The position numbers and the translations under genes were made by a program. A stretch of DNA of 64,000 nt from Karstenula rhodostoma CBS 690.94 (lineage: Eukaryota; Ascomycota; Dothideomycetes; Pleosporales; Didymosphaeriaceae), in contig MU001492.1 of assembly GCA_010093485.1 (NCBI GenBank), forward strand, positions 336,228 through 400,227. Reading direction: 5' to 3'. A model generated the notes under the pieces. The model saw only the letters and a program-made list of their open reading frames with translations, was not told the DNA's origin and did no database searches. The stretch's first letter is position 1; every line of letters begins with the position of its first letter. Below are positions 1-64,000 of the stretch, piece by piece.

Positions 1-303
1 AGCATTGTGAAACTGTGCGTGATAGTTGGGTGTGTGGCTCCTCTCGTTCATTCGACGTGGGTTGGTTGCTTACAATACTCAATCGACGACTACTGATGCA
101 ACACTCAGTTTTGAGACCTGGCTATGGATAACGAGACCGAAAGAATATAAACCTGTGACTTCGCTTGCACAAGCCACATCTACGAGAGGCCCTTCTCCAC
201 TCGTCCCGCTCTTAAGTATACTTACCACGGTTCTGTCCTAGGTGCACTCTTTCACTACCCCTCTTTCGTCTCGCATCGCCTTCTTCTTGATTCTGAGAAC
301 ACC
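1..303. other. 5' flank of sulfate permease gene
   Basis: No convincing coding exon is visible. It is probably the promoter and 5' UTR of the permease gene that starts at 304. The short open frames here have no recognisable domain and are not supported. Confidence 0.5.
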
Positions 304-2601
304 ATGGGTCTCGTTGGCAGGACCAAACGGCTCTTTGCTGAAGACCACAATGTCCAGAGAGCACGACGAGATGGTGCGAGAGCTGCTCGTGCCCTTCCTC
401 GAGCAACAGGCAATTATCTAACCGACAAGGTTCCGGTGGTACACTGGGCTCCGCAGTACAACCCGCGATGGCTGGCCAACGACGCCCTGGCTGGCATCAC
501 AATCGGAGTAATGCTCATTCCTCAAGCACTGGCCTACGCGAAGATTGCAACGATTTCTGGAGAGTACGGGTTGATGAGTAGTTGGCTGCCCAACTTCTTG
601 TACTTCTTCATGGGCACCTCCAAGGGTACGCACTCAAACATTCCTACAGACTCTTCACATCGAGTTCTGCCAGGCTTGAGCAGGCACTCGAAACAGAACC
701 TTGCCTTCAGCCTTCGAGCCACGAAGCATCTGAACGAACAGTGCTAACGAGGAGAGTAGACATGTCGACAGGACCGACTTCTCTGATGGGTCTCCTGACG
801 GCGGAGATCGTCCGTGACTACACAAGCGAGGGGTTCTCCGCGCAGGCTATCGCTTCTATGGTAGCCATGTGCGTCGGCATCTACTGCTTGATCATCGGCG
901 GCCTCAAACTCGGCTTCTTGCTTGAGTTTGTCTCCATACCGGTGTTGCACGGCTTCATCTCCGCTGCGGGTATTGTGATCATGCTCGGCCAGATCCCGTC
1001 GCTGTTTGGTGTCAAAGTTGGCTTGGGCACAGGCACGATCATACACGATCTCTTTGCCCAGATTCCGGTCAGTAGCTTCCGGAAGGTAGCAAGTAGAGGC
1101 ACGCCTAACCGTGTATAGGACTTCAAAGGACCCACTGTTGGTGTGGGATTGGGTGGTATTGTACTTCTAGTTGGTCTGCAGAAGATGGGCCAGAAGTGGG
1201 GCAGCAAAAACAAGGCCATCTGGTACATTGGCCTGGCTCGTGCAGCCATTGTCCTGGTGCTTTTCACCGGCATATCGTACGGTGTAAACAAGAACATCGA
1301 TCTTGAGAACGATGATCCGATCTGGGAGCTGAGCAAGGTCAAGGTGCGTTGTCTTCTCTTTGCAATACTAAGAATTCCCCTAGGAGACAGGCTTGCCCTG
1401 ATGCCCTGTAAAGTCAAGAAGCCTCACACTAACTTGTCAACAGTCCAAAGGTATCAACGCCCCGAAGATGCCCCCAGGCGCGCTCTTCTCGAAAGTATTC
1501 CCACGCGCCGTTGCACCCTTCCTCGCCGCCGTCATCGAACATCTCGCAATCGCCAAAGCCTTCGGACGCAAGAACAGCTATGTCATCGATCCCGCGCAGG
1601 AACTCGTCTACCTCGGCGTCACAAACTTCTTCAACAGCTTCTTCTCCTCCATGGCCGTCGGTGGTGCCATGTCGCGCACAGCCGTCAACTCGTCCACGGG
1701 CGTCAAGTCGCCGGCCTACGCCCTCTTCACGGGCGGCGTCGTCGTCCTGTCCATCTTCAAGCTCAGCCCCGCCCTCTTCTGGATACCCAAAGCCACCCTC
1801 GCCGCCATCATCGTCACGGCCGTCTGGTCCATCCTCTCGCCCCCCAAAATCTTCTGGCACTTCTGGAAAACCTCCTTCGTCGACTTCGTCGCCGCGATGC
1901 TCGCCTTCTGGCTCACCCTCTTCGAGACCAGCGAGATCGGCATCGGCAGTGCAGTCGGCTTCCAGCTCGTCTACCACATCCTCGCCGCCGCCTTCTCACG
2001 CGTGCGTCGCATCACCGCCCTGCCCGAGCGCGACCCCATGCTCGACTTCGCCGACATGCCCACCGACGTGCAGGTCTTCAAACCGCACCACTCGCTCATC
2101 TTCTACAACGCCTTTGGCATCACCTCGCAGTGCTTCGACGCCATCCAGACGTACTCGTCCGGCGCAAACATCTCTTTCGAGGTGCTCCGCGCGCAGCGCA
2201 ACTGGAGCACCGCCGGCGAGCGCCGCGCAAAGGCGCTGCGGAAGCGCGCGGGCATCTACTTGGACCCGACTAAGCTGCACCTCGTGGTGCTGGATATGAG
2301 CATGGTGCCTACGGTTGATACCACGGGGCTTACGGCGCTACAAGATCTCAAGGCTGATCTGGAGCGGTACGCGGGCAAGGCTGCGGAGCTGCGCTTCGCG
2401 AATATGCATGATGGTGTCAAGGAGCGCTTTGGGCGCTTTGGGTGGGAGCTGTACGATGGGGGTGCGTTCCGCGATGATAAGACGTCCGAGGCACGCAAGG
2501 GCAACGCCGTGTTCAACTCCGTCAGCGAAGCTGTTCGTCATCGCCGCATGGCCGAGGACGAGCCGGACGAATTCCTGGTCGTGGGGTCGGAGAAGGCGTA
2601 G
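304..2601 (+). CDS. SulP-family sulfate permease with STAS domain
   Basis: Plasma-membrane anion transporter of the SulP/SLC26 family, expected to import sulfate for Cys/Met synthesis. I read four exons: 304-625, 760-1067, 1119-1343 and 1444-2601, which join in phase to 670 residues. The ATG sits in a CACC ATGG context. The N-terminal part has the family pattern (NDALAGITIGVMLIPQALAY) and a STGPTS segment right after the first splice, so exon 2 is well fixed. Many hydrophobic helices follow. A cytoplasmic STAS domain covers about residues 494-650, with the typical LVVLDMSMVPTVDTTG strand-loop. Well-known fungal permeases (CYS-14, Sul1/2) are longer, about 780-860 aa, so this is a compact member. 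The substrate (sulfate or another oxyanion) is inferred from the family. No regulatory site was identified. Confidence 0.9.
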
Positions 2602-3414
2602 CGAGCTTTCCGATCCTCCTTGTGTGGGTTGGCGCGTCGGTTCGTATACCCGCACGCGCGTGGGTACACTGTCACTTCTGCTGTGCTGGGTGGTATTTCT
2701 CTCTTTTCGTCGTCTCGCTGCAGGGCAATGGCGGAGGATCTTCGTGCATGCAGCTTACGCTCCTGCTGCTTTACTTTCTTCCCTGTTTCCTTCACCGCAC
2801 ATACCTTACTTCGTATCTACTGCAAATAGACAATCACGACCTTCCAAACCCACAGACTCCGTAGCGTGCCATCATGTCCGGACCGCACACCTAGCTTTGC
2901 CACTGTGTGAGCCCGATAGCTTGCGCGGTGGGCGCGTAGCAAGATGACGAGGCTAGCCGGCTGTGGAAGGAACCACAACTGCCTCCGAGTGTGCGTGACG
3001 CGTACGTTGGGCTCCTGGGCCTGCGTCCGGGCGGCTTGTCTTACGTAAGTACCCAGTAGCGTAGCATCAGTCTTCCAAGACTGCGGCGTAGATGCTATGT
3101 CCCTCCATACGCTTATTCTGCCACGTGGTTTCCAACGGTCCTTGCTGAGCAGCCGATGCTGCACCGTGAACCACAGGAGCGGAGTACGCTCAAACACCGG
3201 CATCGAAACTGGTTTTGTGGCAGAAACTAATCGGGCAAGGAGATTCTGTACTACAGTCCAAACCCCCTCTTCAAGTTCGATATCTTTTCCCTCCGCTATC
3301 AAACCTTCCCATATATTTATCTAGAGAACCTATACTCACTCTCCCTATATAACCCACGTCTCCCAGCAGGGTAGTTAACAGAACTAAACACTATTTTTCG
3401 CAGAGAGCATGACA

Positions 3415-3539
3415 GGCTCTCATGGAAGCATGAAGACTGGAGGCCTTCGCCGACAGATATAGAATAGTAGAGTCGACCTTGGGGTAACTCAGCTTACTAT
3501 ACAAGTTTACGATCTTGACGTGGAACTAATACTATATCG
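3415..3539 (+). repeat. Dispersed repeat family A, copy 1
   Basis: About 125 bp that align by eye with 38223-38344 (same orientation) and, over the 3' two thirds, with the reverse complement of 32585-32664. Shared landmarks are GGCTCTCATGG at the left end and AACTCAGCTTACTATA near the right end. Most mismatches are C/T or G/A, as expected for copies mutated by repeat-induced point mutation (RIP). No coding capacity is seen. It is probably a remnant of a transposon end. Confidence 0.7.
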
Positions 3540-4234
3540 TCGGCCCCGTGTTCACCTGCTAGTGAGAGAATGGTGTGCGACAGATTATTCCGCGGCGGGG
3601 GCTGGTGGCGCGTGATCGTGTCATGTCCACGGGTGAGGCGGCGATGCGGTAGGCTTTGGGGTGGTGGTTGAGGGCGGGATGGTTGACGAATGGGGGGTAC
3701 GTTCTCTGGGGTGCTATTTCTGCTGGGTATTACTGGGGGGGAACATGGGCTGTTGGATTGGACTTCTTGGGTGTGTTGGTGAGGGTATGGAGGATGGTGG
3801 AGGGTGGAGGGCATATAAAGTTCAAGAAGAATGTAAAATTGGTGTGGCAGGTAGTAGACTATGGCGATTCAGGTGCTGAGAAGAATTTTATGTAAATAAT
3901 ATTATTATAGTGGCCGAGCTGAACTTGTGGTACGAACGCGCATCCAAGCGCTCGATTTTGGTTGTTATGTTAGTTGTGCCGGATGGGTCTTGTGTCTTAC
4001 ATAGGAGTGTTAAGAGCCTGTCTGGTCGGAGGTTGGAGGATGCAGCAAGGAGGTCAAGGAGAGTAAGAGATATGACGGGGAAGGTGAAAGGTGTTGGAAG
4101 AAGTTCTTGTGCTCTATGATTCCTGGAGATTTGATCTGAAGCCAGGGAGCTACTGATAACGATATACTTTTATAGTAGCTCCTATTTCTTAGTCCTATCG
4201 CTTTTAATACCTCTACAGACCGCGTTCTTTTTAA

Positions 4235-4318
4235 TGGTTTTCTGATTGTTGACACGAGCCACGACGTGGTATCCCCGTGAAGCGATAGACAAAGATATAG
4301 ACTGCGACTACCGCCCAA
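4235..4318 (+). repeat. Dispersed repeat family B, copy 1
   Basis: About 84 bp similar to 15579-15657. Both begin with GGTTTTCTGATTGTTGAC and contain GATAGACAAA followed by GACTGC. Differences are mainly transitions. This looks like a short non-autonomous or relic element, and its type is unknown. Confidence 0.65.
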
Positions 4319-5192
4319 AAGCAACACAAAATGAAGCGTTGTAGATGGTTAAACGCACACCGCGTCCGACACCAGCTTATTATTCGACTTGCTCCATGCC
4401 AATTCCCTCTTTCAGCAGTACACCCCACTTCCGTACACTCGAAGACCCCCATCAACCATCCCTCTCGATAAGAACCTCCATCCAAGTCAAAGTGACATTC
4501 AAACAAGGTTACCCGTAGTCAGGGTAACGTCTTGGCATCTTCCATCGCACACTCCAAGCGCCTGGTCAACCACAACGTCGTCCAATCCCGCCTACGGCAC
4601 TACCTTTCATATGATCGACATCACCCCAGAGCCGCATGAAACAACGACGTATCCCTGTCGGTACTGGATACCCCCATTATCGGGAAATTGCTGCGACAGG
4701 AAGGTGACTGCGACTTGCCCCGCAGCCAAGGTCTTGGAAGCACCAACGAACAACGCCCTCGGGACTTTTCCGCAAAGCCGACTTGATTGATACCAAGACA
4801 GCTCTATGAATGCGGGGTGACGAAATGATAGCCGGAAGATGTTCGAAAAATTCCGCGTGTTATTGGGGTTGGCGGGATGGTGGTATCTCTACTCTACCGA
4901 CATCGGAGTTGCGGAAGCCTGCCGAGTTCACGAGCCGATGGTATAGATCATATAGGTAGGAGAGCGACAGATAGGCGGATTTGCGTGGCGGTGTGGGTAT
5001 CGGGGCTTAGCAGAGATGTATGCGCCGACAGATGAGTAGGTGTGTCGTGCGAGTCTTTGCTGATAGCTGCGATAGTGATTGCGTCGGCATGCTCAAGCGG
5101 TATGGCCACTCTCTGGATAGATATATAATCTCCATTTGCGTTGTTGAGTAGCTGTGTATTTTAAGCCCCACTTTTGAGTCTCGATACTAATA

Positions 5193-6756
5193 ATGAAGTC
5201 GGCGACTGGACTCCTCATAGGCGCGGGTGCTCTTCTCAGTGCATCATGCGTCAATGGTCTTGCCGAGGAGGTTTTTGCGGCAATTGACAAACAAGACGAC
5301 GGTTTGAGGACAGTCAACAAGGAGGTAGGCTTTTAACGGTTGCCGGAAATGAAGTTTGCAGCTGATAGAGCGGACAGATCTGGGAGAACCCCGAATTGGC
5401 CTACAAAGAAGTGCACGCGCACAAGACTCTTACGGATTTCCTCGAAGACCAGGGTTTCAATGTGACCCGGGGCGCATACAACATTAGTACTGCTTTTCGT
5501 GCGGAGTATGTTAGTGGCAAGGGACGCGCTGTCTCGTTCAACTCGGAATTCGATGCGCTTCCTGGCATTGGACATGCTTGCGGACATAACCTGATTGCTA
5601 CTGTCGGTGTTGCTGCTGCGATTGGTGTGAAGGAGGCTTTGAAGAACCAGGGAGTGTCTGGTAGGGTGGTGTAAGTGGCATTGGTCTCGAGGTAATACGG
5701 TTGCGTGAAGCTGATGTGGTCTACAGGCTCATCGGTACACCTGCAGAAGAGTCCATGGGTGGCAAAGTCAGACTTCTGGAGGCTGGAGCATATGACGATC
5801 TCGACTGTAGCTTGATGGCCCATCCTGGAAACAGCCTTTATGCGTCATACGGTCGCACGTTGGCCTCTTGGAGAGCCAACGTCACTTGGAGTGGAGAAGC
5901 TTCGCATGCGGCAGCTGCGCCTTGGATGGGCCGCAATGCTCTCGATGGGTTTGTATCTGCGTACTCAAGCACCGGGCTTTACCGCCAGCAGCTCATGGCC
6001 ACAGATCGCATTCATCATGTGATTCAGGGAACCAGCGAGATGGTAGCCAACATCATCCCGGATTTTGTCAACAGTGTGTGGGGTGTACGAGGCAAATCAC
6101 GGTAAGGCCTTCCGCAGTTTATCCTGCAGGCGCTCCAGCTGACTCAGTGATTGCATACAGACCCCGCGCTGAGCAAGTGCGAGAGCAGCTTTTCAGGATC
6201 CTGTATGCATCTTCAAATGCCACCAACACGTCAATCGAGATCACCCCATTCCAGGACTACTGGGACCAGAATCCCAGCTTCCAGTTAGCAAGCGCATACT
6301 ACGAGCTCCAAAAAGAATACCTCGATCCTTCAAAGGACACCGAGACGGCGAACTTCACGATCACAGCACCGGAAGACGACGACGGCGAAGCATCGGCTTC
6401 ATCTGATCAGGGCAACGTGTCGTGGTTCCTGCCTTCGATCCAGGTCATCTTCCCAGTTGGGGGTACCGCGCCGGTGCACAACGCTGGATTCCGCGAGCTT
6501 GCTGGGACTGTGAGTGAAGTCTTGTTGGTCGTATTCTCGAACAGTGGCTGACACAGAGTAGGATTTTGCCCATGAGCAGGCGATCAAGACGGCCAAGGCG
6601 CTTGCTTTGACGGGGATTCAGGTTCTGCAGAACGAAACATTTGCTGAAGCCGTGTGGGGAGAGTGGGAAGCGATGATTGCTGAGATATCGGTTGGCTTGA
6701 AGGAGGACAACGGTAACTCAACGAAGAGATCGGTGAGGAAGCGGCACGTACACTGA
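5193..6756 (+). CDS. Secreted M20-family amidohydrolase (PM20D2/ACY1L2-like)
   Basis: Metallo-amidohydrolase expected to cleave dipeptides or N-acyl amino acids. Five exons (5193-5324, 5378-5670, 5727-6101, 6161-6509, 6562-6756) give 447 residues. The metal-site motif is GHACGHNL (His110 and His113), and the catalytic/metal acidic pair is GTPAEE (Glu149-Glu150). SGEASHAAAAPW marks the lid domain. The GIGHACGHNLIA string is that of the PM20D2/ACY1L2 branch (beta-alanyl-lysine dipeptidase in animals). The first 24 residues (MKSATGLLIGAG...CVNG) look like a signal peptide, so the enzyme is probably secreted or vacuolar, which is unusual for that branch. The C-terminus is Arg/Lys/His-rich. The substrate is not known. 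Confidence 0.88.
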
Positions 6757-7817
6757 AGAGTCAGTGTTGAGATTGCCTAGGGCGGGAGTTTGCGAGAAGG
6801 CTCATGATATTGAGTTTTGAGCTTCACGAGTCCAAGAAGAAATGCTGTATGTTTGTGCAGACCTCTGAAAGAGAGCTGATCTGCGCCACTCAGAAGGGCT
6901 ACGGCATGGGATACGGTGGAGCTGGCATAGAAAAAGCATGCAAGTGACAGGACTTCGATTCTGTTAATGATCGATTGATGCTGAGACTGAGGCCACATTG
7001 ATGAAAGGAAGGCTCATCTTTCACGTCACGTGATCCTTCCGTTTCGTCTCTAGCGCCAGAGTCACCATCCAACGGGAAGTTACGGAGAGCATCCGCCGTG
7101 CAGTTGTCGTTCTTCATCGCCTTCAACATTTCTGAATCTCCTCAAATCTCGACGTCTATCTTCCAGAGAACTACAGGCGTCGTTGTGTCGGTCAACGCTC
7201 GTTGCGACATCCGACTTAGCCTTCCGTGCGGCCGATCGCGACGAAGTGCGACTGCCGTGATCACCCGAAACATTCAAATTTTCCAGCTCACACGCGACCA
7301 CATCAACATGGCTTTCGCCGTCAACAGCGCGGAGGGCGCTATGAGGAGCTCGGTATGAGTGTCTGCGCGGAACACGAGAATACTTCCCAGCGTGAGTACG
7401 ATGTTTCTGTTCAAGTCTAAGCTGTTGCGTCGTTCCTGCCGGTTCCGCTTCTCTTGTTTGCCGAGCTTTCTCCGTGCCGCTTCTATCATGACCAACGCTC
7501 GAATGCCATGGATCGCGAATCGTTCTTCTCTTTCTTTGAGACTGTGATCAACTCGCAACCAAAAGAGCATTCATACCGGGATAGATGACGGCCTTCTTGA
7601 CATGCGCAACACTTGCCAAACACTAAATCCTTTGGCCAACATACCGATTCATCCACGTCGCTCGTAGTTATTCTCTTACTGGTTGATCATTTCACTAAGC
7701 TCTCGAATTATGCGCTATAGGCACACTCATACAGTTCCACTTCAGCGTCTGATGCGAAGAAGCGACGCTTGAACTCTATCAAAGGCACCTGCTGGCCTCA
7801 GTGGCAGGCTCGCCACC
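6757..7817. other. Intergenic region
   Basis: About 1 kb between two plus-strand genes. No supported exon. A TCACGTCACGTGATCC stretch at about 7020-7034 contains a CACGTG E-box-like palindrome, which could bind a bHLH factor. That is inference only. Confidence 0.45.
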
Positions 7818-8912
7818 ATGAAGAGAAAGAGGTCTCCAGATCTGGCTGTCGCGCGCGCCTGTCCCAAAATCGCGAAACATGGCGTGAGTCGCCAGCCACA
7901 AGATATCGACAAAACTGGGTCTGGACCGTGTCCACTCCTGCGCATTATTCAACAGTACGGTCTATTGATATCCATCGTCGCGAATCTCGCACCTGAAGAC
8001 CTGTTTTCCTTGGCAGCGACGTCCAAAGCCATCTACAAAGCGATATTCTCCGGCGAAGCGAGTACGACCAACATGTTTAGCAAGATGCCTTGCGCTGGCA
8101 GAGGCGTCGATATCCGGCGTCTCAACCATATTCATTCGCCTACTACCAGAAATCCTCGGTGTATTCGCTATGACGTGTGTGGAGACAAGATGAGAGCCAG
8201 AGGAGCCAGACCTCCCCGGATTGTTGACACACTTCCTTGCGTCAAATGCAAATTGACGACGTGTGACGAATGTCGCATACACTGCGTATTCAACAGCACC
8301 ATTGAGCCCGAAGAAGAACCAGACGAGCTGCCCACATACAGCGGTTTCGTACTTCTTTCTCCCACCGACATGCCAATCCTGACCCCCGCCCACCTCAATC
8401 TGTCTGGGGAAAAACCAACTGTCCCATACCATGACCAAGGCTTCCTCGATTTACCATGGACAGCCACTCAACCTGCGAACCCCGAGTCAATCGATGAAAT
8501 CCTCGATTTTGATCTTGGACGAGGCCCTCTGCGGCTAGCGGATGACTCTACCGCTCGTCACCCATCGTCTGTCATCCAGGCGTTCTGGGAATATACAGAG
8601 GAACGAAAACTGAGGATGTGCGACGAATGTCGAGAGGAGCAAAAAGTGGGCGAATTCCATCCCCAGCAGCACGAGTGTGCGTGTACACTTCGGGAACGCG
8701 TCCTTGGCCAATGGATGTGTGTAGAGTGCTTCCAAAAAGAGAGCTTGTGTACATCGGACATCACCAAAAATCAAATGGCTTTCAGATACCCGAGACCGGG
8801 AGTCAGAAGTAGCCGTGTTATTCGCTGCAGCTGTGGCAAGTCCCTCAACGGACGGGGTCGACACGTTTGCCTTTGGTGTACAGGCCTCTTGGCTCACGAG
8901 GTGGGCACTTGA
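7818..8912 (+). CDS. F-box-like protein with Cys-rich zinc-binding clusters
   Basis: Single-exon gene of 364 residues. After a basic N-terminus (MKRKRSPD, nuclear-localisation-like), residues of about 45-75 (LLISIVANLAPEDLFSLAAT) resemble an F-box: a helix with the L-P/E-D-L-F-S-L-A pattern found in many fungal F-box proteins. The rest carries Cys pairs that look like zinc ligands: CVKCK...CDEC around residue 145, CDEC...C in the middle, and CSCGK...CLWC at the C-terminus. A role as a substrate adaptor of an SCF ubiquitin ligase is a guess from the F-box. No other domain is recognised. Such proteins are numerous and poorly studied in Pleosporales and relatives. Confidence 0.7.
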   Translation: MKRKRSPDLAVARACPKIAKHGVSRQPQDIDKTGSGPCPLLRIIQQYGLLISIVANLAPEDLFSLAATSKAIYKAIFSGEASTTNMFSKMPCAGRGVDIRRLNHIHSPTTRNPRCIRYDVCGDKMRARGARPPRIVDTLPCVKCKLTTCDECRIHCVFNSTIEPEEEPDELPTYSGFVLLSPTDMPILTPAHLNLSGEKPTVPYHDQGFLDLPWTATQPANPESIDEILDFDLGRGPLRLADDSTARHPSSVIQAFWEYTEERKLRMCDECREEQKVGEFHPQQHECACTLRERVLGQWMCVECFQKESLCTSDITKNQMAFRYPRPGVRSSRVIRCSCGKSLNGRGRHVCLWCTGLLAHEVGT

Positions 8913-9683
8913 TGATCCGGATTCTTCCCTCCATCACCTGGAAGAATAGCGACATGTCCGCATCATTCTGAAATGTAAGTCACGAAGACTTGGATAGGAA
9001 GAATCCTATCAGCGACATCAACTTCGCAAATAAAGCATTCGCACCATGACGATGGCTGTGTGTTCTGCTCAGCCCTGCACGCTGGCATGGCTCATTTCAG
9101 TGTTCTCCCGGGGTTCTGTGGCGTTTTCGGTTTATACCCACGGTCGGCTGTTTCATTCCCAAAGTCCCCACTCCACTCCATCTTCTGTACCACCACCTCT
9201 ATCTCTTTTTTCAATCCGCGTCATTTCTCTTTCAGATAGATACCTCTGTACTATTATGCATTCAACAGGTTCGTAAAAAAGACGTACAAAGGCTTCGACC
9301 GACTCCACAATGTATCGGTTGCACATATCCGGTTCTACACGCGTGATAACCCCTTCGTCTTTGTAAATCGGATTACTTCACGCGTAAGAATTCTTGGCTT
9401 TTCTTCTCCATCAGGACTAGGTGGGGCACTTCCATGCAGGCCATTTTCTAGCTTACAAGTGCAGTGGGTCACGTACATTTCAGCACGAAGAGCATGGTAG
9501 TGGCGTGTACCGCACTATAACTAGCTACTGCTCGATACAAAGGCAACCTCTCTCACAACCACCGAATCAGCCGGGTCTCCCGTCCTAACTGGTGCTTCTC
9601 TTCGCAAGTCGGATCACAACTACTCCCACGCAATCCGCCACACCATCAAAATCATACATTCCATGCAGCCTCGCCACGCCCAC
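8913..9683. other. Intergenic region between convergent genes
   Basis: About 770 bp between the F-box-like gene and the 3' end of the minus-strand oxidoreductase. No coding exon, tRNA or clear repeat was found. Confidence 0.5.
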
Positions 9684-10714
9684 CTACTCCAGCGTATCAT
9701 CCTCATGAAACACCAAACACCTCACCTCAATGCTTTCCCTCCCATCTTTCTCCTCCGTCCCGGGGATCTCAAACGCCGTATGCGGCACCCTCCGCGCCCG
9801 CCCATCAAGCTTCGAATCAAAACACTTGATCAGAATCACCTCCTCGGGCCCAAGCCCGGACTTGTAGTACCACCTACACACGCATCAGCTTCTCCCCCTA
9901 AAGCTACGTGCAAAAAACTCACCGATGTCCAGCATCATACTTCACCGCGTACGTCTCCCCCTCGCGATTCGGATAGATCAACTTCGTAACAACAAGCCCG
10001 TCATCGCTAACGCTATCTGCCTCGGCGACGGCCAGCGGGTCCCGCTGCACGGGCTTGATGGGGCGCCAGACGTTGATGATCTGGACGCGGTGGGTGAGGA
10101 GGTGTGCCGCGTCGGCGGGGAGGTGGTAGGGGACGCGGGACTTTGCAGCGGCGTAGGACTGGTCTATGTGGACGCGTTGGACGGGGCCGCGGAGCTTGCG
10201 GTCTGCGGTGATTGTTTCTTGGTTCGGGGGCTGGCGGCGGATCGTGTGGTCGAAGATGTGGATGCGGGTGGCGCCTGTGCTGGAGTTGCGTGTTTGAGTC
10301 GTGGCTTCGAGGTGGGCGTGTGCAAGGGCGGGGGAAAGGGGGGACTCACGCGTCTTTCAATAGTTGCTCCGTCTCGGGGTAGTATTCTGCTTTGATTTTC
10401 TCGTCGTCTAGGAAGTCTTTCTCGCGGCTCACGTGCTTGTAGAATTGGAATCCGTTCTTGTCTAGCGTGAACTGGTCTTCCTTCCCGCGGACATCGCGCA
10501 CGGTGACGTTGTGCGGTTCCGACACGCGGTCGTATGTTTCCGGCTTGTCCACGTACGTAGGGCGTGGCGGCGAGCCGTCGGCATTGGGTTTGAAGTATTT
10601 CAGCACGGTGTCCACATCCTGCGACTTGTTCGTCGAGGTCGGTGTTATTTTGTTTAAAATCTGGTGGGCGAAGGAGGGCGTGGATTGGGGTTGTTGGACG
10701 GCGGCGGTGGCCAT
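9684..10714 (-). CDS. CmcJ/NvfI (AsaB-type) family oxidoreductase
   Basis: Member of the CmcJ/NvfI family of fungal Fe(II)/2OG-type hydroxylase/desaturase-like proteins (often labelled GA4 desaturase family or AsaB). Three exons on the minus strand (10714-10350, 10279-9923, 9873-9684) give 303 residues. Family landmarks in order are VLKYF near residue 40, RVHIDQSY in the middle, NVWRPIKPVQRDPLA, and at the end HRWYY...GPEEVILIKCFDSK followed by PHTAFE. Some relatives act in secondary metabolism (asaB in aspergillic-acid-type clusters, NvfI in novofumigatonin). No synthase gene lies beside it here, so a cluster role is not supported. The reaction is unknown. Confidence 0.85.
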
Positions 10715-11270
10715 GGCCGGATGGGTTTACTAGCTTTGAGATGCACGCGGTGTGGAAGGAGTGCGCTGGTGTATGGAGCAGCTGGAGAGCGGTTGGTATA
10801 CCTAGCACGCTTCTCAAGGGAGTTTATATCGTCGGTTGATGTCGCGGGATACCACACAATATGTAAGCTTCCGAGGCGTTCTGACGTTCCCCGCAAGCAC
10901 GCAATCTGCTGGGCGAATAGGTGATTGTATTTCAAAGCTACGTTGCAAGCATCGGTGGACACGATAGGCTCGTACTACGTGTTGTGTGGATGTATATGGA
11001 TAGGGCGCATCAGATGGTGCGGTTGCTGATAAATTGACGTGTGGTAAGGTGGGCCGTGATAGGAGACACGCGGTTTCGTGCGAACACGCAATTTTAGGCA
11101 AGTACGTTGTGCAGTAAGAAGACGAGAAAGCTCATGTCTATAGTAATCGCCAGTCCGGGGTCTATTCTAATCAAGTGAGATGTAAAGATGTGATGCTCGC
11201 CAAGGTCTAACTGAACGCTGGAGTGAAGGATGCTACGGAATCGCGCTGCGATACTTGCAATAGTAATCAT
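10715..11270. other. Intergenic region
   Basis: About 560 bp upstream of the oxidoreductase and downstream of the minus-strand permease. No exon or repeat recognised. Confidence 0.45.
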
Positions 11271-13063
11271 CTATTTTGGAACATGCACGAGAGTGGTGAC
11301 ACTCGTCCCATCTGCCAGCACACTCGTTTCTTCCTCAAGTCTATACCCTGTCCATTTCGGAATGAGCACAGTCCACACATACCAGTAGACAACTCCGAAC
11401 AAAAGGCTATTACCCCGTTAGTAGAGTTCTTGGAAGGTTCAAGATAACTTACATGCCAACACCAACGACTGCGTAGGTAGCATACCAAATGCCGCCAGTA
11501 GGCTTCTCTTTTGGTGGGAAGAAAGGTGCAGCTAATAGTGCCAGAGAAAGAATGATCCTGAATACAGGAGCTATTGTCCAAGCTCTGAATGGCCGCTTGA
11601 GATCTGGGCGTTTGCGTCGCAGATATAGGAGCCCAATGGAGAGCGCCAACGCGAATATTGTCCCTGGATAACCCTCCACTTCTAGAATGAACGAGTAGAC
11701 TTCACTAGACGGAGGTAGTGCAATTACCAACAGCGAAGGGATGTAATGGACTATGAGAGCACCCATGGGAGCATTGAAGGGCTTGGTAGATGCAAAAACT
11801 TTCGAAAAGGGGAGAAAGCCTTGTCGCGCGATCTCTTGATTCAAGCGAGCCTGGAAGACATTAGTAAACGGCGTGACTGTGAAGTGGTGGCTACACACCA
11901 ATGCGAACGTTACGACCATAACATTCCCGGCCCCTGAAAGCGCTACGGCAAGCGGGAGCACAGTTTTACCCCAGCTTGGACCGAAACTCTTCTCGAAGAA
12001 TAGCGCTGCAATGAGCTCCTTGCTCTCTCTGATCTCCTCGAGGGGAATAACCGTGAAATACGCGATGTTGACGAGCAGATACAGTATGCATGCAGTGACT
12101 AGCGATGTGATTGAAACCGACTTGAGTGTTCGGATCGGGTTCTTGACTTCATTCAGGACGTTGTTGATGTTTCCGAGTCCAGCGTACGAGTAGAAAACCT
12201 TGAAAAGCGAGGTAGCGATGATTCCCCAGTCCCAATTAGTGTCTTCCCAAAGCTGATCCCCAGTTGGAAAATGACTTTTCGTACCGTCGGCGTTGCGCTC
12301 CCGAAAAGCAACGACGAACAGTCCAGCAAGAACCATGAAGATGACCAACCCAACTTTAATCCAACCGAGAAAGTTCTGTATCCATATTCCTGTGCGAAGG
12401 AAACACCCGTGAACGATGGTGATTGCGGTAAGCAAGCCAACGGCAAGCGATTTTCGTCGAAAGTCTGTCGCTTCGATATCGAATGCGAAGAGGGTGTATT
12501 GCGCGAATATAATGCAGTTGCTTGCGGTGAAGCCCAGGAGTACCGCTTGTACAGCCACCAAGGTCGATGCAAGGAATCTTGGTTTGCGGTAGGTAAATTC
12601 GAGGTAGACTGCAAACATGAGTCATGTCGAACCAGCGGTGAAATGGTTGAACCACAATTGCGATTTCGTTTCTAGGAGACGTACCTTTTTCGCCGCCTGA
12701 GCGAGGCAGCATGCACCCATATTCCAGCGTAACCGCCAAGGAACACGCCGCAATGATGGCCCCCACAACCCACAGAGACAAACTGAGCCCAACGCTTCCA
12801 ACAGACTTGACAATGACGCCGGGTGTCGCAAAGATGCCACTGCCAATAACTCGAGAGATGACAATGATATAGGCACTTGGCCAGCTGATGGTTCGTCCTA
12901 GGGTGGAGGTTTCCGGTAGGACGTCGTCTTCGATAGCACGCGTTGCACCTTGTGCAATCGACCCGTATGATTCCTCATCGCTCTCGTTGAGCGTTTTCGA
13001 GCTCCCAGTAAATGAAGACGAACGTTCAAGCAAAGGGCGGTCTTCCTCCGCTTCCGTGGTCAT
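11271..13063 (-). CDS. High-affinity methionine permease-like (MUP1/LAT-type) amino-acid transporter
   Basis: Plasma-membrane amino-acid importer of the L-type/MUP1 branch of the APC superfamily. Four exons (13063-12685, 12608-11899, 11850-11453, 11406-11271) give 540 residues. The N-terminal tail is acidic and Ser-rich (a likely regulatory, ubiquitinated tail). The first helix carries VIGSGIFATPG, the APC substrate-site loop, and exon 1 joins exon 2 as SGGEK-VYLEFTYRKP, as in MUP1. The third intron (11851-11898) is 48 bp and has no in-frame stop; I call it an intron because it has GTGTGT, a TACTAAT-like branch site and CAG, and because removing it restores FAL-ARLNQE. About 12 helices are expected. 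Substrate specificity (methionine or other neutral amino acid) is inferred. Confidence 0.88.
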
Positions 13064-13711
13064 GGTGTTTGTGGGTTAACGTCCGGGAAACGCAAAGCAA
13101 TGTAGGAAAGCAATAAACACGGAGATGTAAAAAAGAAAAGCAGATTCCAAGGAATGTTGGACTGGTAGCTTCCTACCACGCCCATCGCCGTGTCTACACG
13201 CTCTACGTACATGTCGAGCGCACCGGGGAGAATTGTCAGCAGGTCGTCGCATCATCCGGAAGGCCTATGTCGCGGGTGTAGCATGGTGATGAGAGTAAGA
13301 CGTGTGGGTGTGGCTGATGGTGTTGATTGGCGCCCTGGAGGCCCGTGATACAGTGACCCGCAGCACGCCATTCTTAGCATCGTTGACGCGCATCGACAGC
13401 ATGTTTGTGTCACACTGACCCTGCCTTTCGCTTGTGGCGGATATGCTGGGCTCACTGGATTGATCTTACCCGAAACTAAGAACTTACTAGGCTCTCTGTT
13501 CAAACGAGAAACATGGAGGAGTCCAGGTTGGGTCACGTGACTTTACCCGCGCAGGTCTATTCGTTTCACCTCCCGCTATCCATGTCGCTCCTCCCTTGCA
13601 TGGAGGCCCACACTTGATGACGCCACATCCCGTCCATGCCAGGGGTGTTTTCTTGATAACCACCCAGGAGAATAACTTCACGATTTTGAATTGTATAAAC
13701 TGCTTGGGCAC

Positions 13712-13789
13712 GCGCTAAGTCCATTTCGGCTAGCCTCGCGCTAGTCCCGTTTCGGATAGCTTGGCGCTACGCCCTTTTTGGTTAGCCTG
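13712..13789. repeat. Three 26-bp degenerate tandem repeats
   Basis: Three consecutive units, 13712-13737, 13738-13763 and 13764-13789, each beginning GCGCTA and containing TTTCGG/TTTTGG followed by TAGCYT. Units differ from one another at several positions. The function is unknown; it could be a minisatellite or a degenerate element terminus. Confidence 0.7.
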
Positions 13790-13855
13790 CGCACAGACGC
13801 TGGGCAAGCCTTAGCCGCTTTTTTGGTCCCCCTTTGTTCGTGCATTGGCAAAGCA

Positions 13856-13922
13856 CAACGCACCTTTTTGTCCCCCCTACTTTATTGAGTTACCCTACCT
13901 CATAGTGAATCTCTACAATACA
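13856..13922 (+). repeat. Dispersed repeat family C, copy 1
   Basis: About 67 bp aligning with 39360-39426 in the same orientation. Shared blocks are CGCRCCTTTTTGTCCCCC and ACCCYRCCTCAT. It is probably a relic of a repetitive element. Confidence 0.6.
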
Positions 13923-14242
13923 ATATAAACTGCTTTGCTGTGTAACGCCTGTCCAGTGGAAACGCCAGTGTCCACCACAAAGGAGCGATAGGCCTTCTTC
14001 TTCTGCAAGCTGACCAATACGCACCATGTGAATGGCCCCTCCCGAGGCTTTTATGAATACTATGTACCACCTCCAAGGCAGGATTAAGCGAGTGAATTGA
14101 GATCCGGGGTAAGTGGGGCCGCATCGACCCACCAGTTTACATCATGCGACAGGTGCGGGGAAGCTCAGCTACAGCTCTTTAAAGCCTCTCACATGTCGCA
14201 TGTCCTCGCGATACAAACCCTTTCCTCCCTTCCATCACCACA

Positions 14243-15413
14243 ATGGCTTCCGGGTGGTTTGGAAAAGACAACGCGCCTTCGCGCCCGCCCGACGTGCAAA
14301 TCCAAATCGCGGATCGCGAACCAAATAGATTCTACTTGCCTAGCTCCAACAAGAGCACGCTACCGCACGCGCCGTCAGCGGGTCCGGTGGATCGTACACA
14401 CTCGATAAGCCATGTGCAGAATGCCTCTCTTTTCGATGTCGGCATCTTGAGAGATACGCTGGCACCGAGTTTGGGACTCCATTCGGGACTAGCCATCATT
14501 GCATGGGGTGCTGCGAACTACACAGGACGCGTCGAAGCAAAAGACTGGCTGTGGCCTAGCGGGCAGGTCGTCAATGCTTGGTGGTCTGCTGTCGGCCGTC
14601 GCTTGTACCAGGGACTCACATTGTCGCAAGCTCTGAATCGACTCTCGTGGCATGAGCGACTCGTGTTGACTGGTGTCACTCTATGGGGCGGCAGGCTATT
14701 CTACCGCATCGCACGTCGGTCGATCCAACGAGGGGAAGACGATCCTAGATATGCCCAAGTCAAGCGAGACCAAGACTTCTGGGTCAAATCGCTTTTCACC
14801 ACGTTCCTACCCGAGGCCTTCTTCCAGATGCTCATTTCCCTACCATTCACTGCGCCTTTCCGACACGAAGGAGCTGTCTTGATGGGCTACCACCCCATTG
14901 TGCAGATGGCTGCCGTGGGCCTTTTCTCTACTGGCTTCGCTTTGGAGACTTTGGGCGATTACCAGCTCGACCAGTACAAGGCTGAAGGTGGTACTGGTAT
15001 CTTGAAGGAGGGCGTATGGAGCATCGTGCGCCACCCGAAGTGAGTCGCGTCTACCGACCTCTCTAGCAATCACCAACTTACTTTCCAGCTACCTCGGCGA
15101 TGCTTTCGTCCATCTTTCCTTCATCGTCCTCCTGTACGGCTCCGACATGCTTGCCCCTGTCGAGCTGCTAGGCCCGCTCGCGAACTACGTTTTCCTGCGT
15201 TACTTTGGCGGCGACGCTCAAAAGGAGACCTACCAAACGCGCCGCTACTCCGAATCGCACCCTGCCAAATTCGCTGAGCTGCAGAAATTCCGCGAAGAGA
15301 AGAATGCGTTTTGGCCACAGACAAAGGAGCTTACCAACAAGTGGCTTTGGACTGTCGTTGGAGTCGGAGCTGCTACCGTAGCGGTGGAAGAGTTCCTCAG
15401 GACCTTCCACTAG
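14243..15413 (+). CDS. DUF1295 / steroid 5-alpha-reductase-like membrane protein
   Basis: Two exons (14243-15039 and 15089-15413) give 373 residues. The C-terminal half is the DUF1295 (isoprenylcysteine methyltransferase/3-oxo-5-alpha-steroid 4-dehydrogenase-like) domain. It has several hydrophobic helices and the conserved GVWSIVRHPNYLGD motif, whose Asn codon is split by the intron; this fixes the splice. The N-terminal 60 residues are polar and low in order. The family binds NADPH or S-adenosylmethionine-like cofactors in membranes, but the substrate of this fungal branch is not known to me. It lies between an amino-acid permease and a GST and shares no obvious pathway with them. Confidence 0.85.
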
Positions 15414-15578
15414 ATTGACCTGGGATGGATGGTACTGTTGCTATGTAGCTTCGAAGGCGCATGAACATGAGTCTCCCTTCTCAATTATCTCTCTTATGTG
15501 CACATTGTGTAGATCTCGATAAGCGAATTGAGTCAAAGTTGAATATGAATCATACATATATGTCACACTCTACTCTTG

Positions 15579-15657
15579 CGGTTTTCTGATTGTTGACTCG
15601 AACTACAAAGTAGTGTCCCGTAAAGTGATAGACAAACATGGACTGACTGCCGTCCAA
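15579..15657 (+). repeat. Dispersed repeat family B, copy 2
   Basis: Partner of 4235-4318: begins GGTTTTCTGATTGTTGAC, then GTGATAGACAAA and GACTGCCG. It lies in the 3' flank of the DUF1295 gene. No coding potential. Confidence 0.65.
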
Positions 15658-16108
15658 ACGTGAGCTCTACTCTTGCTTGAGCAAGAGCATTAACAGCCCT
15701 GTACCATACAAGCCTTATCGCAACGCACAGCGAACCGCCGCACCACTGCACCACCAGCACAATCTGTTTCAGACATTCGCCGTTCATATTTGTCAGCACT
15801 GGCAGAATCGATGTGCGCAGGGATGTCCTGTGGATATGGCTGCAACCTAGCTCAGCGCGTGGGACAATGTATTGAACCGTCATGGACGGGAAGCAGCTAG
15901 AACGGTATCTGGGCTTTCGTAACCTGCGGAACTAATCCCGCGCAATGGGGCGGAATCTCCGTGGTCCTGACAAACAAAAGTAGAGATTTGCTGATCTTTG
16001 CGCCTCAAACTGGTATGTATGTATCGGAATCTCCGCGGTCTCTTTGAGATCTGTACTCAATGCCACGGAAGAAAAGGCCTTTCGCAACGTGTTCTAGATG
16101 GCTTTGGC

Positions 16109-16174
16109 ATTTGTAAACATCCCCACAAGGATATGACACGGATTTGTAAACATCCCCACAAGGATATGACACGG
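16109..16174. repeat. Perfect 33-bp tandem duplication
   Basis: Two identical, abutting 33-bp units (16109-16141, 16142-16174) beginning ATTTGTAAACATCCCC and ending GATATGACACGG. They lie about 180 bp upstream of the GST start codon, so they could duplicate an upstream regulatory site. Identity of the two units means the duplication is recent. Confidence 0.9.
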
Positions 16175-16355
16175 TCGCACTTTCCAACTCGCTAGCTGGA
16201 GTTTAGTGGGGCGCTAGCTACAACGAGCTCACAGGCACGTGACACGACTCCCATACAAATAGGACGTTCTCACACCATGTTAACGCTGCAGAACCCATTG
16301 CACTCACTCTCCTCTAAATCCCACCTCAAATACCCTTTCAGACCCATTCACCAAC

Positions 16356-17009
16356 ATGTCTACCCCCAAGATCCACTTCTACGGCCTCGTAGGCGCCTGC
16401 TCCGTGGCCCCGCACATCCTCCTCCACGAATCCGGCCTCGACTTCACCAAAACAATCTACAAAAAGGAAGACCTGGCGAAGATTGGCGGCTACCCCGAGG
16501 AACTAAAGAAACTCAACCCCAAAGCCAAGGTGCCCGTCGCCACCTTCGACAACGAGGTCGTCACCGAGAACCCCGCCATCTTCACCTACATCTCGCTGCT
16601 CGCGCCGTCGAAGCACCTCTTTGGCAAGACGCCCCTCGAGACCGTCCGCGTGTACGAATGGCTCAACTACCTCTCCGGCACGCTGCACACCCAGGCCTAC
16701 GGCATGTTTTACGCCCCCCAACGCTTCGTGGATGTCGAGGATGGGAGCTTGAATGAGCATGTGCTGGCTAGGGCGAAGACGCTGATCCAGGGTATCTACA
16801 AGTACATTGATGGGAAGTTGGAGGGGAAGAAGTGGGCGGTTGGCGACGACTTCACGGCCGCGGATGCGTATTTGTATATTTTCTATCGGTGGGGCGTGGC
16901 GCCGGCGCAGTTTGATATGGAGGAGTATCCGAACTATACGCGTCTTGCTAAGGCGGTTGCGGCGAGGCCGTCTACGCTGGCGGTGCTGAAGGCGGAGGGG
17001 CTGAACTAG
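16356..17009 (+). CDS. Glutathione S-transferase (bacterial beta-class-like)
   Basis: Cytosolic GST of 217 residues in one exon, expected to conjugate glutathione to electrophiles. The N-terminal thioredoxin-like domain begins KIHFYGLVGACSVAPHILL. The GACS-x-A-P-H segment resembles the bacterial beta-class GACSLA-x-H active-site loop, in which a Cys/Ser contacts glutathione. AKVPVATFD with the cis-Pro and TENPAIFTYI (Glu/Asn glutathione contact) follow. The C-terminal helical domain has WAVGDDFTAADAYLYIF, the N-capping box and D of GST folds. There is no intron, although most neighbours have several. The length is normal for the family. Confidence 0.9.
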   Translation: MSTPKIHFYGLVGACSVAPHILLHESGLDFTKTIYKKEDLAKIGGYPEELKKLNPKAKVPVATFDNEVVTENPAIFTYISLLAPSKHLFGKTPLETVRVYEWLNYLSGTLHTQAYGMFYAPQRFVDVEDGSLNEHVLARAKTLIQGIYKYIDGKLEGKKWAVGDDFTAADAYLYIFYRWGVAPAQFDMEEYPNYTRLAKAVAARPSTLAVLKAEGLN

Positions 17010-17253
17010 GGCGCCGTCGGATTGTTAAGGCGAGGATACCACGATGACTAGATAGAAAATTTACGATCATATGGCATGGAAAGCAGATGCCTTCTCTTAC
17101 CTTGTTGGGCTGACTTCCTTGTTTTTACAGTCGAGCGAAATCTCTCACTATGAGCTTTTGTCGCTGAATCTCACTGCCCTCCTGCACCGCGGGAGTCATA
17201 CCCATGGGGCTTTAAAAGGTCTACATACTAAGCCGTTCAATCTTCTGTACACA

Positions 17254-17397
17254 AACCTGCTCCCTCAGCTCATCTCCCGACAGCACAACCAGGTATGCAT
17301 CTCGGTATGGGTTCCACCATTGATGAACCTGCCCCCTCAACTCGTCTCCCGGCAGCACAACCAGGCATACATCTCGGTATGGGTTCCACTATGGATG
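17254..17397 (+). repeat. 72-bp tandem duplication at the start of a gene
   Basis: Two units, 17254-17325 and 17326-17397, with about 10 mismatches. Both contain CATCTCGGTATGGGTTCCAC. Since 72 is a multiple of three and no stop intervenes, the ATGGGTTCCAC start region is present twice in frame (17307 and 17379), with a further ATG at 17295. Confidence 0.9.
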
Positions 17398-18547
17398 TGA
17401 GTATATCCCTAATTCAATTGCGAAAGGCCAGTGAGCTCAGCGTTAACGCGATCTACGTAGCCACCCATACTACTGCAAAGCTTTACAGAGGTCACCCAAT
17501 GGGCAAGACAAGACTTCCCCAAAGACTTCGAAGCTCTTCCGGATGTTGCAGGTCTTACTTTCCAACCCCTGGTCGGACACCTCATACAAGGAGCTATTCT
17601 CAAGAAATTTCAAAATCCCTCTTCGCACATGCTGCGTGTTGGCGTGAACGGGAAAATCTCGCCGCGCCACGGTGTCATGGGCGTATTTGCCTACATAGAT
17701 AATGCAAAGACCGACTCAGGCGAACAGTATCTCGCAATCCGATACATTTGCAAAGAGGATAACTACACCATCATCAGCGCCAGCAGTATTGTCTGGGAAG
17801 AGCCGTTCTCCAAGATGGCCGCCTTTCCCTCATATGGTGAGCACATCAAAGCACTCATCTGTTGGTACTTCCTTGCGATGGGATACCTGGACAAGATCGA
17901 CCACTACGACAGTTTCACATCCAACTTCAAGGCGGCTTGCGCGAGGATGAGGACCAAATCCAACACAAGTGGGATGCCGAAGAAGCAGAAGTCTGCGCTG
18001 CCCCCGGTACGCAAAGGTGCTTCAAAATCGGCCAAGCTTCCCAAGCCTCTCGAGCAGAAGGTTGAGGGACACAAGAAGACTACTGACCTTCGAGGTACGT
18101 GTTTGGTACTTTCTCAAACGTACGATATCCACATGCTAACGAGCAGCCTCTGCATATTCCCCAGAAGCGCGAGACGAGTCCAGCACGCCGGAGTCACCGG
18201 TATCCAGGCTCAAGCGGATTCGACGTGAGGAGGACGAGGTCTGGGACCAAGTTGAGGAGAACAACAAGCACTTGAAGATTGAGAACGGGGAGCTCCAGGT
18301 CAAGAATGAGCAACAGGCGGGGGAGATTGACAGGCTCAGGCAAGAGTTGGCTGACGAGAAACACGCGCGTACTGTTGCGGAGCAGCGGGTGATTCAAGAG
18401 ATGGCTAGAGCCGAGCAAGCTGATCAAACGACAGCAGTCTATAAGACCCAGATTGAGACGGAGAAGGCGTCTACGGTGCAAGCTCTGGGGGAGAAGGCGT
18501 GGTTGGAAATCCGGTTGCGAGCGCTCGAGTCGGGCCAAAGGCCCTAA
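17379..18547 (+). CDS. Unknown protein with C-terminal coiled coil (tandem paralogue 1)
   Basis: I do not recognise the family. Three exons (17379-17396, 17461-18094, 18147-18547) give 350 residues. The N-terminal part has a hydrophobic/aromatic pattern (LLQSFTEVTQWARQDFPKDF then LPDVAGLTF) that matches the next gene (19058) at the same place. A second shared block lies around ALICWYFLAMGYLD...FTSNFKAACARM. A basic Lys/Pro linker (about 175-215) leads to a Glu/Lys/Gln-rich coiled coil (about 245-345). Both genes carry a phase-1 intron just before the coiled-coil half. The chosen start aligns with the start of the paralogue; in-frame ATGs at 17295 and 17307 would add 28 or 24 residues. Confidence 0.65.
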
Positions 18548-18979
18548 AGTGCCATGAGGACGCATCGAAAGGTCTGAAGCTCTCAGATGCGCCGGTGAGC
18601 AAGGCGAGCTCAGGAGAACACACTAATGCGGTCGGTTGAAAAGCGAGCGACTGATGCGGCTATTGAAAGACAAGATATGCTTTCCGATGGCCAAGAAACA
18701 CACCTGTACTATCACACACTCCTGTACTATCATGTATTTCCCCCAAAGTACTGAATAATACCATCGATTCCAGATTCCCTCGGCCAATCACAGCTCCACT
18801 CGGTTGCCCTCATCTCCACCTCATCACGTGCAGCTCCTTCGCTATTAGGAAGTGCTCCGTTTGCACAACACAAACAGTCTTCGCGTCCGCTTCTCACCTC
18901 GCCGTGTCAACAACACACTCGCGCGACTCGCTGCTTTCAGGACACAGCTTTCGGCACGTCGCGTTTGAGGGTTGGCCAG

Positions 18980-19043
18980 GTAATCCATGCTCTGAGCCCT
19001 CGAAAACGCTCACCTCTTGACGTGCGCTAACAAATTGAAGCAG
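18980..19043 (+). other. Probable 5' UTR intron of the 19058 gene
   Basis: GTAATC donor, GCTAACA branch site and TTGAAGCAG acceptor, ending 14 bp before the ATG. The size (64 bp) matches coding introns of this genome. No transcript evidence is available. Confidence 0.5.
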
Positions 19044-19057
19044 TAAGACCATCCGCT

Positions 19058-20382
19058 ATGGCCGATGAGTGGTCACCGTTCAAAATGTGGTCGTTGACCG
19101 CGGTCCGAGACTGGGCGAGCGCGAATTTCCCAGACGCCTTCGCGGCGCTGCCTGGGATCGATGACGTTGAGTTCGTGGAATTGGACGACGATATGATGGA
19201 CATTTCTCCATTCCGGCTCCCTACAAACACGCCGAAGAAGCTTCTCTGTATCGGCATCTGGGACGGGTTCCCATGTGACCCCCAGGATCGTGTCTTCGCT
19301 TTCCCCCACGGTCCCAATCACAGCCAGGTGGGTTACATCCGAGAAGATTCCCACGTCACGCCAAAGCGCTACAGGAGGCTTGGACAGGCCGAAATGAAGA
19401 AAGTGGACGTAGAGGAACCGCTTTGTTACATTGCCGATGGAACGGAGCGCGCAACGTTGACAAGACTGGGCACTCTGGTCTTGTTCTACTTCGTCGCCGC
19501 GGGGCACATTCTCCAGTTTAGAGGTGACGAATCGTTCACGAGAGAGTTCGAAAAAGCCTGTCTGTACATCGAGCATGGATGGCCGAAGACAGAGGGTCTG
19601 CTGCCGGGGCTGGACCAACCGTCTTCACAATCTCAGATCTACTCGGCTGATGCTGGGAGTGACCACGATCTCCCCGAAACCGAATCGGTTCTCGCAAAAC
19701 TGGAAGAACTAGGCGAGTTTAGGTCCGACGATGCCATGGGCGCTTCTTCAGGTGAGTATCTCTACTTGTACATCCTTCACAACACTCACCAACCGACTGC
19801 ACCTCAGACATCGCCAGTTCCCCCGTGCGACCCAGAGTCCGAGCCCGGCCGCAGGAACCCAAGACATCCCCACTCCCCAATCGATCCAGCGTTGAAGAAA
19901 TGCTACAGAACATCAACGTAGCCTATACGCGACTGGAGAAGAACAACAAGCGGCTCAAACTCAGCATGACCGAGGCCCGAGAAAAAGACACGCAACTCAT
20001 CGCCGCGCTCCAAACCGAGAACATCAAGTTCAAGACCAGGGTCAAGGATCTCGAGTCCAGATGCGAGGCGCCCGACACGAGGACCTCCCCCGCAAGCCCA
20101 CTCGCGGAACACGATACATCGCCGAAGCAGACTGCGTCGGACAGCGAGGAAACCGAGCGCAGGGTGGCTAGGCTACACAATGTCCTCAAGCGGCGCTTTG
20201 CAAAAGCACAAGACGACGTAGACCAAGCGGGGCAGAGGGCAAGGACCACGTTCGAAGCTATGGAAGCGCCCAACAGCAAGGAGAATGTACTTCGTGAGAA
20301 ACTCCGGGAGCAGGTAGCACGTGCGGATGCGGCTGAGAAGAAGCTGGCGGAGATCAAGACTTATTTTGCACAGCAAGGTTAG
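19058..20382 (+). CDS. Unknown protein with C-terminal coiled coil (tandem paralogue 2)
   Basis: Two exons (19058-19751, 19808-20382), 422 residues, family not recognised. The N-terminus (KMWSLTAVRDWASANFPDAF, then LPGIDDVEF) is clearly related to the gene at 17379, as is the segment TLVLFYFVAAGHILQFRGDE...FTREFEKACLYI. The middle is acidic (EFVELDDDMMDIS). A Pro/Arg-rich linker follows the phase-1 intron, then a long heptad-like Leu/Lys/Glu coiled coil (about 265-415) with a basic middle. No catalytic motif, signal peptide or membrane helix is seen. The two genes are probably a diverged tandem duplication; the function is unknown. Confidence 0.72.
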
Positions 20383-21074
20383 GGGCGGCTGGTTTGCGAG
20401 ATCTCGAAATTGCACTTGCGGAACGGTTAGGGCGCGTTTGGCGAATCGGGTTGGTTATTGGATAGCGAGGTTAGAGGGCGGTGGAGGAAAATTGGTCAAG
20501 TGCGCGGTCGGGTTTCTTGTGCCGTCTGTGCTAATATGAGTGCTGATGCGTAGACCTGGAGGATAGATTGTTGCGAGTGAGGATTTCCTGGGTTGTTGTT
20601 CAATGAGCTTTCCGGGATGTATGGGGCTGCGGAGTGTCATATCCCCTGAACGAAACCTCTGTAAGAATGACCTTTCATCTTGTTTACAGAGGTTTCGTTC
20701 ATCTGACGTCTAACATGTCGAGATAGATCCTGCAGATGTAGCCTGCGAAGAGCTGTGGCATCCATTCTCATCTTAGGGTCCGAGAGCTGGCAGACCGATA
20801 GCGGATGGTTCTTGGGTAGTGTTCTAGCTGTAGGTGATTAGAAACGCATCACGATGAGGGTTGGATGAAGCTGTTTACAGGATATGTAGCTTCGGTTTCG
20901 GCATCAGCGTACGGAGCGTTACACCACACATACGCTGCCAGCAGTCATCATCGGTCCATCTTCAGCTCCAGGCGCACGGACGCAACTTGAACAACAAACA
21001 GAGCTGGCCAAAGACGTTCACACATCAGTCGAAGGCGATCGAGCTAGAACCGCCAAATTGCATCCAGTCCCTCA
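20383..21074. other. Convergent intergenic region with inverted repeat
   Basis: About 690 bp between the 3' ends of paralogue 2 and the minus-strand succinyl-CoA ligase-like gene. Apart from the perfect inverted repeat (20647-20701), nothing coding is recognised. Confidence 0.5.
20647..20701. repeat. Perfect 18-bp inverted repeat with 19-nt loop
   Basis: Arms 20647-20664 (TGAACGAAACCTCTGTAA) and 20684-20701 (its exact reverse complement) can form an 18-bp stem. It lies between two convergent genes. It is not followed by a T-run. Candidates are a small MITE-like relic, a hairpin RNA or a 3'-end signal. Confidence 0.85.
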
Positions 21075-23435
21075 TCAGCATCCCCCTCCACCAACCCCTC
21101 CTCCCCTCCCCGCCAGCCTCCCCACCTCCCCCACCGCCTCCTCAAAATCATCAAACACCCCAATCGGCAACCCCGCCCCAGCCAAAACCTCCTGCCCAAC
21201 CTTCTCATTCGTCCCCCGCAGCCTTACCACCACGGGCTTCGTAATCCCCACGTCCTCAAACGCCATGATGATGCCTTCCGCAATCATATCGCACAGCGTG
21301 AGCCCCCCGAAGATATTCACAAACACGACTGCGACGCGCGGATCCGAGAGGACGAGTTTGAAGCTCGTGCTGATGGTCTGGGCCGTCGCTTTGCCGCCTG
21401 TGTCGAGGAAGTTTGCGGAGGTGGTGGGGTGTGCGGGGGTGTGGAGGCGTAGGTGGAGGACGTCGTTTGTGTTCATGGCGAGCCCGGCGCCGTTGACGAG
21501 GGTGCCGATGAGGTTTCTGGGCCCTGTCGCTGGTTGCGGGGCGTTTTGCGACGCGCTGGGGAGAAGTGGGATGTACACGATGCCTGCGGCTTCGGCTTCG
21601 CGGTCGGTTTCGCTGAGGGGTGTGGAGGAGCGGAGCGCGTGCAGGTCTGCTTGTCGGGCGTTAGACTTGAAGGCGGCGTCGTCGAAGAAGAGGTTGGGGT
21701 CGTAGATCTCGATTGCGTCGCTGTCTTCTGGGATGGAAAGGGATACCGTGGTGGTGATGGCTTCCTTTTCTTTGTACAGCTTCCAGAGATTGGAAATCAG
21801 TTCTGTGGCCTGGGCTTTCGCCTTGGGGGGTGCGGCGTCGAGCTGGAGGTAGGCGATGGCCTCGTTTATGGTGGCTGGAGATGGGCCCTCGCGGTAGTCG
21901 AAGGGGAAGCGGCGCGCGCGGTTGGGGAGTTGGGATTGGAGTGCGGTCGGGGCGGCGATGATGGCTGGGGAGCGGGCAGAGCGGGCAACGGTGATGCCGA
22001 CGAAGTGATTGGATTCTGGGCTTGACGATGGGGTGGGAGAGACTTTGATGTCGTAGGATCGGAGGAGGTCGGCAGACTGCTGGGAATTGATGTGAAGGGC
22101 GCGCTTCTGCTGTGTTGATGCAGGAGGAGAGCCTTTGGTGTTGTATGACCGGAGAACACTGACGGGTTGTCGGGCGTTGGTGTGAATAGAACGGTATTCG
22201 TTTTTCTGTGCTGATGGCGAGATGGGCGCCACGACGGGTCGCTTTGGATGCAGCCGCCGCTGCTCAACGTCTTGCCCGGGCTTTGCTAGAAGTCCCTTCA
22301 TAACGCTCCCAAACTTCGCAGGATGATCGACCATAGTCACACCCACACTCTCCAGCGCCTTATACTTCGACTCCGCCGTCCCCTCCCCAATCCCCGTCCA
22401 CGCACCCGCATGTCCCATAATCCGCCCCGGCGCCGCCTGGAAACCGCCAATAAGTGCAGCAATCGGCTTCGGACTCTCAACCCTCTTCCTATAATCTCTG
22501 ATCCAGTCCGCAGCCTCCTCCTCACTCGTCCCACCCAGCTCCCCCACAAGAATGATTGCCTCGGTATCTTCATCGTGCTCAAACACCTTCAACGCATCCA
22601 CATGGTTCGTCCCCGCAATCACATCGCCGCCCATACCGATGCATAGACTCTGGCCGAGACCCTCTCTTGTCAAACTAGCCACGGTTTCATACGAAAGAGT
22701 TCCAGACTTTGCAACGATACCGACGTGGCCTGGGGAGAACGTAGGAAGAGGCTGGAAGCCGATGCGGCACTTTCCAATAGCGGAGATAATCCCAGGAGCA
22801 TTTGCGCCGACGAGACGCGACTTGGACTGCGTTTGGAGCATGGAGTGGATCTGCGTCCCATCAGCACATCTCTTTCTCTCCCATCCTCAATCACAGCAGA
22901 AAACAAACCCTCATGATATCATGCAGCGGGATGTGTTCCGCGACCGCGACAATCAGCGGGACCTCCGCCTCGACGGCCTCTTCAATCGCAGCCGCCGCCT
23001 GGGGCGCCGCGACGTAAATACCCGTCGCATCAGGCCTCACCTCCCTCATCGCATCTCTCACGCTCGCGAAAACAGGCCGTCCCAGGTGCTCAGTACCCGC
23101 TTTCTTGGGATTCGTCCCGCCGACGACGTTGGTGCCCCACTCCATGGACTCCTGCGCGTTGGCTGTGGCCTACATCGTATATTCAGCATCAGCTCAAATT
23201 CTCTCACAGCTGCGTCCACTGCGTATCCCCATGCTCGACAGCAGACACTTATCGCGAGACAGCGCATACGGACCTGCTTCCCAGTAAACCCCTGAAAAAT
23301 CACACGCGTATGCGCCCCAATCTTGAGATTCTGAATCGTATCATCGTACCCCGCTCTCCGCACGCTTCTCGAGAATGCTCTTTTGCCTACTGCGCGCGCA
23401 CTTGCGCGTAAGCAACGCGTCCGGTGTGGGAGCAT
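21075..23435 (-). CDS. Fused succinyl-CoA ligase-like protein (alpha plus partial beta), mitochondrial
   Basis: Three exons (23435-23274, 23169-22909, 22850-21075), 732 residues. Residues 1-30 are Arg/Ser/Ala-rich, like a mitochondrial presequence. Residues of about 34-330 are a complete alpha subunit: CoA-binding Rossmann part (RVIFQGFTGKQ), NPKKAG, KSGTLSYE, and the phospho-His motif GRIMGHAGAW (His288). Residues of about 423-732 match the second half of a beta subunit (GTLVNGAGLAMNTNDV, NFLDTGG, VNIFGGLTLCD). The first ATP-grasp lobe of beta (about 100 residues) is missing. The linker instead has two copies of a motif like the beta N-terminus (about 361-382 and 391-413; RSIHTN/RALHIN...LLRSY). 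The protein ends in a Gly-rich tail. True succinyl-CoA ligase activity is doubtful without that lobe, and regular subunits are probably encoded elsewhere. Confidence 0.82.
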
Positions 23436-24208
23436 GACGCCAGTACGTTACCACTACTTTACTTTCCCTTTCCCACCGGATCCCTTTAACCTAGCTCTTC
23501 AATTGATCTATTAATCCGCTCTATATGGAAGTTGGAGCGACCGACTGTTTCATGCAAGGCGTCGTCAATAGATGCAGTAGGATTGTGCGGCGGTTTAGTA
23601 CGACGTCGGAGTTGTGAGGTTGTTCGGCTATCTGGGGTATGTAGCCGACGGCCCCTCCTCACGGCTACATCATGGTCAGTGTAGCGCCCTGGACTGGGTA
23701 CAAAACCGAGGTGGCGCCGGGTATTGGAGATAGAGGGTCGTGCGCATGTGCTCGTACAATTTAGATCGATGGATGAAAATCAAGTCTATCGCTGACTGCG
23801 AGTGGTTGTGATCTTGATCAGGTGCCTTTCTTGGCGAACACTGCAATACGCAGGCAGATAGTTGCGTTCAATAAGCTACAAGTACCTAGCACGACCACCA
23901 CCCTTGACCCTCCCATGGTATCATTCCATGATCATACAGCGGTCCAAAAAGTGGTACAAGTCCCAGACTGTCACGAGCGCAAAGTGCGGGTGGGAACGTG
24001 AATTATAAATATTTACTCAGCAGCCGTCTCGCGAGCGAATGTGAGGGTGCAAACAAAGACAATGCCATCGACTCAGTTCTTCCGAAACGCCTCGTCGAAG
24101 AAATCCCCCAAGCCCGTACATGAATCAAGATCAAGAAAGGGTGGTATCAGAGATGGAAAAAGTGGATGCTTTAGAAGTTGGTGCGCGAGGGGTTGTGCGC
24201 AGTTTCTT
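23436..24208. other. Intergenic region
   Basis: About 770 bp: promoter side of the ligase-like gene (minus strand) and 3' flank of the Bqt4-like gene. No exon or repeat identified. Confidence 0.45.
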
Positions 24209-25663
24209 CTATGCGGCGAACCCAGCGAAGTAGCTGACGGCAGTCCTGGTTCGAGTTAGTGACGGATTCTTTCGAATAGTGGTGGTGAGTGCGTACGTAA
24301 TGGCTCCCATGACGGCGACACCGACCAGTGCCCTCCTCGTAACCTTCTCCTTCGCGTGCTTCTGCTCTATAGTAGAATGGGTCCTTGCGAGTTTTGCAGG
24401 GCGCAGCGGTAGCGCCGCCGCCTCGTCCTCGCCCAGTTCTTCTGCTTTGCGCTTGGACACAACGCCCTTGGTCGCGTCAACTCCATCGAGCTTGTTTGCC
24501 TCCTCTACCATGGCCCGCGCTTGCTTGATAAGCTCGGCGGGATCTTCGGGTTCGCGGAGCTCGGGGTGATCAGCCGGTACATCGACCTTGACGTTGGTGG
24601 TCTTTGTCTCGACATCGCCGTCCTGCTCGATCGTCTCCTGTACTTCGATGCGCACCGTCTCATCCTTGGCCTCGCCATCGGAAGGCGCCGACAAGGCTGT
24701 TCCGTTCTCGATGGAGTTCTGCAGAGCGCCGGCTGCCGCACCTGTTGCCGTCTCGACAACCTCCATTTCCTCAGTCTGTACCACTTCGGTTGCCTTCTTC
24801 GCGCGCGGCTTTCGCGGGGTAGCAATCTTGCGGCTGGGTGTTGCCATTTTGCTGGGAGATGCTGAGCGCGTTGACCGTGCGCGCGTAGAAGCGCGGAGCT
24901 TAGGGGCTTCAAACGAAGCGGAGGGGACTGCGCTCGGGTCGAATCGGGGCGGCATCTGGATGTGCGTGGTGTGCTTGTCCTTGTTGCCCTTCTCAATCGG
25001 AGTGGGGTCGAGGAGCGCGTCTATCCAGCGGCGCATGCCGTATTCCTCGGAAAGAGCCAGTGCTGAGGTGAAGGTGGTCAGCGATGCGCCTAGGCGGGGC
25101 ATTGGTGAAGTTGGATTACCTTCTTCGGGCGCAAGCCACACGCTGCCCGCGACCTCTTCTGGGCCCGCAGAGTGGAACTTCTTGTGGTGCACGCGTTCAG
25201 CCTCTTCTTCCTTGAGCAAGGCCCAAGGAAATGCAGCCTTGAACATGCCAGTCGCGCTAATGTAGCCGTCGCTGCTCCGTCGCTGCCCGTCGCGTCAGTC
25301 CATCTTGTTCCCGTGCACTGGGTCGTGTTCATGGCCATACCATCAGAAAGTACGATTCCGGATACGACGCCGTGTTCTTGAGCGCGAAGATCTCGGACCC
25401 GCTCAAATCCTTGGGCAACGGTACCCGCAGATGCGCGTAGTCGAACGTGCCCTTGTCCGCACCCTTGACGTTGCTCACGTTGGGGATCTTAACATTGAGC
25501 TGCGTCTGGCCCAGTCGTCGCCGGTCGACGAGGATCTCGACTGCGACGTGGTCAGTGATGCGGCGCGAAATGCGCGATTACGCAACGTGTACGTACTGGA
25601 GGGCGAATTTTCCGGCGCGACAAGAGGATTCCTCTCCACCGGGAGCACGCGTCGCGAAACCAT
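24209..25663 (-). CDS. Bqt4-like inner nuclear membrane protein (APSES/KilA-N domain, tail anchor)
   Basis: Four exons (25663-25597, 25540-25341, 25282-24297, 24245-24209) give 429 residues. The N-terminal about 140 residues form an APSES/KilA-N-type domain ([16 protein letters not shown], then [31 protein letters not shown]), as in fission-yeast Bqt4, which tethers telomeres and chromatin to the nuclear envelope. A long low-complexity middle is basic (TPRKPRAKK) then acidic. The C-terminus ends in an about 23-residue hydrophobic helix ([23 protein letters not shown]), a tail anchor. That helix is continuous only if the 51-bp in-frame intron at 24246-24296 (GTACGC, CACTAACT, CAG) is removed. 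DNA-binding activity is not certain for this branch. Confidence 0.8.
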
Positions 25664-26950
25664 TTTCGACGTAGTAGACCGGGATTACACAGATGAAAGT
25701 TGAGCCGATGCGCGCAACGCGATGGTGGATGTAGACAGCGACGATGATGCACGTTGGCGCGCGGAGTAGACGAAGGCGCTCGGTCGCGGGAGACGGCAAA
25801 ACCAGCTAAGCACAACAAAGTGACGGCTGCGACGGCGCAATGGGCTGGGTGGCGATGCTCTGGCGACTCGTGTCGAACTGCTGAAGGTTTTGAAAGGGCA
25901 GGAGCAGAATGAGAGGAGTTCGCGCGCGGCGGTCCCCTGTCTTCTTCTGGGGGGCTGGTTGACTACCCACTGGTCACCCACTGGTCACTGGTTGACCCGG
26001 CAAATGGCCAAGCCTTCTTCCCCGGACTGACAACCCGCCGACCAAAACGCGATGGCAAAATATCTGGTTTCCCTTTCGGCATGTTCTCTATATTTCCAGG
26101 GTGTTGATTGGTGGACGACGAGTCCCTACGCAGCGAGTTCAGTGCTGAGCTGGCAGGAACGCGGTTGATTCTGCCATGTCTTGAAGCAGCGTAGCGTGTT
26201 AGAAACGCGGCAAACGCTCACGTGACGCCCTGAAGTTTCTTCCTACAAGGGCGAACGGCTGGGACAAGGATTGAATTGACGTGTGTGCAACTCGGTGTTC
26301 TTGCAATCCAGCGCATCTGGCCTACCTGTACAGAGAGCTTACAGTCGTTTGCAGCGTCGCACCATGCCGTTGGCCATGGCGTCGTAGCCAAAGAGCGAGT
26401 GGCCCATGAAACACAGGTAGCTATTCTTCGCGGGAGAAACGAGCTGCAAAGACAATTCCTCGGAGAAAGACCTGCCTGGTGGGACTCGGTGTAAGAAATA
26501 CATATAGGAGGCTCAGGACAACAAAGACATGCATCGCCCGTGGAGGGACGCTGTCGATGGAGGCGTGACCACCACGCGATATCTGTTCAGTGTCTGGATC
26601 CACGTTGCTGGGGCTCTTCTTCGCACAACTGGTTTAAAGGCTGCAAACACGGTTCAATCGGTTCCGATGCTGGAGCCCCGAGGTCTAGATAGCGCACCCT
26701 GGGCGCTAATGCATGCAGCCAGCCTGCGTGGCGTGGTCAGGGACTGAAAGACTGGTCGATGCGGGCAGCAGCGGGGCACGGGGCGGCGCGTTTCAGGCGG
26801 TGTGAATGAGCCCCCACCAAAACCTCCAGACGGCCAGAATCTCACTCCAGCCCCTCTTTCCACACAAACACAGCTCAATTGCACACCTTCTGCAAGCCAC
26901 CTGTCATCCGTCAAAGCAGCCACACAAACACCCCGGATCTCTGCCCAACC
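25664..26950. other. Divergent promoter region
   Basis: About 1.3 kb between the Bqt4-like gene (minus) and the RhoGDI gene (plus). It contains short direct repeats CCCACTGGTCA at about 25968-25990. No coding exon is supported. Confidence 0.5.
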
Positions 26951-27779
26951 ATGACTGAGCACGACGACCTGCACGCCGAGCCCACCGAGGGCTTCAAGGT
27001 CGGCGAGAAGAAGACGATTGACGAGTACCAGCAGCTAGGTGCGTGCTATTCTCTCGCGCCTTCCTTCCCTCGCCAGCATTCTCTACAGCTTCTCCCTCCA
27101 GTATCCCCATAAGAACTCTCGCTAATCACCACGCGCCTTTCACAGACCAAAATGACGAGTCGCTCCGCAAGTGGAAAGAGTCACTCGGCCTCGGCGGCGG
27201 CAAGACCCTCAGCGACCCCAACGACCCGCGCAAGTGCATCATCCTCTCGCTCGGCCTCGAAGTCGAAGGCCGCCCCGACATAATCATCGACCTCAAGACG
27301 CCCGGCGCGCTCGAGAAGCTCAAGGACCAGCCGTTCAGGATCAAGGAGGGCGCGCAGTTCCGCATGAAGGCGCAGTTCAAGGTGCAGCACGAGATCCTCG
27401 CGGGCCTGAAGTACCTCCAGAAGGTCAGCAAGGGGCCGCTGAGCAACAAGATGCAGGAGATGATGGTGAGTTGCACGCGCGTGGGCAATAAAACGGCCCG
27501 ATGTTGGGCTACAATGCTGTTGGGCTACAATGCTGACGGTGAATCAGGGAAGCTATGGACCTAACACGGAAGAGAAGCCTTTGTACGAGAAGAAGTGTAA
27601 GGCGTCATCGATATGTTGTGGTTGGAATCCTATGCTAATATGGCACAGTCGAGTCCGAGACTGCGCCGTCCGGCTTGCTCGGTCGCGGCCACTACAAGGC
27701 TGTCTCCAAGTTCGTCGACGACGACAACCAGACCCATCTGCAGTTCGAGTGGTCCTTCGACATCAAGAAGGACTGGTGA
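26951..27779 (+). CDS. RDI1: Rho GDP-dissociation inhibitor
   Basis: Cytosolic regulator that extracts prenylated Rho GTPases (Cdc42, Rho1) from membranes and holds them in the GDP state. Four exons (26951-27038, 27146-27465, 27548-27596, 27649-27779) give 195 residues, the family length. Landmarks: N-terminal regulatory arm with TIDEYQQLDQNDESLRKWKESLG, the immunoglobulin-like domain with PFRIKEGAQFRMKAQFKVQHEILAGLKY, GSYGP-NTEEKPLYEKKF, and the terminal HLQFEWSFDIKKDW with the strand that lines the geranylgeranyl pocket. All splice sites keep phase, and the F codon at the last junction is split. Confidence 0.95.
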
Positions 27780-28066
27780 GCGGTGGCTTGCTGTGAGGGA
27801 GGAAGTATGGGACAGCTGGGCATTTCTGCGTGATATGATGAGACGACCATCTCTTTGCATGGACGGAGCGAAGTCGGCTTACCTCGATTTGTTTTGACAC
27901 GCCTTGTGGCTGACGATACACATGACAAAATTTTACCACTTTGGAATTGAAAGGCTCTCAGAACCTGCTGGTGCGTGCTTGCCTTGCTGAAGGTACGGTC
28001 ACGCGACCTGACTTGAGCACTGTTCTCCTCCTCTGGGAATCGTTCAGGCGCTGATTCACATCCTGC

Positions 28067-28816
28067 TCATGGCTCCGGCTCATCGAGCTTGTGGAAGCGG
28101 AACCACCTCGCTGCAATCCTCTTGACCTTCACCGTCCTGCCCGCCCAAGCGCGATCGTTCGTCCCCGAGCCAAACTTTTTTGCCGATACGTTTAGTATAG
28201 ACACATGCTGCTCCCATGGATCCAGTACACTACTTTCCCTCCCCCCGCCTTCGCCACTCTCATCATGGTCGTTCTCGGCATTTTCAGACTCGTGTAAGAG
28301 AATCGGTTGCATCCATGCGCCCTGGCTCTCGGCTAACACAAGCTGCGCATCCACCCTCAGGCTGGTCTCGACCGCGGCCGCAAAAGTCCTCGACAGGCCT
28401 TGGGCGGAGAAGGAAGGAGCAGTAGCATGCAGACTAAGTGGGTTGGCAAGGACGATTCTTGCGCTCGTGTTCGCTTCCCGCTCGCTACGGGCGACTTTTC
28501 CTGCATTTGGCGCGGCTGAGAACTTGAGTGACGCGAGGTACGCCAGTAGTGTCTGCACGGATGCGCAGAAGGTGACTTTGACGTGTCGTGCTGTGAAGAG
28601 GTGGTGGAGCGTGGGCGTGGCTAGCTGGAGCAGCTTGTCCCGTGTTTGTTCCTGGCCCTCCTGGTGCTGGACTGCGCTCACGAGAGTTTGGAGGAAGGCG
28701 TCTCTGCTCGAGCAGACGATCAGGGTCGTACACAGGGTGTCTGTCTGCGTGGTGAGGATGTGCTGGAGGAGAGAAGGCAAGGTGAACGGATAGATGACCG
28801 TCGGCGGCGCCCCCAT
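28067..28816 (-). CDS. Conserved-looking protein of unknown function
   Basis: Single exon, 249 residues. I cannot name the family. The N-terminal half alternates hydrophobic strands and helices (LCTTLIVCSSRDAFLQTLV, VKVTFCASVQTLLAYL, ARIVLANPLSLHA), which resembles a Rossmann/RecA-like alpha-beta fold. SAQGLSRTFAAAVE is followed by a loop and an acidic stretch (ENDHDESGEGGG). The C-terminus is basic (RTVKVKRIAARWFRFHKL). No Walker A motif is seen. The arrangement of strands would fit a RecA-like scaffold protein without nucleotide binding, but this is speculation. It is convergent with RDI1 (287 bp apart) and divergent from the AP-3 beta gene (354 bp). Confidence 0.7.
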   Translation of the reverse strand: MGAPPTVIYPFTLPSLLQHILTTQTDTLCTTLIVCSSRDAFLQTLVSAVQHQEGQEQTRDKLLQLATPTLHHLFTARHVKVTFCASVQTLLAYLASLKFSAAPNAGKVARSEREANTSARIVLANPLSLHATAPSFSAQGLSRTFAAAVETSLRVDAQLVLAESQGAWMQPILLHESENAENDHDESGEGGGRESSVLDPWEQHVSILNVSAKKFGSGTNDRAWAGRTVKVKRIAARWFRFHKLDEPEP

Positions 28817-29170
28817 GTCTCCTCGATCCGCTGCCTACTTGTCATGCCTTGCTCTTCTCTCTCCAAGCGGATGTCTGAGTAACAGTAAGACGCGGCCACA
28901 GGGGTCCCAGCATTGGACGTCCTGCCGAGGAGCGCTGCGTCCTGCGCTGTCGTTAACGTCGTTTGCGGGCGCGGCCGCCGCTTCCCCGACCAGCGCTGGT
29001 GCTGCCTGCCCCACCATCATCGACGCAACAAGGCGCACATCCGGCGGCACATGCATGCTCACGCACATTCACCACCTCACCGTCGTCTGCATAATCGCCC
29101 GCGCCCTAGACGGCGGCCCGCGTCGTAAACCTTATTTCCCTGCGCCTCGGCAGGCGCTCCCGTCGAAGCA
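28817..29170. other. Short divergent promoter
   Basis: 354 bp shared by the unknown minus-strand gene and the AP-3 beta gene. Rich in GC. No specific site identified. Confidence 0.45.
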
Positions 29171-31823
29171 ATGGAGTCCATCACCCGCATCGGTGCGTCC
29201 GTCTATACTCCCAGTCTGCTCGTGCGAAGGCACTCTGGTTGCTCCCAGGCAAGCTGTCGCCGGCGATGCACCCGTCCAACTTTGCTCACTGGTCTCTTGC
29301 TACAGCCCGCGACTTGACCCTCGAGGCCGCCCGCGATGCCGCCAATGCGCGCGGCAGGACGTCCACCAAGATGCTGCCCTCGGGCCAGCTCAAGAAGCTG
29401 TTGGACAGCCGCTCCGAGCGGGATGTCCTGGAGGGATTGCGGCGCGTCGTCACGGTAGGCTGTTTCCCCGCCTTGTAGAGTTCGGATGTCGTTGGTCGCA
29501 AGCATCAGTACAATGGCAATAGCTAATGCAGCGTGTGTAGATGTCCTACAGACAGCCTCCCTCGCAGACCCTGCCCTTCTTCACCCATGTAATCAAGAAC
29601 ATCGCCTCTCCGTCCCTCCAGATCAAGAAGCTCGTGTACATATACCTCCTCCAGCACGCTGAACACGAACCGGACACCGCTTTGCTCTCCATAAACACCA
29701 TACAGAGGTCGCTCACAGACCAGAACCCCCAATTACGCGCTTTGGCACTACGAGTCATGTCGGGCATACGAGTACCTGTTATAAGCCAGATCGTCAGCTT
29801 GGGAATAAAACGTGGCGTGGGAGACATGTCGCCGTTTGTGAGGAAAGCCGCCGCGCTCTCCATACCGAAATGCTACCAGCTGGATCCGAACACCGAGCCG
29901 CAACTTCTCGACTATCTTTCGACGCTGTTGGGTGATAAGCAATTCTTCGTAGCGGGTGCCGCCGTTGCTGCGTTTCTAGAAATGTGTCCGAACCGACTGG
30001 ATCTGATCCACCCGCATTACAGGTCACTGGTGCGCAAATTAGCGGATATGGACGAGTGGGGTCAGTTGGCTACTTTGCGACTGATGGTAAAATATGCAAG
30101 GAAGAGCTTCCCGAGGCGGACGAGGAAAATCAGGAAGCCCGAGCAGAAAGATGCTGGCACGAAACAAAAGGGTACAAAGGGTTTCTACGATGAGGAGAGT
30201 GACTCAGAGGAATCTGAAGAACCAGAATACGAGGAGGTCGCGGTTCTGGACCCGGAGCTGGAGCTGTTATTGAATGCTTGCAAGCTACTCCTTCAATCAC
30301 GGAATTCGGCTGTAGTTGTTGCGGTTGCGAGAACGTACCTCTACCTTGGAACACCGACCTACATGTCCCTCGCAATAGGGCCCCTGATCTCACTACTGCG
30401 CACCTCGGGGGATATTCAGCATGTTGCGCTCTATAACATTGTTCAAGTGTGCTTGTTGTATCCGCAATCCTTCGTAAACCACTACACGCATTTCCTCGTC
30501 CGATCGACCGACCCTCCGCATATATGGCGCCTCAAATTAGAGCTTCTCACTCTGATATTTCCACATGCCGCGCCGCGACTCCAGAGTCTAGTGCTGGCCG
30601 AGCTCAGTCACTTCTCGCATTCTGGAAGCCTGGACCCGGGGCTAGTTAAGGAAGCTGTCAGAGCAATCGGTCGTTGTTCGCAGACTACCGACCCTAAAAC
30701 TTCGGCAAGGTGTCTAAGACTTCTATTGACACATATCGGATCGGCGGATGCGCATCTGGTAGCAGAGTCCCTCGAGGTTATACGGCATCTCATCCAGCGC
30801 GACCCCGACAATCATCGCACCACTGTAGTGCGGTTAGCAAAGCACCTAGATGCGGCCACCAGCCCACAAGCACGTGCCAGCATCATCTGGCTCGTCGGAG
30901 AGTTCGCAGGTTCTGATCCCGAGAACAACATCGCAGCGGACGTCCTGCGCATCCTCGTCAAGGGCTTCGCGGACGAAGCCGAGCCCGCAAAGCTGCAAAT
31001 TGTCCTCCTCGCCGCCAAAGTCTACGTCCACCACCTCAACGCCAACCCGCCCCCCGAACATCCAAAGCCAGCCGAACCACCACAGCCCAGCCCATCCCTC
31101 CTCGACGACTTCCACGACGAGGGTGGCTTCCGCGACGAACCTGAACCCGTACCGCAGCCCTCGCCACCACTGCCCCAAGAAAAGCCCCACCCCGTCGTAG
31201 CACTCTGGGACTACATCCTGCTCCTCAGCCGCTACGACACCTCGTATGACATCCGCGACCGCGCACGCGTCTACAAAGCCCTCCTTGCGACACCGACCTC
31301 CACCCAGCTCGCTAACCTCCTCCTCCTCGCGCCGAAGCCCGTCCCGCAGACGCCGAGCCCGAGCGAGACACGCAAGGGTTACGTGCTCGGCAGCGCGAGC
31401 CTAGTTATTGGCGACGAAGGCGGCGTTGGCGGGCTACGCGGGTACGAAGATGTGCCGCCGTGGGTGAAGGAGGGGCAGGAGCCGGATCCCAGTTTAAGGG
31501 ATGAGGCAGGGTCTGCGTCTACGCCTAGCTACGACGCTGGGGGTGCGCGGGCGCTGAGTGCGGCGGAGAGATTGGATGCTGCGGCTGGGGCGGGGAGGAG
31601 TGGCAGTCCGGCGGGGTTGAATGGCGTGGGGGGTCCTGTTGAACGTGCTGCTGGGTTTGGCGGCGCTGGGCCGAAGAAGGAGGAGAAGAGTTTGGATCAG
31701 TGGTTGGAGGAGAGTGGGGAGGAGACGGAGAGCGAAGAGGAGGAGACGGATGAGGAGGAGGAGAGCTCGGAGTATGAGACTGATAGTGAGGAGGAGGGGG
31801 AGGGGGATAGGCTGGTTAGATAG
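29171..31823 (+). CDS. APL6: AP-3 adaptor complex subunit beta
   Basis: Large subunit of the AP-3 coat adaptor, which carries cargo from Golgi/endosome to the vacuole. Three exons (29171-29192, 29306-29454, 29541-31823) give 817 residues. The first exon codes only MESITRI plus one base of the next codon, and phases match. The adaptin trunk is evident: KMLPSGQLKKLLDSRSERD, then IASPSLQIKKLVYIYLLQHAE, ALRVMSGIRVPVI, and repeated HEAT-like helices to about residue 560. The hinge after about 600 is Pro/Ser-rich. The C-terminal 50 residues are almost only Glu/Ser/Asp/Thr (EESGEETESEEEETDEEEE), the acidic Ser-rich hinge typical of AP-3 beta, a casein-kinase target. No clear ear domain is seen, as in other fungal orthologues. 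Confidence 0.93.
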
Positions 31824-32706
31824 GCACTTTGATGGGCTCTTGGTGGGAATATAGCGGGCTAGGAGGAATTAAAGATGAAGGGTAACACGTATTCGCTGCC
31901 ATAAATAACCTGTCTTCTCGCTCGAGCAAAAGTTGGAGTTGCTGGACCGGAGTGGCTAGTACACAGGTCGTAAAGCGGAGTTTGTAAGTGTCGTTTTTTT
32001 TTGGGGTGGTGTGCGCGCTGTGCTGTGCTGTGCTGGTGTTGGTGCTGGTGCTGGAGCTGCAGGCGTGTACTTGTTGTGCGGGATAGGTAGGTAGGTGCGG
32101 TGGCTGGATAATAAGACGACATAGTAGACTTGAGCGACATCATAGAAGGCAAATTTATAACCTACAGAGCTCTAGAGCTAGGCTTGATGTTGGGTCTTGG
32201 GTTAGTTATGCTGTTTGTCTACTGGGGATGTGAATGTGCACGGATGAAGGCGTTTAATGACTTGATGGGAAGTTGGGGGGAGGGGGGTGTGTTGGAGGGG
32301 TGCGGTGAGGGTGACTGGTGGTACCCAGGGGTCTTATCATCACAAACGTGCTGGTGATGTTTGTGGGGAGTATATTAGTAGAGGGTATGAGGAGTCCTGG
32401 TTGGTCTGGTTTGTGATCTTGCGTAGAGGAGCGGGGTGTCGCTGTATATGACAGCCTCTTCAGCTTTTCTTGGCTAATAAACGTAATATAGTAGTTCGAA
32501 TACGCAAATGTGTGTACTTTCCTTGTAGGTTACTTCATTGCGTTGGCGTGATGATGCATGCTCTCACGGGAAGGTGAACACCGGCGATATAGTACTAGGT
32601 TAAGATTGTAAACTTATTTAGTACGCTAAGTTACTCTAGGATTAGCTGTTTTATATCTAACTAGTACCTTACTAAGTTCTTTTACTATGTTTTACTATAG
32701 CTTATA
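31824..32706. other. AT-biased intergenic region at edge of accessory island
   Basis: About 880 bp after the AP-3 beta gene. From about 32490 on the sequence is strongly AT-rich (TTACTATGTTTTACTATAG) and holds the inverted copy of repeat family A. No exon found. Confidence 0.55.
32585..32664 (-). repeat. Dispersed repeat family A, inverted copy
   Basis: About 80 bp matching the reverse complement of the right part of 38223-38344 and 3415-3539: GTACTAGGTTAAGATTGTAAAC corresponds to GTACTAGGTCAAGATTATAAAT there. Differences are mostly transitions, with AT gain, consistent with RIP. Confidence 0.65.
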
Positions 32707-33067
32707 AAAGTGCGCGTGCGTGCGCTGGCGGGCGAGGACAAGGTGTTTTCACATGGTGACTTGCATCGTGGGAATGTATTTGCTGATGCGGAGGGTAACA
32801 TCACGAGTGTGATTGATTGGGGTGCGGCGTGCTTCAGCTTTCCCCAGCGCGACTACTTCGCGGCGAGGTTGCGGTCTCACATGGCGAGTTGGGACGAGGC
32901 TTTGGAGGGGATCAAACATGATACTTCGCGAGCTTCTGGAAAGCGCGGCAAAACACAGTAAAGGAACTCGGGGGGCTTTAGAGGGGATGTTCCCGGCAGA
33001 TGCAAAAGAGGATTTTATTTTCTTAAAGGAGTTTAATAATGCATTGGTGGTTTTCAGTAGTTTCTAG
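32707..33067 (+). pseudogene. 3' fragment of an APH-type phosphotransferase gene, disrupted
   Basis: The translation FSHGDLHRGNVFADAEGN...DWG...PQRDYFAARLRS matches residues from about 223 to the C-terminus of the intact gene at 39984-40928. The 5' two thirds are missing; upstream is AT-rich non-coding sequence. After DEALEG a 76-bp insertion, bordered by near-identical CTTTRGAGGGGAT (32900 and 32976), shifts the frame and brings a TAA. The last 23 codons (FPADAKEDFIFLKEFNNAL...) continue in the other frame to a stop at 33067. The catalytic motif HGDLHRGN is still intact. It cannot make a working kinase. Confidence 0.85.
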
Positions 33068-33500
33068 GGACAATGTTACTGAGATGTTACATGCGTCTTA
33101 TATGCATGCAAGATGGGAATCACGCAAACCACTATGGGATGTTTCGCGGGGCTATTCGGAAGGTATCGATACAGCCTTGGGTCTCATGCCGACTACATGA
33201 GTGACTCCGCGCAGCCTCAACATGTTGTGTGAGCGTGAGGTCAGTGCGTAGACATGTACTGGTGCAGTACATATGTAAAGGTAGTACAACCTTCGATAGA
33301 GAGATTGGATCACTGTTCTTCACCAAAAGTAGGATCAAGGACGACAACGATTATAGTAAGCATCCGCGTTCTAAGATATGGATTTGATCAAGGGCTCCCC
33401 TAAGAGTATCTGTGTTCTACACACCTGGGCTGGGCGGTAAAGTAGACCCCTAGACACATTCAGATACGATAGTCGGCGAGTAAACCGCACACTCAGCTAG
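33068..33500. other. Intergenic region
   Basis: About 430 bp between the pseudogene and the 3' end of the minus-strand effector gene. No feature recognised. Confidence 0.45.
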
Positions 33501-34458
33501 CTACTTTTCAGCGCGACTGCGCTGGTCCATGATGTCCACATCCCCCCAGCTATTACCGGCAAAAGCCACAGACCCAGATCCATCTGCAGTTGTTTCTGAG
33601 ATGTTCTGCTTTCTCGTTCCCGTCCACCCTGCTGGAGCGTTTCTATTCCCAGCATAAGCGAAACCCGCGTTCGTCGCTTTGGTGCCCTTGATTGTTTGCT
33701 CCTGACCTGTGCGCGCGAATACTAGTTCGGCAAGAGCTTCGTCGCTCATGTTGATAAGAAGTTGCTTCGAGATTCTGCGTTCATTGAGTTTGTCGATCTC
33801 TTCTTCGTCTGATTTATCTTTTTCAGGTTCAGCTCTCGGTAGTCTTTCCAAGCATTGTTCGATTGTGTTCAATTCCGTTTCCGCTTTGACCTTCCCTTCC
33901 ACGATGGTTGCTTCCCGTGTTTTCAACAACCCATCCTTTACGTCTTTCATATCCGGATTTTGTGCGATAGTCAAGCTTAGGACGTGTTAGCAGAAAGCCG
34001 GAGTCTTGCTTGGGCAGTACGCAGAATTGAACTCACACGGTTGCGGCTCCAAGGGCAAGGTTGAGCGTGAGCTTAGTGTCCCTCAGCTTCTCCCGAAACC
34101 CTTCGATCTTGTCTTCCCCAAAGTAAACCTTCAGACGCGTCAATAGAGACATCTTGTCTCCTGTAGTTTCGTTTGACCATTTGCTCAGGAGTTGCCCGAA
34201 AGCAGTACAGTATTGATCGCAGTGCTTGAGTGCTCCCTCAACACCGCCACGTCGCAGAACTGGAGGCTTGGGGCCTTTCATGGCGGCGAAAAGCTCTTCC
34301 AGTACCGACTTCAAGGCCTGGAGATCGTCACCGATCTCTTTGACAACCTTTGGTGCATCTTTGATGCCATTAATCGTGTCGATGAGAAATTTCGTGGACT
34401 GTATGGCAGCTGTAGTCACGGCGAGTACGCCAGAAATAGTGCTAAGAGGATCACCCAT
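33501..34458 (-). CDS. HeLo-like domain protein with two C-terminal amyloid-motif-like repeats (putative cell-death effector)
   Basis: Two exons (34458-34037 and 33975-33501) give 298 residues, close to HET-s (289). The N-terminal about 140 residues are helical and fit the Helo_like_N/fungal STAND N-terminal family: MGDPLSTISGVLAVTTAAIQ, then KDAPKVVKEIGDDLQALKSVLEEL. In this family the first helix inserts in membranes when the protein is activated. A charged helical linker (about 150-232) leads to a Gly/Asn/Ala-rich tail with two related motifs, ATNAGFAYAGN (241-251) and ADGSGSVAFAGN (271-282) followed by SWGDV. The divergent NLR next door starts with ATNGALAIAGN. This layout equals HET-S/NWD2-type pairs, where NLR motif amyloid templates the effector tail. 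Function is inferred; the acceptor CTAAG at 33976-33980 is the least certain point. Confidence 0.75.
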
Positions 34459-35142
34459 TTGGTGCCAAGGACGGTTCTCACGTTAGGATGGTGATTGTAG
34501 CGAGAAGGTTGAAGCTATGGTTGTCTATAACATACGGCACCAGCTCTCTAAGTAGGGATTTTTAATGGTGCATTCCGATATATAGTTAGTGATCTATTCC
34601 GGAAAAGCGGCGGCGGTACACCACTGGGAGATGTAGAGCCTAGATCCACACCAGAGACTGTGTCACGCGGGTCTTATTTCTCACGGATGCAGTATTGAGA
34701 TAGCCCATCTGTAGTGATTGGCGGTCCGATCCGTCCATAGCGACGGAACCCAGCCACAGAACACATAGCTCAAAGTTTGAATGCTCGGCTCAGTCGTTCA
34801 ATGTTGTGATTGGTAGCGTAGTGCATTAGCGCTGCGCCGTGGCGTGAATAGCTAGACTCTATTATCGTGCCCCGCGCGAGGCTGATGGGATGTGCCGAAA
34901 CTCAAATACAGGCAGCCCTAACAGTCGCGAGCAGTCATCCGTAAGCCTCACACTCTACGCTGGTCGTGCATCCGGGCATCTTCCTCGAATGTTAGTTATG
35001 TCAAAACTCGTTGAGCGACCGCGCCTATCCTGAGTTTCGAGGGAATTTATCGTATGGTCAGATGTCCTTGTAGAGTAGCGAGAAAGTACCTGTGAAATCC
35101 TACCATTTGGTCAGTTTCACGTTCCTGTCGACGTACAAGTAC
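34459..35142. promoter_or_regulatory. Shared divergent promoter of the effector-NLR pair
   Basis: 684 bp between the two start codons. Contains no exon or repeat I can recognise. Head-to-head arrangement suggests co-regulation. Confidence 0.5.
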
Positions 35143-38139
35143 ATGGCGACCCGTCCCTCCGACACAATGGACCTAGTACCGCGATTACAATCTATCGATC
35201 GCACGAGCGCTACAAACGGTGCGTTGGCAATCGCTGGTAATGTTGGAGGAAATGTGTACAATTATGCAGGATCATCCAGATATGGCAAGTTTTACAAACC
35301 CAGACATGTGATTTCTACTAATTTCCATGTAGTCGACGAGGAAACGAAACGAGAAGTCTGTCTGGACACCCTTTTCGTCACCGACCCAGAGATCGTTCGT
35401 TCAAATCTGGTCGAGCAGAAAGGAGAAAGAGTTCCGAAGACATGCGAATGGATATTGCAAAACGCAGCGTATCAAGGGTGGACGGAGAAAGATAATGGTC
35501 TACTCTGGATCTCTGGCGAGCCTGGGCAAGGGAAAACAATGATTTCAATATTTCTGACACAGGAGTTAGAGTCCAGAGAAGAAAAGGTCTCAGCAGTTAC
35601 ATTTTTCTTTTGCAGCCACCAAGATGATGATCGCAAGTCCGCGGCAGCAGTCCTCCGAACCTTGCTGTACCAGATTCTCACGAAACGACCCAACCTGGTG
35701 GAGCACTTTTGGCCTTATCTGAAAAGTGCGCATAACGAGAGAAACTCGGGGCGCAAACGACATGATATGGTCTTAGCATCTGAGAAAACTCTGTGGGAGA
35801 TGTTTCTCCTATGCCTCAAGGATCAACGACTAGGATCTCTGCTCTTTCTCCTGGATGGTGTAGACGAGTGCACTGACGACATTTTTGTGACCAAATTCAC
35901 TGGTTTGTTCGCCGAAGCATCATTGATCGCTCCTGGAAACAAGTTCAAGATGATTTTAGTTAGCCGCGATAACGTACATCTGCATGGCCAAGCGCAAATC
36001 AAGCTGGACCCAGACCAAAAATATCTTCTGGCCACGGATATAGAGCGGTTCATTTCTGCCCGAGTTGCTGCTGTGCCAAGGCTACGGGGACTCACCGACT
36101 CTGTTCGCAAAGAAATCAAAAAAATCCTGAAGGATAAATCCGGTGGTACATTTCTGTGGGTCGGCTTCGTGGTTTATGAGCTATCTCGTAAGAAAACAGT
36201 CTCAGAGATGATGGATTCATTGGAAACAATTCCTCCGGACCTTGACGGGATTTACAAGAGGATATTGGATCAAATCAAGGAAGAACACAGAGAAGAAAGC
36301 GCAAAACTCCTTCGACTGGTCACGTATGCTCTCCGGTCGCTAACTTTGGATGAGGTGGCATTTGCGCTCGACATTCAGGCGACTGATCAGCTTGATGCGG
36401 AAACAGTTGTTCGTGACAAAGTAGCGCACTGCTTTCAAATCATTACTATCAACGAGCGGAAGTTGACGCTCGTCCATCAGTCGGTTAATGACTACCTACT
36501 CCGTGCATATGGAAGGGATGCAAACAACGACGGGACGATGGATCCTTTCTGTGGTAGTGTTGAGGACGGACACTTGAGCTTAGCGGAGAGTTGCCTGAGG
36601 AGATTGTCGACACCACCGGTAGGACATGCTTTTTGGGTTTATGCTCAGAGTTTCTGGGCCGAACACGTAAGGGATGCCGGGGACATGGGAACACAGCTCC
36701 TCGATCGGTTTGGTGCTCTCTTCGATCCGGACTCCCCATTCTTGAGAGAGGCACTCTGGAGTTTGCTAGGGGCATCCATAGATATGCGCTTTAAACTGCA
36801 CCTCTTCTGCGCAGCGAATCTTACTTCGTGGGTGCGCAAAATTCTCAGCGAGAGAAAGTTGGGCTCGTTACCCCAGCCCGGCCCTGGGATACAATCTGAT
36901 GGGGACGAAGTTATGCTTGTTATTGCCTCGACGTACGGACACGAAGCTATGGTGCGGCTGCTTCTCGAACAAGGGGTATATTCTAACCAAATGGATGGGC
37001 TATACTTTACGATCCCACTGCATGCCGCTGCGAAGAATGGGCACGCAGGCGTTGTCAAGCAACTCATTGATGGCGGTGCGAGCATAGACAGCAAAGACAA
37101 GTTTGGGCGGACTGCTCTCTACAATGCAGTTCAAAACAATCATCTTGAGTGTACTCAAAGGATTCTGGAGACACCCGCTTGCAACCCGAACATCTTAAAT
37201 CTGGATGGTTCGACTGCACTACATAAAGCGGCCCGCATGGGGAGCGACAAAGCGGTTGAATTGTTAGTTTCCTACGATGCTGTTTTTGGCCTGGATGATG
37301 AACAGAACACCCTTACTTGGGACGCCATCTCCTCCAATACCAGACCAAAGCGCATCGAAGGGTATCTGAGGATAGCCAAGCTGCTACTGAAACATGTCCC
37401 AGATGGAACCCTGGCCACAAATGGTCTTCAAGGGCACTTGAAGCTGGCCGTGAAACATTGGAACTATCGTTTGGCACAACTTCTCATTTCCAAAGGTGCA
37501 ATATTTGTACCTACGCACTACCAGTGGAGCGGAGACGAACCAAATCCTTTGCATGTCGCCCTACAACTAGAGAATGAAGCTCTCATCGAGAACTTTCTTC
37601 AAATAGGACATCCACTCAATGCTTGGAATGGTATCGCACCACTATACTTTGCTGCATGGATAGGTAGTGAAAGTATCGTACGGCTACTCCTCAAGTATAA
37701 GGCCAATGTGAACGAAGAGAATAACTACCTCTGCCCTGATGAGGGGGATGGAGGAAAACCTCGTGGCGGAACAACGCTTCATGCTACCGGGGACGGAGAA
37801 GAACTTCTTGGCGGAACAGCGCTTCATGCTGCTGCCTATCACGGATCCGAGCCCATCGTGAAGCTGTTGCTGGAGCGGAAAGCAAATTTCAACGTTGGCT
37901 GTTGGTGGAACCGCACTCCGCTCTGGTATGCGAATAAACATCCTCGAGTGGCCACAATTCTGAAGGAAGCTGGCGCTCACGAATTGCGTGTTCCACACGT
38001 GAGCAGAAGAGAGCAACTCAGCTTGGCTATGGGGCGTCACCAACTTCTACTAGCGGATGAAGAGCACATAACCGGGAAATATGGAGAGTTCTGGAAAGGA
38101 GGCATACCGCCGTCTCGAAGTACGCTGAACGGGACATGA
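35143..38139 (+). CDS. NACHT-ankyrin NLR (STAND) with N-terminal amyloid-motif-like segment
   Basis: Intronless gene of 998 residues from the ATG at 35143; a second in-frame ATG nine codons in (35167) has a better context. There is no N-terminal effector domain. Residues 21-43 (TSATNGALAIAGNVGGNV...) match the tail motifs of the neighbouring effector. A pre-NACHT linker with DTLFVTDPEIVRSNLVEQKG and WILQN follows, as in many fungal NLRs. NACHT: Walker A GEPGQGKT (125-132), Walker B FLLDGVDE (to 242), and helical lid/winged-helix regions to about 520. Ankyrin-like repeats cover about 586-948, for example LHAAAKNGHAGVVKQLI, RTALYNAVQNNHLEC and TALHKAARMGSDKAVELL. Expected role: intracellular receptor that oligomerises on ligand sensing and triggers the adjacent HeLo-like effector (heterokaryon incompatibility or antagonist response). 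Ligand unknown. Confidence 0.85.
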   Translation: MATRPSDTMDLVPRLQSIDRTSATNGALAIAGNVGGNVYNYAGSSRYGKFYKPRHVISTNFHVVDEETKREVCLDTLFVTDPEIVRSNLVEQKGERVPKTCEWILQNAAYQGWTEKDNGLLWISGEPGQGKTMISIFLTQELESREEKVSAVTFFFCSHQDDDRKSAAAVLRTLLYQILTKRPNLVEHFWPYLKSAHNERNSGRKRHDMVLASEKTLWEMFLLCLKDQRLGSLLFLLDGVDECTDDIFVTKFTGLFAEASLIAPGNKFKMILVSRDNVHLHGQAQIKLDPDQKYLLATDIERFISARVAAVPRLRGLTDSVRKEIKKILKDKSGGTFLWVGFVVYELSRKKTVSEMMDSLETIPPDLDGIYKRILDQIKEEHREESAKLLRLVTYALRSLTLDEVAFALDIQATDQLDAETVVRDKVAHCFQIITINERKLTLVHQSVNDYLLRAYGRDANNDGTMDPFCGSVEDGHLSLAESCLRRLSTPPVGHAFWVYAQSFWAEHVRDAGDMGTQLLDRFGALFDPDSPFLREALWSLLGASIDMRFKLHLFCAANLTSWVRKILSERKLGSLPQPGPGIQSDGDEVMLVIASTYGHEAMVRLLLEQGVYSNQMDGLYFTIPLHAAAKNGHAGVVKQLIDGGASIDSKDKFGRTALYNAVQNNHLECTQRILETPACNPNILNLDGSTALHKAARMGSDKAVELLVSYDAVFGLDDEQNTLTWDAISSNTRPKRIEGYLRIAKLLLKHVPDGTLATNGLQGHLKLAVKHWNYRLAQLLISKGAIFVPTHYQWSGDEPNPLHVALQLENEALIENFLQIGHPLNAWNGIAPLYFAAWIGSESIVRLLLKYKANVNEENNYLCPDEGDGGKPRGGTTLHATGDGEELLGGTALHAAAYHGSEPIVKLLLERKANFNVGCWWNRTPLWYANKHPRVATILKEAGAHELRVPHVSRREQLSLAMGRHQLLLADEEHITGKYGEFWKGGIPPSRSTLNGT

Positions 38140-38154
38140 AGAGCCTCAGATTGA

Positions 38155-38200
38155 GACTGCAAACTTTGATTGATCATAAACACCGACCGAGAGTTGGACT
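38155..38200 (+). repeat. Local direct duplication, copy 1 (partner 38893-38945)
   Basis: Segment with CTTTGATTGATCATAAACACCGACCGAGAGTTGGACT; the partner reads CTTTGATTAAGCATCGAGACCGACCGAGAGCTGGACT. It directly follows the NLR stop codon. The differences are mostly transitions plus small indels. Confidence 0.6.
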
Positions 38201-38222
38201 GCCGCGCGATTTCGCTGAGATG

Positions 38223-38344
38223 GGCTCTCATGGGAACATAAAGACCGGATGTAAGCCAATGCCTTTTCCAGTCAGATATAATACTTAATCCTAGTACAAC
38301 TCAGCTTACTATATAAATTTATAATCTTGACCTAGTACTGTATC
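38223..38344 (+). repeat. Dispersed repeat family A, copy 3
   Basis: About 122 bp aligned with 3415-3539 in the same orientation. Compared with that copy it has more A and T (ATATAAATTTATAATCTTGA versus ATACAAGTTTACGATCTTGA), fitting RIP-type C-to-T and G-to-A change. Inverted relative to the copy at 32585-32664. Confidence 0.7.
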
Positions 38345-39359
38345 ATGGGTTAACTTAGACCTACTTTACCCATCAAATGCGGGTGGCTACCCATTACTCC
38401 CGCCTCATCAAAGACGCCTGCCCTGTGTGTCATAGGAGGACAGTTGAAATTTCCATTCCTCTGGACCATCTCCGGGAAGAGAAAATGCTCGAGTTGGACT
38501 TCGGCGACACTTGGAAGCGACTCGTATTTCACTCTCGCCGAGACGAGCTAGTCCAAAGGATCTGAGTCGCTTGCGAAGCAAGCACAATGTCATGCATAGC
38601 CCTGTAGCACATAGCGCCAACTTAGCGTTCGCTAAGATGAAAGAGCCCAGCGAAATCCAGGAGAAGGAAGCACTTACTGTAGGAGGATTCTAAGGCACAG
38701 ACGGGAAACCTTGGCAAGCAGCATGTCTGGCTGACCGAAGCGGCGGCTCATAGATTGAGTGAGGTGGCGAGGGAGAAACATAGATGAGGAAGCCTGAGCA
38801 GGGCTACGCTCTCGTCAAGTCTCCGTGGGAGGGTTGATATGCGATTTCTGGCTTCCTAGACTGATTAACCTCTGCCACACTCCAACGCTTGTCGCAACTG
38901 TGTTTAAAGCTTTGATTAAGCATCGAGACCGACCGAGAGCTGGACTTGACGGATGAACTTGGAACAGGTCGATCGGCCTTTGAACTGCTCTGCTTCATCA
39001 CAGTCCCAATTTCTAATTACCATCGACAACACTGGCCTTGATACATACCTGACCTCACGCCTATCTCACGCTCATCCCACCCAGCTCTCCACATCAAGAC
39101 TCAATCTATTGCCCTATCCTAAAATGCTACATATTGTCACACCACCGAGTTCCTTTACTGTGTTTTGCCGTGGCTTGCAAAAGCGCGCGAAGTATCACAT
39201 TTGACCATGTTACATAGCCCAGATCCACCACACCTACTCTCATTTTGTTTTTCACACAAGACTCCCTCCTGGCTCTCTCTATCCCATTTTCCATCTAAAT
39301 ACTCAACTACAATATAAAATAAATGACCTACGTGTTGAAAAAAAAAAAAAGGGCAGCAT

Positions 39360-39426
39360 AAACGCGCCTTTTTGTCCCCCTTGCTCCATGGATTCACCCC
39401 GCCTCATGTGATCATATACAATACAC
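39360..39426 (+). repeat. Dispersed repeat family C, copy 2
   Basis: Partner of 13856-13922: AACGCGCCTTTTTGTCCCCC followed by ACCCCGCCTCATG and ATACAATACA. Preceded by a short A-tract. Confidence 0.6.
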
Positions 39427-39983
39427 TCAACTACTCGTTGTGAATGACAAGTAACTCACCATTTATAGATTGGAAGCTAGGTGTAATTCCTTCATCTCCC
39501 CTACCCTAACACAACCCATCACCCCATCCTACTCCTCCCCCATCCCGCATACACCCCATCAACTCCCATATATTTATCCGCACCACCTCACTTAGCAAAC
39601 CCCTCCCCACCCTCAACAACCGACCCTACAGCCTTCCTCTCTACAACATCCATCCCCCAACCTCTTTCACCTCTTAGCCAACCCCTTCCCAATTTATATC
39701 TACGCGTCCAAACCCCTTAGTACCCCTACCTCTATCTAATTCCAAGATCCCGAAACCATGCCGGTAAATAGTTTTGCTTAAAGGAGCGCTTTAACACTAC
39801 AGTGGACTCTCTTACCAGCTTTTCTTGGCTCTGAGTCTCGACGGCGTAGTTCCTAAAACCAACTGTGTACAGTTTCCTTTCAGGTCACTCGATCGGGTTG
39901 GCGTGACAGCGCGGCGTGACTCGGTAACGTGGGCGTTCCACCCCGCCACCTCCACCACCTCCACCTCGACAGCATCTGCTTCA

Positions 39984-40928
39984 ATGAGCCAGCTCGAAAG
40001 CAAACCCATGGACGTCCGCGAGAGAGTTCTGCTACGGCGCCAACAGCTAAAGGATGGAACTCGACAACGTGTTCTCCCAACTGACCCACCGCCTTCGCCG
40101 CCAACCATTTACGACACTGCAGACATTCCAGAGGGTGCGATAAACCTAGCCCCTGAGAGGCTCTCATCGCAGATATTCTACGTTCCGTCGAGCGGGCTGA
40201 TACTGAAGGTGGGGTCTAGGGTGCGCGTCGTGGAGGCAGATGCTATGCGCTTCGTGGCTGGGAACACATCGATACCTGTTCCCGTCGTGCACGAGTCCTA
40301 CGAAAAGAACGGCATCGGCCACATCTACATGAGTAAGGCTGAGGGTGTGGCGCTGCGGAGTGTCTGGGACGCTTTCTCCGACGAGAAACGCAACGTCGTT
40401 GTGTCGCAGCTCACGGCGTACGTCTGTGAATTGAGGACGCTGTCAGAACAGTTCTACGGCAAGCTTGGCCGCCTGGAAAGCGAGGACATATTTTTCCACC
40501 ACCTTTGCGTGGCCCACAAGACTGAGCATGACTATCACTCTTATGGGCCGTTCAGTTCGCGCGATGAGTACAATGAAGGTCTTGTTCAGGCCATGTGGAA
40601 TGCGCGGCCGCCGGGGCAGTTCTCTGCCCAGGACGAAGTATTGATTGCGCGCGTGCGGGCGATGGCAGGCGAGGAAAAGCTCTTCTCCCACGGGGATCTT
40701 CACCTCGGCAACATCTATGTCGACCATGATGGGAATGTGACGGGACTTCTCGACTGGGGTTGCGCTGGCTTCAGCATACCTCAGCGCGATTACTTCGAGG
40801 CGAGGCTACGTTCATCCAACCCAACCTGGGACGACGCCTTGGAGAAGCTTTTCCCACCAGACGCGAAAAAGGACTTTGATTTGTTCAAGGAGTTCAACAC
40901 CGCGCTGACTACGTACAGCGGTTTTTGA
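39984..40928 (+). CDS. APH-type phosphotransferase family protein
   Basis: Member of the aminoglycoside phosphotransferase/choline-kinase-like fold (PF01636 type), very common in fungi, mostly of unknown substrate. One exon from the first ATG, 314 residues. The catalytic loop HGDLHLGN (His236-Asn243) has the H-x-D-x4-N Brenner signature and the metal-binding Asp is in LLDWG (Asp257). The N-lobe has LILKVGSRVRVVEADAMRFV with the likely ATP-contact Lys. C-terminal PQRDYFEARLRS and FKEFNTAL are shared with the broken copy at 32707-33067. The open frame extends upstream to 39825 without an ATG. A role in antibiotic resistance is not implied. Confidence 0.85.
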   Translation: MSQLESKPMDVRERVLLRRQQLKDGTRQRVLPTDPPPSPPTIYDTADIPEGAINLAPERLSSQIFYVPSSGLILKVGSRVRVVEADAMRFVAGNTSIPVPVVHESYEKNGIGHIYMSKAEGVALRSVWDAFSDEKRNVVVSQLTAYVCELRTLSEQFYGKLGRLESEDIFFHHLCVAHKTEHDYHSYGPFSSRDEYNEGLVQAMWNARPPGQFSAQDEVLIARVRAMAGEEKLFSHGDLHLGNIYVDHDGNVTGLLDWGCAGFSIPQRDYFEARLRSSNPTWDDALEKLFPPDAKKDFDLFKEFNTALTTYSGF

Positions 40929-42506
40929 GTGGAATGCTGCTGGAGAGCTTCCATACGCGCCGCATGCGACTTGGAAACAGCGTGGAAACACCGTTGGCGC
41001 CCTGGAATCAGAGCCTTAGTGCTGTGCCGCACCCGCGCATGGTGAGGCCGGCAATCGACAACCGAGACCGACGCAAATCACCAGGGGGCTATTTGAGCGC
41101 GCGGCAAGCATGTAAAAGGAGCTGAAGTCATGTACGTGTCTGGATCGAGGGTACGTAGCGCAGCGCGAATGCTGAGCGACGATGGGACAGCGTCCGATGT
41201 GGCTTTGGGGTGCACTGAATGCGTTTCAAGACGTCTTGATCCAAAGCCTCTGGAAACCATGTGCCCCCCCCAGCGAGTATAAAGCTCACGCATGTGTGTC
41301 CTGCAAACCAAAACCAAAGCATACAGATCAGCGCAGACCAGACCAGCAGTCTCCTCCCCATCTCCCCACTCCCCACCCCTCCTCTCTTCCCGCTTCCCAC
41401 CCTCGCTTCCATACATATATATCCAACCACCTCCATCATAGCCTACATCCGTAGCAACGATCCCAACCCCCGCTCCCACCAGGCCCCCGCCCTTCACCAC
41501 CCCCATCGACCAGACCGTCCTCACATACCAGTTCGAGAACCGCAGCGGACAACCGTTCTACTTCCACAGCCGCAGCGCCGAGGGCTACTTCCTCGTCTCG
41601 TCTCACACGTGAAAGCGGAAAACGTACACGCAGGTAATGAGCCAGCGCCGCACCAACAGAAAAGATAAGTGTGCCAGGACTGGGTGCTGGACTATATTAT
41701 TAGGCTTGAGGTAGAGGAGATGGTTCTAGAGAGGATAGGATAAGATAGGATAGGATTAGTAGAGTGGATTATAGCACTACTTATAGGGTAGGAATATAAC
41801 TAATATCGAGGGGCCAGGCTTCAGGGGAGGTTGACTCGGGGAAGTCAAGCTAAAGGCGTACTACCACACGACATTCCACCTTGCCCAGCTGCTGCCCCTC
41901 CCCACAAAGAATTAGACAGACAGACAGACCTACTCACCAGCCCAACTCAACCGACCACGCCCCACCCCACCCCTCCACACCATCCTCCCCACGACACCCA
42001 AATCCATCCCCCTTTCCCATCCATCCAAGCGTATAAACCCTTCTCTCCCTAGATCAATCGCAGGACGGCAAACCCACCATGTCAATGCATTCATGCACAC
42101 ACCTCACATTCACCACCCAATTAAAAGTGCCACAAATCTATTCCTCACACTGACTGACTTGCAATCAAATCCTACGCTAAAATACACCATCCCGTCCTAG
42201 CAGGTCCACAAAAAGGGTATACCGTGAAACTCAAATCCACCTAAAATCCACACACAAACGCAAAATCCCATAATGCCGCTTAAAATCGCCTTGCGCGCAT
42301 TGATCCCCCTCAAATATGCAACTTCGAAGATACCCTTCATATCGGCACAATAGTCCATCCGCTCTGCTCAGAACAAGACGAAGAAAAACATCACAACCCA
42401 AAGCCCCCACGTACCCAGCCCCGCGCCCCGATGCCGATGCGCGCCGCCCTTCGTCGGAGGCGTTGTAGGCTTCGGCAAAGACGTAGGTCCAGGCTCATCT
42501 GCACAT
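40929..42506. other. Intergenic region with pyrimidine-rich stretches
   Basis: About 1.6 kb. It includes C/T-rich stretches (41340-41440 and 41930-42020), GGATA-type low-complexity sequence (41730-41760) and one short open stretch with coding-like composition (41442-41612, listed separately). The right end is the 3' flank of the GH72 gene. Confidence 0.5.
41442..41612 (+). other. Orphan open stretch, possible exon remnant
   Basis: About 56 codons between stops, with strong C-ending codon preference: TVLTYQFENRSGQPFYFHSRSAEGYFLVSSHT then TGA. There is no ATG in frame, although a TAG (41452-41454) could serve as acceptor. No matching upstream exon was found. It may be a decayed gene or a missed terminal exon. 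Confidence 0.25.
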
Positions 42507-44064
42507 TCACAACACAGTCAGCGCAGCAACGACACCAGCAGCAAGCAGCGTCCAGCCGCCCGCAAGCTTACTCGCAGCGCCCGTAGCATCCTCGGACCCC
42601 TTGGACCCCTCCGTCGACGTCGACGTCGACGTGCTGGCCACGCTCTTGGGGCTCGACGTCTCGCCGCTGGGCGTGTTGACGCCGTCGTTGCTGAGCAGCT
42701 TGAGCGTGAGTCCGGGAACCTCGCCGCCGGAAGAGCCGTAGACCTTGTTCGGCGACTTCGTGTCCAGGACCTTGACGAGCTTGCCGTTGGTGGGCTTGTC
42801 AATGCCGTTCTTGATGAGCGTCTGGCAGCCCGGGCAGACGGCCGGGAGCGTGAAGTTGGTGTCGAAAGCGTCATTCGTAATGAGCTTCTTGTCGCACTTC
42901 GGGGCCGTGATGCTGGAGCCGGTAGCCGTGAACTTGGACGCGTCGAGTTTGTTGAACTGCTTCTGGAGGGCGTCGTAGTCGCTGCGGAGCGTGACGGTGC
43001 CGTTGTCATTGATGACGGCGATGCCGTAGTTGGACTCTTCCTGGCTGTACTCGTACACGAGACCGCCGCTCAGGGCAGCCATCTTGTCGCTGTACAGGGA
43101 AGCAACCTCGTCGAACACACGGGGCATGACCTCGTTGCAGCCGTACTCGGAGAAGAAGACGGGGACGGAACTGCCCTTGAACATGTCGACAAGAGTGTTG
43201 TACCCCGCGCTCGCGAAGGTGGCGTCGCCTCCGCACCAAGAGTACGAGTTGAGCCCGAAAATGTCGGACTCGGAGCCATCGCCGTTGTTGTCGCACTGCA
43301 TGTACGCCCAGGTGTCCTCGAGGATCTCGCGGACATCAGCGGCAGAGTAACCGACAGGAATGGGGCGGTCGGCATGCGTCTTGATGTATGCCTTTAGGTC
43401 GCGCTGGACGGCCTGCTGCATGTTAGCGGCGTCTCAATCCCATCAGTTCTGTGTACTTACGCGAATGTACTGCGGGTTTACCTTGCCCGTCTTCAGATCG
43501 TTCATGACCTCGTTCGCCGAGAAGAAAGCCAGCGTGTTAGGGTAGTTTTTGAAGTTCTCCACCACGCCAAAGATCCTCTTGAGGTAGTCTTTGTGATAGC
43601 TCGTCCACGGCTCCGCCCTATTGATGCTCTCCCCAGACTGCGGGCCGTTGACATCGACGATCATGTAGATGCCCGCCGAGTTGAAGATGGACGCGCAGTC
43701 GTCGTGGTTGAGCGTGGGGTCCACGTTGTACACGCGGATGGTGTTGGCGCCCAGCTTCTGCAGCATGATGGCGTCGCGCAGGCAGACAGACTTGTTCGTC
43801 AGGGGGTCGCTACCCTCCTGGGGCTTGTAGCCTGCCTGGCCGCCGGGTTGGTAGTCGACGCCGACAATCATGAAGCGCTTCTTCGTCACCGTGTCGATGA
43901 GATCCTGGCCCTTTACCTCCACGGGGTGGACAGCCACGGCGACGCTCGTCAGGAGCCCGGTGAGCACCGCGAGAGAGTTGAAGAGCTGGCGTGTCGTTAG
44001 CTGCGGTTCGCATGTTTGGTGCCCTCCACGAGAAGAGCGCGAGACTGTCACTTACCGAGCGCAT
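42507..44064 (-). CDS. GPI-anchored beta-1,3-glucanosyltransferase (GH72, Gel/Gas family)
   Basis: Cell-wall enzyme that cuts and re-joins beta-1,3-glucan chains at the outer face of the plasma membrane. Three exons (44064-44056, 43985-43461, 43415-42507) give 480 residues. The first exon codes only MRS; with exon 2 it makes a signal peptide (MRSLFNSLAVLTGLLTSVAVA). Catalytic acid/base is Glu162 in FFSANEVMND and nucleophile is Glu268 in PVFFSEYGCNE, close to E161/E262 of yeast Gas1. After the barrel come a Cys-containing linker (CDKKLI...AVCPGCQTLI), a Ser/Thr-rich stretch (STSTSTSTEGSKGSEDA) and a C-terminal hydrophobic GPI signal. The X8/CBM43 Cys-box seems absent, so it is the shorter Gel type. 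Confidence 0.93.
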
Positions 44065-44952
44065 CTTGAAGTGTGTATGTGGAACAAATGACCAAAAAGC
44101 GAGTGTCAACGAGTGTGAAAGAGCGTCAAGCCTGCGTGTCGTCCTCGAGCGTCCAAAAAGATGGGTAGTCGTTCGTAGTCGAAGTGAAGGTGCAAAAGTA
44201 TGTAGCTGCTCGCCTCAAATAACCCAACAACAGCGCTTCAGCTCTTTCCCAATACCAATTCTAGCAAGAACGCTAGACTCAAAACATCAACCGATCAAGG
44301 AGCGACGGACGTCGAAATGTGTACGTAGAAGTAAAGAGCGAACGTGCCTCGGGCACAGCACAGCAAACGCAGCAGCAAACAGTGTCAAACCGAAAAGCGT
44401 CGTGCGGGAGTGAGAAGGAGGAGCTGGGCACCGCGCGACGGCCCTGATAAGGCAAATGAGCCTTCCCACGCCCGATGCATCGTGAGATGGGCTTCCCATT
44501 TCCGAAACCTTGGCCGAGGCTCGTGCCGGTGCGCGACATCAGACGGTTGTGTGCTTCCGCCAATCAGTGCACGGCGCGCGCTTAGCGGCCTTCGGGGGTC
44601 GTTTCACTTCGCATACGGAGGTCCGACGAGCCTGGCGGCGGTGCACGCTGCACAGGTAGGCGCCAAGTGCTGCTATTAGGGGAACGTGAGATTGCTCTGC
44701 TGCTGTGTAGGTTTTGTGGTGTCGCACTCACACAACTCAGGTTTTGTACACGGCTCTACGGCCAGTTCATACCGAATCAGCGCCTTGCGTGGTGGCGACC
44801 CGCTCGACACACCTCAGTTATTACCCATCGTTGCTTAAAATTTCCGCATTTGAGCACTACTAGAATCCCTTCTGCCGCGGCGCCCAAGGGCACGCAAGGA
44901 CCTCACAGTCAGTGTATAGCACCCCACCAACGAAAGCACTCTGGCCAGGACT
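44065..44952. other. Intergenic region, promoter side of GH72 gene
   Basis: About 890 bp upstream of the GH72 gene and 3' of the ARF-GEF gene (both minus strand). The frequent short ORFs here have no family features. No repeat recognised. Confidence 0.45.
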
Positions 44953-47900
44953 TTACGCCTCAGTCTCCTCCTCTGAACCCGCCTTCTCCTCGTCTTGGTT
45001 ATCTTCAGTAACTGCCTTCTCGCTCTCTTTCTCCTTCGCCCCACCATCTTTACCCTTCCTCTCGCCCTTTGGCTTCTTCGCCTCCTCCGGGAACAGCTCA
45101 GCCAAGAAATTCGGCAAGAACCGATTGATCCTCTTCCACGTCTCGTTCCACAGCTCTTCCTTTTCCGGTTTCTCATCCGGCGGGACGAGATACCCGCCGC
45201 TCGACAGGACGAGCAGCATGTTCTTGAGGTTCTCCGAGACGGCTTCCTCCTGTATGATTGTGAGAAACCACAATGGGTCATGGGTCATGGGATAAGGGGA
45301 ACTTACGAGGTTGTCACCCTGGCCGCTGTTGATTAGGCGGTCCATGATGGTGATGATCTTCAGCCAGAGGTCTAACAGATCATCCGTCTCCGAGAGCAGC
45401 GTGAGGTAGTGGAGGAAGACCTTGGAGAGCAGTGTCGCCGCCCGGACCCGTGTTTCGCTCATGCCGAGGGGGTCGGATTGGTACACCTCGGGCTTCAGGA
45501 GCTGCGTGATCAGAGGGAACAGCACCTCGCTGAAGATGGCCGTCCATTCTTGGTGGTCTTCAGATGCGAGTTCGTTGGATAGGAGGGTTCGTTGCAAGGC
45601 TCCAAAGGCCTGTTGCCGGATTTCGCGGCAGGGGTTGAGGCATTGATGTGTGAGCGTCTTCAGGATTGGTGACCAGTAGGCTGTCCATGCTGCAAAACGT
45701 GAGTCCCGATGCACGTGCTATATGGGTGATTTTGCATACCTTCGGTCGTCTCGAGATGTGACTGCTCAATGAAGTTGGCCACTCGGTTGGTCATTTGGAA
45801 GACAATGGTCATGGCCGTGCTACCACGTACGACAATCTCATCGCTCCTACTCAACGTCAGCGCGGTTTCGATGGATTCTGTGCAATACATACTCAGGCTT
45901 CTTAGGCTTGGGAGCTTTGCCTCGTCGTACAGCCTGGTCATACAACTGTTCCTGCCTCGCACCAACCTGAGCTGTGGTAGCAAACTCATTCAGCAACGCG
46001 ATTGCAGCTTCGTAGTTGTCCGCTGTAACACCAGGTAGTGAAGAAGTGGTGAGGTCTTCCACCAGCTGGAAAACATCACCTGCCGCCTCAGGCACGCGTT
46101 GTAGTTTGTTCAAGATAGCCCAGAAGTCTGGAGAACTGGCCAGTTCGACGCGCAGCCCATTCGGACCCTTCAAGCAATCCGCCAAGCCCTTCAATAACGG
46201 ACTTGCACACTGCTTCAGAAGCTCCTCGTCGAACTTGGAAAATGTGTGTAGGAGAACAGGAGCTCTGATGAAGTCGTGATCCTGCAACAGTTAGCGATAG
46301 CTGGAGCGAGAAAAGGGGCACACATGCATTGCTAGCCTTCAACAGGCTCAGGAGGTAGTATACACATCGGGCTATGAGCACAGGGTGCAGCTTGGCCGCG
46401 TCCTTGATCACGGTCGACAGGGCGTCCGCAACATCTTTCGCTAGCTCTTGTACGGTCTCGTCGTCCCTAAGGGCGAGCACGGTGGCTAGCTCCAAGACAA
46501 AGACCAAACTTGGGTCATAGACCGGCCTATTGAGCTTGACTTTGTTTCCGTTGGTACGCGGAGTTACTGTCGAGGGAAGCTCAGGTTTCACGACAATGAC
46601 CCTGGGTGAGCCGTCTTCGGGTATCTGCTCGAGCAGTGACATCAACAACGAGCGAAGTGAATCCAGCGGTAGCTGACTGATGTTGGCGAGAATGTCTTCG
46701 AAGTGGCATTCTTTGACCGTGTCCACGGTACAGAGCGTATATTCGATTTCTTGGTCGGATGGCTCCGGGGGCTCGTCATTAGCAAAGCTAGAGACGTAGG
46801 ATGACAACGCAGAGAAGATGCCAGTATCTGCAGGGCGTTCGACGCGATCGATGATTTGAGCAGGACTTTGAAGTGGTATTGGCGGCAATGCCAACGTTTT
46901 CTGGAACGACAAGAAGTAAGGAGGTATCAGAGAATTGACAAACAAGTTGACCATAATGTGGATGAGCTGAATATAGGTCAGTTCCGCATTGCGAAGCGGG
47001 AATAAAAAACTTACATGATTCCAGCCATCTCGTATCGAGGCTTCACTGCCCTTGATGACCTGGAACAACACAACAGTGGCCAGCTGCGCCCTTCCGTCTC
47101 GTCCAAAGCGGACTGCTGTCTCGCTGACCATGACACTCTTCTTCTCTACTTGCACTTCGGTATTCAATGACGTGCTCGGCGGAATATCTGGAGCAAGCGT
47201 GCTAATGTATGCGAGACACGAGATGATGCGATCTAGCGCATCGGTCAACTGGTATTTCGCGGCAATCTGAGCACACTGGTCAAAGCCTGTGACAACACGG
47301 GAGAAGACAGCGTCATCGGTTGCTGACATGAACACGTATGACAAAGTGGCTATGATGGGTTTCCACGTCGCAGCAAACATGTCTGCATCGAAAATGTTCG
47401 TATCGCAGATGACCAGGTCTGAAGTCGATTGTGTCTTGAGCAAAAGCTCTTTCCATGCGTGGTCATAGGCGTTACGGGTTTCGTGCTCTTCGGGAAGTAT
47501 AATCTCTCGGGTCTTGATGGATTCGTAGATTGACTTGAGATATTCAGGGTCGAAATCCTTGCCGTCATTTACACCGCGTAAATTTCTTGCAAAGTCTTCC
47601 ACAGCCATGCGTTTGTTGCCTTTCATGTTAGGGTTGTGCTGGTCGGTGTTGAGCATGATGATGGCATAGCACAATATGAAAAGGGCGTCCGTATTCGCGA
47701 CATCTCCGGACCCGACTTGTTGGAAATACTGCGCCGAGAACTCGGTGACGATTCTCTCGATGAGGGCTGATTCGCCAGGAAGACGGAAAGTGTTCAGGAG
47801 ACGCCGTAGAGCTTCATCCACTCGAAGGGAAGCGAAATCGAATTGTGCAATGAATGCTTGTAGAATCGGCTCATTGCCTCGCTTCGAAATGAACTCTCCA

Positions 47901-49995
47901 AGAACCGTTTTGTCAACACGACTTGTACCTTGTAAGATCTGAACTATACTCTTCGGATCGTCGGGATTCTCGATGATGCCTTGAGACGCTAGGAAAGCTA
48001 TTCCGCCCTTGGGGCTTGCATTGAACTTGGTAGCACCGCGGATGATGATGTTCTTCCGTGACCGCTGTTCGCGAAGTGCCTCCGCGCTAGGATAGCCTTC
48101 TGTCACTGGCTCATCGTCCAGCCGGTCTGCAATGGACTGAACAAATCCCAGCAAGGCGTCCAAGCAGAGTGGCGGCACGTTGACTGTGCTCCACGTCGCT
48201 GAATCGGGGAACGCGTTCCGGGACAGGAGCCCAATGATGTCCAGGCAAACATCCATCCGATCCGTCTCACAGTCATAGTTGACATACAGCTCTGCCATGA
48301 AAGATGGTATGCGGACTAAGGCGCCCAGGTTCTCGATCATGGCTTCTCGAGCATCGGGTTTCCTAGCCCCTCCCTCCAGGCCAAGCTTCTGTCGGTCTTT
48401 TACTGGTACTGGTGTAGCTCGACCACTACCTGGGGTTTGTTGCGGAGCGGGTTTGACGAGGCTCGGCGCTTGAGGGACGCCTTCGTACAAGGATGGTTCT
48501 ATCCCTGGTTCTATAGGAATCTCCACTCGCGGAAACAGACAGGCGACAAGGTATGACAAATACAGCTCCTGCTGCAGCTTGAGAACATTTCTACACGTAG
48601 CCAATAGCGTCCCAGCTACACGCAGAGATTCGTTCAAGATTGCCATGTTCTCTGCTCGGACTAGTTGGAACAGATGCCGGCAGAGCGTGTCCTTAGCTAG
48701 GTTGGCCAGGCTGGGGTGGTTAGCGATCGAGGGGCCGGCCACTTCAAGCGCAACATCAACAATACGCAGAGCCATGACACGCATAGTGTCAGTGTGTAGC
48801 CGGTCGTGTGGATCGAGCAAGTCGACCAAGACTCTGAATAGTTCTCTGATCGAAGGCAAGGAGTAGGGCTTGATTTCCACGGGAGCTTGCTCTGGCACGA
48901 TAGTCCCCGGAAGGTCAAGGGTGCTTCGGTCCGGATTCGGGGCGTTACTGTCGGTATCACCCTCACCTTTCTCCGAACTGCTCGGTTGCTGGGGCTCTTC
49001 GACTTTGGTAGGCGCTCCTTCACTCTCACCATTCGTGGTAGGATCCATTTTGGGGCCGTCTGGCTTGTCGTCGCTATCCAGCTCCTCATCAAGCTTCTGA
49101 AGCTCTTCCGGGGATTCGATCTCCAACGTCTTCAGCCTCTTGAATATGACGTGACACATGGACACCATGGCGATCTCGGCCGACCGTCGAAGCAGCTCCG
49201 ACAGTCTAGATTGACAACACATGCTGAGGCCAGTCTCCATCATTTCGCATATGCTCTCGTCACCCAGCACCTCGCCCGCTTGACCAGAGACCATGCTCTC
49301 CATGAGCTTCAGTATTCGCAAAAGAACGATCTCGTCGGCTGGGGAGTCGCTCGCTTCGAAACGACAGTGTGTGATGGCGGACGAGAGCTGCTGCATAGCT
49401 TCTGGGAGACGCGGCGAGTCGCGATTGACGATGTTGTAGGACAGGAATTTGGTGATGGCAATCAGCGCGAGCGAGGTGATGGGCGCAGACGTCGACGAGG
49501 AGCGGATCACTTGGAGGAACGGGTGGAGCATCGAGGGGGTGTCAAAGGTCCGGATGTCTGGTAGCGCGTTAGCAGAGGCCCGCAAGCACTTCGGCGGACA
49601 GAGACAGACACACCTTTGCAGCCCTTGAGCTCGTTCCGCAGGCGCGCAAAGGCAGACATGAGCGGGTTGTCCTGCATGCTCTTGCCCTTCTTCCCGCGCA
49701 GGCCCCATCTGCTGGGAACGGCTTCCTCCTGCTCGCCGGTCCCACCAACGATGCCCTGGCCAGCCCGGTCTCTCTTCTGGATAGCTGGTGTCTTGTTGGA
49801 GGAGCCGCCCAGGATGGCTGCAACGGAAGAATGGGCCCAGCGCGCATGCTTGCGCATGGCAGACGTGACCGTTATGCATTCTGTGACCACGAGCGCGACT
49901 GGGTTGACCGCGACGGGAATGCGTCGGGGCTCCGTGAGCGTAACGGCATCGTGGAGCGTGTCCGGCGACAAGCTGTCGATTTCGTCGTTCGACAT
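44953..49995 (-). CDS. GBF1/Gea-type Sec7-domain ARF guanine-nucleotide exchange factor
   Basis: Large ARF-GEF of the early Golgi that activates Arf1 for COPI coats. Seven exons (49995-49614, 49557-47015, 46966-46322, 46281-45893, 45846-45740, 45689-45307, 45249-44953) give 1581 residues, the family size. N-terminal DCB/HUS domains (ALVVTECITVTSAMRKHARWA; NYDCETDRMDVCLDIIGLLSRNAFPD) precede the Sec7 domain, which contains FRLPGESALIERI with the catalytic glutamate finger and the LNTDQHNPN motif. HDS helical domains and an acidic/basic Glu/Lys tail follow. The 48-bp intron 46967-47014 is in frame without stops but has GTAAGT and joins WNH-LIHIMVNLFVNSL, the conserved string. The donor at 46321 (GTGCCC) is weak. 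The true start may lie in a further upstream exon. Confidence 0.9.
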
Positions 49996-50890
49996 GCTGG
50001 AGAAGTCGTTCGGGTTAGACGAGGTGTGGTCCGAAGCGGTGGTGGTTCCGCTGGGTGCAGCTCGGATGGGACAGCAACTATGCGGCCAGGTCAGCAAGCT
50101 CAGGAAGAGAACTTCATGCTCTCAAGAGAAAGTTGCCTGGAAGAGCAGAGTTTAATAATAAAGCAGATCTGTAGTGATCGTGTCCTCATCGGTAGGCTCC
50201 CAACATGCGCAAGGCAGCTACAATTGTCGAAGCTACAGTGAACAGTGGGAGGTGAAGTGCCAAGCATCGCGCGGTAGGCCAGGGTGTTAAATCGCGGACC
50301 TCCGCTACGCGAGCGCCAGAATGTCCCTGAGAGCAACACGTCATTTGTATGGCTCTCATGCGAGTAGGCACGACATCGCAACGTCGCTTGAACATAATGA
50401 AATGTCTACGCTCTGCTTTGATAGAGTACGGCCAACGTACACATTTGGAGAGTACACTTCTAGGGCGATACGTTCACTGTTACTATTCTTACAAACGCAG
50501 CGCCCGTCCGAGTGTCGACGCGCAACGCCTCCTCATGCAAATTCTAGTATATACACCCGCCGTGTCATCCCAACCCAAGACCACAAGCCTCTCCACGCGC
50601 CCGCAAACCGAATCCAAAAACAAAATTCGAAAGACATCGAGACATGAGCAAGGAGACCGGCTCTCTACAAGCCGAGGCTTGACGATGCTGGTTGAAGAGT
50701 TTTGCAAGTCCGCCGGCCAGAGCGGCTATTAAAAGGTATGCTGATGAGGACACAATCATAGCTCTTGCATCGTGTTCGTCAAAATCGTCGTCGTGTGTGA
50801 GTCTGATTGACTCTCTACGCTGAGTTTGGCACTTCGGGTCTGCAGGGGACGTTAGGACAAGCCATCATGGTTGGTAGACAGCTGATAGAC
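49996..50890. other. Intergenic region
   Basis: About 890 bp: promoter side of the ARF-GEF gene and 3' side of the mannosyltransferase gene. Contains CCATCCGAGCTGCACCCAG-type sequence next to the start that could be another non-coding or coding leader exon. No repeats seen. Confidence 0.4.
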
Positions 50891-52673
50891 TTACTGCTTA
50901 GGCGCCGGCTTTGCCCTCTCATCGACACCTCGGGCCTCGTGTATCTCCTCGCGCTTCTCAACGTCCTTCTTTGCGTCGGCGCCGTCTTTTTTGGCGGCCT
51001 CCTGAGCCTTCTCCGCTTTAACCTCTTCCTTAGCTTCTTCCTTCGCAGCTTCTTTCGCAGCTTCTTTCGCCTTTTTCTCCTCTTCCTTCTTCTTCGCCTC
51101 CTGTTCTTCGTTCTTCGCTTTCTGGACCAGATCCTGCACAGCCGCCTTCTCCTTCTCCCAGTCACTGCCCTTGTTGTCAAACTGCTCCTTGATCTTGTCT
51201 TCCTTTTGCTTTTTGGCGGCCTCTTCGGCTTCCTTGGCCTTGCGTTCTTTCTCCATCTCTTCCATGTGGCGGATATCGTCGACGGAAGGCTCGTACAAAT
51301 GCCAGATGGTGTAGTGAGGTAGACCGACCACCGAGAATTTCATGCGCTTGGCCATCTATATTGTGTCAGAAGATTCGAGAATGCGTCTTTGCTGGTTCCA
51401 CTCACCTTGCCGAAACCCTCCGTCTCAGCGTGCTTTTCAAAGCTGAACGCGGGGAAGTGAACACCTTGTCGGAAAACCTTCGCCTTGGCAAGAATACTGA
51501 CACCGCCAACACCGTCAATCTCCATCTCCATGTCGGGATCACCGTAAGGGTCACGCAAGTAGGCCAAATGCGGACGCCAGGTGGCGTATTCTGCGTAACC
51601 TTCGACAATGACAGCATCCTCGTCAAGAGTATCTGCCAGAGCCAAAGCCGTCTCCGATTCCTGCCACGAGTTGAGATCGTAAGGCTGCTCACCACCAAGC
51701 CAATCAGGTAGTGGTCGCCAAACATCTGTAAAGGATGGTCAGTAGGCACATGATGTCGGTGGCTACGGATGGCTTACTTGGTACGATAACGTCTTTGTTG
51801 TGGCGCATGAGATCCTCCAAGATGGTGAATGGAGCGGTTTCGACATCGACATCTCTCCAGTAAACCCAGCTGTGGGTTGGTCGAAGCGCGGCGCTCAACA
51901 GCCAGTTACGGGCCTGCGCCATTGACTTGCGTCGTCCTGCCTGAGCAGCGAAACCGTGGCGGCTCTCCACATCCTGATTCACCTTTTGTCCAAAGTCCTT
52001 CTCCAGGATCGAGATCTCTCCGAATTGGTTCTTCGACTCAGGGTCTGCCTGAAGCTCATTCAGCTTCGAATTGAGCAACTCGAGTGTGTTGTCCTTGGAG
52101 TCTCCAACAAGGAACGCGAGATCGATTAGGTTGTGCGGATACGTGAGATTCTTCAGATGACCGAAGAACATGGGCAGATGCGGCGCGGCGTCTCGGAGAG
52201 GGGCGCAAAGAAGGATGCGCTCTTCCCTTTCCCACCCCCTTGCCGTTCCTTGTACATTGCTCAGATCATAATATCGCACCGTCTCGAGTTTCGCATCGTC
52301 GCTAGAGGCGAGGTAGCTCAGCGGGCCCGAGCCCAAATCCGGTCGCCATTCGGGGAAGAAGAAGAACAGGCCGGTGAGGAAGAGGGAGACTGCGAGCAGT
52401 AACCGCTGTATCAGCTGCCGCCGCCGCCTCAGGGCGGGCTGTGATCGAGGCTGGAACCTGCAATAACAGTGGCAATTAGCATCGTGTGTCCACTCGGGAT
52501 CATCTTTCAGGGCGGCAGAAAGGTGCAGGCGCATCGGAGCCAGCATGGCAGTGGCAGACGTACTTGTGCGGCTGAATGTTGAAGGTGCCGCCCCCGCCGG
52601 TGGATGGGTATGCGGCTTGCCCGTTGGAAAAGGCATGGCGATGCATCTTCGACTTTGCATGTAAGGGCAGCAT
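50891..52673 (-). CDS. Anp1-type subunit of the Golgi mannan polymerase II (GT62)
   Basis: Golgi type-II membrane glycosyltransferase of the Anp1/Van1/Mnn9 family that extends N-glycan mannan. Four exons (52673-52564, 52457-51778, 51725-51406, 51355-50891) give 524 residues. Short basic cytoplasmic tail, a membrane anchor (LLLAVSLFLTGLFFFF), then the GT62 domain: EERILLCAPLRDAAPHLPMFF, WVYWRDVDVET with the D-x-D nucleotide-sugar site, DVIVPNVWRPLPDWLGGEQPYDLNSWQESE, and GFGKMAKRMKFSVVGLPHYTIWHLYEP. The last 125 residues are an almost pure Lys/Glu/Ala coiled coil, which is characteristic of Anp1 in moulds. Start chosen at 52673; an in-frame ATG at 52646 would remove nine residues. Confidence 0.9.
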
Positions 52674-54610
52674 CCAGGAGAGAGTCTGCGAAGTCAGATC
52701 GCGCTGAGTCCTCCCTTTGGGCACCCCCGGTCACGTCGACCCGCGAGTATCGGCGAGCGCAGTGCAGAGCAGAGCGCAGCTGGGCCGGGCACACGACGTC
52801 TAGGGCGGGTGTGCGATGCGAATTGATGCCGCAGGGGCGCGAACGAGTGTGGAGGGATGCGTGAGGAGCCGCGATGGCCCTTGGCAGGTGATGTCGTCGT
52901 ACAAGTATCCGGGAAGCTTTGGCTCCTGGTTTATTTCGCTAAGCTGAAGCTGGAGGCCACCGTTGTCATAGACATGCCCCGGTATCCCTGGCGCTGATTA
53001 CCGAAATAGCGACGTGCAGCGCGGCGTGGGCGGACAAAGAAGGGAGGGGAGAGCGTGCGAGCGGCTGGCAGGCGTCCTCAGCTGGTGCAGATGGATGCTT
53101 CTTCCAGGACTGCGCGATTGCGCTGCGGGCGGAGGTTAGTGGTGCACACTGCAGGCGGCGTCGGGGCTGTGCCAAAGCGGCTAGACCCATGTTTCAGGAC
53201 ACCTTGTTTCTCGAGAAATCACCATTGCTGCGTTGCAGGCCGTTGCCTCTGTCGCAGATCCCCTCGATTGCGTGCCCCGTACGACTGTCACTGCCCTTCA
53301 CACCCTCCGCATGTTCACTCATTCTGAAGCTGGATTCCCCACGGCCATCCCACGACGCGCGGCAAAGTGGGTCACGCTGAGGGATTATTGGATGTGCATG
53401 TGTGAAGGTCAATCATCATCTATTGCTATCTGCTAGAAAATGCATACTCCTGACTTCACAAGCAGCCGGCTCGTACTACCGAGCCCATCTTCAACTGTGT
53501 AGACTGGGAGAGTGCGTTGACGTCACCTATCTGTTCAACGGCGGTTAGCAAGCATCCGTGAACAGGTCGCATGAACCAGGCGATGAAGACGCGTTGCTCA
53601 GAAAAGCCGATATAGTCATTCGCCGCCGCTGGCCTCCAGTCGCAACAGCCCAAGACGGACCGCTGAAACCTTTGGCACGACAACCGCAATTACGCTCGTT
53701 TGCACGTGCAACTCCACAACCCGTCATCCCAAGCCGAAGCCGGTAGAGTGCGGGAGGGCGACCCAGCATTGGATGTCATGGAATGGATAGACTAGGTTTT
53801 CATCATGGCGAGGGAGGGTGTGGAGGAGGGACGTACGGGAGCTAGGCTTCGATGTCTCGCCGAACTGTGGAACCTGGAGAAAATCTGCGCGTACAAATCA
53901 GCAACGGTCGCTTATTCAATGAAGAAGCAATGGCAGAGATTAGCGTCGATCAGACAAGGTAAGCTGTGGTATAGAGTGTCTTCAAGTGGTTCAGTAGCAG
54001 AACTGAAAAAGATACACACATCATAGAACGCGGGTTGAAGTCGCTGGGACAGAATGGAAAAACTTACTTTTTGTGAGTAACAGCGCGTCAGCTGGCAGGT
54101 TAGTTATCCATCTCATAGGATAAGCGTGCATCGACGCTCTGTGATGTTGCTCCTGTGCAGCGCGACCTCAGTCAGAAACTTCTGCTAGAAGCCACAGACT
54201 TTTCAGCCGCATGCATCGTGACCGAAATTCCTTCGCGCCACAACGTTGAACCGACGTCCAGACATCTACTATTGCCCGTTAGCCGGCGATTTCGTCCGTG
54301 GACCAGCAGCTTGAGCTGAAGAGAGAAGGATCAGATGGTGGTGCATGATAGTTCAGGCTCATCGTAGTCACCAGAACGTATAGGAAGATATCAATCATGA
54401 AAGGGAGTAGGTGTAAATAGTGTGAGAGAAACTTACGTTGGGCGCGAAGCACCTCGAAAGAGGTGGTGTTAGGAAGTTGGATCTGGGAGCAAGCGAAAAA
54501 AAATATGGGCGAGGCAGTCGCGAAATCTTGGCACGTTAGTCAGCAAATTTCTCTCCACCATCGTCACGCCCACTAAGCTCTCTGCACGCACGCGATAGCA
54601 CAGACGCAAG
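52674..54610. other. Long divergent intergenic region
   Basis: About 1.9 kb between the Anp1-type gene and the exosome gene. No supported exon, tRNA or clear repeat. Short open frames such as 53805-54026 lack family features and splice context. Confidence 0.5.
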
Positions 54611-55683
54611 ATGGCTGCGAATACGGACAGGAGAAGGATCAATGCGCCAAGTGGCGGCACCTCTGCGCCGGTCTTTGCTAAGCCGGTCAAAGAATATGGG
54701 TACCTTCAATCGCTGCGGCCGAACAGAACCAGAGGACCTGATGAGCTACGAAAGACCTGTAAGTGCTTGAGGTTGGAATGCAAGCTGCTCAGTCCTTCAA
54801 TATATGCGATCCAAATGCATTTGAGCGTCTTGGAGGTCCACTCCGACTTTTCCTTGATCAGTCACAAACTAACGGCATTCGAACAGTCCTTCAAACCGGC
54901 GTTGTACCCTCTGCGTCAGGCTCTGCGTACCTCGAAGTTCCAACTACAACGACATCTTCGCAGCCTTCTCTGATTCCTCCGACCTCGAGCCTGAAGATCG
55001 CTGCGTCTATCCAAGGCCCGAAGCCCCTCCCCCGCAGTGCGCCCTTCTCCCCGACTCTCGTACTCACGACCACCGTAAAATTCGCGCCGTTCGCTACCAG
55101 ATATCGGAGAGGATATATTCGCGACTCCGCAGAACGTGATCTTGGCGTACATCTGGAGACTGCTTTGAGGGGTGTCATAATCGGCGAGCGGTGGCCCAAG
55201 AGCGGGGTCGAAGTCGTCATTACCATCCTTGAAGGAGATGAAGATACGTGGTGGGGCGATAGCAAGGCCGAGGGAGGAGCCGGGAGTGGCTGGGGTCTAC
55301 TCAATGTGCTAGCCGGCTGCATAACAGTTGCAAGCGCTGCGATCATGGATGCGGGCATCGACTGCGTTGATATGGTCGCGGGAGGAGTGGCGGCAATCAC
55401 AGGAGATGGGCAAAAGGTACTGGACCCATGTCCAGCGGAGCACCAAGATATTGTCGCTGCGTGCGCAGTAGGTTACCTGGCGTCAAGAGATGAGATTACG
55501 GAACTGTGGCTCAAAGGAGAGGTCGGCGCGGACCCCGACACGCTTATCGAGGGTGCGACGCACGCCGCAATGGGTAGTGTTAGCGTACTGAGGGAGGTGC
55601 TACTCGAGAACATCGAAACAAAGACGAAGGCTGCGAAAGAGGGATCAAAAAGGAAGCTTGAAGACGTTGAAATGACTGGTTGA
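54611..55683 (+). CDS. MTR3: Exosome core subunit Mtr3 (RNase PH domain)
   Basis: Non-catalytic RNase PH-like subunit of the nine-membered ring of the RNA exosome, which degrades and trims RNA in nucleus and cytoplasm. Two exons (54611-54758 and 54887-55683) give 314 residues. The 128-bp intron was chosen because its CTAAC branch site and the acceptor at 54886 restore DELRKTFLQTGVVPSASGSAYLEV, the conserved first strand; a nearer AG at about 54792 would make an improbable 34-bp intron. Later landmarks are FAPFATRYRRGYIRDSAERDL, SGVEVVITILEGDEDTWWGD, and the Gly/Ala-rich NVLAGCITVASAAIMDAGIDC. The C-terminal tail is basic (KEGSKRKLEDVEMTG). Confidence 0.9.
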
Positions 55684-56174
55684 GGGAGCGCATGACCGCG
55701 GCGAGCTGGACGCACGAATCGGGATGGGCTGTTTGGATCAATCTCTTCTGCATAGCGACGGCGTTTACATACCAAAGGAAAGGGAATGGATATTAGGATC
55801 ATGGCATTGTAGCTCTCGAATGAGTACTGCGTCAAATTTCTCTGTGAGTCGGAAATTATCGCTTTACGTGTATACGCCTTCTGGTGCGGGAACGTCCAGT
55901 CTCGCGCATCACCTCCATGACCCAACGTAAGTTCTGTCATCACGATCTCTCACTTGCGTGCCTGTTGCGATCGCCCACTGTTACCAAATCGCAGGTGATC
56001 GCTCCTTCCTTAATAGTATCTCTTACTGGCCCACCTCGCAAACGTAGCTGGTGCTCGCTCCGTTTGTTCTCGAATAACACATATCGACCATAACCCAGCT
56101 CTCAATTCCTTTTTCTTCGTACCTACAAAAGCTTCGGGCTTGAAACGGAGCCTTGTCCTCGTCAACCCACAGCT
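55684..56174. other. Intergenic region
   Basis: About 490 bp between two plus-strand genes; promoter of the La/Arb1 gene. No other feature seen. Confidence 0.45.
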
Positions 56175-58075
56175 ATGGCAGCACCGACTGAGCCACCCGC
56201 TGTCGAGGCAGAGCATCCTGATGCACCTGAGATACGCCGGCAGGTACGTTGCGAGGTCACCTCGTCTCGTTCAGGGAACGACCTCACTGACAGTGACTCA
56301 GGTGGAATACTACTTCTCCGATGAGAACCTACCCACCGATCTCCACATGCTGCAATGTTGCGGCGGCCGCAAAAACCTCCCCGTCTCTATCTCGCGCATC
56401 TGCGGCTTCAAGAAAATGCGCGGCTTCAAGCCAAAGTCCATCGTACATGCAGCCATCCGCAAGTCCGCCTTCCTCGTCGTCTCCGAAGACGGCAAGCAGG
56501 TCAGTCGCAAGGTCCCTCTACGCGGTCCTTGTGCGCTCGATCCGGACTACTACAAGGACGATAAGATCGCGTATGCTCCCCGCGCGAGAGTGCCGGCTGT
56601 GCAGCCTGTGCCGTTGCTCCCGCAGAAGGCAAGGGAGTTACCGCCAGGCATGACGAAGAACATGATGAAGCCGACGGGCTTCGAGGACGCTTATGTGAGG
56701 CTTTCTCCGCCTAATAATACGCAAGAAGGGTTTGCTAACCATGTATGAACTATGTAGATCGAGTCGCCTATCACGCCTGCTGAGGCCAAGGACGAAGAGG
56801 CCATGTATGATCCAGACAAGCACTTCGTGGAGCGCATCGAGATCGCGATCCAGCGCTTCAAGCAGAAGAGGAAGATGCACGAGGCGTACTCCAACATCTT
56901 CAACAAGTGGATGCGTTTCGGCGGTATTGAAAGCGCACCTCGCATGTTCGGCGGACTGTCCCAGAAGGATATGGCTGGCATGGATGCCGAAGAGATTGCG
57001 AGGGCTAGAGCTGTACATCAGGTGCCATGGGATCGGGAAGATACTAAACATTGGGTGGTTGATTTCACCGGCGTCGGAGAAGCTTTCTTGTACGTGGGAA
57101 CACACTGCGTCCACTCGAGCTCCATGACGATGCTGACAGAACAACAGATCTTCCTTCTTCCCAGCCCACTATGGCTTCAACCCGCAGCAAATCAAGACCG
57201 CCTGCCAGGTCCTCCGCTCTTTCTACAATTACCTCATCTACCACTCCGTATGCCCCGAGCACCGCGCTGATCTCGACAAAGCCCGCAAACTCTGCGACAG
57301 CGCCGAGACCGAGCTCTCTAAAGTGTACACCGCGGGCCTTGCCCTCCCCGGCGCCTTCAACACCGCTGCTAGCACCATCTTCGGCGGCTCAAAAGCTGGC
57401 ACGTACACCGGCAACATGGAGTGGGCCGTCAAACTCAGAGAAGAGGGTGTGGATCTCGCAGAGGTCGGCGTTATGGACGAGGAGGCCAGGATCACTTTCC
57501 GCACCGCGCTCGCCATCATGGGCACAGACGAGCAGCAGGCCTTACTTGACACGCGCGCCGTCAAGATTATGAAGGACGAGTCGTTTGGCCTAGAGGTTGT
57601 GACCATCACCCCATCATCCCAGCTCACCCGCGAGATGTTCGCCCGCCAAAACGGCTTCACGGCTCCAAAACTCCATCTCCAGCCCCTCGGTATGCTTATA
57701 TGCCGCTCCTTCCACGTCGACGACTTCAACGAGTACGATTTGCCCAAGGACAAGTATCCAAACGGTCGCCTGCCTGAGACGGGAGACGGCAAGCAGTATG
57801 AGTTCTGGGTTGAGGATCACGCGTTGGAGGCGTGCTTTGTGGGCATGAAGCTTGATGCGAGGATTCTGACGCTCGAAGGCGGCATCACGATTTTGGATGA
57901 TGTGCGCGAGGCTATGTGCAGCTTCTACAAGTGGCTGCCGAACGAGCTGTGGATGAACCGGCACCCGAAAGAGGTGGTGATTAGGAATAAAGATGTGGAT
58001 GAGGATGAGGCGAAGGAGGATAGTGATGGTGGTGAGGAGAAGTTCGCGGATGACGAGTCGGTGTATGGGGAATGA
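56175..58075 (+). CDS. La-motif protein fused to Arb1 (Argonaute siRNA chaperone subunit)
   Basis: Four exons (56175-56243, 56302-56694, 56758-57089, 57148-58075) give 573 residues. Residues 24-100 are a La-type winged-helix RNA-binding motif: VEYYFSDENLPTDLHML, FKKMRGFKPKSIVHAAIRKS, LVVSEDGKQVSRKVPL. After a Pro-rich linker, residues of about 175-510 match the Arb1 family (GVGEAFLSSFFPAHYGF, ACQVLRSFYNYLIYHSVCPEH, ARKLCDSAETELSKVY). Fission-yeast Arb1 belongs to the ARC complex that loads duplex siRNA on Argonaute and feeds heterochromatin formation. The acidic tail (DEDEAKEDSDGGEEK) is disordered. Both domains lie within exons joined in phase, so this looks like a true fusion. The La motif may bind RNA 3' ends; this is inference. 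Confidence 0.85.
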
Positions 58076-58811
58076 AGTGGGTGTGAGGCGTTGGTGGGTC
58101 TGTCACAAGTCTGGCAGTCGCGGAGGTACGGGTTTGAGTCATAGGATGCTAAGCCATATGTTTGCGCCTGGGCTTGTGGGTCGATAGCATCTGAAGCTTA
58201 GGTAAATGTGAGACTGCGAAATTGACATCATCTTCTATCATATTCCAACGATACTCTGCAAGCTTTCGAGCCTATAAATTATGCACAAACGACACTTGAA
58301 CATCAGTCTACATGTTTTGGATACGCACATCTGATTTTACCACAAACAATCACACACATCACGTATTTCTTCAACCTTGCGTCAACCGCAGGTAACATCG
58401 TCCTGACCGGTCCCGAGGGACAGTCAAAACTGTTTTCACCTTTTTCTTTCTTTATATCTATCTATAAAATAATACAGCGCTCTGTATTATATCTAGTGTC
58501 GTGAAGGCTGATCATATACTCGTCGATGAACTTGAAAGTGGGGCCAAACGTATCATGACCGGTGCTGCTCAACTGATCTTAACCAACTTACTGAATAAAC
58601 ATTGTTCGTGGATGGTACTCCGTCCGCTGAAGTGGGGAAAGGTGACCGTCCGTGGATGGTGCTCCGTCGGCGGGATTTGAAAAAGATGACCGTCCGTGAA
58701 AGGGTAGGAACAAATCGATGGTACTTCTACAACACCCAACGCGTAGGAATGCACCGGGGTTATAGACTATCTTCCCAGCTCAGCCCCAAAGATGAGGACG
58801 GGACCTCCGAC
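58076..58811. other. Intergenic region with imperfect tandem repeat
   Basis: About 740 bp, AT-rich at 58300-58520. At 58610-58705 two imperfect units beginning TGGATGGTRCTCCGTC and ending GRTGACCGTCCGTG lie in tandem. No exon recognised. Confidence 0.5.
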
Positions 58812-61040
58812 CTAGGATTGCTCAGAAGATGCAGCAGCGGTCTGCTTGTCGCCAGAACCTAACCCATCTCCCTCTACCGGGCGGTGGTCGCTATCAAATT
58901 CCCCACGGCCACTATTAGCAGCGTGGTCGTAGCTATCCTCGTAGGCCTCGGAGTCTCTAAGGCGCTGTCGTCATAGGCACCCGCCTCTGCTGCGGCTTCG
59001 GCTTTGTTGTGCTCTCATGTGCGATAGGGGGTCGAGTTGGCGCCTATGTGAGCTCCCCACGCGTCGTTGGATCGCCACATGTTTTGAGGCTGTGGAAGGT
59101 AGATTTGTGGCGGCGCTTGGGAGGTTGAGCTGCTAGGTTCTGGGAGCTGAGAAGCGGTGGTGGCGTTGTCGCTTGTACGGGGTTTCTTGGTTGCTCGAGT
59201 GGGTGCTTTGTTGGGGCCGGGAGTTCTTGGGAGGTGGCACTCTTGAAGGGAGCGGCGGGATGAGGAGCTGAATATCTATGATAGCTATCGAATCCATCGA
59301 GGTTGATGTTGGGCGGAGATGTGTACCGAGGGGGTTCCTGCTGGTGCTGTGATAGGTTTGTGTAAGAGCCCATCTGGTTGGCGTGTTGCGTCCGATGACG
59401 GTCCTGGGATTGGCCAGTCGTCTGGGCTTGAGAAGCTGCTTGTGGGCTAAGGGTGTATCCGGAGACAGGCTGCTGGCCGTGTGACTGGCTTGTGTAGCCT
59501 GCCTGCAAAGGGCTCGCTTCTTGGGCGTGAATGGATCCGCTCAGCACGTTCTTGACATTTCGTGTGTTCGTTGCACGGTGGTTGGTTCCGAAGGCGGGGT
59601 TGAAGCGTCATGTTGCATCCAGCTTAAGTCAATCGGGAGTGTGCATCGTATAACCCCAATTGGCGAGCGAGCTGATATAGACCGCGCAGGGGTGCAATAT
59701 CCTTATACTTAACAGCCAGAATAACTATTTACCTAGCTTAGCAAACAAAGATACTTAAGCAAGCATAAGACTCGTTTTTGTGCCCACGGTTAATAGCAAT
59801 CCCAAATAGCTCTTTGCGTAGATGAAATCCGGAGATGTTGCCAAATTCAACGATCGGTTGTACACCTCCAAGCAGTATTGAAGCGTTGAGCAGTGATGTT
59901 ACGGGTATTTCCTCAATCGCCTCACATGGTGGCCCCTGGAAAACCTGGGTTCCTGACTTGACTCATCCGCGTGCGGCATAATCTATAGATGGGGTCCACT
60001 GCCTGTAGCATTGAGCTGAACTCGATCGAGAGCGTAAACCGCACAATGCGCACCGCGACGTATATCGAGTGCCATCTCCTTCTCTGCCAGGTCCACAATC
60101 GGTATGCTGGTATACTGAGATCTCTATACAAAGACATTTGAGCAAGCGTGATACTCGTCATTGTTCCCACGGTCGATAGTAATCCCAGATAGCTCTTCGC
60201 GTAGATAAAATCCGGAGATACTGCTAAATTTAACGATTTTAATCTCAGAATTTTAACAACAATAACGCTTGGGAAGGCAGACTGTCAGCACGTCATGTCG
60301 GAAACTTTATTTGGGTAAATCTCACTGACATTGAGCCTATCTGGAAAATGAACATAACAGTCATCTTCTTCGTTCCTGATATTCTGAGTCCGGCTATCAC
60401 CTTTGCAGGTATCAGGAATAACGGCAGGTCAAGTATCAGACCAGCGATCTCGATGGCAAGGAAGGCGACCTTCTGATTGCCGCAGGTGCCAGCGGCGGGG
60501 TTCCACTGCGCAGCAAGTGGGCGACAAGTGAGGAGAACTTCGAGAATTGCGACAACTGCATATATGATGCTCAAGCTCAGGAGCAGCATAACCGTCCACC
60601 ATAATTTGGATTGCTCTCTGGTTGGGATGAATATTCGCAGAATAAGTGCGTAGGCGGTGATTCGAATCATTCCGTTAGCCGCGATCCATAAAATTTCGTG
60701 CACTACCAAAGACTGGAAGGCGTGTTAAACAAGGAGCTGCTCATAGCCCACTGGAAAGGGTAGGAGCCTGACTTACTCTCGCAAGGACATTGATCTGACT
60801 ATTTCTAAAGTCGTGTTGATGCTCGCCATGCCCTTCGAGCACAATCGCCCAAGTGGTTTGACAAGCGAGCGCCACCCCAATTGTCAGAGCTATCACGGTG
60901 ATGCAGTCTTCTAAGTTGAGCCATGTACGACGCCTCGATAGAGAGAGAAGAACCGCGAGTATCACAGTCCCTAAAGCAATGGTAACAAAAAGCCAATTCG
61001 TTGCGATAGTGACGACCCCAAAATGTGAGATATGAACCAT
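58812..61040 (-). pseudogene. Broken rhodopsin/PTH11-like integral membrane protein gene
   Basis: The 5' part is well kept: exons 61040-60777 and 60712-60326 code helices (TNWLFVTIALGTVILAVLL; RTWLNLEDCITVIAL; ALILRIFIPTREQSKLWW; CRPLAAQWNPAAGTC), typical of the fungal rhodopsin/PTH11-like family. A third exon (from 60281) gives LAVSPDFIYAKSYLGLLSTVGT, then degenerates. This exon is present again at 59857-59761 (LATSPDFIYAKSYLGLL...). The polar Gln/Ser/Pro-rich tail (59547-58812) changes frame near 59120, has a TGA at about 59017, and changes frame again near 58960 before ending SSEQS-stop. With the extra exon and at least three lesions it is best called a pseudogene, unless errors in the assembly account for some of them. 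Confidence 0.72.
59761..59857 (-). repeat. Duplicated exon segment (partner 60144-60240)
   Basis: About 97 bp repeated 383 bp away in the same orientation. Shared blocks are TAGATRAAATCCGGAGAT and CCCAATAGCTCTT-like sequence. It codes the last transmembrane helix of the rhodopsin-like gene. Differences are mainly transitions. Confidence 0.75.
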
Positions 61041-62728
61041 TTTGAGTGATCCGATGTCAAGATTCGTAAGTCAGAGAGGCGCCAAAGGGAATTTGCGAAC
61101 GACACCAAGGACGTTGAAGTCGCGCTGGAAGGCCATTGTCTCCAAGACATCAGAGTCTTGCTGCCAAAGGTGATGAGGCGAAGCTTGCATTTGCATGGGG
61201 GCTTAGGCGCAGATTGTAATATCATTGGACCACATGGCGGAAGGCACTGACAAGGCTGAATCCGGCAAGGCAATATACGTATTCACCGGAGGAGGCCAAC
61301 TCGTCTATCAGATGTCGCCGCATAATACCGTAGCGGGTTTTAGGTTCTTCGTCAGAGCGATGCTGGAGGTCTACACACCCAACAGTATCGTAAGCTTTTT
61401 GTAAGGTCCTAGTTCCATGTTAGTAGCTGATGACGAGGCGTGGTTGTTATTGCAAGTTATGCCACAGTCCCGCTCACGACCTGAAAATCCGCTGCATCAA
61501 GCAACGCGAGGTCCAAAATCCGGCCTGGGTGATGTTCCTCAGCCAGTTCAGTGGCTATCGCTCCGGGCTTGTTATGAATACACAGGTAACCGCTCTTCTG
61601 GGCGGATATCCAGCGTCTATGCCATGCTCTTCGAAAGATTTGGCGGTGGTGTCGAAATCGACGCAGTGCAGCATTGAGCTTGAGTACGTGAGGAGGGCCG
61701 ACGTGATGGCTCGAAATTGATCGGGCGCCGGGCGGCTTAGAGCGCACGTGACCGGACAGCCCATCGCGGCAAGAGCGACTGATTTTCGGAAGACGGCCCT
61801 CGACATCCATCCTACACAGACCCAAGCATTGTTCCTTGCATCCAAATGACAACTTTCGCACCGTTCGTTACGTGCTCTCAGATGCCCCTGCCACCAATGA
61901 CCGCCATTCATCGCTCGGAGGCTCACGCCAGCCGCCCGAGGATGTCATCAAACACGTTATTCTCGGGACCGGTCACGCCTACACAGCATGCTAGGCCGCT
62001 CCCGATGGTTCCACTCCGCGGCTGAGCGAATCCTATGCTTGGCTCGCTCAAGGCAATAACCAGGCACATGATCGAAGGTCTTCCCCATCCTGGATGCGGC
62101 ACGGGTTTCCAGGAACTGTTCCAATTGATGCCTGCAAGACGCATTGGCATGAGGGGTACCTTGTCGTGCAGCTGCAGTCGTCCCAGGCAGCACATGTTCT
62201 CACCAATGTTCGGGAACACCTTGGGACGCCATACTGCGAAGGTCAACTCGTCTAGATCTATCGTGAGGTCGTCGAAGACCTATCAGCGGTATACAATACA
62301 TCGGCGGAGCGCGCTGCCTTGCACCTACGACCGAAGCTTCACGTTGGTGCTCTTGGCAGCGTCTGTGCCGCCTCGTACCTACGGCCGAAGCTTCATCCGA
62401 GGCAACGTTCCGCTCACGCCAAGTAACCTAATTAACAGAACCAACCGTCTGGGCAGGGCGCGGATACCCAGAAGCCTGTAGGAAACAAGCTTCGCGCCGC
62501 AAGATTACGATGCGCGTATACGCGAGGGCCCAAACAGGAAGGAGAATCAGCAATGTTCTTCGTCATCGGGACTACAATGGCATACTCCACATTAGACCAT
62601 AATGGCGAAGATGACATGGATCCACCCCATACCACCCCAGGTACTACAAGTACCCCGCTGCCGCAGTATTTGGACAGCACCTCCACCGTTACTGAAGAGC
62701 TTCGATCAAGTTACCTAGGGCAACAATC
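61041..62728. other. Gene-poor region upstream of the DPP-V gene
   Basis: About 1.7 kb. Several open frames on both strands (for example 61555-61926 and 61923-62246, minus) show no domain or splice-consistent structure. An imperfect repeat with ACCTACGRCCGAAGCTTCA occurs at about 62323 and 62374. The 3' part is the promoter of the peptidase gene. Confidence 0.45.
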
Positions 62729-64000
62729 ATGGTGCGACACTTCGGCATTGTAGCCGCATTGGCTGCAGGAGCGTGCGCAATTACTCCCAAGTATGCAACT
62801 CCTTACGCAATCGACTGCGACGACTGCTGACAACCTCAAGACAGGTGCTTCAAGCTCCGAGACGTGGTGCGCCTGTGCCAAATCCCTCGGGGAAAGTCGC
62901 GCTGTTCTCGTATTCCCAGTACTCTTTCGAGGAGCAGTCCACAACGCGCGCTTGGCAACTGTTGAACCTCGAGACTGGCGAGATTACGGACTCGGGTCTG
63001 AACTCCAGTGAAGTAAGCGAAGCTGTCTGGATACCAGGCACGGAAACCGGGGTTTTGTACATAAACGGAACCAATGAGGAGGTACCGGGCGGTGTCACCC
63101 TATGGATTGGCGACACCGCGAAGCCATCCGAAAGGTACTTGCAACGCCACGTAACTACGCGGAAGCGAAAACTTACACGTGCGAAGGAAAATCGTGGCTT
63201 CACTTGAGGCGCCGTTTTCAGGGCTTAAAATCGCCAACACGTCATCCGGGGACTTGCGCTTCCTGGTCAACGCCCTAGCGTACCCGAACGGAACAGCCTA
63301 CAACGAGGAGCTCGCACCGAAGGCTCGACACACTGGCCGCCTCTACAACGACATCTACACCCGCCACTGGGACACCTGGCTAACTAAGCAGCGCTATGCC
63401 GTGTTCGCTGGAACGTTGCTCAAGGCCTCAGGATATGGCCTAGAAGATCACAGCGTGCGAAACCTTCTTCAAGACATTCCATTTAACGTTACCAAACCGG
63501 AGAGCCCCGTCCAGCCATTCGGTGGAAGCGGTGATTACGATATTAGCCCCGATGGCTCCACCTATGCTCTTTTGACCAAAGCTCCCCACCTCAGCAAGGC
63601 CAACTTCACAGCTAGCTACATCTACGTCGGTGCATTTGATGGGTCTGCTACTCCTCAAGCTCTCAACGGTCCCGGCTCCGAGGCTTTCGAAGCTGGTCAT
63701 CAAGGCGCATCTGGTGCTCCTACGTTCTCTCCGGACAGCAAGAAGCTCGCATACTTCCAGCTGGATGGAGAGTACTATGAGTCCGACAGGGCGAAACTTT
63801 ACGTGGTCGACATTGATCAGGGTGGATACAGCACTGGCAACGGGAGCACGTTTTCAACAAGCGGCTGGAAGGGGTTGGCTCCTGACTGGGACCGATCAGC
63901 CAGCTCAATTGCTTGGGCCCCTGACAGCAAGTCTTTCTTCACGACTGCGGAGGACTATGCGAGGACGCGCGCATTCCACATCCCGTTGGATAGTGACGCC
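62729..64000 (+). CDS. Secreted dipeptidyl-peptidase V (S9C prolyl oligopeptidase family), 5' part
   Basis: Secreted serine peptidase that removes dipeptides, known in moulds as DPP-V. Exons 62729-62790, 62841-63134 and 63187 to beyond the window edge give 390 residues. Signal peptide MVRHFGIVAALAAGACA, then the N-terminal eight-bladed propeller: QVLQAPRRGAPVPNPSGKVALFSYSQYSFEE, RLYNDIYTRHWDTWLTKQRYAVF, SPDGSTYALLTKAP, and FSPDSKKLAYFQLDG. Several N-x-S/T sites (NGT, NFT, NVT) fit a secreted glycoprotein. The catalytic alpha/beta-hydrolase domain with the Ser-Asp-His triad lies beyond base 64000, so activity cannot be judged. The acceptor at 62840 (CTCAAG) was chosen because it joins PK-QVLQAPRR in frame. 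Confidence 0.9.

Follow-up and report, generated by a model that had tools for sequence, protein, structure and literature searches.

The window, a 64,000-nucleotide stretch of DNA of Karstenula rhodostoma CBS 690.94, contains two divergently transcribed genes which code for a protein with a HeLo-like domain (hereafter the effector) and for a NACHT-ankyrin NLR. Their features are as follows.

33501..34458, minus strand: HeLo-like effector gene, 2 exons, 298 aa; spliced model identical to P171DRAFT_492553
33549..33614, minus strand: repeat r2, effector residues 262-283, RKQNISETTADGSGSVAFAGNS, with one extra turn residue
33642..33704, minus strand: repeat r1, effector residues 232-252, QEQTIKGTKATNAGFAYAGNR, located with profiles
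33762..34452, minus strand: HeLo-like domain PF17111, effector residues 3-212 (Pfam, E 4.8e-31)
33976..34036, minus strand: effector intron, 61 bp, phase 2 (GTGAGT...TAAG, branch-like CTAAC)
34459..35142, no strand: divergent intergenic region between both start codons, 684 bp
35143..38139, plus strand: NACHT-ankyrin NLR gene, single exon, 998 aa, one intact open frame
35182..35244, plus strand: motif r0, NLR residues 14-34, RLQSIDRTSATNGALAIAGNV, located with profiles and alignment
35440..35967, plus strand: NPHP3_N/NACHT nucleotide-binding domain, residues 100-275 (Pfam)
36868..37902, plus strand: ankyrin-repeat region, about residues 576-920 (Pfam Ank_2, E 5.1e-53)

The effector coding sequence is made of segments 34458-34037 and 33975-33501 of the minus strand, and identity of its spliced product with all 298 residues of the public protein was checked. 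The NLR frame runs from an ATG at 35143 to a stop at 38139 and matches the Pfam models NPHP3_N (E 1e-33), NACHT (E 3.3e-7) and, for the ankyrin repeats, Ank_2 (E 5.1e-53). The two genes adjoin, with start codons 684 bp apart, an adjacency that counts among the traits of HRAM (HET-s-related amyloid motif) pairs. A sequence-only reading had proposed a 298-residue protein with an N-terminal HeLo-like domain, divergent from a NACHT-ankyrin NLR; both genes and the domain were confirmed, and both gene models include the motif in their translated sequence (NLR 14-34, effector 232-252 and 262-283). Since both frames are open, the possibility that these are pseudogenes was ruled out. The idea that the pair forms a transposon of its own, flanked by inverted repeats, was also rejected: the 77-bp and 63-bp flanks are dispersed repeats (40 of 40 matched among the best 40 of 60 candidates for the former and among the best 40 of 234 for the latter, own place included in each case).

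Several described tail types were looked for. The HET-s prion-domain model PF11558 is matched neither by the effector and its tail (tail at E up to 10) nor by the NLR N-terminus (E up to 10); among the 155 double-repeat HRAM proteins no more than 38 are reported to do so (PMC4518210). The sigma and PP checks, both suggested by the sequence-only reading, were negative: the sigma/SesB tail PF17046 is not among the Pfam matches of the effector or of its tail, and the PP core NxGxQxGxN is absent from the last 78 effector residues and from NLR residues 1-75. The PUASM pattern FxGxGxQxxGxGxF is likewise absent, the effector domain being PF17111 and not PNP_UDP.

The shared 21-residue motif

The HRAM superfamily is characterized by Gly at position 19, hydrophobic residues at positions 5, 8, 10, 16 and 18, a preference for Arg or Lys at 15, and an r1-r2 loop of 6–18 residues in 154 of 155 proteins (PMC4518210). 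In the window the whole motif unit is 21 residues long and has the HRAM layout (Q3, I5, A10, A16, A18, G19 and N20). As in that superfamily, the NLR carries one copy (r0) and the effector two (r1 and r2); Gly 19, followed by Asn 20, is found in all three, the r1-r2 loop of 9 residues lies inside the reported range, and Gln 3 and Gly 19 are 16 residues apart in r0 and r1, which is the HRAM spacing. All three copies combine Gln 3 with Ala at 16 and 18, and Gln 3 together with the absence of Gln at 16 and 18 is the mark of HRAM2. Among the core positions, 5 is Ile throughout, 8 is Thr and not hydrophobic, and 10, 16 and 18 are Ala, small and weakly fitting; position 15 is Leu, Phe and Val in the three copies, against the HRAM preference for Arg or Lys. 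Its departures from HRAM, then, are Thr in the core at position 8, Ala at position 18 and bulky residues at position 15.

The motif shared by the two proteins had been seen beforehand, and is real, but its extent had been given as 11 residues: only the second half was noted, Gln-x-Ile near the start was missed, and one effector copy was counted instead of two. The statement that it has one residue more than the HET-s repeats proved mistaken, because r0 and r1 have HRAM spacing and the extra turn residue is confined to r2.

NLR residues 1-75 and the final 78 effector residues align with a score of 47 (Smith-Waterman, BLOSUM62); 2 of 5000 double shuffles scored as high, so the similarity is beyond chance. 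Profiles were built from r0 motifs of other NLRs, the window NLR being excluded. With ten such motifs (four of them chosen by eye), the NLR scored 26.8, r1 21.0 and r2 24.2 bits, and none of 10 000 shuffles of the NLR N-terminus or of either tail half did as well. A six-motif profile, limited to the r0 motifs that an effector-derived profile picked from 114 NLRs, gave 22.5, 15.3 and 22.5 bits, again with 0 of 10 000 shuffles each; after removal of the closest relative, P0128, 9 (r0), 77 (r1) and 1 (r2) of 10 000 shuffles were as good. Under both profiles r0, r1 and r2 are the best-scoring places of their whole proteins. With these r0 profiles, the HRAM search proposed by the sequence-only reading was positive for all three copies.

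The effector-derived profile, built from 71 repeats of 36 related effectors, misses r0 (−4.5 bits, with 2766 of 10 000 shuffles as high) and, when the whole NLR is scanned, scores residue 586 above it; r1 obtains just 4.2 bits, and r2 is found (11.0 bits, 7 of 10 000 shuffles). In a MAFFT alignment of 10 NLR N-termini, chosen for a visible motif and including both Karstenula NLRs, I5 and G19 of r0 fall in invariant columns, and the column holding the r1 Gly (G250) is conserved to 90% or more across an alignment of 56 proteins. Of all PDB chains, 6eka_A, which we take to be the HELLF amyloid core, matches the family tails best (E 5.3e-4, from an alignment of nine tails hand-picked from the family, the window effector among them); phmmer with the window tail alone did not find 6eka in the PDB at E up to 10, nor anything credible. 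A protein search with that tail alone returned one match among 17 candidates, the effector itself.

Relatives in the same genome and in other species

The related effectors place these departures in context. Their repeats have Gln 3 in 61 of 71 cases (r1 rows were found by a pattern limiting position 3, r2 rows were not so limited) and Ala 16 in 62 of 71. Position 8 is Val, Ile or Phe in all 71 and never Thr; Ala 18 occurs in two. Arg or Lys is found at 15 in 27 of 36 r1 but in only 5 of 35 r2 repeats, so that it is a preference and not a strict rule; Val, Ala, Phe, Ile or Met stands there in 22 of 35 r2. Thr 8 does appear in r0 motifs of other NLRs, namely in four of the ten used for the profile, and the nearest bridging r0, that of P0128, is identical to the window r0 at 11 of 21 positions. 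Across the 56-protein alignment, effector identity is 19–30% to 54 of 55 relatives and 54% to one fragment.

The NLRs were compared in a NACHT tree (101 of 116 submitted, 97 of which passed a length filter). The window NLR branches with NLRs of other N-terminal types (89/94, unstarred), outside the main motif-bearing clade. The motif label, which 12 rows received by eye, requires nine changes on this tree, at least six of them forced by starred branches; therefore, NACHT phylogeny alone does not assign the window motif to HRAM2. Because many public NLR models begin within the NACHT domain or shortly ahead of it, absence of the motif from such models says little. Adjacency in other species was judged from equal contig sizes in two protein lists, which is only a hint: a related effector and a related NLR of Xylaria grammica (P0033 and P0093) are probably on one contig, since both are listed on a contig of 50,128 bp; P0057 and P0118 are both listed on a contig of 1,282,220 bp, the P0118 model having no clear r0.

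A search of the genome with the NLR N-terminus, carried up to E 10, found no second copy. A second pair of HeLo-like and NACHT-ankyrin genes, with HRAM2-type r0, r1 and r2, lies on the same contig, 120 kb from the window pair (P171DRAFT_425760 and an NLR at L028:4765-7500). It shares with the window pair the domain architecture and Q3 in r0, r1 and r2, and its effector gene is interrupted by a 52-bp phase-2 intron at a place aligned with the window effector intron. Unlike the divergent window pair it is arranged in tandem, and its effector keeps to the HRAM2 norm at positions 8, 15 and 18; identity between the pairs is 41% in the NACHT region and 28% in the HeLo-like domain. Motif scores (BLOSUM62 sums) are 38–42 within a pair and 4–25 between the two: the window r0 scores 41 and 42 with its own r1 and r2, and only 8 and 11 when set against the repeats of the second pair. 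The genome has at least seven PF17111 loci, these two included. Beyond these two, the loci read were L029, whose tail has no full motif in the frame read, and L030 and L032, each with a P-loop frame nearby that suggests an NLR fused to the HeLo-like protein or next to it; L031 and L033 complete the set.

Proposed mechanism, alternatives and comparison with known systems

On this sequence evidence we consider the locus to be a divergent HRAM pair of the Gln-3 (HRAM2) kind, an NLR with its HeLo-like effector (probability about 0.85). The effector is very probably a putative killer protein switched on by the NLR passing on its amyloid fold; we infer this switching because both proteins share a short HET-s-type sequence. 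A ligand of the ankyrin region would let the NACHT domain oligomerize, whereupon clustered r0 segments could fold into a beta-solenoid rung and serve as a template on which the disordered effector tail (r1 and r2) adopts that fold. In this way the HeLo-like domain would be switched to membrane attack, leading to cell death, as described for NWD2/HET-S. Should this mechanism hold, a single nucleus would house two paralogous pairs of receptor and killer with amyloid motifs that have diverged from each other. Nature would then offer a test of how much divergence between amyloid codes it takes to end cross-talk between two death pathways, and of the tolerance of the HET-s-type core for Thr 8 and Ala 18.

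A variant of that core is conceivable. With bulky hydrophobics at 15 and 17, Ala at both 16 and 18, and Thr 8, each rung could have its second strand flipped or shifted by one residue and a core packed unlike that of HET-s or HELLF; cross-seeding with the second pair of the nucleus, which lies 120 kb off and is closer to the usual HRAM2 type, would then not be expected. We regard this as unlikely: related effectors commonly have Ala 16 and a hydrophobic 17, and many of their r2 have a hydrophobic 15, which leaves Thr 8, Ala 18 and the bulky residue 15 of r0 and r1 as the unusual features. Rather less probable is that the pair is decayed or re-purposed, with HRAM2-derived motifs whose Ala-rich Thr-8 core is no longer amyloid and genes that persist for other reasons or by chance. 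Such a history would suit Thr 8 (0 of 71 relatives' repeats) and Ala 10, 16 and 18 in all three copies, the poor fit to the effector-derived profile, the long NLR branch (0.99) in the NACHT tree and the low effector identity to all relatives but the fragment; both frames are open, however, T8, hydrophobic 15 and A18 are common to the three copies, as joint evolution, and not decay, predicts, and other NLRs also have Thr 8 in their r0.

It is very improbable that the two genes are neighbours without being partners, with r0 signalling to another effector or the effector answering another receptor. Non-adjacent partnerships have been proposed for such motifs (PMC9815663), but the window r0 scores far higher with its neighbour's repeats than with those of the second pair, no second copy of the NLR N-terminus turned up in the genome at E up to 10, and, of the other PF17111 loci, one is the second pair, one (L029) has no full motif in the frame read and two (L030 and L032) are apparently NLR-linked themselves. 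The view of the sequence-only reading, a separate undescribed motif family that would be HRAM-like by convergence, has hardly any credence left. The tail-only search yielded no relative, and hydrophobics at 15 and 17 with Ala at 16 and 18 might point that way; yet the full 21-residue register is present with Q3, I5 and G19, r0 motifs of other NLRs bridge the gap (P0128 being the nearest), the tail follows the same HeLo-like domain at the same place as HRAM2 tails, and Ala 16 with hydrophobic 17 is usual in relatives. Its amyloid-pair proposal is supported by the motif shared between NLR N-terminus and effector C-terminus, by the second pair in the genome and by the probable neighbours of Xylaria grammica; the novelty of the family is not, as all three copies are picked up by r0 profiles from which the window NLR was excluded and the family tails match 6eka_A. 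Judged by sequence, the pair belongs, as a divergent case, to a type of system already known, and its motif is not a new family.

As 155 double-repeat HeLo-related HRAM proteins, 98 of them beside an NLR gene, have already been reported (PMC4518210), the window pair is a modest discovery. It is closest in description to the HRAM2 pairs (Daskalov 2015, PMC4518210), with which it shares a HeLo-like domain followed by two C-terminal 21-residue repeats, an adjacent NLR with one N-terminal copy, Gln 3, Ile 5, Gly 19 and loop length; unlike them it has Thr 8, a hydrophobic 15 in all copies, Ala 18 and an r2 longer by one residue. HELLF/FNT1 of Podospora anserina is termed HRAM5 (PMC7889193), that species being listed only under HRAM1 and HRAM4 in the table of PMC4518210. 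HELLF/FNT1 also places a HeLo-like protein of less than 300 aa beside an NLR, but each repeat of 6eka has Gln immediately ahead of its conserved Gly, where the window effector has Ala. With HET-S/NWD2 of P. anserina (HRAM1) the window pair has in common the pair logic, the two effector repeats and the single NLR copy, whereas HET-S has a HeLo domain in place of a HeLo-like one, PF11558 is not matched by the window effector or its tail, and NWD2 ends in WD repeats where the window NLR ends in ankyrins.

Gene models and surroundings of the pair

In this window of Karstenula rhodostoma CBS 690.94, a pleosporalean ascomycete, the sequence-only reading placed a HeLo-like effector next to a NACHT-ankyrin NLR, and this arrangement was borne out by the PF17111 match and the intact NLR frame in the following feature list.

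34458-33501, minus strand: effector gene, two exons, 298 residues (spliced model)
Effector residues 3-212: HeLo-like domain PF17111 (E = 4.8e-31)
35143-38139, plus strand: NLR, uninterrupted frame of 998 residues, NPHP3_N/NACHT and ankyrin repeats (domain matches)
32586-32662, 32912-32974, 38270-38344, 39142-39204: dispersed repeats of two families (77 and 63 bp)
32701-32958: fragment of an APH-type phosphotransferase, to one side of the pair
39966-40925: longer APH-type paralogue, apparently intact, on the other side

The public protein P171DRAFT_492553 has the same sequence as the spliced effector model. The start codons of the two genes are 684 bp apart; upstream of the NLR start the open frame reaches only 35074 and holds no earlier ATG, and a short upstream exon may lie inside these 684 bp. 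Since the NLR was absent from the 114 matches of the protein search in which it served as query, it probably either has no public gene model or has one that differs from this frame. The 77- and 63-bp repeats (each family at no fewer than 40 genomic places, window copies counted) bracket the pair in opposite orientations, and the APH fragment shares 61% identity with its paralogue over 71 residues.

The shared motif and its register

NLR residues 14-34: r0, RLQSIDRTSATNGALAIAGNV
Effector residues 232-252: r1, QEQTIKGTKATNAGFAYAGNR
Effector residues 262-283: r2, RKQNISETTADGSGSVAFAGNS

In the HET-s numbering of PMC4518210 the three copies have Q3, I5, T8, A10, A16, A18, G19 and N20. In that paper Gln at position 3 is the mark of HRAM2, a subfamily of the HET-s-related amyloid motifs (HRAMs), and Gln at 16 or 18 is that of HRAM5 or HRAM4, respectively; r0, r1 and r2 lack both of the latter. 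The match between NLR and effector claimed from sequence alone was recovered, but it is longer than the 11 residues compared, the unit extending upstream. The extra residue relative to HET-s that had been proposed arises from taking the bulky residues 15 and 17 as core positions: spacing in r0 and r1 is exactly that of HRAM, and r2 has one additional residue in the turn. Similar extra elements follow r0 (GGNVYNYAG, 35245-35271) and r2 (WGDVDIM, 33501-33548), and a G-x-V-x-F-A-G-like stretch occurs at the corresponding place in several other NLRs. Their counterpart in HRAM proteins may be the short stretch, containing aromatics and diglycines, that is described as following r2 (PMC4518210).

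When the last 78 effector residues were compared with NLR residues 1-75, the score (47) was equalled in 2 of 5000 double shuffles, and the best match between the full-length proteins falls at the same motif place. A profile of 71 HRAM repeats from 36 related effectors, both Karstenula effectors being left out, found r2 (11.0 bits; 7 of 10 000 shuffles as high), gave r1 only 4.2 bits and missed r0 (2766 of 10 000). Applied to the N-terminal 110 residues of 114 related NLRs, it yielded six motifs (>8 bits), chosen without use of the window; the profile of these six gave r0 22.5, r1 15.3 and r2 22.5 bits, with 0 of 10 000 shuffles as high for each. Without P0128, the nearest member, 9, 77 and 1 shuffles per 10 000 reached the scores of r0, r1 and r2, respectively. 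A ten-motif profile, four motifs of which were picked by eye and one of which came from the second Karstenula NLR, gave 26.8, 21.0 and 24.2 bits (0 of 10 000). In a leave-one-out scan of the 114 NLR N-termini, 10 scored at least 24 bits (nine being profile members and the tenth, P0093, sharing the motif of member P0092), and the next best scored 11.7.

Relatives, a second pair and the NLR tree

A search with both Karstenula effectors as queries (8000 candidates scored) gave 80 HeLo-like proteins. With the window effector set aside, a simple pattern picks out an HRAM2-kind repeat in 37 of the remaining 79, whereas 14 of the 80, including proteins from Penicillium, Aspergillus and Talaromyces, have PF17046 (SesB-type) instead. 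HRAM2-type double repeats and SesB-type tails on the same HeLo-like domain in different genera look like signalling-tail exchange. Some of these records are publicly named 'Azaphilone pigments biosynthesis cluster protein', a label apparently derived from PigL_N, the name of PF17111; a few others are called 'Cytochrome p450'. In the 71 repeats Gln 3 occurs 61 times and Ala 16 62 times, position 8 is always Val, Ile or Phe, and Ala 18 appears twice, counts in which the 36 r1 rows come from a pattern restricting some positions and the r2 rows are free of such restriction. The window motifs depart from these effectors at Thr 8 and Ala 18, and r0 and r1 also by a hydrophobic residue 15; the ten-motif profile, however, itself has Thr 8 in four of its r0 motifs. 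In an alignment of 56 proteins, the column holding the r1 glycine of the window effector shows conservation of 90% or more.

About 120 kb along the same contig lies a second pair, with HRAM2-type motifs.

G000:C1:248,857-254,000 (L028:2357-7500): second pair
Locus L028: second effector, 296 aa, identical to public protein P171DRAFT_425760
1.5 kb downstream of that effector: second NACHT-ankyrin NLR, 883 aa, one 84-bp intron (own gene model, the intron chosen among five open splicings)
Second-pair motifs, all with Q3: r0 SQQQIHGVSAQDHSNILAGNF; r1 SGQDISDIVTSDNSQALVGMP; r2 INQLIRGVKTEGGSRAIVGVY

BLOSUM62 sums within the window pair (r0-r1 41, r0-r2 42, r1-r2 38), set against 4 to 25 between its motifs and those of the second pair, show joint evolution of the three window motifs, as judged from sequence scores. 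By the same sums this was not seen in the second pair, whose r0 has no preference for its own effector (24 and 25, versus 25 and 23 for the window effector). N-terminus against tail, the second pair scored 33 (100 of 5000 shuffles as high), and the cross comparisons 27 and 28 (628 and 623 of 5000). The second NLR has an ankyrin array of about 6 similar copies (99-bp period, 85-87% matches); in the window NLR only a 45-bp doublet (37744-37830) was found. In the 8 kb examined at a third HeLo-like gene (L029, G000:C8, about 271 kb), no P-loop frame reaches 100 aa; the tail of this gene's product, in the frame read, keeps only a stretch resembling the first half of the motif.

When 97 NACHT regions were placed on a tree, the window NLR grouped (89/94) with nine NLRs that have N-termini of another type or starting near NACHT; four of them (P0108, P0119, P0121 and P0130) are HRAM-like by eye, at 3.2-11.6 bits with the r0 profile. 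Because the window NLR falls outside the well-supported clade holding the second NLR, the explanation is either an exchange of motif class along NLR lineages or an early split of the window NLR.

Comparison with HET-S/NWD2 and HELLF

For a profile of nine hand-picked tails, that of the window effector included, the best PDB match was 6eka_A (E = 5.3e-4), aligned across both repeats; it was again the top PDB match, a weak one (E = 0.033), for the whole 56-protein alignment. The 6eka record (Podospora anserina chromosome 3, 78 residues, five chains) is what we take to be the HELLF amyloid core. HELLF is a HeLo-like protein of 277 aa with an HRAM5 motif, its gene adjoins the NLR gene fnt1, and its beta-solenoid is nearly identical to that of HET-s (PMC7889193); its NMR structure is described in PMC8280340.

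Among the open-licence papers listed by the searches, no description of the window pair was found; the supplementary motif lists of the surveys may already contain it. The mechanism proposed here takes every step by homology from the literature (PMC4518210, PMC9815663, PMC5485727, PMC7889193, PMC8280340 and PMC12261475), the window pair itself supplying the sequence basis alone. By analogy with HET-S/NWD2 and HELLF, a ligand would induce oligomerization of the NLR, the oligomer would present r0 as an amyloid seed, this seed would template r1 and r2, and the templated repeats would activate the HeLo-like domain, leading to cell death.
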